Shown: piece by piece, positions 1-35,431 of the stretch
Position numbering within the stretch: the first letter of the stretch is position 1
Layout: every line of letters begins with the position of its first letter
DNA from: Chloroflexota bacterium
GTDB taxonomy: Bacteria > Chloroflexota > Dehalococcoidia > Lucifugimonadales > UBA3495
Length of the DNA stretch: 35,431 bases
Assembly (NCBI GenBank): GCA_028875055.1
Contig: JAPPGG010000004.1
Span: forward strand, 2,952-38,382
Direction of reading: 5' to 3'
Translations under genes and position numbers: made by a program
The notes under the pieces: generated by a model
The model's input: the letters and a program-made list of their open reading frames with translations, nothing else
The model's database searches: none
Told to the model about the DNA's origin: nothing

Positions 1-100
1 AACCCCAAAACCGCCCCCCCCACCCGCCCAAAAAATTTGAAATACACAAAAAACCGGCCTGGGGTTCCCACAATAGGTTAAACTACAACCCCCACACGGC

Positions 101-121
101 CCCCCGGGCAAAGCCCGGGGG
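101..121 (-). terminator. GC-rich hairpin downstream of the DUF1538 operon
   Basis: A perfect 9-bp stem (101-109 with 113-121) closes an AAA loop. It is the first strong hairpin after the stop of the CBS gene on the minus strand, 52 nt downstream. There is no U-tract on the minus side, so termination is inferred from position and stem strength. The rest of 1-172 holds only C-rich low-complexity sequence; I see no gene there. Confidence 0.4.
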
Positions 122-172
122 CGCCTCTTTTGTGGCCGCTCGCGCCAAAAGTGGGGAGCTTCTACCTTGAAA

Positions 173-577
173 TCAGTCCTCCCCTTGTTCGCCCAGTACC
201 AGGTCCCGCAGGGTAACAATGCCCACCGGGTTCCGGCCGGCGTCCAGTACCAGCGCCCGGGAAATACCAAACCGCACCAGCAGGCGAATGGCGTAACGGG
301 CCAGCATATCCTGGGAAACTGTGATGGACGGTTTGCTCATAATTTCGTACACGTTAACCCGGTCCGGAGACCGGTCGGGCGCGGATACCTTGGACGCAAT
401 GTCCGAAATCAGCACCAGGCCAATTTCGTCGTCCCCATCCCGCCGGTCAACTGCCAGGGAGGACACATTGTGCTCTTTCATCAGGGCAATGGCCTCCGCC
501 ACCGTGGCCAACCCATCAATAGACCGGACATCCGTCGCCATCAGATCCCTGACCCTGACAACCCTTCCATCAATCAT
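173..577 (-). CDS. CBS-domain protein (stand-alone CBS pair)
   Basis: A 134-residue cytoplasmic protein that is essentially one Bateman module. The first CBS motif runs from about residue 8 (VRDLMATDVRSIDGLATVAEA) to about 65, and the second follows with VYEIMSKPSITVSQDMLARYA and ends in the typical GIVTLRDLV. CBS pairs generally bind adenine nucleotides (AMP, ATP, c-di-AMP) and gate a partner protein. It is the last gene of the four-gene operon: its ATG overlaps the TGA of the P-II-like gene (ATGA, 574-577), with an AGGA ribosome site about 5 nt upstream. The context suggests it is a sensor subunit of the DUF1538 membrane proteins. The ligand is not visible from sequence. Confidence 0.88.
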   Translation of the reverse strand: MIDGRVVRVRDLMATDVRSIDGLATVAEAIALMKEHNVSSLAVDRRDGDDEIGLVLISDIASKVSAPDRSPDRVNVYEIMSKPSITVSQDMLARYAIRLLVRFGISRALVLDAGRNPVGIVTLRDLVLGEQGED

Positions 578-924
578 ATTTCCTGCTTCACCTCGTCTCT
601 GATTGCAGACAGCTGGCTGCCCAGCCCCACCACATCCTCGATGTCCACCTGAAACGCTATTCCGGACCCGCTTTCGTCATCAAAGTGCCCGGCATCCCTG
701 ATGCCCTCAAGGATGTGCCTTGCGCGCGTATCGGCAACTATAAACAGCACCAGGTCACGCTGGTCCTCGAACTGCAACCCCAGGAAGGTCTTCCTGGGCT
801 CCATCCCCTCGCCCCGTACGCTGGTTATGATTGTCGCTCCAGTGGCTCCTCCGGACCGGCCGGCCTCGATCACCGCGTCGGTTCGGTCGTCGCTGACCAG
901 GGCTACGATTAACTTCATCCTCAT
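574..924 (-). CDS. P-II-like signalling protein of the DUF1538 operon
   Basis: A 116-residue P-II/GlnB-fold protein. I place the start at the ATG at 924-922, because it forms an ATGA overlap with the preceding DUF1538 stop and has a strong AGGAGGGAG site upstream; a longer in-frame start at 960 would add 12 unlikely residues. It opens [21 protein letters not shown] (ferredoxin-like strand and helix), has a T-loop-like stretch (RGEGMEPRKTFLGLQ) and ends with GSGIAFQVDIEDVVGL, the pattern of P-II relatives found beside DUF1538 genes. The classical uridylylated T-loop tyrosine is absent, so it is probably not GlnB/GlnK. It likely binds a nucleotide and regulates the adjacent membrane proteins; this is inferred from the family and the operon. 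Confidence 0.82.
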   Translation of the reverse strand: MRMKLIVALVSDDRTDAVIEAGRSGGATGATIITSVRGEGMEPRKTFLGLQFEDQRDLVLFIVADTRARHILEGIRDAGHFDDESGSGIAFQVDIEDVVGLGSQLSAIRDEVKQEI

Positions 925-1718
925 GATTCGCTCCCTCCTCGTGCCTTGCGGTCTTTCCACCGGTAGGTGTAGTTAGTGGCCATGGTGTAACCCAGCACAG
1001 TAATTATAGGGAATACGCTGGCAAAGGCTATCAGCCCGAACCCGTCTATCAGCGGACTCCGGCCCGGAATGCTGGCCGCCAGCCCCAGGCCCAGGGCCGC
1101 CACCACCGGTACGGTAACCGTTGACGTGGTTACGCCTCCGCTGTCGTAGGCCAGCGGGACAATGGTCTTGCTGGACTGAAAGGTCTGGACAATTACCACC
1201 AGGTAAGCGGCAATGATGTACCAGGGCAAGGGGGTGCCGGTTACTATTCTGAAGCATCCCAGCGACACTCCCACGGCGACGCCCACCGCCACCGCGAAAC
1301 GCAGCCCCCAGGCCTTTATGGCCCCGCCCGAAACCTCCTCTGCCTTGACCGATACCGCTATCAGGGCCGGCTCGGCCACCGTGGTCGCAAATCCTATGGC
1401 GGCTGCGAATACATAGACCAGCCAGTAGTTCCGCCAGTCCACTTCTCCATCAATTCCCAGCGTCCCCAACATATCCGGGGCGGTCAGCTGGCGGGCCATG
1501 GTTTCCCCGATGGGAAAGAGAGCCTGCTCCAGCCCGATGAGAAAGAGGGCCAGTCCCAACAGCACAAAGGCAAATCCCACCACCATCCGGCGGGCGTGCG
1601 GCAGCCTCCGTCGCAGCACCAGCACCTGGAAGACGGCCAGCACCCCCACAATTGGCGCGATGTCCTGAACGGTGGAAAACAGGGTGGGCCAGAGTATGTC
1701 GAAGAATCCCTCGCTCAT
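921..1718 (-). CDS. DUF1538 membrane protein, second copy
   Basis: A 265-residue polytopic membrane protein of the DUF1538 family (PF07556), with about seven hydrophobic segments. I choose the ATG at 1718 because it overlaps the stop of the upstream copy as ATGA. Two family signatures are visible: [14 protein letters not shown] in the first half and [20 protein letters not shown] in the second. Their spacing and small/polar composition suggest two pore-lining or substrate-binding loops, as in an internally duplicated transporter, but no substrate is established. It is translated between its paralogue and the P-II-like gene, so the two DUF1538 proteins probably assemble together. The short residual tail ([14 protein letters not shown]) is probably cytoplasmic. 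Confidence 0.85.
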
Positions 1719-2509
1719 GACACGATAATCCCGTAGGCCATTACAAAACACATTGGCGTCAGGCTGGCCAGGGCTATGATGCCAAACCCGTCAATCAGCG
1801 GATTGCGGCCGCGTATCGTTGTTGCCAGGCCAACTCCGAGGGCAGTGACCAGGGGTACCGTCATAGTGCTGGTAGTCACGCCCCCGGAGTCATAGGCAAT
1901 CCCCACAATCTCCGCGGGCGCGAACAGGGTCATCAGGGTAACAACCAGGTAGCCGCCAATAATCAACCGGTGGATGGGCCAGCCCTTGAGAATGCGCAGC
2001 ACGCCCAGCAACACCGCCGCGCCTACGGACAGGGCCACCACCAGGCGCAGATTGAAGGCATAACTGGCACGGGCCTCGGGCGTGTCGGCAATTGCCGCCC
2101 CCCGCGAGGCCACCTCGGCCGCCTCCTGGGCAATGGCAATCAGCGCCGGCTCCGCCACCGTGGCCCCAAATCCCAGGCAGAAGGCAAAGGCCAGCAGGGC
2201 AGTCAGGCTCCGTTTGTTGGCGAACCCCTGGGCCAGCGTCTCACCCAGCGGGAAGAGGCCATACTCCAAACCCTGCATGAACAGGGAAAGGCCGGCCACC
2301 ACGCAGATCAGGCCCACCATTACTCCCCAGAAATTCGGGAAGGGCTGCTGCAGCACCACGATCTGAAAGAATGAGATAACCAGGATTATCGGCGCCAGGT
2401 CGCGCACGGATAACAGTATGCGGTGAAGGGCCCCGCCAACGGGGCGGACCAGTCGTCTAACCAGTGGGCGTTTGGTTTGCCCGGCCAGGGCCATTATGGT
2501 GGGGGGCAT
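1715..2509 (-). CDS. DUF1538 membrane protein, first copy
   Basis: A 264-residue DUF1538 paralogue and first gene of the operon. It shares with its neighbour the motifs [20 protein letters not shown] and [20 protein letters not shown], and has a similar number of hydrophobic helices. A basic N-terminal stretch ([13 protein letters not shown]) precedes the first membrane helix and should face the cytoplasm. No strong ribosome site precedes the ATG at 2509, and an internal ATG (residue 6) is also possible. In many genomes DUF1538 occurs as a two-domain fusion; here the halves are separate genes coupled by a 4-nt overlap. The transported substrate is unknown. Confidence 0.84.
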
Positions 2510-2825
2510 CGTGAATGCTTGGAGCGGGCAATGTCTGGAAAAAATGCCAGCGACTTCCAGCTACCTCCAACAGGGATTCAAAGTGGCAGGCTGCTAATGA
2601 TAGCAGGGGAATGGGAGGAGGGGCATTTGCTTCTGTCCCGCTGGACGGTAGCCGACGCTTCGGGATGATAGCACCGTCCCTCCAGGGCCTTCAAGGAGAT
2701 CGCAGAACCGGATGCTGGCAAAAGGCTGCCGGGCGCCGCCGCAACCTCGACCAGGCATCCTCCCCGGCCGCGATAAGAGGTCGCCAAAATCTCTTTTCCA
2801 GGCTTCGCGGAAGGGACCCCTGGTC
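2510..2825 (-). other. Gene-free 316-nt leader region with one stable hairpin
   Basis: No convincing gene lies here. On the minus strand it is the upstream region of the DUF1538 operon. It contains a 7-bp perfect stem (GGACGGT at 2643-2649 with ACCGTCC at 2673-2679) enclosing 23 nt, which could be part of a structured 5' leader. It does not match a riboswitch class I can name. Confidence 0.35.
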
Positions 2826-3998
2826 CTAAATTGACCCGTCCGGCTCCAGTCCCAGCAATACGCGACCGAATTGCTGGCCACCCAGGTCCATTATCAGGCC
2901 ATCCCGGTGGGCCACCGCCTGGGCGTCCCGGTGAAATCGTTGCATCGGTTCGGACTCGAAAAGGGCATGTCCGCCGCTGAGGTCGAACAGGCGATTGACC
3001 GCCTGCAGCCCCAGTTGGGTGCAAAAGGCCTTGTCCCTCCGGAACCTGGCCCGTTCCAGGGTGGTAAAAGGCTCGCCTTCGCGGCCCTTCCGCAGCGTTT
3101 CCGCCACATCCCCTTCCATCAAGGCCTGGGCCGCATCCACTTCCGCGCAGGCCTGCGACAGGCGCAGGTGGATTGCCGAAGAGTCGGCGGTTCTGCCCGG
3201 GCCGGAGGTCCCCGACAGCTTTTCCACGAACTCGTCAATCATTCCCCGGGCGAGGCCAATCATCGGGGCTACCAGGTCCCAGCCCAGCATAACCGGCACA
3301 GGCACCCGGTACCGGTCCTGGCCATGCAGTTGCCAGCCGCTCAAATCCGAGTCCCCGGCCGTGCTTACCTCCACCACCCGGTGGGCCGGAATGAATATGT
3401 CCTCTACGGCGATATCCTTGCTGCCGCTGCCCTTCAGCCCAGAAACGTACCAGGTGTCCACTATCCGGTAGTCTCCCCTGGGGACCAGCACCCAGTTTCG
3501 GGTTCCTATGCCCGCGACACCCAGCATTATCCAGGAAGCCGAGTCGCAGCCGCTGGAGAACTCCCACCGGCCCGAAAGGCGGTAACCACCTTCCACCGGG
3601 GTGCAGGTGGACTTGCCAGGGCTGAGGGAACTTGAGCACAGGCAATCCGGCCCATTGCCGAAAACCTCTTCCTGCGCCTGCTGGGGCCAGTAACCCACCA
3701 GCCACGAGTGCGCCACCCACAGCGAGTAGCACCAGGAGGTTGAAGCGCACCCCCGTCCCAGTTCCACCCCCACGTCATGGGAAATTCCGTAGTCTACGTC
3801 CAGGCCGCCGTACCGCTTTGGTACGCCTATGAGGTGAAGCCCCGCATCCAGTATTTCCTTGACCGTCTCTTCAGGAACCCGGCGCAGCTCTTCAGTCTGC
3901 GGCGCCCTCGCCTTCACAATGGGCATCAGGGTCGCGGCCCGCTTAACCAGTTGGTCACGGGACAAAACCGCGGGGGAAGCAGCAGGGTTGGCAGTCAT
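2826..3998 (-). CDS. Acyl-CoA-dehydrogenase-fold flavoprotein, HsaA-like monooxygenase group
   Basis: A 390-residue protein with the three-part acyl-CoA dehydrogenase fold: an N-terminal helical domain (about 10-120), a central beta domain (about 125-220, with SPGKSTCTPVEGGYRLSGRW and SGLKGSGSKDIAVEDIFIP) and a C-terminal four-helix domain. The sequence resembles the two-component group-D flavin monooxygenases such as HsaA (3-hydroxy-9,10-secoandrostatriene-dione hydroxylase) more than true acyl-CoA dehydrogenases: the usual catalytic Glu context is absent, and it has GGLDVDYGISHDVGVELGRGC early on. Such enzymes use reduced FMN or FAD from a separate reductase to hydroxylate aromatic or steroid-like compounds. 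No reductase is adjacent. Start: ATG at 3998 with AAAGGG about 7 nt upstream. The substrate cannot be assigned. Confidence 0.8.
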   Translation of the reverse strand: MTANPAASPAVLSRDQLVKRAATLMPIVKARAPQTEELRRVPEETVKEILDAGLHLIGVPKRYGGLDVDYGISHDVGVELGRGCASTSWCYSLWVAHSWLVGYWPQQAQEEVFGNGPDCLCSSSLSPGKSTCTPVEGGYRLSGRWEFSSGCDSASWIMLGVAGIGTRNWVLVPRGDYRIVDTWYVSGLKGSGSKDIAVEDIFIPAHRVVEVSTAGDSDLSGWQLHGQDRYRVPVPVMLGWDLVAPMIGLARGMIDEFVEKLSGTSGPGRTADSSAIHLRLSQACAEVDAAQALMEGDVAETLRKGREGEPFTTLERARFRRDKAFCTQLGLQAVNRLFDLSGGHALFESEPMQRFHRDAQAVAHRDGLIMDLGGQQFGRVLLGLEPDGSI

Positions 3999-4101
3999 AT
4001 GGCACCCTTTCCAAAGGTGTAGTCAGACTGAGTCGGGTACGTTGGCGCAAGCCCCATACTACAAGCGGCAGAAAGAAAGGGCAATGGCGGGATTTTGCGG
4101 G

Positions 4102-4917
4102 TTATTCTTCCCGGGTGCGGTCCAATCGCTCTTCCAGGCGGCGGAGAGCTTCCTGGGTCGCATGAATTTCTCTAAGCAACTGGTCGCTGGTGGGAGGCGT
4201 CTGCAATTCCTCAAGCCTGTCCCGCTTGGCTTCGTCCAGGTTGTTGATGATGATTGCGATGAACATATTGATCACCACGAAGGTACCCACCACCACAAAG
4301 CTGACGAAGTAAGTCCACGCCAGCGGATGCAGTTCCATGGCCGTGAACATCACCTCCGTCCAACCCTCCAGCGTAATGATGTTGAACAGGGTAAGTACTG
4401 AGATGCCCAGGTTCCCCCAGTTCTCGGGGTCGTGGGCATGGAACAGGTGGTAGCCCATGATGGCGTAGATGTAAACGACGATGCTCATCAGTATGGTAAC
4501 GTGCATCACGCTGGGTATTGAGCGCACCAGGGCCGCCACAATCAGCCGCAGGTCCTGGACGGCCGATACCAGCCGTACCACCCGCAGCAGCCTGGCCAGG
4601 CGGGCAATCATTGCGAACTGGCCGGTGGCCGGCACCAGCGCAAACACGATCACCAGGAAATCAAATACATTCCACCCGTCCAAGAAGTACCGGTAAGAAC
4701 GTGGGACCAGGGCAAACAGCTTCAGCGCGGCCTCCACTATGAATATGCCCAGGGCTACCTGGTTGCCCAGGTCCATCAGGCTGCCAAACCTGCGGCTCAG
4801 TTCCGGGGAAGTTTCCAGGCCCAGCAGGACTCCATTAGCGATGATGACGCCGATGATGAAGTACTCGAAGGTGTGGGAGTAAACCAGGCTGGAAGAGAGT
4901 TGAACCAGTCGTGTCAT
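4102..4917 (-). CDS. Single-repeat voltage-gated cation channel (BacNav/BacCav type)
   Basis: A 271-residue ion_trans (PF00520) protein of the six-helix, one-repeat type that works as a tetramer in the plasma membrane. S1-S3 lie at about 15-100. S4 carries four arginines every third residue (R106, R109, R112, R115), the normal voltage-sensor pattern. The pore loop holds TLEGWTE (182-188): it keeps the T-L-E-x-W frame of NaChBac-like channels, but has Gly after the Glu and a second acidic residue at 188, reminiscent of calcium-channel repeats. S6 is at about 202-226, followed by a charged C-terminal coiled coil (about 229-270), as in BacNav channels. No clear ribosome site precedes the ATG at 4917, so the start is moderately certain. 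Sodium versus calcium selectivity is inference. Confidence 0.88.
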   Translation of the reverse strand: MTRLVQLSSSLVYSHTFEYFIIGVIIANGVLLGLETSPELSRRFGSLMDLGNQVALGIFIVEAALKLFALVPRSYRYFLDGWNVFDFLVIVFALVPATGQFAMIARLARLLRVVRLVSAVQDLRLIVAALVRSIPSVMHVTILMSIVVYIYAIMGYHLFHAHDPENWGNLGISVLTLFNIITLEGWTEVMFTAMELHPLAWTYFVSFVVVGTFVVINMFIAIIINNLDEAKRDRLEELQTPPTSDQLLREIHATQEALRRLEERLDRTREE

Positions 4918-5433
4918 GGGAGGCGTGCTGGGAAAAGTTCTTCAGGCGCTCTTCAGTTATGGTAGTTCCGCTCCGCCCCAGGTCACCTTCTCAGGTTTCA
5001 TTGGGGGATTCGGGCCAGCCGGTACAGTTTAGCATAACCTCTTGCGGGCAACCCGTTTCCTTTTGTCCCTTCCCTGGTAAATCGCCACCTGGCCCGGCAG
5101 CAAATTACGCCAGTCCCTCCGCCGGGCCAAGTGGGGCGCTTCAGTCTTGTCGAGGGCCCTTAAACTCTCACCGCTACGACCTGGAATGCCCACCGAAATC
5201 AGCCCGATGGACCTGCGCCTGGCTTGCTGGACGAAGTGATTCCCCCTCTCATTCAGCGGCGCTTCATGGCTCTTCCGCACAACCCGGTTGCCCTGCCTTC
5301 CCGCATGCAACAGCGCCGATGCAACGCCGTCAGTCAGGCCACAAAGAGCCATGAAGCCGAGGGTGCCTTCATGCGGAGGACGCCGCTGCGCAAGGCAACG
5401 GCGTCCCGCAATATCCCCTGGTTGGCAGCCTTC
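4918..5433. other. Gene-free 516-nt region with a long inverted repeat
   Basis: No gene with family resemblance is seen. The region contains a 14-bp perfect inverted repeat (GCTTCATGGCTCTT at 5261-5274 with AAGAGCCATGAAGC at 5344-5357, 69-nt loop). Nearer the cadherin gene is an 8-bp hairpin (5378-5385 with 5399-5406). Confidence 0.5.
5378..5406 (-). terminator. Hairpin after the giant cadherin-like gene
   Basis: An 8-bp GC-rich stem (GGACGCCG / CGGCGTCC) with a 13-nt loop lies 28 nt downstream of the stop of the 7.3-kb gene on the minus strand. No U-tract follows, so it is only a candidate terminator or 3'-end stabiliser. Confidence 0.35.
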
Positions 5434-8400
5434 CTAGAACCTGGGACGACGCCTGGCCCGGAAGAACAACCACAGGCTCAGGGCCAGCAGGGTCCCGCCC
5501 AACGCCATTATCAGAACAGGCCAGACCGACATGCCCTCTTCGTCCACTGTCTCCGGCACCAGCTGCGCTTGCTGCAATAGCGGCCCCGGTGTGGGCTCAG
5601 TTTCCACCGACACTCCTGGCTCCGGCGTAGGCGTCACCACGCTGCCCGCTTCGGCCACCGCCTGCGGGACCAGTAGAGGGAGCTTGAGGTCCGCCCGCTC
5701 GGCCTCCGGTGCTGGTTCCGGTTGGGTCGTAGGAACGGGAGTCGCGCCGGGGGCTGGAACGGGCGCCGGGGTAGGCGAGGCCTCCGGAATCGGCTCATCC
5801 ATGCCGAACAGCGCCCCCAGGGTCGTCAGGACAAAGCAGTCCAGCGACGTCAAGCCCGCAACCCTGATGGTTATCCACCCATCATCGCCAAGGGTGAAGT
5901 TGAACTGCACCGGCCTCCACTCGCCCGTGGCGTAATCCCGGGCATAGACCGTGAACGCTCCCAGCCGGTGGGCCTCACGCACCACCTCTGCGCTGCCAAA
6001 GTCCTCGGCCTTCATTCGGAATTGTATGGTTGCCGCTTTGACCAGCGATACGCTGGTTTCCGGCGTACCCCAGTTGTCGTAGAAGCCAAGCGCCAGGGCC
6101 GCCTGCACCTCCTCGTCGCCGGCATCAAAGGGGCACCGCGTCAACGACGAATCCACCCTTACCCAGTAGTACACCGAGCGCGACCCCGCCGGGAATGTAA
6201 CCCCCGCGGACCCGTCGGGAGTCCAGACAGTGGTCTCCTCTCCGGGCCCAACCCTGCCGGCGGCCTGGGTTGCCGGATTGTATATCGGGACCTCCAGCAC
6301 ATCGGTCAAGTCTATGGCGATTTCAATGGCATCCACGGCGCCCCGACCATCGGACACGGTCATAACGACTTCATAGGTAGCCTTGCTCTCCAGGTCCAGC
6401 GTTGCCCTGGTAATCAACTGACCGTTTGTACTATCCAGGGCGAAGGCGTCGGCGTCGGTTCCGCCCAGCTCGTAAGTCAGCTCGTCTCCATCCGGGTCTA
6501 TCGCCGTTACCGGCTCACCGATGTAAACGCCCAGCCCAGTATGTTCCTCCACGTCCCGGGAAGCCCTGACCCCCTCTTCAAAATAGGGCGGGCGGTTCTG
6601 GTCGCTCGAGCCGCCGGTGACGCCGCCGCCCCCGATGATGGTGTAGGGTGGGGACGGAAGCCTGGGCGCAGGCGTTGGAACAGGTGTCGGCGCAGGTGTC
6701 GGCTGCAGTGGAGGCGGAGGAGGGTCATTGTCGTCGTCGCGAATCGTTACTGTCGTGGAATTTACAGTCCCCGCAGCCACTTTTGTCGGCATGCTCGCCC
6801 CAAAGGACACCGTGACGGTTTCATTGCTCTTGTCCGAATCGTGGTTCGCTGTGAAGGCAAGTGTTATTGAATCATCTCCTGGAACAAACTCCACGGACGA
6901 TGGGATGGAAAAGTCGGAATCGGGTCCGGTACTACTTGCCGCATCAAAGCTTATAGACTGCCGACGGTCGGCGGTCGGATCGAGATTCACCCTGATGCTA
7001 ACCCTGCTGCCTTCCCTCACCGAGTAGCCTGAAGAGGCAAAACTGGCAGTTAAATTGAACCAGTCCGCTTCCGGCTTGGCCTGGGTCCTGCCTCTAACGG
7101 TTTCGGAAAATGACCCCCCTCCCTCGGAGTTCTCCGCGTTTACCATTACCTCGTACTCGGTATCGGGCAAGAGGTTGTCCAGCTCTTTCTGGGTATTGGA
7201 TGTTTCTTCCTCGGCCCAATTGTTGGTGCCCTGTGGAGAGTATTTCAGATTATAGCCACTGATGTCTGGACCATCGTTCTCGGGCGGCGACCACTTGACC
7301 ATAAGCCCGCTCTTTTCATTGCCGGGGCTGGGCATCACCGCGTTGATGGTTACCTTGCCTGGTGGCTCGTTGACGTCCACCACATTGATCGTAACCACTA
7401 TGGTATCGGTCAGATTGGACGGGTCGGTGGCCTTGACCGTAACCGTATAGCTCTGCTTGGTCTCATAATCCAGGGCCACTTTGGTCTGAATTTGTCCGCT
7501 GGACTGTACTATGTCAAAGCTGGCGGCATCAGTCCCCTCCAGGGTGTAGGTCAGCGCCTTCCTCTCGGGGTCAGTTGCCCTGACCGGCTGCCCCACATTG
7601 GCCCCGATGGATGCATTCTCCGCCACCTGGCGGGTCACGCTGGCTTGCGAGAACTCTGGCGGTTGCGGGTCCGGCGGCCTGGCGTCAACCCGGTTGGTCG
7701 TAATGCCGTGGGCCGTCTTGCCACTGCCCTGGCCGTCAGTGTATGACGCCGTCGCCCGCAGGTACTTGTTAACGTCGGCCGTCACCGGCGTGTAGGTCGC
7801 GCTGGTGGCGCCCGTCCCCGTGGCGTTGGTCCAGGCGCCGCTCCGGGACGAAGACGTGGCCCACTGCCAGGTCAGTCCGGTCACACCGTCATCGTCGTCT
7901 TCCAGGGAAGCCCCCAGTTGCTGGTCTTCCTGCGGCTGTTCATTGGAGAAGGTAACCACCCCACTCTCATCAACGTTGTTCACGCTGATTGTTATGTCCA
8001 TGGTGTCGTCGGCGGTGATGTTGGGGTCACCGACATCATCAACGCCATCCCGCACCAGGATAGTTACCGAGTAGCTGCTCTTGGTCTCATAATCCAGCGC
8101 GTCCTTGGTGCGCAGCTGGATGCCGTTGCTGTGACTCTGCGTGAAGTTGAAAGAATCCTTGTCGGTCCCGCCCAGCACGTAGGTCAGCCTGTTGGCAGCA
8201 TCCTCGTCGGTGGCCTTGAAGGGCGAGCCGATGTTGCGGCTGGCCGGCGTGTTTTCGTCAACCGATACCGTGCTCGTTTCGGAGCTGAACTTCGGGTCTT
8301 CGTTGACGTTGATGACGGTAACCGTTACCGACAGCGTAACGCTCTGTTCGGTGTTGTCCGTTACCTTGACCGTAATGTTATGGACGTTGTTAGCGCCCGA

Positions 8401-11400
8401 ATCCTTGGCATCTTCAAAGTCTGGGGGACTCAGGAACTCAAGAACTCCGCCCGTGATGCTGAACAGGGCTTCGTCCACCCCTTCCAGGTCCCACGTAATT
8501 GCAGTCCCCTCCGGGTCTTTCGCGGAGAACCGGTGCACCGGAGCGGAGTTGTTCTCCTCATAGCTAAAATTGGGGTCGGCGGTATCCTCGTCCGTCTCAC
8601 CGGAGATCACCGGGTCCTCGTCCACGTCGGTTACGGTTATGGTTACGGACAGGCTGTCGGTAAACTCGTCGTCAGAAGCCTGCACCGTAATGTCAAAAGT
8701 GTACTTTTGGGAGCCGTCCACCTCATGCTCGTAATCCGGCGGCTCCAGGAAAGTCAGAACGCCCGTGCTCTCGTCTATTTCAAAATAAGCGTCGTCGTCA
8801 CCGGACAGCGACCACTTAACCGTGTCCCCGGCGTCGGGGTCGGTGGCCGAGAAGTCCGCCACGTCTCCCGTACCGTTCTCCTCGTAATCGTCGATGGTGA
8901 TGGTGTCGATAACAGGGGTCTCATTGACGTCCGTTACCGTTATCGACACATCCAGAGTCTGAACGTGGTTGGGGTTGCCATCCGTGGCCTGGATGGTCAT
9001 CTCGTAAACATTGTTTGTGTCGCTGTCCTTCCGGGTTTCAAAGTCGGGGGATGACCGGAAGATGAGGTCCGCCGAAGAAGCACCGGCGTAGAGGGGATTC
9101 AAGGCAAACAGGTCCTTATCGTCTCCCAGCAACTGCCACTCAATATCGTCGTCTTCCGGGTCGGCAGCATGGTAGGTGGCAGCGGTGTTATGGGAGTTCT
9201 CCAAGTAATCGAACTCAGTGGGCCCGGAAATCATCGGAGTCTCATCCTCGTCCGACACGATGATCGTGACGTCCATTTCGTCGAATTTGCCGCCCTCATC
9301 GGTGGCCTTCACTGTTATCTCGTACTCGTTATCTGTGTTGGCGTCGGCGGCGTTCTCCCGGTCCGGCGGGTTCTTGAAGGTCAGCTGCCCCTTCATCGGC
9401 TCATTGGCGGGTTTCGTTATAGCGTTGAAATCGCCAGCGTCATCTCCGGACAGGGACCACGTAATCGTGGTGTTGGCATCCTGGTCGGCGACCTCAAAGG
9501 TGACTACCGTGCCGGAGCCGCCCTCGGCGAAGGTGACTTCCTCCACCACGGTAAGCGCCGGAGCTTCATTTACGTTGGTTATTGTTATCCTTACGGCCTG
9601 GGTCTCCGCGTTTACGCCGTCAGACGCGACAACCGTAACTTCGTAAACGTTGTCCGTGTTATGGTCCTTCTTGTCCTCAAAGTCGGGAATGGTGTTGAAG
9701 GTAAGCACGCCGGCCTGGCTGATGGACAGCTTGTCGTCGTCGTTGCCTTCCAGGTCCCACTGTACGGTTTCGCCCTCCGGGTCCGTGGCTTTGTAAGTTG
9801 CTACGGTATCGGTGCTGTTTTCCGGATAGTTCCTGGATGCGGTCCAGGTGCCCTCCCTGACTATCGTTTCGTTTTCTCCGGTCACCGTAACGGTAACGTC
9901 CAGGCTGCCGGTATTTACGCCATCGCTGGCGTTTACCTTCACCTGGTACACATTGGTGCCGGCGGCGCTTCCCGGGGTCTCGAAGTCGGGCGCCGCCTTG
10001 AACGACAGTTCCCCACTGGAGGAAATCTCGAACTTGTTCCCGTCGTCCCCGGTGGGAGTTTCCCAGCTAGTGTTTTCCCCTTCAGGGTCTTCAGCGGTGT
10101 AGGTTGCGATACTGTCCGTGCTGCCTTCAACCACGGAAGGGCCGGTATCACCGGTTACCACGGGGTCCTCGTCAATGTCCACCACTCTTACGGTAACAAC
10201 CATCTCTGCGTCATTGACGCTGTCCGACGCTTCTATCGTCACCTCGTAGTCGTTGTCGGCATCCTGGTCCCGTTCGTCCTCATAGTCCGGCGGAGAAATA
10301 AACTTGAGCATTCCCGCGTTTGAAATGGTGAACAGCGCCGCGTCGTCGCCCGACTTGGTCCAGGTAATGGTATTGCTGTCCTGGTCGGTGGCTACGAAGG
10401 TGGCCACACCCGATGTGTTGTTCTCCGCAAACTGGATGGTCTGGGAGCCGGTATTCCCCTTGTGGGTGATCACCGGGGGCTCGTTAACGTCGGTAATGTT
10501 AATCGTAACCTCCAGCTCGGTGGCGTTGGACGCGGAGTCGGTGGCGACCACCGTCACCAGGTACTGGTGGTCCGGGTTGTTGGAGTCTTCGTAGTCCGGA
10601 ACCGAGTCGAAATTGAGCACGCCGGTCTGCGAGTCTATGGACAGTTCGTCATCGTCATCGATGTCCTTCAGCGACCAGGTTATGGCGTCGTTCTCCGGAT
10701 CCGTGGCGTTGTAGTCCTCCACGTCCAGGGCGCTGCCCTCCACGTAGTCAATGGTTGACTCGCCGATGATGGTTGGCGGTTCGTTGACGTCAACCACGTT
10801 GATTTCTAGTACCCTGGTGGAGTTGTTACCGCTGGCGGTGACTATCAAAGTAATCTCGTAATGATTGTCCCCGTCGTCGTCTTTGGGGGTCTCGTAATCC
10901 GGGGTCGGGTCGAAATAGAGGTCGGCGTTTTCGTTGTTGGACCCCGATTCGTCCAGCCTGAAGTGGTCCCGGTCAATGCCGGAAATGGTCCAGACAAAGC
11001 TGCCTCCCTGGGCATCAAAGGCGGCAAGCCTGCCCACCGCGTTAGAGTCGTTCTCATAGTGGTCTATGGGACTGGCCTTGCCGGAGATGGCAACACCTTC
11101 TATTACGTCGGTTACGGTAACCAGCACACACCTGGCCTTGACGTTGGGGTCCTCCGGCGTCACCCCAACGAAGACTTCATAAACGTTGTCCCCGTCGGAG
11201 TCGGTGGGGACCTCATAGTTCGGCGGATTGATGAACGTCAGTTCACCGTTGTTGTCCAGCCGGAAGTCATCGGCATCGGCGCCGGACAGCGCGAGGGTCT
11301 GGGAGCCGGGAGAGGTATAGGTGCCGATGGCATCCCCCGAGTTCTCCTCCAGGGACACCAGGTCGGGACCCTGGACGGAGGCGCCATCGCTGACGTCTAG

Positions 11401-12777
11401 AACCCGCACGGTGATGTCTATGTGTGAGTCTTCGTGGGTAAGCCCGGTATCAGGATAAACCCGGAAAGTGTATCCGCTGTTGCCATCCTTGTCCGAGGGA
11501 GCGTCGAAGTCTGGTGGCTTAATGAAGTTCAGAATGCCGTCGCTGTCAATGGTGAAATAGGCGCCGTCGCCGCCGCCGATCTTCCAGGCGGCAAGTTGCG
11601 CTCCCCCGCGACGGGCGGAGTCCAGGTCGGCAACCAGCCAGGTGCCGTTCTCGTAATAGTCCAGTTGCAAACTCTTGGTGGTCGGGTAGGTATCAATCCC
11701 CTTGACCGTCGTAACCGGCACGTCGACCACGCCGTCAGGAACGTGAGGAGTGAGGAACAGCTTCATAGTAGCGCTGGCCCCACTCAGGTCGGTGGCCGTT
11801 ACGTGCACCTCGTACCGGTTCGCGGTGTAATCCAGCGATTGCTTCGTCAGCAGGTCACCATGATAGCCAGTTAGCTCGTTGACAATTTCAAACTGGCTCG
11901 CATCGGGACCGGAAATGGAGAAGAGATAGTCATCGCCGGTGTCACCGTCATTCGCGGTGATGGGGTTGTAGATGTACGATCCAGCCGGATAGTAGGGCCG
12001 GAGAGTCTGGCAGGAGTCCTCGCCGCATCCATTGGTTTCTCCGGGGCTGAGGACCGGGGCGCTGTTGCTGTCAGACCTCTCCCTTACATAAATGGCCGGG
12101 GCAAAAGACGCTGTTTTCCCGGAGCCTCGATTGTCAGTGTAGGTAGCCGTAGCCCTCAAGTACTTCAGTGCATCATTGGCCGTCGGCGTATAGCTGGGTT
12201 CCGTGGCGTCACTGATGTCGGAAAAGGTACCGGTCTTGCTGTCTGAAGAGGACCACTGCCAGGTGACGCCGGAAACGCTGCCATCGGGGTCGGAGAGGGT
12301 GGCGGTAACCTCCGTTCCAACCTGCGTCCGCCGCCAATCGGGCGTTACTTTTCCACTTTCCTCCACGTCGATGACGTTGATAGTTACACTGATGGAGTCC
12401 GAGTCTCCACTGGGGTCGGTGGCCACCACCACTACCGAGAAGCTGGACTTACGCTCGTAGTCCAGCTTGTTGCCAACCCAAAGCTGGCCCGTTTCCGAGT
12501 CGATGCCGAAGTGGGTCTTCGCGCCGTTCTGAATGGAATAGACCAGGTCGTCGCTTTCGTCGTCTGTAGCGGTTAACGGAGATCCGATGTTGGTGTACGC
12601 GGAGGTATTCTCGTCAACGGATCGGGTCGCCGTTTGCGCCGAGAACTCGGGCGCGTTATTGGCCTGGGCGAAAGCGTGGCCGGAAAGAAGGGTGGCAACC
12701 CCCAGTGACACCAATAGGGCCAGGGCGAGGAAAAACTGGGTGAATGGTGATTTGCCAAGAAACGGACTGAGGTGCAT
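5434..12777 (-). CDS. Giant secreted cadherin-repeat surface protein
   Basis: A 2447-residue predicted adhesin. The start is the ATG at 12777: GGGAGGAG lies just upstream, and a further in-frame ATG 18 nt earlier falls before that site. A signal peptide is clear (hydrophobic FFLALALLVSLGVATLL, then FAQA). About 16 cadherin-like repeats of roughly 100 residues follow, each with an acidic (Y/D)xEN near the start, an AxDxD-type calcium motif and a closing DVNExP linker. Two repeats are interrupted by Ig-like inserts with TWQWSSS / TWQWATSSS cores. Then come an FN3 domain, a Calx-beta-like domain (ending TVTIRDDD), a Pro-rich linker, one more cadherin repeat, a distinctive module of about 150 residues (VGPGEETTVWTPDGSAGVTF...), a second Pro-rich linker and a final membrane helix with RARRRPRF tail. 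It is likely a calcium-stiffened, membrane-anchored surface fibre for adhesion. Confidence 0.9.
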   Translation of the reverse strand: MHLSPFLGKSPFTQFFLALALLVSLGVATLLSGHAFAQANNAPEFSAQTATRSVDENTSAYTNIGSPLTATDDESDDLVYSIQNGAKTHFGIDSETGQLWVGNKLDYERKSSFSVVVVATDPSGDSDSISVTINVIDVEESGKVTPDWRRTQVGTEVTATLSDPDGSVSGVTWQWSSSDSKTGTFSDISDATEPSYTPTANDALKYLRATATYTDNRGSGKTASFAPAIYVRERSDSNSAPVLSPGETNGCGEDSCQTLRPYYPAGSYIYNPITANDGDTGDDYLFSISGPDASQFEIVNELTGYHGDLLTKQSLDYTANRYEVHVTATDLSGASATMKLFLTPHVPDGVVDVPVTTVKGIDTYPTTKSLQLDYYENGTWLVADLDSARRGGAQLAAWKIGGGDGAYFTIDSDGILNFIKPPDFDAPSDKDGNSGYTFRVYPDTGLTHEDSHIDITVRVLDVSDGASVQGPDLVSLEENSGDAIGTYTSPGSQTLALSGADADDFRLDNNGELTFINPPNYEVPTDSDGDNVYEVFVGVTPEDPNVKARCVLVTVTDVIEGVAISGKASPIDHYENDSNAVGRLAAFDAQGGSFVWTISGIDRDHFRLDESGSNNENADLYFDPTPDYETPKDDDGDNHYEITLIVTASGNNSTRVLEINVVDVNEPPTIIGESTIDYVEGSALDVEDYNATDPENDAITWSLKDIDDDDELSIDSQTGVLNFDSVPDYEDSNNPDHQYLVTVVATDSASNATELEVTINITDVNEPPVITHKGNTGSQTIQFAENNTSGVATFVATDQDSNTITWTKSGDDAALFTISNAGMLKFISPPDYEDERDQDADNDYEVTIEASDSVNDAEMVVTVRVVDIDEDPVVTGDTGPSVVEGSTDSIATYTAEDPEGENTSWETPTGDDGNKFEISSSGELSFKAAPDFETPGSAAGTNVYQVKVNASDGVNTGSLDVTVTVTGENETIVREGTWTASRNYPENSTDTVATYKATDPEGETVQWDLEGNDDDKLSISQAGVLTFNTIPDFEDKKDHNTDNVYEVTVVASDGVNAETQAVRITITNVNEAPALTVVEEVTFAEGGSGTVVTFEVADQDANTTITWSLSGDDAGDFNAITKPANEPMKGQLTFKNPPDRENAADANTDNEYEITVKATDEGGKFDEMDVTIIVSDEDETPMISGPTEFDYLENSHNTAATYHAADPEDDDIEWQLLGDDKDLFALNPLYAGASSADLIFRSSPDFETRKDSDTNNVYEMTIQATDGNPNHVQTLDVSITVTDVNETPVIDTITIDDYEENGTGDVADFSATDPDAGDTVKWSLSGDDDAYFEIDESTGVLTFLEPPDYEHEVDGSQKYTFDITVQASDDEFTDSLSVTITVTDVDEDPVISGETDEDTADPNFSYEENNSAPVHRFSAKDPEGTAITWDLEGVDEALFSITGGVLEFLSPPDFEDAKDSGANNVHNITVKVTDNTEQSVTLSVTVTVINVNEDPKFSSETSTVSVDENTPASRNIGSPFKATDEDAANRLTYVLGGTDKDSFNFTQSHSNGIQLRTKDALDYETKSSYSVTILVRDGVDDVGDPNITADDTMDITISVNNVDESGVVTFSNEQPQEDQQLGASLEDDDDGVTGLTWQWATSSSRSGAWTNATGTGATSATYTPVTADVNKYLRATASYTDGQGSGKTAHGITTNRVDARPPDPQPPEFSQASVTRQVAENASIGANVGQPVRATDPERKALTYTLEGTDAASFDIVQSSGQIQTKVALDYETKQSYTVTVKATDPSNLTDTIVVTINVVDVNEPPGKVTINAVMPSPGNEKSGLMVKWSPPENDGPDISGYNLKYSPQGTNNWAEEETSNTQKELDNLLPDTEYEVMVNAENSEGGGSFSETVRGRTQAKPEADWFNLTASFASSGYSVREGSRVSIRVNLDPTADRRQSISFDAASSTGPDSDFSIPSSVEFVPGDDSITLAFTANHDSDKSNETVTVSFGASMPTKVAAGTVNSTTVTIRDDDNDPPPPPLQPTPAPTPVPTPAPRLPSPPYTIIGGGGVTGGSSDQNRPPYFEEGVRASRDVEEHTGLGVYIGEPVTAIDPDGDELTYELGGTDADAFALDSTNGQLITRATLDLESKATYEVVMTVSDGRGAVDAIEIAIDLTDVLEVPIYNPATQAAGRVGPGEETTVWTPDGSAGVTFPAGSRSVYYWVRVDSSLTRCPFDAGDEEVQAALALGFYDNWGTPETSVSLVKAATIQFRMKAEDFGSAEVVREAHRLGAFTVYARDYATGEWRPVQFNFTLGDDGWITIRVAGLTSLDCFVLTTLGALFGMDEPIPEASPTPAPVPAPGATPVPTTQPEPAPEAERADLKLPLLVPQAVAEAGSVVTPTPEPGVSVETEPTPGPLLQQAQLVPETVDEEGMSVWPVLIMALGGTLLALSLWLFFRARRRPRF

Positions 12778-13511
12778 GCCCACTCCTCCCATCAACCCGG
12801 GAACACATCAAGCAATTAAAGCTTCCGGACGGGACGGCGGGACGACCGGACAACAGGGTTAATCAGAGGGGCGGGCGCCACCTCACGTCTTCCACTACCG
12901 TTGCGCCCTTGTTGCGAATCTTCCGGCAGGACCTGGTTAGCCCCTTTTTTAATGGACTCGCCGTGTCAATTTATCAGTTCTATGCCTCGCAGGCATACGC
13001 GCTGGGCATACTGTTTTCGGTCACTTTGTACAACGGAAGTTCCACGGCAAAGTGGCGTTGCATCCCTGGCGGTCGAGAATCCTGGGGCCCGCATCGCTTC
13101 CCCAATTCCTCCTTGTGCTGACATTTCCCCCTTCCCGGCCTGCCTGACCCCTCAATACCATTACCCCATGGACAATCGAGTTGAAGCAACATTAACCCCG
13201 GGCAAAATGCGTGCTGATTCTGCAGGCCCGCTCCGGCGGGAGTCGCATCGCGCTGGAACCGCGTGAAAGCTTGAACTCCTGTTCCAGCGCCCGGTTCTGG
13301 ACCCTGGATTTTTCTTGAGGGAAGGAGCCGGGCTTGTCCACTTCGTGAAGCGTGAGCCTCGTGGCAATTCAGCATGACAGTCCCTTGAGACGCCATCGCC
13401 AATGCAAACCTGTCGGAAATCCATACTTTCCGACTACCGTATCAGCTTCCCAGGTGAATCACTGAAAAAATTCTCAAAATCTGGCTCGACTTCCCTCCAG
13501 CGCTAATGTCT

Positions 13512-13574
13512 CCAGATACAAATCGGAGCAAAAATGAGGTCAAATGAGATCAAATCGTGGAAAAATGGATTTTT
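13512..13574 (+). repeat. Dispersed repeat, copy 1 of 2
   Basis: Shares CCAGATAC, the identical 19-mer AAAATGAGGTCAAATGAGA (13531-13549) and a downstream near-palindrome AAAAATGGATTTTT (13561-13574) with a second copy at 35213-35265. This copy has 11 extra bases between the first two blocks. The sharing over 50 bp or more, 21 kb apart and outside genes, indicates an interspersed element. Its function is unknown. Confidence 0.7.
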
Positions 13575-13753
13575 TGTCCCCCTCGAGTCTGGGCTCCCTG
13601 CCACGCCACGGTCCAAGGCAGGCAATCGCGTACTGAAGAATGTCACGCCGAACCCATCGGCAAGCCCAGGCTGCCGCCATTCCCCGCTGCCTGCCCTGGC
13701 GTGATCCGAGGGAGCATCACAGTGCGTTTGCCCTCTGGTCCGCGAGGAAAAAT

Positions 13754-13782
13754 TTGACGCGGAGGGTTCGGCCAATTACTCT
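13754..13782 (+). promoter_or_regulatory. Candidate sigma-70-type promoter of the hydrolase gene
   Basis: TTGACG (13754-13759), a 17-nt spacer and TACTCT (13777-13782) lie about 45 nt before the hydrolase start. The -35 is good and the -10 is moderate. It is supported by position only. Confidence 0.4.
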
Positions 13783-13826
13783 ACCAACACCGGAGACCAA
13801 AGTCTTACCAGCAAAAGGAGTTTGGC

Positions 13827-14699
13827 ATGACTGTCAGCAGGCAGACTACCTACGAGGTTGACATCCAGGACGTGGAATACCTCAGGCACGGCGACAAGCC
13901 CTTCCTGGCCCGTATCTTCAAGCCCAGGGGCGAAGGTCCCTTCCCCGTTATGGTGGAGCTGCACGGCGGCGCCTGGGTAAACGGCACCCGCGAAAACGGC
14001 AACGCCGGCAACGAAGCGCTGGCCCGCAACGGCATAATCGTCGCGGCCCTGGACTTCCGCGTCCCCCCCGAAGCCTCCTACCCCGCGTCCTTCCAGGACA
14101 TCCACTACGGAATCCGCTGGTGCAAGGCCCACGCCGCCGAGTGGAACGGCAACCCCGACAGCATCGGCGCCATGGGCACCTCCAGCGGCGCCCACCAGGC
14201 CATGCTCCTGGGCATGCGGCCCAGCGACTCCCGCTACTCCGCCCTGTCCCTGACCAACGGCGCCTCCGACGTGGATGGCTCCCTCGGCTGCGTGATTATG
14301 GTCTCTCCCGTAATCGATCCCCTTGGCCGCTACAACTACGCCAAGGGCATCCGCGACGACATCAAGCCCCCCGAATCGGTGGGCGAGCGCACCGTAGCCA
14401 TGCACGACATGTACTGGGTAACCGAAGAGGCCATGGCCGAGGCGGCCCCCGCCCGCGCTTTGGCCGGCGGCGAGCAGACCGAACTGCCCCCCACCCTGTG
14501 CCTGGCCCGCAACTACGAGGCGGCCCATCCCCGCCCCGACCTGGACGAGTTTATCTCCCAGTACCGCAAGGCCGGCGGCAACATTGACGTGACCATCTTC
14601 GAGGAAGAGGGTGAAGGCGTCCTCCGCGACCTCTCCACCGACGTGGCCCAGCGCGCCCTCGAACAGATGACTTCCTTCATCAACCAGCACCTGGGCTAG
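13827..14699 (+). CDS. Alpha/beta-hydrolase, BD-FAE/HSL-like, with altered triad
   Basis: A 290-residue cytoplasmic protein (no signal peptide) of the esterase-type alpha/beta-hydrolases. The oxyanion-hole motif HGGAW is at 46-50 and the nucleophile elbow GTSSG at 117-121 (Ser119). A plausible acidic residue lies in HPRPDLDEF (234-242). Where relatives have the catalytic His (usually G-x-G-H-G-F), this protein reads EEEGEGVL, with Glu263 in the expected position, and no other His fits well. It may therefore be a non-hydrolytic homologue or use a rearranged triad. Start: ATG with AAAAGGAG 6-7 nt upstream. The gene is monocistronic, ending at a shared bidirectional terminator. The substrate is unknown. 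Confidence 0.82.
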   Translation: MTVSRQTTYEVDIQDVEYLRHGDKPFLARIFKPRGEGPFPVMVELHGGAWVNGTRENGNAGNEALARNGIIVAALDFRVPPEASYPASFQDIHYGIRWCKAHAAEWNGNPDSIGAMGTSSGAHQAMLLGMRPSDSRYSALSLTNGASDVDGSLGCVIMVSPVIDPLGRYNYAKGIRDDIKPPESVGERTVAMHDMYWVTEEAMAEAAPARALAGGEQTELPPTLCLARNYEAAHPRPDLDEFISQYRKAGGNIDVTIFEEEGEGVLRDLSTDVAQRALEQMTSFINQHLG

Positions 14700-14748
14700 A
14701 CTCGACGCCATGGTCGGACACTTAACAGGTGTCGGCCGCGCCAGAAGC

Positions 14749-14788
14749 TGGAAGGGCCCACGCTGACCGGTCAGCGTGGGCCCTTCCA
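14749..14788. terminator. Bidirectional terminator, perfect 40-bp palindrome
   Basis: Two 20-bp arms (14749-14768 and 14769-14788) are exactly self-complementary with no spacer. It lies between the convergent hydrolase and Cache-lipoprotein genes, 50 nt and 22 nt from their stops, so it would serve both strands. The U-tracts are poor. Confidence 0.75.
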
Positions 14789-14809
14789 TTGCCAATCCTG
14801 GCGTGAAGA

Positions 14810-16708
14810 CTACTGCTCGTACCACCCCGACGCGAAGATGTAGCCGTCATGCAGCACGGCAAAGGTGTGTTTGCGCTGCTCCTGCCCCGTACCCGGGTTG
14901 ATTATGACGTAACTGCTCCAACTGCCCGACTCCGTAGCCGCCAGCAGGTCATCCCCATAGAAATAGCCGGTGGCATCCACTCTCAGGCTGGGGTCCCGGT
15001 CCCGCAGGTTGGGGTTATGATGGCCGATGGTGACCCCGGTCTCGGCATCCACTATGAACGCATACCACTGGCCGTCCACGCTCTCCCTGGTGTTGTAGTA
15101 GGCGATGGTGTCGTCCAGGCCCACGGCATCGTAAAGGTTGAGCGCCTGTCGGACGAATGACTGGGTGAAGGCTTCCACATCCGCCTTGCTGGGGCCTTCC
15201 TCGTACCACCCCGAGCCAAACAATATACCGTCTCGTATGACCATCCAGGAATGCTTGGTTTCCACCCCTCCGGTTGCCGGATTGGTGAATGTATAGTCAA
15301 ACCAGGCCCCGTCTTCATCAGCCAGGGCCGCAATCGCCGAGCCGGCCGGGTAGCCCAGGGGGCCGGTGATTTCGGAACTGTGGGTGCCTATTTGCCCCGG
15401 ATTTACCCCATGGCCAATAAGGCTGCTGGACTCTGTATCTCCCACAAAGAGATACCATTGTCCATCCACGCTTTCCGGGGAATTGTAGTAGGCAAGGGTG
15501 CCTTCCAGCCCAACTGCGTTGTAGAGGTTGATTGCCTGTTGAACGTAGGCCTTGGTGTAAGCCGGGCCGTCCGTCTTGCGCGGCCCGTCCTCGTACCAGC
15601 CGGTACCGAAGGTCAGGCCATCGTGGACAACCATCCACGAATGCTTGGTCTCCGCCGCCCCGGTGGCAGGGTTCAGGAAGGTGTAATCAAACCAGGCGCC
15701 CTCAGGCTTCGCGGAGGCGGCGACCGCCACGCCGGCGGGAAAGCCGTTCGGCCCGACGGCTTGTGATACATGCTGACCCGCATACGCAGGGTTGGCGCCG
15801 TGGGCCAGGAAGTTCTCGTCCTCATCAATGATGAATATGTACCAGGGTCCGTCAACGCTGGCCTTGCTGTTGTAATAGTCAGCGGTGTCCTCCCGCCCGA
15901 GGGCGTTGTACAGGTTGATGGACTGCTGGACCAGCGCCCTGGTGTATGCCGGGCCGTCGGTCCTGCTGGGCCCCGGCTCGTACCAGCCCGAGCCGAACAT
16001 TATCCCGTCGTACCTGACCACCCACGAATGCTTCGTTTCCACCTGACCCGTGGCCCGGTTCAGGAAGGTATGATCGAACCAGCTGCCCTGCTCACTGGCA
16101 ACGGTGTAACTCACGGTCCCGGATGGGTAGCCGTTGGACCCGAAAATGTCGTGCACGTTCTTGCCCACGAGCTCAGTAATGCCATGTCCAACCATGGTCT
16201 CGTTCTCGTCTGCTATGAACATGTACCACTGCCCGTCAACGCTTTCGGGAGTGCTGTAGAAGGCTGCAGTGGCTTCCAGGCCTTCCTCCTCGTACATCTT
16301 TATGGCCTGTTCGACGTAGTACCTTGTGTATTCGGCGGGCATCCACTTGGGCGGCGCATGCGATTCTGTCTCGGCCACCACCGTTTCCCGAATGTCGGCC
16401 GTCAACTGGTCCAGCAGCTCCTCCAGTTCAGCCTCGCCCACAGAGCCCGCTTCCCCTGCCGGCCCTACGGCCCCAGCTGCACCAGCTGCACCAGCCGGGC
16501 CGACGGGTCCCGCCGGTCCTGTTGCGCCTGCGGGGCCAGCAGGCCCCTGGGGCCCCGTCGCGCCTGCCAAGCCTGCCGCGCCTGCCACGCCGGCTTCGCC
16601 CTGGGGCCCCGGTGGTCCCTGCTCACCAGCCTGACCGGCAGCGCCCTGGCAGGCCACAAGAGCCAGCGCCAGGACAAGTATCAACATCAAGAACAAAGGC
16701 ACACGCAT
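14810..16708 (-). CDS. Collagen-stalk lipoprotein with four Cache domains
   Basis: A 632-residue predicted surface lipoprotein. The signal peptide ends in a lipobox (LVAC, Cys20 lipidated). It is followed directly by about 24 uninterrupted Gly-X-Y triplets (roughly residues 22-93), rich in GPA and GPQ, a bacterial collagen-like stalk. After a short acidic helix come four homologous single-Cache-like units of about 125 residues (from about 120, 241, 365 and 491). Each contains an ESVDGQWY-type motif, [23 protein letters not shown] and GSGWYE. The fourth is the most divergent ([19 protein letters not shown]). Cache domains bind small molecules such as carboxylates and amino acids. No transmembrane helix or signalling output follows, so it may capture ligands or act with an unlinked receptor. 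Ribosome site AGAGG, 6 nt before the ATG. Confidence 0.88.
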
Positions 16709-16911
16709 ACAAAACCTCTTTAATCAATTGCACTTCAATGAAAAGGTATCAGACACGCAAGAAGACCACCAAAACGCCTCGGCCGACTGTGCAGCCAGGG
16801 TATTGGCAGGGGCCGGTTGTGAAAGTGGCAGAAGTGAATTCGGGGACCACGTTAATGTGGCGACTGGCATGACCTGTTATGTCCGGTTACTCCCCAGCCG
16901 CCACCCGTTTG

Positions 16912-17976
16912 CTACCAGGATTTCAGGACCGGCAGCACCTCTTCGGCGAATAGCTTCAGGCTCCGCCCCGCTACCTCCGGGGGTGTGCCGCCAAAGCGGA
17001 AGGAGACATTCCATTCGAAGTCGCCGAGCAACTCCTTCCTCTCCTCCAGCCCCCGCAGAATCTTGTCGGGAGTGCCCCAGCTGGCCGCCTTCATGAACCC
17101 CTCCACCGCCCCTTCCAGGCCGGCCTCACGGGCGATGGCCGCCTTCTGCTGGTAGGCGTCGTAGCCCTTGACGGACCCGAAATGGTCGCCCAGGAACTCG
17201 TAGTGATGGAAGTTGCTTTCCACGAACTTCCCCTGGTACTGCCGGGCCTCCTCCTCGCACTGGGCCAGGTCTTCGCCGCAGATGACAAACTCGGTAATCA
17301 TCAGGGCGGGCGGCTCGGTTCCGTGGAATTCCCGGTGCAGGGCGCGGCCCCGTTCGATGCCAGGCATGCGCATCTCCCAGGGCCTGTCGGCGAACATGAT
17401 GATGTGGGCGCCCAGCTGGGCCGCCGAATGAACGGAATCATCGCTGGCGGCCACGGCATAGATGCGGCCGTCAAAGGAGTGTTCGGGCCGCGGCCGGATT
17501 TCCGTTCGCGCCTGCGGGTAGTGAGGGCCGTCCCCCTCGATGTACCCCGTCCGCAGCGCCTCCACTATCATGGGGGCCGCCTCGTCAAAGCGGGCGCGGG
17601 ACTCGTCCATGCTGATGCCGAAGGTCTCAAACTCCCGCCTTGCCAGGCCTCGACCGAAACCCAGCCTCAGGCGTCCACCGCTGAGCATGTCCAGGACGGC
17701 GGCGTTCTCCGCCACCCGCAGGGGGTTGTGCCACGGCAGGATGACCGCCGCCGTGCCCACGTCAATGTGCGGGTGCCTGGCCGCAATGTGGGTCATCAAC
17801 TGCAGGTTATCGGGGACAAAGGAGTAGTCGTTGAAGTGGTGCTCGGCAGACCACAGGCAATCGAATCCCGAGTCGGCGGCAATTTCGGCCAGCCTCAGTT
17901 CCTCTTCCCACATCTGCGCGTCCGAACCCTTCTCCCAGCCGTAGCTGGAGAAGATCATCATCATTCCCACGTCCAT
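16912..17976 (-). CDS. LLM-class flavin-dependent monooxygenase (luciferase-like) 1
   Basis: A 354-residue TIM-barrel protein of the bacterial luciferase family (PF00296). Family marks: FDCLWSAEHHFNDYSFVPDN near residue 38, the HIDVGTAAVILPWHNPLRVAE strand-loop, and LSGGRLRLGFGRGLARREFETFG, which contacts the flavin phosphate. Enzymes of this class oxidise organic substrates with FMNH2, or use F420; the substrate cannot be read here. Start: ATG at 17976 with AGAAGGAG 7 nt upstream. An SDR gene lies upstream on the same strand, 182 nt away across a repeat, so cotranscription is possible but uncertain. Confidence 0.88.
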   Translation of the reverse strand: MDVGMMMIFSSYGWEKGSDAQMWEEELRLAEIAADSGFDCLWSAEHHFNDYSFVPDNLQLMTHIAARHPHIDVGTAAVILPWHNPLRVAENAAVLDMLSGGRLRLGFGRGLARREFETFGISMDESRARFDEAAPMIVEALRTGYIEGDGPHYPQARTEIRPRPEHSFDGRIYAVAASDDSVHSAAQLGAHIIMFADRPWEMRMPGIERGRALHREFHGTEPPALMITEFVICGEDLAQCEEEARQYQGKFVESNFHHYEFLGDHFGSVKGYDAYQQKAAIAREAGLEGAVEGFMKAASWGTPDKILRGLEERKELLGDFEWNVSFRFGGTPPEVAGRSLKLFAEEVLPVLKSW

Positions 17977-18027
17977 AGAGTTGCTCCTTCTCGCTGTTCA
18001 GTCCGCCCAAGCTCCTTGCCCCTAAAT

Positions 18028-18127
18028 CGTCTTACCGGCCTTGAGCCGGAATCCAGCGCGTCCCGCCCGCCAGGTATCCTTGATTGCCCCAAACCTTCCT
18101 GGATTCCGGATCAGGTCCGGAATGACG
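18028..18127. repeat. 100-bp inverted-repeat element between SDR and LLM genes
   Basis: The left end (18028-18056) and right end (18099-18127) are 29-nt imperfect inverted repeats, matching at 24 of 29 positions. Each contains a small palindrome (CCGGC...GCCGG; TTCCGGA...TCCGGAA). The same TACCGGC...GCCGG core appears at 34907 and 35367, so this is a member of a small dispersed palindromic family. Confidence 0.6.
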
Positions 18128-18158
18128 GGGGGCCCAGGACGGTCCCAAGCCGCAATCC

Positions 18159-18995
18159 TCAGTAAGCCGGCCTGGCCTTGTGCGGCGTCAGCTGGATTTC
18201 ATGGGACCAGCACGACTTGTCCTGGCTGTGCAGGTAGTAGAAAGCGTCGGCAATGGCGACGGGGTTTACCAGCAGTTCCGGGTCCTGACCGGCCCGGGCC
18301 CGGGTCCCCGGCGAGTCGATGGTGCCGTCAATGACCACGTTGGCCACGTGGATGCCATGCTCCGAGTACTCTTCGGTCAAGGCCTGGGACAGGGTGCGCA
18401 TCATCACCCGGGGATAGTACAGCGACTGGCCGGTGTACCGCTTCCGCCCCCGCAGCGAGGCCGGGTTGTTGGAGAAGAGGATGGAGCCCTCGCCCCGTTC
18501 CCGCATGGCCGGCAAGACTTCCTTGGCCACCAGGAAGGGTCCGCTGCTGGAGATGTGCTGGGCCGTCTCGAACATCTCGTAGGGCATGTGCTCCAGCAGT
18601 TCCATTTCCGGCGGCAGGTCGCGCCCCTCCAGGTAACCGGCGTTATAGACCAGCACCGTCGGGTCGCCGGCCTCCTGTCGGATCTGGGCAAAGGCCTCGG
18701 AAATAGACTCCTGCGACGCCAGGTCCAGTTCCACGATGAGGGTGTCGCCGCCCTGCTCGCGGATGGCGGCGTTAAGCGACGCAGCGTTGGCGGCGTTGCG
18801 GGTGGTCAGGACGGTCAGAAAGCCCTCCTGGGCAAACTTCTGGGCAATAGCGCCCCCGATGCCGAACCGGATTCCCACGGGCAGATCGCTATCATCAATG
18901 GCCCCGCCATGAATCATCTGCGTATTCCGCCCATCGGCCTGCCACTTGGAAGTAGCGCCAATAACAACGGCAACGGGTTTGGTGTTGGTGGTCAT
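18159..18995 (-). CDS. Atypical short-chain dehydrogenase/reductase (SDR)
   Basis: A 278-residue Rossmann protein. The N-terminal strand VAVVIGATS begins a cofactor site, but about 26 residues are inserted before the completing GIGGAIA (around residues 44-50), so the TGxxxGxG loop is split. Other SDR marks are present: TTRNAAN after the second strand, ELDLAS (adenine pocket), YNAG in place of NNAG, and SILFSNNPAS for the catalytic Ser region. The expected YxxxK is not found: the aligned segment reads SLYYPRVMMRTLSQAL, with Arg near the Lys position. Activity is thus uncertain; it may belong to the divergent (enoyl-reductase-like) SDR types. Start: ATG with AAAAGGAG 9 nt upstream. Confidence 0.8.
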   Translation of the reverse strand: MTTNTKPVAVVIGATSKWQADGRNTQMIHGGAIDDSDLPVGIRFGIGGAIAQKFAQEGFLTVLTTRNAANAASLNAAIREQGGDTLIVELDLASQESISEAFAQIRQEAGDPTVLVYNAGYLEGRDLPPEMELLEHMPYEMFETAQHISSSGPFLVAKEVLPAMRERGEGSILFSNNPASLRGRKRYTGQSLYYPRVMMRTLSQALTEEYSEHGIHVANVVIDGTIDSPGTRARAGQDPELLVNPVAIADAFYYLHSQDKSCWSHEIQLTPHKARPAY

Positions 18996-19116
18996 GAGTT
19001 GTGGCTCCTTTTACTGCAAAAGTTTTGCCCTTTTCGACCGCATTCAACTTTTTTTCGGGCGCAACAATATTCGGCCAATTTACCAGTTGTGTATGAGAAG
19101 CATAACGGAGACGCAA

Positions 19117-19146
19117 TTGACGTATAGGCGCCCCCTTTGATATTTT
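19117..19146 (+). promoter_or_regulatory. Retron promoter
   Basis: TTGACG (19117-19122), an 18-nt spacer and TATTTT (19141-19146). The expected start of transcription is about 19153, which is exactly the first base of the a1 arm of the msr-msd RNA. This agreement is the main support. Confidence 0.55.
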
Positions 19147-19152
19147 TCCTTG

Positions 19153-19288
19153 AGCTTACGGGGTGATTGTTCTCGGCGGTGTATCGCCAGCCGTGCCCAG
19201 CAATGGGTTTCAATAGCTGTACCAAGAAGCAGAATTCATTCTGCGTCTTGCTACGGCTTCGCCTTCGGTTGGAATTACTTCGTAAGCT
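19153..19288 (+). ncRNA. Retron msr-msd non-coding RNA
   Basis: A 136-nt region 48 nt upstream of the reverse transcriptase folds as a retron RNA. The ends pair over 11 bp including two G-T wobbles: a1 at 19153-19163 (AGCTTACGGGG) with a2 at 19278-19288 (CTTCGTAAGCT). Two short msr-type hairpins follow a1: GGCG/CGCC (19175-19188) and CCCA-GCAA-TGGG (19196-19207, GNRA loop). A long msd hairpin then spans 19215-19258, with 19 pairs over 21 positions around a tip at 19236-19237; mismatches at 19222/19251 and 19228/19245. The order a1, short hairpins, long hairpin, a2, RT gene is the standard retron layout. The branching guanosine is not assigned; G residues lie at 19160-19165. Boundaries are read from base-pairing only. 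Confidence 0.82.
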
Positions 19289-19336
19289 AATTTTGTTTCC
19301 GTTCAAAGAAAGTCACTATTTTGACGTGAGGACTCG

Positions 19337-20410
19337 ATGGCCACTATTGCCTCGCAATTGCGTCCCGAATGGGAGAAACTATCTCAAGAAGAATTTAGGA
19401 GAGAAATCAGGGACTTGTCCTCTGTAGCTGACCTTGCAATCTTTTGGAATATACCAGAGTTTCAGCTCAACTATCATGCCTTCCATGCCGAGAAAGCACA
19501 ATCGTATAGTACTTTTATGATACCCCGTCGGAACGGAAGGAGAAGGAGAATTGAAGAACCATCTCTGACGTTAAAGTACATCCAGAGAATTTTGCACGAG
19601 TAATTAACAAAAATATATGGAGTTCATCCGGCTGTCCATGGTTTTGTACCTAAGAGATCAATCGTAACCAATGCCCGAAATCACTTGGGGCGTAAGTACG
19701 TATTGAATATAGATTTGGCGGACTATTTCCCCAGTATAACAAGGCAAAGAGTTTATGGCAGGCTTCGTGCCGAGCCTTATTCTCTAAACTCGGCAGTAGC
19801 AAACGTAATAGCTTCTTTGTCTACAAACAAATATGGTAAGTTGCCTCAGGGAAGTCCTTCATCGCCAGTGATGGCCAACATAATTTCGGCTGAAATGGAT
19901 GCAGACCTAGCCCAATTATGTGGGTCACTAAGTACTTGGTATACGAGGTATGCAGACGACATTACCATCTCAACTTCACGTGATCCGATATCTCCGAAAA
20001 TTGCTAGGTATCCGAATGCGAAAGGAACTGGTCAGGTAATTGTAGGCGACGACCTGATTGAAACCATAGAAAAACACGGTTTCCGTCTTAACCACAGTAA
20101 GAGTCGTCTTCAAAGCTATTGGACTAGGCAAATGTGCACTGGGCTAATTGTTAACGGAAACCAACCATCTATACCCAGATCCTATGTTCGGCATTTGAGG
20201 TCGTTAATCCACCATTGGGCAACGAATGGCTGGGAAGATGCTGTGAATGTGTTGAATCTAAAGGAACATCGAAAGAACATAGACTCTCGGGAAAGACTTC
20301 AGGCTCATGTATTGGGAAAGATTAACTACATGAAGATGATTCGAGGGAATGACGACTCGATAGTACGGAGATTATCCCTCATTGTCGCTTCAATACCTGA
20401 AGGCAAGTGA
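19337..20410 (+). pseudogene. Retron reverse transcriptase, interrupted by one in-frame TAA
   Basis: One reading frame of 358 codons encodes a normal-length retron RT. A TAA at 19601-19603 splits it into an 88-residue N-terminal part and the catalytic remainder; the frame is unchanged across the stop. Visible motifs: RRRRIEEP and LKYIQRIL before the stop; HGFVPKRSIVTNARNH after it, containing the retron-specific NAxxH (19670-19684); LNIDLADYFPSI (first catalytic Asp); QGSPSSPVMAN; YADD (19949-19960); and CTGLIVNG in place of the retron VTG motif. No ATG or ribosome site precedes the second part, so without readthrough no active RT would be made. Either the gene is freshly inactivated or a base is wrong. 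Start: ATG 19337 with GAGGA 4 nt upstream. It is AT-richer than its neighbours. Confidence 0.88.
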
Positions 20411-20422
20411 GGGAGACGGCAA

Positions 20423-21388
20423 ATGACGAGTGTTACTTGCAGCGTACACACAGCTAGAGCCGTCGAAGAGTTTCTTGAACTCTTGCTGCCTAGCCACATT
20501 CAATGGAAGTCGGCTAAACGTGGCGACCTTGCCTATCGTGGGCAATCCTCCAGCGCTTGGCCTCTAACTCCCAGGGCCTTTCGGACAGGCGAATCGGTGG
20601 GTTATGGACCAAACGAGCCGAAGGCCAATTTGGTGCGTGTGGTGCCTCAAGCTCGGGCAGAATTCCGTGCAGTAAGTCGATTTGTGAGAATTGCGGATGG
20701 CTCAGGTCTTCAAGTCACCGACCTAGGAGCGCGGCTACTGTTAGAAGAGGATCCAACGAAGATATTTGCCGATTCAGACTGGGAATACAGCTGGCCGCAG
20801 GAACAGATTATTGAAACTCTGGCGTTGGCCCAGCATCATGGAGTACCCACCCGTTTTCTTGACTTTACTGAAGATCCACTGATTGCTGCGTACTTTGCCG
20901 CAGCAAATGCATGGAATCCAAAAAAAGGCAGCCGAATTACAGGAAAAGAAAGGAGATATTTGTCGGTATGGGTAATTGACCTGAGATTCGTTAAGGCTTT
21001 GAATTCAATTGGTGGACGCTACCCTGAACGGATTCGAGAAATCCGTGTTCCTCGAGCGAACAACTCGTACCTTCACGCCCAACAGGCATTTTTCCTTACG
21101 GACAGAGGCGCGAACGATGTGATGGCACGAGGTGAGCCCTTATCCATCGACAATGTTATAGCTGAGCGAGCGGGATTTTGGCATAACGGAAAGCGACTAG
21201 CCTGGAAGAGGACGAAGTCCGATTGGTTCGATGACTTACCTATTCGGCAAATCAGGCTAAGTACCAGACACACTGGACATCTCCTTAGGGAATTGGCAAA
21301 CCGAGGCGTCACTGTAGCGACTATTATGCCGAATTTGGATAGGGTAGTAGAAGCGCTCGAAATAGAAAGGAGTCTCCCAAATGAATGA
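20423..21388 (+). CDS. FRG-domain protein, candidate retron effector
   Basis: A 321-residue cytoplasmic protein starting 12 nt after the RT stop, with GGGAG 7 nt before its ATG, so surely cotranscribed with it. The FRG domain (PF08867) is plain: AYRGQSSSAWPLTPRAFR at 37-54 gives the (F/Y)RG signature, and QHHGVPTRFLDFTEDPLIAA at 137-156 is its second hallmark. The last 100 residues (LHAQQAFFLTDRGAND, then basic stretches) have no recognisable domain. The FRG function is not established; it recurs in proteins of conflict or defence loci. Retrons encode a toxic effector next to the RT, held in check by RT plus msDNA, and this gene takes that position. AT-richer than the flanks, suggesting transfer with the retron. 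Confidence 0.85.
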   Translation: MTSVTCSVHTARAVEEFLELLLPSHIQWKSAKRGDLAYRGQSSSAWPLTPRAFRTGESVGYGPNEPKANLVRVVPQARAEFRAVSRFVRIADGSGLQVTDLGARLLLEEDPTKIFADSDWEYSWPQEQIIETLALAQHHGVPTRFLDFTEDPLIAAYFAAANAWNPKKGSRITGKERRYLSVWVIDLRFVKALNSIGGRYPERIREIRVPRANNSYLHAQQAFFLTDRGANDVMARGEPLSIDNVIAERAGFWHNGKRLAWKRTKSDWFDDLPIRQIRLSTRHTGHLLRELANRGVTVATIMPNLDRVVEALEIERSLPNE

Positions 21389-21404
21389 ACTTTGGCTTCT
21401 CCGA

Positions 21405-21429
21405 TTAGGGGGCTTAATTTAAACCCTAA
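21405..21429 (+). terminator. Weak hairpin after the FRG gene
   Basis: TTAGGG (21405-21410) pairs with CCCTAA (21424-21429) 16 nt after the FRG stop. The short stem has no U-tract, so it is only a possible end of the retron transcript. Confidence 0.25.
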
Positions 21430-21557
21430 GAAAGTGTTGCTTGCTCTTCAATCTAGACTTTCACCAGTCAACACACAATTCACGAGGACTAGGGCGCCAA
21501 GTCCGCCTTTCTAAACATCTGCTCGTTAAATTACATAGATTAAACACCCCCACCCCC

Positions 21558-22028
21558 CTAAAACCCGTCCCACCCCGGCAGCGCCGCTGCCTGCCGCACC
21601 CACTCTTCCATCTGCGCCTCGTCCATCCCGTCCTCGAAGATGTGGTAGTAGCGGGCGTCCGGGTCCTTGGAGTCCACCGGCGGCATGGGGTCCAGCGACT
21701 TGCCGTTGAGGAAGGTTACCTTCACGTAGCGGGCGAAGACGTGGTAGCTGATGAACCACCCCTGGCCCTCCACGCCGTAGAAGGGGGAGTTCCACCGCAC
21801 CGCCTTGCGCACGTCGGGCACCGTCCGCACAATCAGGTCGTCCAGCTGCCGGCCCACGTCGCGCTTCCACTCGGGCATATTGGCAATGTACATCTGCACC
21901 GGCCCGTCGCCGTCCCCCTTGGCAATCTGGGGGTTGCCGCCGGACAGTATCGCCACGCCGTTCTCGTTCACCGGCAGGGGCGGCCTTTCCGCGGCCCTGG
22001 CGCTGGTCCTGGGCTTCTTTTCGGGCAT
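21558..22028 (-). CDS. DUF1801 (YdhG-like) protein
   Basis: A 156-residue protein of the DUF1801 family (PF08818). I start at the ATG at 22028; the further upstream TTG (22043) lies inside the GGAG ribosome site. The core is visible: ENPQIAKGDGDGPVQ-like N-terminal segment, then MPEWKRDVGRQLDDLIVRTV, VRKAVRWNSPFYGVEGQGW and YVKVTFLNGKSLDPMP. Proteins of this fold resemble the frataxin/YjbR surface fold and are of unknown biochemical role. It follows the LLM-2 gene on the same strand across an 86-nt gap containing a hairpin. A high-GC host-like gene, in contrast to the adjacent retron. Confidence 0.82.
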   Translation of the reverse strand: MPEKKPRTSARAAERPPLPVNENGVAILSGGNPQIAKGDGDGPVQMYIANMPEWKRDVGRQLDDLIVRTVPDVRKAVRWNSPFYGVEGQGWFISYHVFARYVKVTFLNGKSLDPMPPVDSKDPDARYYHIFEDGMDEAQMEEWVRQAAALPGWDGF

Positions 22029-22044
22029 GTCCCTTAACTCCAAA

Positions 22045-22067
22045 GGGGCGGGTCCGCTGCCCGCCCC
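22045..22067 (-). terminator. GC hairpin between LLM-2 and DUF1801 genes
   Basis: An 8-bp perfect stem (GGGGCGGG / CCCGCCCC) with a 7-nt loop lies 48 nt after the LLM-2 stop on the minus strand, followed by TTTGG. It could terminate or attenuate transcription before DUF1801. Confidence 0.4.
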
Positions 22068-22114
22068 TGCGTTAATTCCGGTCTTTCCTGGGGCTGTCGG
22101 GGGACAGCCGCATC

Positions 22115-23305
22115 TTACTTGCCGTTGCCGCCGTTGCCGTTGCGGAAGCGGGGGATAACCTCCTTGCCGAACAGCTCGATGGACGACATCACCTTCTCGT
22201 GGGGGATGGTCTCCGTCTGCATGATCATCATTACCTGGTCCACGCCGATATCCTCGTACATCTGGACGGCGGTGGCGCAGCTGTCCGGGTCGCCGGCGAT
22301 GATGACGCCCCGGTCGGCCAGGGTATTGGCGTCCAGCTGGGCGATGGCGGCCCGGGCGGCGCCAGGACCGGCGTCCAGGGAGATACCCGACTCCTCGGCC
22401 TGTTGCCGGTGGGCGTCGTCAGACTGGCGCAGCCAGCGGCCGAAGTCGGCCTGCAGGTGGTCGGGGACGCCGCCCCAGGCCTCCAGCAGTTCCTCGTAGG
22501 CGCCGATGCGGCCGGCAATGTAGGGCTTGTCGGGCCCGAAAAAGGTTTTCATGGACAGGGCGGCCAGCTCGCGGGCCTCGTCGTTGTCCTTGCCGCAGTA
22601 GGCGTGGACGTTGTTGCCCCAGAACTCGGTGGCGAAAGCGCCCACCGGATTCACGTTCTTCAACGCTTCCCGGTAAATTTTGACCTGCTCGGCCAGCACT
22701 GAAGTTGCGTAAGAGGCGGAGGACAGAACGCCCAGGCCCTTTTCCGCCGCCAGCCGGAAGCTGTCCTGCTGGGTGCAGGCCAGGTACATGCGGGGATGGG
22801 GCTGCTGGACCGGCTTGGGCAGCACCCGCCGCTTGGGCACCTGCCAGTGCTCGCCTTCCCACTCGAACTCGTCCGACTGCCAGATTTGCGGCAGCATGGC
22901 AATGGACTCTTCCCACAGGGAGCGGGTGTTGCGGGGGTCGATGCCCAGGCCCGTCTGCTCGTAGGCGTTGGAACGGCCAGTGCCGAACTCCACCCGTCCG
23001 TCGGTAAGCTGGTCCACCAGGGCCACGCGCTCGGCGACGCGCACGGGATGGTGGTAGGGGAGGATGCAGACGCCGTAGCCGATGCGGATGTTCTTGGTGA
23101 TGCGGCTCAGCGCCCCGAACATGGCGTCCTGGCTGGGCGAACCGGAAAAGCCGGTCAGGAAGTGGTGCTCGACGAACCACAGGTTGTCGAACCCCACCTG
23201 GTCGGCCAGTTCGCACTGGGCCAGGGTCTCCTTGTACAGCGAGTTCCAGTCAATTTCAGTGCCCTCATAGGGCCGCTGGCACTCAAACAAAAGGCCAAAT
23301 TGCAT
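22115..23305 (-). CDS. LLM-class flavin-dependent monooxygenase 2
   Basis: A 396-residue luciferase-like TIM-barrel flavoprotein. I choose the ATG at 23305 because AGGAGG lies 7-8 nt upstream and the protein then starts MQFGLLFECQRPY, the usual first strand; a longer frame to 23377 has no such support. Motifs: VGFDNLWFVEHHFLTGFSGS, NIRIGYGVCILPYHHPVRVAE, LTDGRVEFGTGRSNAYEQTG and RRVLPKPVQQPHPRMYLACT. It is only distantly similar to the two other LLM proteins in the window, so these are old paralogues rather than a recent duplication. Reaction: FMNH2- or F420-dependent oxidation of an unknown organic substrate. Confidence 0.88.
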   Translation of the reverse strand: MQFGLLFECQRPYEGTEIDWNSLYKETLAQCELADQVGFDNLWFVEHHFLTGFSGSPSQDAMFGALSRITKNIRIGYGVCILPYHHPVRVAERVALVDQLTDGRVEFGTGRSNAYEQTGLGIDPRNTRSLWEESIAMLPQIWQSDEFEWEGEHWQVPKRRVLPKPVQQPHPRMYLACTQQDSFRLAAEKGLGVLSSASYATSVLAEQVKIYREALKNVNPVGAFATEFWGNNVHAYCGKDNDEARELAALSMKTFFGPDKPYIAGRIGAYEELLEAWGGVPDHLQADFGRWLRQSDDAHRQQAEESGISLDAGPGAARAAIAQLDANTLADRGVIIAGDPDSCATAVQMYEDIGVDQVMMIMQTETIPHEKVMSSIELFGKEVIPRFRNGNGGNGK

Positions 23306-23483
23306 AAAGGTTCCTCCTGCAGGGGTGACGTGGGGGGTTGGTGGGATTATAGCGTATTTTGCAGCACCTGAGTTCAATGGTGCTCTATGGTGCGCTCTTC
23401 GTTAGATGGGCTTATAGTTATAGATGGATCTATCCTATTCCAAGCAATAGTGAAGTCGGTCGAAAGTGGAGATATCCCTGCCC

Positions 23484-24752
23484 ATGGATGAATTGAGGAC
23501 ACACTTAGTCAGAGAATCGATCTCGGACGCTATAGGGATCCTCGACTCGGCCCCGCTACAACCCAGCATGTTTCCCCAAATGTATTTCTTGCAAGTTGGT
23601 AACCGTATTCCGGTGGCGCACCTCGCGATTGAGCGCGGTTTAAAGGCACTGATAAGGGAAAGTGCTGAACGGACCTCACCTCTTGAATTATTGGCTTGGT
23701 TAGAAGATGGGAGGAAGGGAAGAACCCATAGCCTAGCAAGTCTTTATTCGAAGCTAAGAGAGGTTGACGAGGAGCGAGCAAAGTTTCTCGCTCATGCTTT
23801 CAAGGATGCGGTGGACTTCTTCGGATACGACGTGGAACGTGATGGGTTTGCACACTTTAGATCAATAGATAATTACCTTTCTATCGTAGCTAATAAGGAT
23901 GTGTTTAAAGCTTTGCGCTATTGGGTAATTGAGGGAACTGAAGAGCAGGAAAAGACTATGGCATGGATTTCTCCACGTGTTCATCGAGAGATTCTCTGCG
24001 CTTTGCGATGTCTTTTCTTTCCCGATTTTCGTGAGACCGTGTCGGAACGAGTTGTTTCGTCATTAATTAATGCCAGGTTCGAGGGTAAGATTCTTTATAG
24101 GAATGGGAGTTTTAATGGTGAGAGAGATTCAAGAGGTCGGTCTATAGAAAGGTTAACTCAAGAAAATGCTTGCGTTCTACATGTTTTAGAAACTGCAAAT
24201 AAAATGGGAGCGGATGTAAGGGCACTGGTCGCTACGCTGGTTCAAGCCTACATTGATGGCAATGTAGATACCACAAAGTCGGATGACCATGCGGTTCGCT
24301 ACTTCTTCAGCACTCTTTCTTATTTGTTAAGCGGCTCTCAACCTCAAGACCCGAAAGCTGTTGCTGAAGAGAATTGGCTAAAACCTGACGGGACATCCCG
24401 AGAAATCAGGACTTCTGCTGGAACCGCTTTGGGTTGGGTAAGTAAACTAGCTGATGGTGCTTGGGCGATTGCTCCGATGGAAGAAGGAACGCCAGGAGAA
24501 ATGGCGATTGCCTGGCGATTGAAGGACGCAAAGAACTTTTTGATTAACCGGTTGACCAGCAAGGTCGCTGTAACGGCCAATGGAGGAAAGGTGAGGGAGT
24601 TACGGGTCTTCACCAGATCGCATCGCTGGCCTTTTCCTACCCCAGCAAGTAATGAAGGGAGCAGATATGTTGGAACCCCGCTTCACCCTCATCCCGACAG
24701 GGTCATATATAAGCTTCAATTCTGGGATGTCAATCACGGTCTTGAGCTCTGA
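23484..24752 (+). CDS. Unrecognised protein with HEPN-like N-terminal region
   Basis: A 422-residue protein from the ATG at 23484; a GTG at 23466 would give 428. The ribosome site is weak (GGAG 12 nt before the ATG). I do not recognise the full family. The N-terminal 130-150 residues are helical with HEPN-like traits: AHLAIERGLKALIRE (residues 51-65 in the longer numbering), GRTHSLASLYSKL and RDGFAH at 125-130, matching the R-polar-x3-H form of the HEPN RNase motif. The rest contains a helical middle and a C-terminal part (GWVSKLADGAWAIAPMEEGT, then VRELRVFTRSHRWPF) that I cannot assign. It lies in AT-richer DNA like the retron island. It could be a toxin or abortive-infection nuclease; this is inference from one motif and context. 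Confidence 0.7.
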   Translation: MDELRTHLVRESISDAIGILDSAPLQPSMFPQMYFLQVGNRIPVAHLAIERGLKALIRESAERTSPLELLAWLEDGRKGRTHSLASLYSKLREVDEERAKFLAHAFKDAVDFFGYDVERDGFAHFRSIDNYLSIVANKDVFKALRYWVIEGTEEQEKTMAWISPRVHREILCALRCLFFPDFRETVSERVVSSLINARFEGKILYRNGSFNGERDSRGRSIERLTQENACVLHVLETANKMGADVRALVATLVQAYIDGNVDTTKSDDHAVRYFFSTLSYLLSGSQPQDPKAVAEENWLKPDGTSREIRTSAGTALGWVSKLADGAWAIAPMEEGTPGEMAIAWRLKDAKNFLINRLTSKVAVTANGGKVRELRVFTRSHRWPFPTPASNEGSRYVGTPLHPHPDRVIYKLQFWDVNHGLEL

Positions 24753-24764
24753 GATTTGGTGACA

Positions 24765-24872
24765 ATGGATTTACTGCTCGGCGAATATGACACAGACGGT
24801 GGGCTTACCCCCATCCAGTTAAGAGGAAAGGTCACCTCGGTCGAGAATCAATCTATTGCTGTAGATAGATGA
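24765..24872 (+). CDS. Possible 35-residue small ORF
   Basis: An ATG 12 nt after the preceding stop opens a 35-codon frame (MDLLLGEYDTDGGLTPIQLR...). There is a poor ribosome site (TGGTGA) and no family resemblance. It could be a small partner gene, a remnant of a longer gene, or chance. Confidence 0.25.
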   Translation: MDLLLGEYDTDGGLTPIQLRGKVTSVENQSIAVDR

Positions 24873-24955
24873 TATCGTTCCATTTTCTGGTGATAACCGG
24901 AATCCATTGGCTACTGGACTCTTCTTCCTCTTGGAAAGCGAGGGCTTAAACCAAA

Positions 24956-24977
24956 CGGCCCGCCAAATGGCGGGCCG
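24956..24977 (-). terminator. Terminator of the LLM-3 gene
   Basis: A 9-bp stem (CGGCCCGCC / GGCGGGCCG) with a 4-nt loop lies 28 nt after the LLM-3 stop on the minus strand and is followed by TTTGGTTT. It also faces the AT-rich island on the plus strand. Confidence 0.6.
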
Positions 24978-25004
24978 CTCAAATTTCCCCAGGTCCAATA
25001 TCCC

Positions 25005-26120
25005 TTACTTAAAATGCGGAATCACATCCTCGCTCAGGCACTTGAGCGTGTCCATTACCACTTCCCGGGGGACGGACGCGGTCCAGTTGCATTCGAACAT
25101 TATCTCGTCGGTGGTGAAGGCTTCGCGGAACATGTGGATTTTTTCCACCACCTCTTCCGGTGTGCCGAAGAGGTTGACCTCCTCGGTGGCCTCGGGACCG
25201 GCGCTGCCGGCGTCGGTGCTGCCGATGGCGATGCGGCCGGCGTAGTACAGGCGCGCCAGGTTCATCAGGTGTTCCACCCGCTCGTCCGCCTTCTTCTGGG
25301 TGTCGGCCACCAGGGTGGGCACCCTTACCACGGTGGTGGGCTCGCCCTCGTGTCCGGCGTCAATGTAAGCATTGCGGTAGGCCTTGACGTCCTCGCGCAG
25401 GACGGCGGAGCCCCGCAAGTTGTGGGGTGAACTGCCGGCGCCGATGGCGATCTTGTAGCCCTGCTCGCCCATGGGGACAAAGCTCTCCTGGCTGTCCACG
25501 GGCAGCAGCATGGGCAGGGGCTTTTGCACGGGCTTGGGAATGCTCATATAGCCCTCGTAGAAGGCGGGATAGTTGAAATACTTCCCCTCAAAACCGGAAA
25601 ACCGGTCCTCGTTCCACAACTGCTTCAACAACTCCAGGTACTCGAAGAAGTACTCCCTACGCTCATCGGAACCCCGGGTGCGGGCCCCGGGCCCGTAAAT
25701 GAACCGTCCCTCGCTGATCTGGTCCACGATAGCCACCTGCTCCGCCACCTGGAAGGGGTCCTCGGGCTGCAGGTTGTCGAAGGCGTATCTCTCGTGGGGC
25801 AGCGCCCGTTCCGATACCGTCTCGCCGGGAAGCCGGAGGGTGGGACGGTGGATGGAGGTGCCAATCCGGATGTTCCTGGTGTGGTTGGCAACGATTGCTG
25901 ACAGCATTATGGGCTGGGGGTCCATGCTGCCCTGGATGGAGAAATGGCTGCCGCCGAACCAAACGTAGTCCCAACCGGCGTCCTCGATGTGGTCTATCTT
26001 TTTGAAGTTCTGCTTGTATGCCGCTGCTTCCCGAAGCTTGCCGCCCTGATATTCCGGGTCCCACGGCACTTTTCCGCCGTCATAGACGGCGTTCCAGGTG
26101 GTAAACAGTCCAAAATCCAT
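25005..26120 (-). CDS. LLM-class flavin-dependent monooxygenase 3
   Basis: A 371-residue luciferase-like flavoprotein. Start: ATG at 26120 with AGGAGG 7 nt upstream. It begins MDFGLFTTWNAVYDGGK and shows HIEDAGWDYVWFGGSHFS, NIRIGTSIHRPTLRLPGE, EGRFIYGPGARTRGSDERRE and MSIPKPVQKPLPMLLPVDS. The WFGGSHF segment replaces the WFVEHHF seen in LLM-2, so the substrate-side loop differs. An insertion (VSERALPHERYAFDNLQPEDPF, paraphrased position about 115-136) lengthens the loop after strand 3. Function within the class is unknown. The terminator at 24956 closes the unit. Confidence 0.87.
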   Translation of the reverse strand: MDFGLFTTWNAVYDGGKVPWDPEYQGGKLREAAAYKQNFKKIDHIEDAGWDYVWFGGSHFSIQGSMDPQPIMLSAIVANHTRNIRIGTSIHRPTLRLPGETVSERALPHERYAFDNLQPEDPFQVAEQVAIVDQISEGRFIYGPGARTRGSDERREYFFEYLELLKQLWNEDRFSGFEGKYFNYPAFYEGYMSIPKPVQKPLPMLLPVDSQESFVPMGEQGYKIAIGAGSSPHNLRGSAVLREDVKAYRNAYIDAGHEGEPTTVVRVPTLVADTQKKADERVEHLMNLARLYYAGRIAIGSTDAGSAGPEATEEVNLFGTPEEVVEKIHMFREAFTTDEIMFECNWTASVPREVVMDTLKCLSEDVIPHFK

Positions 26121-26779
26121 GTTTCACCCTCCTGTTCCTTTTTGGGGATACTTATCGTTGCCTCCGATAATAGCCCGGTCAGCTTACAGCGTCAACGGAT
26201 GGAACAGAGTCACCCTCGGTGGATATGGTATCTGTATGGGCTGTTCACGAACCACCTGACAGCTGACGAACGTCAGGGAGGAGTCCCCTTTCGGGTGGTT
26301 TGGAACAGGCAGAACGGTCGAAATGTAGCCAGGGCGGGTTTGAAACCATCTGTTCCAACAAATTCAAGCGTAAAGAGGTCTATTGGCTACAGGCTTTGTC
26401 ATTCTGAACGGAGTGAAGAATCCCAACGGTTTCAGGAAGGACTCATTCCATAGCGCTATTTGGTTGCTTCCTTACCGTTGGGATTCTTCGTCGCTGCACT
26501 CCTCAGAATGACAATTCAAGATGACCTGGGTGTCTTCAGAAACAAACCGGCATAATTAGTTGGAGCAAATGGGGTTTGAAACCCGCCCCTACCTACCACA
26601 AACAACCCAAATCGCAACGCTGACCAACGTCAAGCAATCCTTGACACCCGATGTAAATCTCCTCCACCATAACCCCGTTTAGATTGCGAGGCCTCACTCA
26701 CCTTTTCCGGGCAGCCATAGCAGCCCGGTTCATCCCCTCTCTCAACCCCGCAATCCTTCATGAAAGGAATACTGACCGT
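26121..26779. other. Gene-free 659-nt region with inverted-repeat element
   Basis: Lies between divergent LLM-3 and antiporter genes. I see no coding sequence. It holds a 119-bp inverted-repeat element (26396-26514) and two copies of a GGGTTTGAAACC motif (near 26334 and 26574). Confidence 0.6.
26396..26514. repeat. 119-bp hairpin-forming repeat element
   Basis: The outer arms TTGTCATTCTGA (26396-26407) and TCAGAATGACAA (26503-26514) are perfect inverted repeats, and so are the inner arms AAGAATCCCAACGGT (26416-26430) and ACCGTTGGGATTCTT (26474-26488). The GTCATTCTGA...GAAGAATC wording is typical of widespread palindromic intergenic repeats in bacteria. No transposase is present; likely a non-autonomous element. 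Confidence 0.65.
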
Positions 26780-28423
26780 ATGGAAATTTTTGATTCACTG
26801 TTAGCCATAGGTCTGCTGCTGGTAGTGGCCAAGCTGCTGGAGGGGCTTTTCAAGCGGATCGGCATCAGTTCCATCTTCGCCTACGCCGTGGCCGGAGTGA
26901 TACTGGGACCGGCCACGGGTCTCGTTGAACCCAACCGGGACATACAGCTCCTCCTGAACATCGGCATCTTCATTTTCTTCTTCCTGGTGGGGCTGGACGA
27001 GCTGGACATCTCCGGCTTCATTTCCGCCATCAAGGGCAGGCTTTTCGTTGCCGCCGTGCTCTCGGTGGCCATCTCCATGGTGGGATCCATGCTGGTAACC
27101 ACCGACGTCCTGTTCGACGTGGGTCTGGGCCTGGCCTTCACCGACGCCATGGCCGTGGCCGGTGTGCTCTCCCTTTCCAGCCTGGGAATCGTGGCAAAGG
27201 TGCTGATAGACGAAGAGCGCCTGAAGGAGCCGGTGGGCATCCAGATATTCACCGGCGTTGTTATCGCAGAGCTGCTGGTGCTGTTCATAGTGGGATTCGC
27301 CATCAGCGAGCACGCCTTCCTCGAGTCCGAAGGCCGCTTCAATGTGGTAACCAGCGTCCTGCTGCTGCTGGGCGAACTGGCCGCCTTCACCCTGGTCACC
27401 TGGCTGGTCTGCAACAAGGTTATTCCCCGGGTGCTGGTGTTGTTGCACCGGGTGCTGCAGGTACCCCAGCTATCCTACGGATTGCTCCTGGGCGGTCTCT
27501 TCCTGGTGATCGTGGCAGCCGAGGAGGTGGGACTGCACGGTTCCCTGGGCGCGCTGCTGTTCGGAGCGGCCCTGTCGCCCCTGCCCTACCAGCTGCGGCA
27601 CGACTCCATGCCGGGAATGCGCAGCACCGCAGAGGGCCTGTTTGTTCCCCTCTTTTTTGCCTCGGCCGGACTGAACCTGAACCTTACATTCCTGGAGTTG
27701 CACCCCGAGGTGATAGCGGCCCTGATTTTCGTGCCCCTGGCTGCCAAGTTCGCGGGCGCCTTCATCAGCGCATACATCACCCGCCTGGAATCGCCCTTCG
27801 CCGTGGCCAGCGGCCTGATGGCCAAGGGGGTGGCGGAAATTGCCCTGCTGCTGGTTATGCTGCACGGGCACATCATCGACGAGGCTCTCTTCTCCCTGCT
27901 GGTAGTGATTATGTTCGGCTACATTCTGCTGACGCCCATGGGAATCAGCTTCGCCATCCGGCGGGTACGCCACACCGAGGCTGTCGCCGACAGCGAAATA
28001 CCTCATCTGCTGGACCGATTCGTTCTGGGCGACGTCCACGTTGAGGACGTCCTGGACCATACCCGCATCTACCCGGACCAGTCCATTACCGTGCGGAACT
28101 TTGTCGAACACTGGACCACGTCCGAACAGCATGACTACGTGGTGGTTGACGGCTCGCGGCTTGCGGGAGTAGTCTCCCTGAGTTTCCTGCGATACCTGCC
28201 CAGGAGCCAGTGGGGCAGCACCTCCCTGGTGGAGGTGCTTCGCCAGGGAACTCCTACCGCATCCCCCAACGAGCTGGTGGAGGACACCCTGCAGCGTATG
28301 CTGGACAGTTCCCTGACCGTCTTGCCGGTGGTGGATCCGGAAACGGGGGACTTCCAGGGCTCCATTTCCAGCTATGAGATACTGGAGATGATCCTGTTGA
28401 CCGCCGGCGGACGCGACATCTGA
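26780..28423 (+). CDS. CPA2-family cation/proton antiporter with C-terminal CBS domains
   Basis: A 547-residue membrane protein. The ATG at 26780 is chosen because MEIFDSLLAIGLLLVVAKLLEGL is the normal first helix; the upstream extension is not membrane-like. About twelve helices occupy residues 5-395, with family motifs AVAGVILGPATGL, FFLVGLDEL and FTDAMAVAGVLSLSSLGI. Where NapA-type relatives have an Asp-Asp ion site (VIDD), this protein appears to have VIAE (161-164), so ion stoichiometry may differ. The C-terminal 130 residues form two CBS repeats (VEDVLDHTRIYPDQSITVR and LVEDTLQRMLDSSLTVLPVV), which probably gate transport by binding adenine nucleotides. The selenoprotein gene follows after 46 nt on the same strand and may be cotranscribed. 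Na+ versus K+ cannot be told. Confidence 0.87.
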   Translation: MEIFDSLLAIGLLLVVAKLLEGLFKRIGISSIFAYAVAGVILGPATGLVEPNRDIQLLLNIGIFIFFFLVGLDELDISGFISAIKGRLFVAAVLSVAISMVGSMLVTTDVLFDVGLGLAFTDAMAVAGVLSLSSLGIVAKVLIDEERLKEPVGIQIFTGVVIAELLVLFIVGFAISEHAFLESEGRFNVVTSVLLLLGELAAFTLVTWLVCNKVIPRVLVLLHRVLQVPQLSYGLLLGGLFLVIVAAEEVGLHGSLGALLFGAALSPLPYQLRHDSMPGMRSTAEGLFVPLFFASAGLNLNLTFLELHPEVIAALIFVPLAAKFAGAFISAYITRLESPFAVASGLMAKGVAEIALLLVMLHGHIIDEALFSLLVVIMFGYILLTPMGISFAIRRVRHTEAVADSEIPHLLDRFVLGDVHVEDVLDHTRIYPDQSITVRNFVEHWTTSEQHDYVVVDGSRLAGVVSLSFLRYLPRSQWGSTSLVEVLRQGTPTASPNELVEDTLQRMLDSSLTVLPVVDPETGDFQGSISSYEILEMILLTAGGRDI

Positions 28424-28469
28424 TGCCCTGACAAGGGTTCGGGCCCATTCATAGCTTGGGAGTTACACG

Positions 28470-29399
28470 ATGCCTATTGAACTGCGAGACCTGGTGAGAA
28501 ACCCTGAAACCACTCCCTTCTCACGCCTGAAGTACCTGGTGCGCCAGTCCGACGAAGACGTTACCCGCTTCATGAACGAACTGTTCAACCTGGCGGCTTT
28601 GGCCAAGGAAGAGGACGACTGGCGTCCGGTGGAACAGTTCCTTAACCGGTGGGAGGAAATCCTCACCGATCGGCTGGAACTGCCCATGGCCTTCGACACC
28701 ACGCCCTGGGCCCCCTTCACCAAGCCCCTGTCCCAGGCCCGTATCGCCGTCCTGACCACCGGCGGCATCCACACTTGCGACCAGGAGCCCTTCAACGTGG
28801 ACGGGGACTGGAGCTACCGCGAGATTCACCTGGATACCCCCCTTGAAGACTTCCGCGTCGCCCACACCCACTACGACACCAACGGTGTCGCCGAGGACGT
28901 GGACTCGGTCTTCGCCATTCACCGCCTGCAGGAACTGGCAAAGGAGGGCATCGTTGGCGAGGCCCACAGTCCCACCTTCAGTTTCATGGGCTACATTTAC
29001 GACGTGGCGGGCCTGATCGAGGTTACAGCGCCGGAGGTGGCCCAGCGCCTGAAGGACGAAAGGGTGGACGGCGCGGTCATCGGCACCACTTGACCCCGCT
29101 GCCATCAGTCCGGTGGACTGATCGCCCGGGCCATAGAATCGGCCGGCGTGCCCACGGTAGTGGTAATGGTGGACCGGCGGAAAGCGGCCACAATGTCAGT
29201 GCCCCGGGGCCTCATCCTGCGCTTCCCCTTTGGCCGCCCCTTCGGCGCCCCCGGCAACCCCCAGCAGCAGCGGGTAGTCCTGGAAGACGCCCTGCAAGTC
29301 CTCGCCACCGCCACGGAACCGGGCCAGATCGTGGCATCACCCTACCGGTGGAGACGGGAGGATTACGGGGAGATTTTGAGGGAGAAGCATGGGGATTGA
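28470..29399 (+). CDS. GrdB/PrdB-like selenoprotein with Sec208 (UxxCH)
   Basis: A 309-residue protein of the glycine/sarcosine/betaine/D-proline reductase selenoprotein B family, if the in-frame TGA at 29091-29093 is read as selenocysteine. Before the TGA: ARIAVLTTGGIHTCDQEPFN, GDWSYREIHLDTP, HTHYDTNGVAEDVDSVF, RLQELAKEGIVGEAHSPTFS and ERVDGAVIGTT. The same frame continues after it with PRCHQSGGLIARAIESAGVP, VPRGLILRFPFGRPFGAPGN and QQQRVVLEDAL to a TGA at 29397. The motif T-T-U-P-R-C-H-Q aligns with the CPVCHQ redox motif of cysteine homologues, so Sec replaces the first Cys. A SECIS-type hairpin follows immediately. Likely a redox enzyme or reductase-related protein; the substrate is not known. 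Start: ATG with GGGAG 7-8 nt upstream. Shorter than GrdB, closer in size to the PrdB-like forms. Confidence 0.88.
29091..29125 (+). promoter_or_regulatory. Bacterial SECIS element with its UGA
   Basis: TGA at 29091-29093. After 10 nt, an 8-bp perfect stem ATCAGTCC (29104-29111) pairs with GGACTGAT (29115-29122), closing a GGT loop (29112-29114); two further pairs (29101/29125 and 29102/29124) lie beyond one mismatch. The loop begins with G and lies 18 nt after the UGA, both within the usual bacterial SECIS rules (G among the first loop bases, 16-37 nt from the UGA). SelB would bind here. Confidence 0.8.
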
Positions 29400-29455
29400 T
29401 TTGCCTGGTTGACCAGGGTACAGAGTATTGGTGAATGTCTGAACAGTGCGAGGGT

Positions 29456-30106
29456 TCAGTCTCCTGATTCCCCTTCACCTTGAATTTCAGAATGGCCGGA
29501 CAGAAGCACCGGCGGCAGCAAGTCCTCCACCACCAATTCAACGTCAGGCAGGGCTGCCGGGGTGATGCAGTCGCCACGCCGGTAAACAGCATGCTGGGCA
29601 TATCCTTCAGGTCCCGGACCGGTAAAGACTTCAATGCAGTCCTCAACCAGGTTCATTATCCATGCTTCGGTGATGCCTGCCTGGCAATAGAGGTTTATTT
29701 TGACCTCTCGGTCATAAGTTAGGGTTGTGTCGGACACTTCGACCACCAGAAGGATGTCTGTTGGCGTGGGCTGGTTGGCCGCATAGAAATCTTCTCTGAA
29801 ACGTAACAAGGCGATGTCCGGCTCGGGTTCAGAGTCATCGCTAATCCGAATGGCCCCTTGCGTCCTGACTATGAACTTGCCGGCGCTGTTCTGTCCCGAC
29901 CAGAAATTAAACCGGTCAACGCCGCTACCGTGCAAGGGACCAATAGGGGGCATGACAATAATTTCTCCATTTATCAGTTCTACCCGCTCGGTGTTGTGAA
30001 GAACGCCGGCTTCACTCATGCGGTAGTATTCATCTACCGTAAACTTGCGTGTGTTGAGTTCCATTCTTGGCGCTTGCTGCGCCGGAGCTTTGGTTGGCGT
30101 GGTCAT
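29456..30106 (-). CDS. Uma2-family (DUF820) endonuclease-like protein
   Basis: A 216-residue protein of the Uma2 family (PF05685), a restriction-endonuclease-like fold. It has TVDEYYRMSEAGVL, then ERVELINGEIIVMPPIG, PEPDIALLR and ILLVVEVSDTTLTYDREVKI, containing the D...ExE/K-type catalytic positions (Asp in PEPD, Glu in VVEVS, Lys in EVKI). Such genes occur in large numbers in cyanobacteria and Chloroflexota, often as single genes of unknown purpose. The C-terminus is acidic and disordered. Start: ATG with AAGGT about 8 nt upstream. Convergent with the selenoprotein gene; a 6-bp hairpin (29404-29417) lies between. Confidence 0.88.
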   Translation of the reverse strand: MTTPTKAPAQQAPRMELNTRKFTVDEYYRMSEAGVLHNTERVELINGEIIVMPPIGPLHGSGVDRFNFWSGQNSAGKFIVRTQGAIRISDDSEPEPDIALLRFREDFYAANQPTPTDILLVVEVSDTTLTYDREVKINLYCQAGITEAWIMNLVEDCIEVFTGPGPEGYAQHAVYRRGDCITPAALPDVELVVEDLLPPVLLSGHSEIQGEGESGD

Positions 30107-30286
30107 AGCTATACCTTGCCGGGAATATTCGGTTACAACAGCAAGAAACGACGATCGACTTGTCTATGATAAACTCTACCCAACACCCCTTCAACAGCTG
30201 CCTGTCACTCCCCCACAGCCCACCCCACTTCCATTTTATAATCATTATCAAAATACATCCAATGTCCTGAAAATCCCCGGAAACTG

Positions 30287-30315
30287 TTGACACGCCCACG
30301 GAGTTTGCCTACAAT
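30287..30315 (+). promoter_or_regulatory. Consensus sigma-70-type promoter of the DUF1800 operon
   Basis: TTGACA (30287-30292), a 17-nt spacer and TACAAT (30310-30315), nearly ideal. It lies 69 nt before the DUF1800 start, leaving a short 5' leader with AGGAGG. The rest of 30107-30286 is an AT-rich intergenic stretch without visible genes. Confidence 0.75.
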
Positions 30316-30384
30316 CCCCGATAAGTCATTGGGTAGAATTGCGACCCGTGAACAGGCAACAAAAAATCTAAGAGGAGGCATCGG

Positions 30385-31785
30385 ATGTCAAACAAAGAAG
30401 ACCTGGCGTTAATGGCTCACCTGATGCGGCGTGCCGGATTCGGCGCCAACCGGGAAGAGTTGGAAGCGCTTGTTGCCAAGGGCTACGACGCGGTGGTGGA
30501 TGAACTGGTAGATCCCCCCGCTGATCGCCATGGCGGCAAGGCCGAATTGCTCCTTCGCTATCATCCCGGAGTCCTTCTCCCCGGCGGCAACCCGGTGATG
30601 GGCCAGGCCAACTGGCTCTACAACATGGTCAGCACCGACAAGCCCCTGGAAGAGAAGATCGCCCTTTTCTGGCATCACGTTTTCGCAACCGGCAACTCCA
30701 AGCTGGATAACTGCGACCAGATGTTGACCCAGATCGAAATGTTCCGCGAACTGGGCATGGGCAACTACCAGGACCTGATCCTGGAACTGTCCAGGAACCC
30801 GGCCATGATTTACTGGCTGGACAACAACGAGAACCACCGGGACGCCGTAAACGAGAACTGGGGTCGTGAGCTGCTGGAGCTCTTCACCATGGGCGTCAGC
30901 AACTACACCGAGGTGGACGTCCGGGAGGCCTCCCGGGCCTTTACCGGCTGGACCATCACCCCCAAGCTGCCTCGCCAGCCCTACGGCCGCTACCCCTGGC
31001 GGTTTGAATACCGGGAAGAGGACCACGACTTCGAAGAGAAGACTTTCCTCGGCCAGACCGGCAACTTCAACGGCGAAGACATCATCGACATCGTCGTCAA
31101 GGAACCGGCCACCGCCCGCTTCATCTGCCGCCACCTGTACAACTTCTTCGTGGCCGACGAGCCCCAGGTTCCCGCCTGGACCATCGAGCCCGCCCGTGAC
31201 GAGGAAGCCCTGGACGCCATGTGCAACGTCTTCGAGGAATCCAACTACGAGATTCGCGAAGTACTGCGGTTCATGTTCAAGTCCGAGTGGTTCAAGGAAG
31301 CCCGCTTCTCCAAGATCAAGAGCCCGGCCGAAGTCGTCGCCAGCACCATGAAGATGGTCGGCGCCTACGAGTTCCCGGATCCCGGCTTGGCCAAGATCTG
31401 CCGCGAGCCCGGCTACATGGGACAGGACATCCTGGATCCCCCCAGCGTTGAAGGCTGGCACACCGGCTCAGAGTGGATCAACAGCGGCTCCCTGCTGGCC
31501 CGTATCAACTTCGTGGCCGACAACGTCAACAAGACCAGCCTGCCCGGCATGCAGACGATCATCAGTCACATGAAGACTGAAGGCATCAACACGCCGCAGG
31601 ACCTGCTCAACAGCTGCCTGGACCACATGGGGTTCCTGGAACTCAGCTCCGAGACCCGAGAGCAGTTGAGCGCCCACGCCGGGGCCGGCGGAAATATGGA
31701 CTGGAGCGACGAGTCCGCCGCTTCCGCCCGTATCGCCGAGATGATGGCCCTTATCGGCGCCACCACCGAGTTCCAGTTTGCCTAG
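30385..31785 (+). CDS. DUF1800-family protein
   Basis: A 466-residue protein of PF08811. The signature N-terminus is present: LMAHLMRRAGFGANREELEA and GYDAVVDELVDPP, then MVSTDKPLEEKIALFWHHVFATGNSKL and NWGRELLELFTMGV, REASRAFTGWTI and RRHLYNFFVADEP-like segments. It has no signal peptide, whereas many family members are exported. DUF1800 and DUF1501 proteins are almost always encoded together, and the partner follows 50 nt downstream. Biochemical function is unknown. Start: ATG with AGGAGG 7 nt upstream; a consensus promoter precedes it. Confidence 0.92.
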   Translation: MSNKEDLALMAHLMRRAGFGANREELEALVAKGYDAVVDELVDPPADRHGGKAELLLRYHPGVLLPGGNPVMGQANWLYNMVSTDKPLEEKIALFWHHVFATGNSKLDNCDQMLTQIEMFRELGMGNYQDLILELSRNPAMIYWLDNNENHRDAVNENWGRELLELFTMGVSNYTEVDVREASRAFTGWTITPKLPRQPYGRYPWRFEYREEDHDFEEKTFLGQTGNFNGEDIIDIVVKEPATARFICRHLYNFFVADEPQVPAWTIEPARDEEALDAMCNVFEESNYEIREVLRFMFKSEWFKEARFSKIKSPAEVVASTMKMVGAYEFPDPGLAKICREPGYMGQDILDPPSVEGWHTGSEWINSGSLLARINFVADNVNKTSLPGMQTIISHMKTEGINTPQDLLNSCLDHMGFLELSSETREQLSAHAGAGGNMDWSDESAASARIAEMMALIGATTEFQFA

Positions 31786-31835
31786 TCGGCGCCTGTCCGG
31801 ACCACTGAGCAAAAACCTTTAAAAAGGAGACAGCA

Positions 31836-32966
31836 ATGACTTCAACCAAGAAAGATCCGGTCATAGTCGTATTGCAGCTCACGGGCGGCAACGACTACAT
31901 GAACACGGTTATTCCCTACAACGACCCTCTCTATTATGAGAACCGGCCCAACGTCGGCTACAAGATGGAAGACATCATCAAGGTAGATGACACCCTGGGC
32001 TTCATGCCCTCCATGGGTCCCATCAAGGAAATGTACGACCAAGGCAAGGTCGCGGTCATTCACGGCATCGGTTATCCCGATTCCCCGCGTTCCCACTTCC
32101 GCTCCATGGACATCTGGCACACCTGTGAGCCGGACAAGGTCGGGACGGAAGGCTGGGCCGGCCGCGTGGCTCGCGAGCTGGACCCCAACAAGGAAAACGT
32201 ACTGACCGCCATTAACTTCGGTCATGGCCTGCCCCGGGCCCTGGCAGTTCCGGGCGTCCCCGTTGCCGCCATCTCCGACCTGGGCACCTACGGTCTTCTG
32301 ACCGGTATCAGCGACCAGGACCAGCGGGCCAAGGCCCTCGACCTGTTCAGCCGCATGTACTCCCCCACCGTGGGCGGCAGCTTCGTCACCGACTACCTCC
32401 GCTCCACCGGCACGGAAGCCATGATCGGCGCCGACATCGTCAAGGTCGCTCCCGAACGCTACAGCTCCAACGTAGAGTACCCCAGCTCCGCCATCGCCCA
32501 GCACCTGCGCGACATCGCCCAGGTTTACATGGCCGACCTCGGAACCCGGGTCTTCTACACCCAGCACGCCAGCTTCGACACCCACGCCGGCGAGTATGCC
32601 GCTCACCCGGCCCTCTGGAAGGACATCTCCGAAGGTGTGTCCGCTTTCTTCGAGGACCTGAAGGAGCACAATACCGGCGAGAACGTGATCATGTATCTGT
32701 TCTCCGAGTTCGGCCGCCGCGTCCGTGACAACGGCTCCGGCACCGACCACGGCGCAGCCGGCGTTGCCTTCGCCATCGGCGATGCGATTAAGGGCGGTAT
32801 GTACGGCGAGTACCCGTCCCGCGAAGCCAAGGACCTGGAACAGGGTGACCTGGTCCCCAACTACGACTTCCGCGGCGCATACACCACCATCGTGGAAGAC
32901 TGGTTCGGCCTGGACTCTAACCCCATCGTCAACGGCAACTTCGAGAAGATGAGCTACCTGAAGTAA
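31836..32966 (+). CDS. DUF1501-family protein
   Basis: A 376-residue protein of PF07394, related to the alkaline-phosphatase/sulfatase-like fold. Visible: VVLQLTGGNDYMNTVIPYND near the start, AVIHGIGYPDSPRSHFRSMD, TQHASFDTHAGEYAAHP and YLFSEFGRRVRDNGSGTDHG, holding conserved Asp and His residues that could bind metal. Unlike typical members it lacks a twin-arginine or Sec signal. Start: ATG with AAGGAGA 6 nt upstream. Second gene of the DUF1800 operon; its partner function is not established. Confidence 0.92.
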   Translation: MTSTKKDPVIVVLQLTGGNDYMNTVIPYNDPLYYENRPNVGYKMEDIIKVDDTLGFMPSMGPIKEMYDQGKVAVIHGIGYPDSPRSHFRSMDIWHTCEPDKVGTEGWAGRVARELDPNKENVLTAINFGHGLPRALAVPGVPVAAISDLGTYGLLTGISDQDQRAKALDLFSRMYSPTVGGSFVTDYLRSTGTEAMIGADIVKVAPERYSSNVEYPSSAIAQHLRDIAQVYMADLGTRVFYTQHASFDTHAGEYAAHPALWKDISEGVSAFFEDLKEHNTGENVIMYLFSEFGRRVRDNGSGTDHGAAGVAFAIGDAIKGGMYGEYPSREAKDLEQGDLVPNYDFRGAYTTIVEDWFGLDSNPIVNGNFEKMSYLK

Positions 32967-33044
32967 GCAGGGGCTTACACTCGAAACCTGGCGCTCAATC
33001 GAGCAGCCCGATTCAAGGATCGACGCCAACCAAGATTGAGTTTG

Positions 33045-33087
33045 AGGGCCGGGTGAACTCTCCCAACCGGGGCGGTTCCCCGGCCCT
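33045..33087 (+). other. Nested hairpin between DUF1501 and NHL genes
   Basis: The outer 9-bp stem AGGGCCGGG (33045-33053) pairs with CCCGGCCCT (33079-33087), and an inner stem AACCG/CGGTT (33065-33069 with 33073-33077) sits in the loop. TTGTT follows. It may be a partial terminator or a processing or stability element setting the level of the NHL gene. Confidence 0.5.
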
Positions 33088-33121
33088 TGTTGACGAATAG
33101 TTATACGCAAAGGAGACGAAA

Positions 33122-34153
33122 ATGGCACAGAATACTGTAGCCGCCGGGCGAGCCTGGCTTTATAGCCACAACATCGGCCGCAACGGCGCCGCCGGTATGG
33201 GTTTCAGCCAGCCCGTCAGCATTGCCGCCGCCGATGATGGCGTCCTCTACGTCACCAACCGCGCCACCGAGCAGAATCCGGGCGGCATCCGCGTTACCAA
33301 GTTCACTGTTGACCAGGAATACCTGGGTGAGTTTGGCCGCCAGGGGCTGGCATACGGCAGCGATGAGCCCACCACCTTTACCTGGATTTCCGGCGTTGCC
33401 CTGGACAAGGCGGGCAACGTTTACGTAGCCGACGAGTGGCAGTGCCGCGTGGCAGTCTTTGACGCCGACGGAAACCCCCTCAGCGGCTGGGGCGTCAAGG
33501 GAGAAGGCGAAGGCGAGCTCAGCGGGCCCGCAGGAATGGCATTTGATGCCGACGACAACCTTTGGGTCGTCAACTCCTTCAACAGCCGCATCCAGCAGTT
33601 CACCAGGGACGGCCAGTTCATCAGCGGCTTTGGCTCCAAGGGCGAAGCCGAAGGCCAGTTCGAAATGCCCGACGGCATCGAGATTGACGGAAACGGAGAT
33701 CTCTACATCGCTGACTGGGGCAACAACCGCGTCCAGAAGTTCACCCCAGGTGGCACTCACCTGCGCACCTTCTCCCACCAGGTCAACGGCCAGGATGCCC
33801 TCAACCATCCCACCGATGTCTGCGTGGACGGCGACGGCGATGTGTACATCACCGACTGGATGAACGACCGCGTGGTCATCTATGACCCCGAGGCCAAGCC
33901 CATCGCTTACCTGGAAGGGGACGCGGTCGAGGTCTCCAAGTGGGGCCAGATGGGTCTCGACGCCAACCCTGACATGGTCAAGGCCCGCCGCCGGGTACCC
34001 GACCTGATCGAACAGCAGCGCAGGTTCGTCAAGCCCGCCGCCTGCACCTACGATCGGGAAAACAACCTCCTGTTCGTGGTGGACACCGCCCGCAACCGGG
34101 TCCAGGTGTACGAAAAGGACCACGAATACATGGACCCGCAGATCAACCTGTAG
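33122..34153 (+). CDS. NHL-repeat beta-propeller protein
   Basis: A 343-residue propeller of about six NHL-type blades. Repeating elements read: DDGVLYVTNRA, DKAGNVYVADEWQCRVAVFD, DADDNLWVVNSFNSRIQQFT, DGNGDLYIADWGNNRVQKFT, DGDGDVYITDWMNDRVVIYD and ENNLLFVVDTARNRVQVYEK. A section between blades (about 265-305) carries a longer insert with WGQMGLDANPDMVKARRRVP. There is no signal peptide, so it appears cytoplasmic. Start: ATG with AAAGGAGA 5-6 nt upstream. Third gene of the DUF1800 operon and followed by a strong terminator; probably a binding scaffold or enzyme for the same process. Confidence 0.9.
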   Translation: MAQNTVAAGRAWLYSHNIGRNGAAGMGFSQPVSIAAADDGVLYVTNRATEQNPGGIRVTKFTVDQEYLGEFGRQGLAYGSDEPTTFTWISGVALDKAGNVYVADEWQCRVAVFDADGNPLSGWGVKGEGEGELSGPAGMAFDADDNLWVVNSFNSRIQQFTRDGQFISGFGSKGEAEGQFEMPDGIEIDGNGDLYIADWGNNRVQKFTPGGTHLRTFSHQVNGQDALNHPTDVCVDGDGDVYITDWMNDRVVIYDPEAKPIAYLEGDAVEVSKWGQMGLDANPDMVKARRRVPDLIEQQRRFVKPAACTYDRENNLLFVVDTARNRVQVYEKDHEYMDPQINL

Positions 34154-34177
34154 GTCCCGCCCTCAACGGCAGAATGT

Positions 34178-34204
34178 CAGGGACGGGATAATCTCCCGTC
34201 CCTG
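34178..34204 (+). terminator. Intrinsic terminator of the DUF1800-DUF1501-NHL operon
   Basis: An 11-bp perfect stem (CAGGGACGGGA with TCCCGTCCCTG, 34178-34188 and 34194-34204) around a 5-nt loop lies 25 nt after the NHL stop and is followed by ATGGTTTT. Confidence 0.8.
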
Positions 34205-34232
34205 ATGGTTTTCCGGAAGGCCAGGCCCCCTA

Positions 34233-34257
34233 TGCTATAATGCACGGGTTACCCGTG
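34233..34257 (+). promoter_or_regulatory. Extended -10 promoter with adjoining 7-1-7 palindrome
   Basis: TGCTATAAT (34233-34241) is an extended -10. Overlapping the expected start of transcription is CACGGGT-T-ACCCGTG (34243-34257), a perfect 7-1-7 inverted repeat, the architecture of Fur-family operators although GC-rich. It lies about 57 nt before the regulator gene, consistent with self-regulation. Confidence 0.5.
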
Positions 34258-34313
34258 GGGCCGCCCTTCCAACTCATTATGTCGGCCCATCCCGCCGCAC
34301 CGGAGCGCAAACA

Positions 34314-34748
34314 TTGACCACCCAGGAAGAACTTGTTGCCAGGCTGAGGCCCCTGGGCCTGCGATTGACCCCGCAGCGTCTGGCTATTGCGGAAGTGGTG
34401 GTCAACTCGGCCGACCATCCGTCGGTGCGTGACATCTACGAGCGGGTCAGGGCCTTCTTCCCCTACGTAACTATTGCCACAGTCTATTCCACCCTGGACG
34501 TGCTGGAGAAGGCCGGCATAGTGCGCGAACTTCCCTTTCAGCGTCTGTCCCGCTACGATGCCAACCTTTCGCCCCACGCCAACCTGGTCTGCGTTGGCTG
34601 CGGCATAGTGGTGGACGCCGATGTTGGACAGGACATGGTATCCGAGCTGACGGACATCATCAGCGGCAACGGAGACTTCCACGTCTCATCACAAAGGGTG
34701 GACTTCTACGGCTGGTGCCCCGGCTGCCGGCCCTCCTCCGCCAATTGA
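34314..34748 (+). CDS. Fur/PerR-family transcriptional regulator
   Basis: A 144-residue metalloregulator starting at TTG (34314), with GGAG about 9 nt upstream. The winged helix is LRLTPQRLAIAEVV through TIATVYSTLDVLEKAGIV. Structural zinc is bound by CVGC and CPGC. By comparison with PerR, the regulatory metal site has H (in ADHPS), D (RYDA), H (SPHA) and D (VVDAD), but the second His of the usual HxH is Asn (HAN). It therefore sits between PerR and Fur types and cannot be assigned a metal. No catalase or peroxidase neighbour is present, so the regulon is unclear; the palindrome upstream may be its own operator. Confidence 0.9.
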   Translation: MTTQEELVARLRPLGLRLTPQRLAIAEVVVNSADHPSVRDIYERVRAFFPYVTIATVYSTLDVLEKAGIVRELPFQRLSRYDANLSPHANLVCVGCGIVVDADVGQDMVSELTDIISGNGDFHVSSQRVDFYGWCPGCRPSSAN

Positions 34749-34860
34749 TTAGAGCAGTTTCCGCTGGAGATAACCGCTCCTTCTCCCACCCCAATCCCGG
34801 GCTTCTCCTCTGGGTTTCCCCAAACCCCTGTGCGCAGCCGCGTTCCCAGTAAGGCAACTG

Positions 34861-35038
34861 GTAACAGTTCAGAGTTGGTGGGATCTTCCGGCCAGCCAGC
34901 CCCGTCATACCGGCTTTCGCCGGTAACCAGGACCCCTTGCTACGCTTGACCTGTTTTCACCGTCAGCGTTGCCGGATTCCGTCCCGCGCCAGAATGACGA
35001 GTTCCATGCCTTCGTAAGTGTCAACTCTGAACTGTTAC
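34861..35038. mobile_element. MITE-like element with 17-bp terminal inverted repeats
   Basis: The left end GTAACAGTTCAGAGTTG (34861-34877) and right end CAACTCTGAACTGTTAC (35022-35038) are perfect inverted repeats bounding 178 bp. Inside are the TACCGGC...GCCGG palindrome (34909-34922) and an inverted ATGACG. It has no ORF; probably mobilised in trans. Target-site duplication is not evident. Confidence 0.7.
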
Positions 35039-35212
35039 TTCTGTCGCCACCCACTTGTCACACTGCGTTGCCCCCGCCTACCATGAAATAAACTGACCGC
35101 AGCGGCCAGGTTGCCGCCAGGGGCCGTCCATGAGCATTCTGTCCAGGAAACTTTCAGGAGACCTCAGCTGTTATCACATTCTTGAAATTTTCCGGCAGCC
35201 TGGAAGAACATG

Positions 35213-35265
35213 CCAGATACAAAATGAGGTCAAATGAGACCAGGTGGGGCCAAAAATGCATTTTT
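35213..35265 (+). repeat. Dispersed repeat, copy 2 of 2
   Basis: CCAGATAC (35213-35220) is followed directly by the 19-mer AAAATGAGGTCAAATGAGA (35221-35239) and the perfect palindrome AAAAATGCATTTTT (35252-35265). Same order as at 13512-13574, but without the 11-base insertion. Confidence 0.7.
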
Positions 35266-35319
35266 CTCCTGGCGCCGCCGGTCAGGCAATCCGGCGGGAT
35301 TACCCTGCCCCTTCAACAG

Positions 35320-35431
35320 TAAGAGTTCAGAATTGGTGGGATTTCCCTGCCAGCCAGTTCCGTCATACCGGCGAAAGCCGGAAGGTGGATTCACATTTCA
35401 AGTGCAACACCTGATTTGAATAGACTTCAGC
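35320..35431 (+). mobile_element. Partial second copy of the MITE-like element
   Basis: AGTTCAGAATTGGTGGGAT (35324-35341...) and CGTCATACCGGCGAAAGCCGG repeat the left half of the element at 34861 with a few changes. The copy runs toward or past the window end, so its right end is not seen. Confidence 0.55.

Follow-up and report, generated by a model that had tools for sequence, protein, structure and literature searches.

Two surveys (PMC1088965, 2005; PMC2398784, 2008) rank selenoproteins classed as the proline reductase subunit PrdB, with a UxxC motif, with the most abundant selenoprotein families of the sea. In them, 42 Sec-containing PrdB sequences were found in the Sargasso Sea (PMC1088965), then 235 in GOS, where the family also comprised 110 Cys sequences (PMC2398784). 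As this marine abundance was reported in 2005 and 2008, the family as such is already known. In the wider superfamily, FarB has been proposed to cleave C-F bonds reductively in a role other than amino-acid fermentation (PMC10838667).

The gene described here lies in a window of 35,431 nucleotides (the whole stretch of DNA that was analysed), taken from a 3.75 Mb draft genome of 75 contigs that is 98.4% complete. The organism is a relative of the SAR202 cluster within Chloroflexota/Dehalococcoidia; the closest named relatives are SAR202 cluster bacterium bin22 (93% identity), which comes from a sponge metagenome (PMC5649159), and Dehalococcoidia and Chloroflexi MAGs. The frame runs on the forward strand from an ATG at 28470 to a terminal TGA at 29397-29399 and contains a single internal TGA. 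Read directly from the sequence, a Shine-Dalgarno-like GGGAG (28458-28462, +) stands 7 nt 5′ of the ATG. The coding sequence (28470-29399, +) corresponds to 309 amino acids with Sec208, and is delimited by orthologues with identical start, TGA and end. The recoded codon 208 occupies 29091-29093 (+) in the context VIGTT-U-PRCHQSGGLIARAIE, followed by Cys211 of the U-P-R-C motif (29100-29102, +), an invariant column of our alignment A1 and the putative resolving thiol.

With translation table 11, the gene is called as a 207-residue protein, with an orphan frame behind it and the UxxC motif lost, just as the initial annotation had predicted for ordinary gene calling. Such calling thus truncates the protein directly ahead of its active site.

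The internal TGA is found at the identical codon in all 29 loci retrieved from other genomes of the order, at identities from 97% down to about 40%, where the surrounding residues read TTUPRCHQ, UPICNRS and similar. The genome's own paralogue likewise holds a TGA at that codon, and the TGA is also kept in relatives from Armatimonadota, Walliibacteriota and Nitrospirota. In comparisons of the window gene with nine relatives, the claimed frame shows Ka/Ks of 0.03-0.19 in the part 3′ of the TGA (Ks being saturated in one pair), against roughly 0.9-4.6, mostly well above 1, in the two shifted frames. Upstream of the TGA it ranges from 0.06 to 0.35, and the downstream value is the lower one in 9/9 pairs. 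A nonsense mutation, or a TGC or TGG miscalled as TGA, would also give the 207-residue table 11 product and the orphan frame behind it. However, a pseudogene or a sequencing error is very unlikely given the conserved TGA and the strong purifying selection downstream: the same codon would have to be wrong in about 30 other assemblies, and the hairpin that follows it covaries. We regard this explanation as practically dismissed.

As the initial annotation had proposed to check, homologues with cysteine align it exactly on the TGA. TGC or TGT takes the place of the UGA in 18 homologues: in Chelatococcus and another Rhizobiales genome the site reads CPVCHQSVGL with codon TGC, while 16 other Chloroflexota copies have TGC or TGT within CPLCHR. 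The CxxCH motif that had been recognized at the site stands in part. Its [U/C]-x-x-C portion is invariant, but the histidine is not conserved, being asparagine in many relatives and threonine in the paralogue; the invariant motif is therefore [U/C]-x-x-C.

Selenocysteine and cysteine forms are mixed in the family, even inside a single genus. In genus g241, locus L131 has Cys where L139 and L140 have Sec; apart from this residue, all three read the same [C/U]PLCHRTVVAIQRE. Another candidate Sec/Cys pair, G566 and G572, was rejected since the DNA shows both to be Cys. On a tree of 85 sequences the two states need three changes, compared with 16.7 in shuffles. In family f73, SelA is matched in 0/3 Cys-form genomes and in 2/2 TGA-form genomes. 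There are exceptions: in families f81 and f98 the majority of Cys-form genomes retain SelA, perhaps because other selenoproteins depend on it. In a few TGA-form drafts (e.g. G053, G436 and G516) we obtained no SelA match; incompleteness of the drafts is a potential, though not a certain, reason. The mixture provides natural pairs in which the benefit of selenium could be tested.

What lies just 3′ of the UGA is, by its predicted fold, a bacterial-type SECIS hairpin with compensatory changes (29101-29125, +). With the T of the TGA taken as base 1, it begins at base 11 and reads ATCAGTCC-GGT-GGACTGAT, with two more G-C pairs below. The inner stem pairs 29104-29111 with 29115-29122 around the loop 29112-29114 (GGU), and the outer pairs join 29101-29102 to 29124-29125. 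Its folding energy is -19.8 kcal/mol over 46 nt (z -2.24). As an Rfam search of the window at gathering thresholds returned no family, the hairpin was tested directly by covariation. Across 34 sequences, 95.9% of cells are paired, against merely 16-45% at slid control positions. Two-sided changes occur in ten cells, compared with a mean of 3.1 in shuffles that leave relatedness in place; for this reason the slid control and a synonymous double change weigh more. The latter is found at pair 16-30 of locus L052, where C-G has become A-U with both codons synonymous (CGG/AGG for Arg, CTG/CTT for Leu). Pair 15-31 changes from T-A to C-G in seven sequences, and L076 has a compensatory change from T-A to A-T. 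In the Rhizobiales Cys homologues the hairpin is not predicted, although they encode nearly the same peptide there, CHQSVGL.

The initial annotation also implied a selenocysteine system in this organism and called for a search for its genes. All four components are present in the same genome: a tRNA-Sec with anticodon UCA (67.5 bits; ARAGORN agrees), SelB (345 bits, cut-off 242), SelA (E 5e-135) and SelD (E 2e-115). The selD gene (L021, G000:C49:5814-6737) carries an in-frame TGA of its own, within CAGUAAK, which we take to be the usual Sec site of SelD. The tRNA bears on another explanation of the internal TGA, namely its genome-wide reassignment (e.g. to Trp) or its read-through by a near-cognate tRNA, with which an in-frame TGA is compatible in principle. 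In addition to the presence of tRNA-Sec(UCA), homologues have Cys rather than Trp at the site, and TGA terminates both the selenoprotein gene itself and its upstream neighbour. A codon that doubles as the true stop of the same gene argues against a changed code, which we consider scarcely conceivable here.

Altogether, the conserved TGA, the Ka/Ks values, the covarying SECIS, the Cys homologues and the Sec machinery bear out the proposed read-through; selB and tRNA-Sec are there, and homologues carry Cys or Sec at the position. We thus hold with high confidence, on this comparative sequence evidence, that UGA codon 208 is read as selenocysteine to give one 309-residue protein of the GrdB/PrdB superfamily, and that this is a genuine selenoprotein gene. 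Decoding would involve SelB and tRNA-Sec(UCA), steered by the hairpin just downstream.

The same genome encodes a second PrdB-like selenoprotein (L002, G000:C68:173849-174493), with a TGA in TPTUPLCTHT, an open frame of about 424 aa and a C-terminal part that is longer; in the order, many homologues of similar length also have one in-frame TGA. SelA matches above the cut-off occur in 241 of the 250 genomes of the order. About 40 of them, with E above 1e-30, are weak and could represent paralogues or fragments, whereas roughly 200 are solid; from these some 200 of 250 genomes, selenocysteine use seems widespread in the order. SelA and SelB have been found to co-occur in most sponge symbiont bins and to be absent from most reference genomes (PMC5649159). 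A full-text search of open-licence papers returned none that joins 'selenoprotein' with 'SAR202', and the viral contigs searched held no relative of the selenoprotein. A SAR202-type lineage of marine and sponge Chloroflexota is here shown cleanly to use selenocysteine.

The initial assignment to a GrdB/PrdB-like family is right at the superfamily level. The protein passes the cut-offs of PF07355 (GRDB; 46.9 bits, cut-off 22), whose C-terminal part matches the segment upstream of the TGA, and of NCBIfam TIGR01918 (68.6 bits, cut-off 65.45). It does not extend to either name, as the equivalog cut-offs of PrdB and GrdB are both missed. The PrdB model TIGR04483 reaches 180.2 bits (E 4.3e-53), below its cut-off of 300, over profile positions 18-236 of 238; the read-through protein therefore aligns to nearly the whole of PrdB, and the claim that family-like sequence continues beyond the TGA is confirmed. 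The GrdB model TIGR01917 gives 65.3 bits, far below its cut-off of 602, and the GrdB, GrdF and GrdH models together (TIGR01917, NF040794, NF040795) give 58-65 bits against cut-offs of 602-800. These profile scores place the protein nearer PrdB (180 bits) than GrdB (65).

The pyruvoyl subunit family to which PrdA and GrdE belong (PF09338) has 0 matches in the 98.4%-complete draft genome that carries the gene. The same model finds matches in 24 of the 250 genomes of the order, and in 4 of the 29 whose orthologue is full-length or nearly so; in none of the four do the two genes share a contig. Proline racemase (PF05544), which would supply D-proline, was not matched in the genome either, while three control genomes were positive; GrdA (PF04723) had no match in it, but none in any control genome. 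The PrdA and racemase genes could sit in gaps of the 75-contig draft; the partner genes are also missing from nearly all relatives with an orthologue. The partner subunit may also be one unrelated to PF09338.

These results bear on whether the protein works with a pyruvoyl partner, either as a true PrdB in D-proline reductase or as a GrdB in glycine, betaine or sarcosine reductase. The nearly full-length TIGR04483 match at 180 bits speaks for it, as does the classification of such sequences as proline reductase PrdB in the GOS and Sargasso surveys (PMC2398784, PMC1088965). Yet the score is far under the cut-offs of PrdB (300) and GrdB (602), neither PF09338 nor proline racemase was found in a 98%-complete genome, and 25 of the 29 orthologue-bearing genomes have no PF09338 match. 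We judge this reading highly improbable. As the protein reaches neither equivalog cut-off and the search for the pyruvoyl partner found none, the names PrdB and GrdB are unsuited; since the genome lacks a match to the partner subunit that proline and glycine reductases need, the label 'proline reductase' probably misdescribes the role. The protein is probably not a subunit of D-proline or glycine reductase, judging from its sequence and its genome, and a stand-alone UxxC selenoenzyme is the best reading of it.

No operon is conserved beyond genus level. The upstream Na+/H+ exchanger is common to the closest MAGs only, and other gene clusters are mostly genus-level. An acyl-CoA synthetase-like gene follows the selenoprotein in three relatives and is also in the vicinity of a Cys copy from Rhizobiales. 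Several copies have luciferase-like monooxygenases nearby; neither association recurs widely enough to be informative. The window itself contains three luciferase-like monooxygenases (PF00296) on the reverse strand, at 16912-17976, 22115-23377 and 25005-26120. Further reverse-strand genes encode proteins of 2453 aa (5434-12795), containing cadherin and fibronectin III domains, and of 632 aa (14810-16708), containing collagen-like repeats and Cache domains.

We modelled the protein with AlphaFold2 (mean pLDDT 87.8, pTM 0.85). About residues 1-75 (28470-28694, +) form a clade-specific helical extension ahead of the TIGR04483 match, which starts at residue 78; its helices span residues 5-8, 15-20, 28-48 and 52-67, with pLDDT of 59-86. 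Besides the SAR202 clade, a copy from Armatimonadota has this extension, while most of the more distant Chloroflexota homologues align just from about residue 65-75. The PrdB-like α/β domain (residues 78-296; 28701-29357, +), delimited by TIGR04483 and the model, has pLDDT mostly of about 90. In it, residue 208 is placed between strand 201-205 and helix 209-224. Several polar residues are invariant in the alignment (R117, H132, D143, R246). A sequence-profile search of solved structures gave nothing significant, and Foldseek against the PDB gave no match at E<=0.001. A likeness to the LacI core (VIA-align best Z 8.9, rmsd 3.7, 143 aligned) was set aside, as it probably reflects a common α/β arrangement alone.

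The protein would be a soluble enzyme working without PrdA or GrdE, with Sec208, at a helix N-terminus right after a β-strand, as its catalytic nucleophile. Its selenolate would attack an electrophilic substrate or a disulfide; Cys211 would then resolve the intermediate into an Se-S bond, to be reduced by thioredoxin-type proteins. As a relative of PrdB and GrdB, the protein may use the same Sec chemistry. Because a pyruvoyl subunit was not found, the substrate probably has a good leaving group already, for reductive C-X cleavage, or is a thiol or disulfide. The confidence stated above covers the selenoprotein reading alone; the substrate class is argued from analogy with GrdB/PrdB chemistry and from the UxxC motif. 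On that analogy, reductive C-X cleavage or detoxification is a reasonable, if tentative, proposal. General thiol-disulfide chemistry is possible but more doubtful. The protein would then be a thiol-disulfide oxidoreductase or peroxide detoxifier performing no reductive cleavage of small molecules, an alternative that concerns the substrate part only. UxxC resembles thioredoxin-like redox motifs, and was grouped with them in PMC1088965; moreover, the gene is solitary, with no consistent pathway neighbours. However, the invariant R117, H132, D143 and R246 suggest a putative substrate pocket, and, as a weaker point, no thioredoxin-like chain is among the structure matches listed.

Clostridial PrdB (TIGR04483) shares with our protein a domain alignment of near-full length and the Sec in UxxC. 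The differences lie in the score (180 bits versus 300), in the extra N-terminus of about 75 residues, and in PrdA and proline racemase, which were not found here. With GrdB, GrdF and GrdH of glycine, sarcosine and betaine reductase, the likeness consists of the C-terminal half of PF07355, the region of the Sec motif and the TIGR01918 subfamily cut-off, which the window protein passes; it is, however, far shorter (309 versus about 435 aa), and GrdE was not found in the genome. FarB, the GrdB-like subunit of the proposed fluoroacetate reductase in Cloacibacillus porcorum MFA1, likewise belongs to the GrdB family and is predicted to contain Sec, but is encoded in an operon with the GrdE-like subunit FarE (PMC10838667), which has no counterpart at the window gene.

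The closest comparison is with the 'PrdB' family of the Sargasso and GOS surveys. Matched by their description, which includes the PF07355 superfamily, UxxC, Sec and Cys forms and abundance in sea water, the window protein most likely belongs to the same family. That work inferred D-proline reductase from homology, whereas here neither the pyruvoyl partner nor proline racemase has a match in the host genome, and the protein is extended at its N-terminus. That such proteins can be partnerless is probably new with respect to these accounts, whose available text was not found to state it. Marine PrdB-like selenoproteins may thus be mislabelled as 'proline reductase'. We give an even chance to the broader proposal that these abundant marine selenoproteins constitute a separate, partnerless family of SAR202 and other Chloroflexota, carrying out a Sec-dependent reductive reaction outside amino-acid fermentation.
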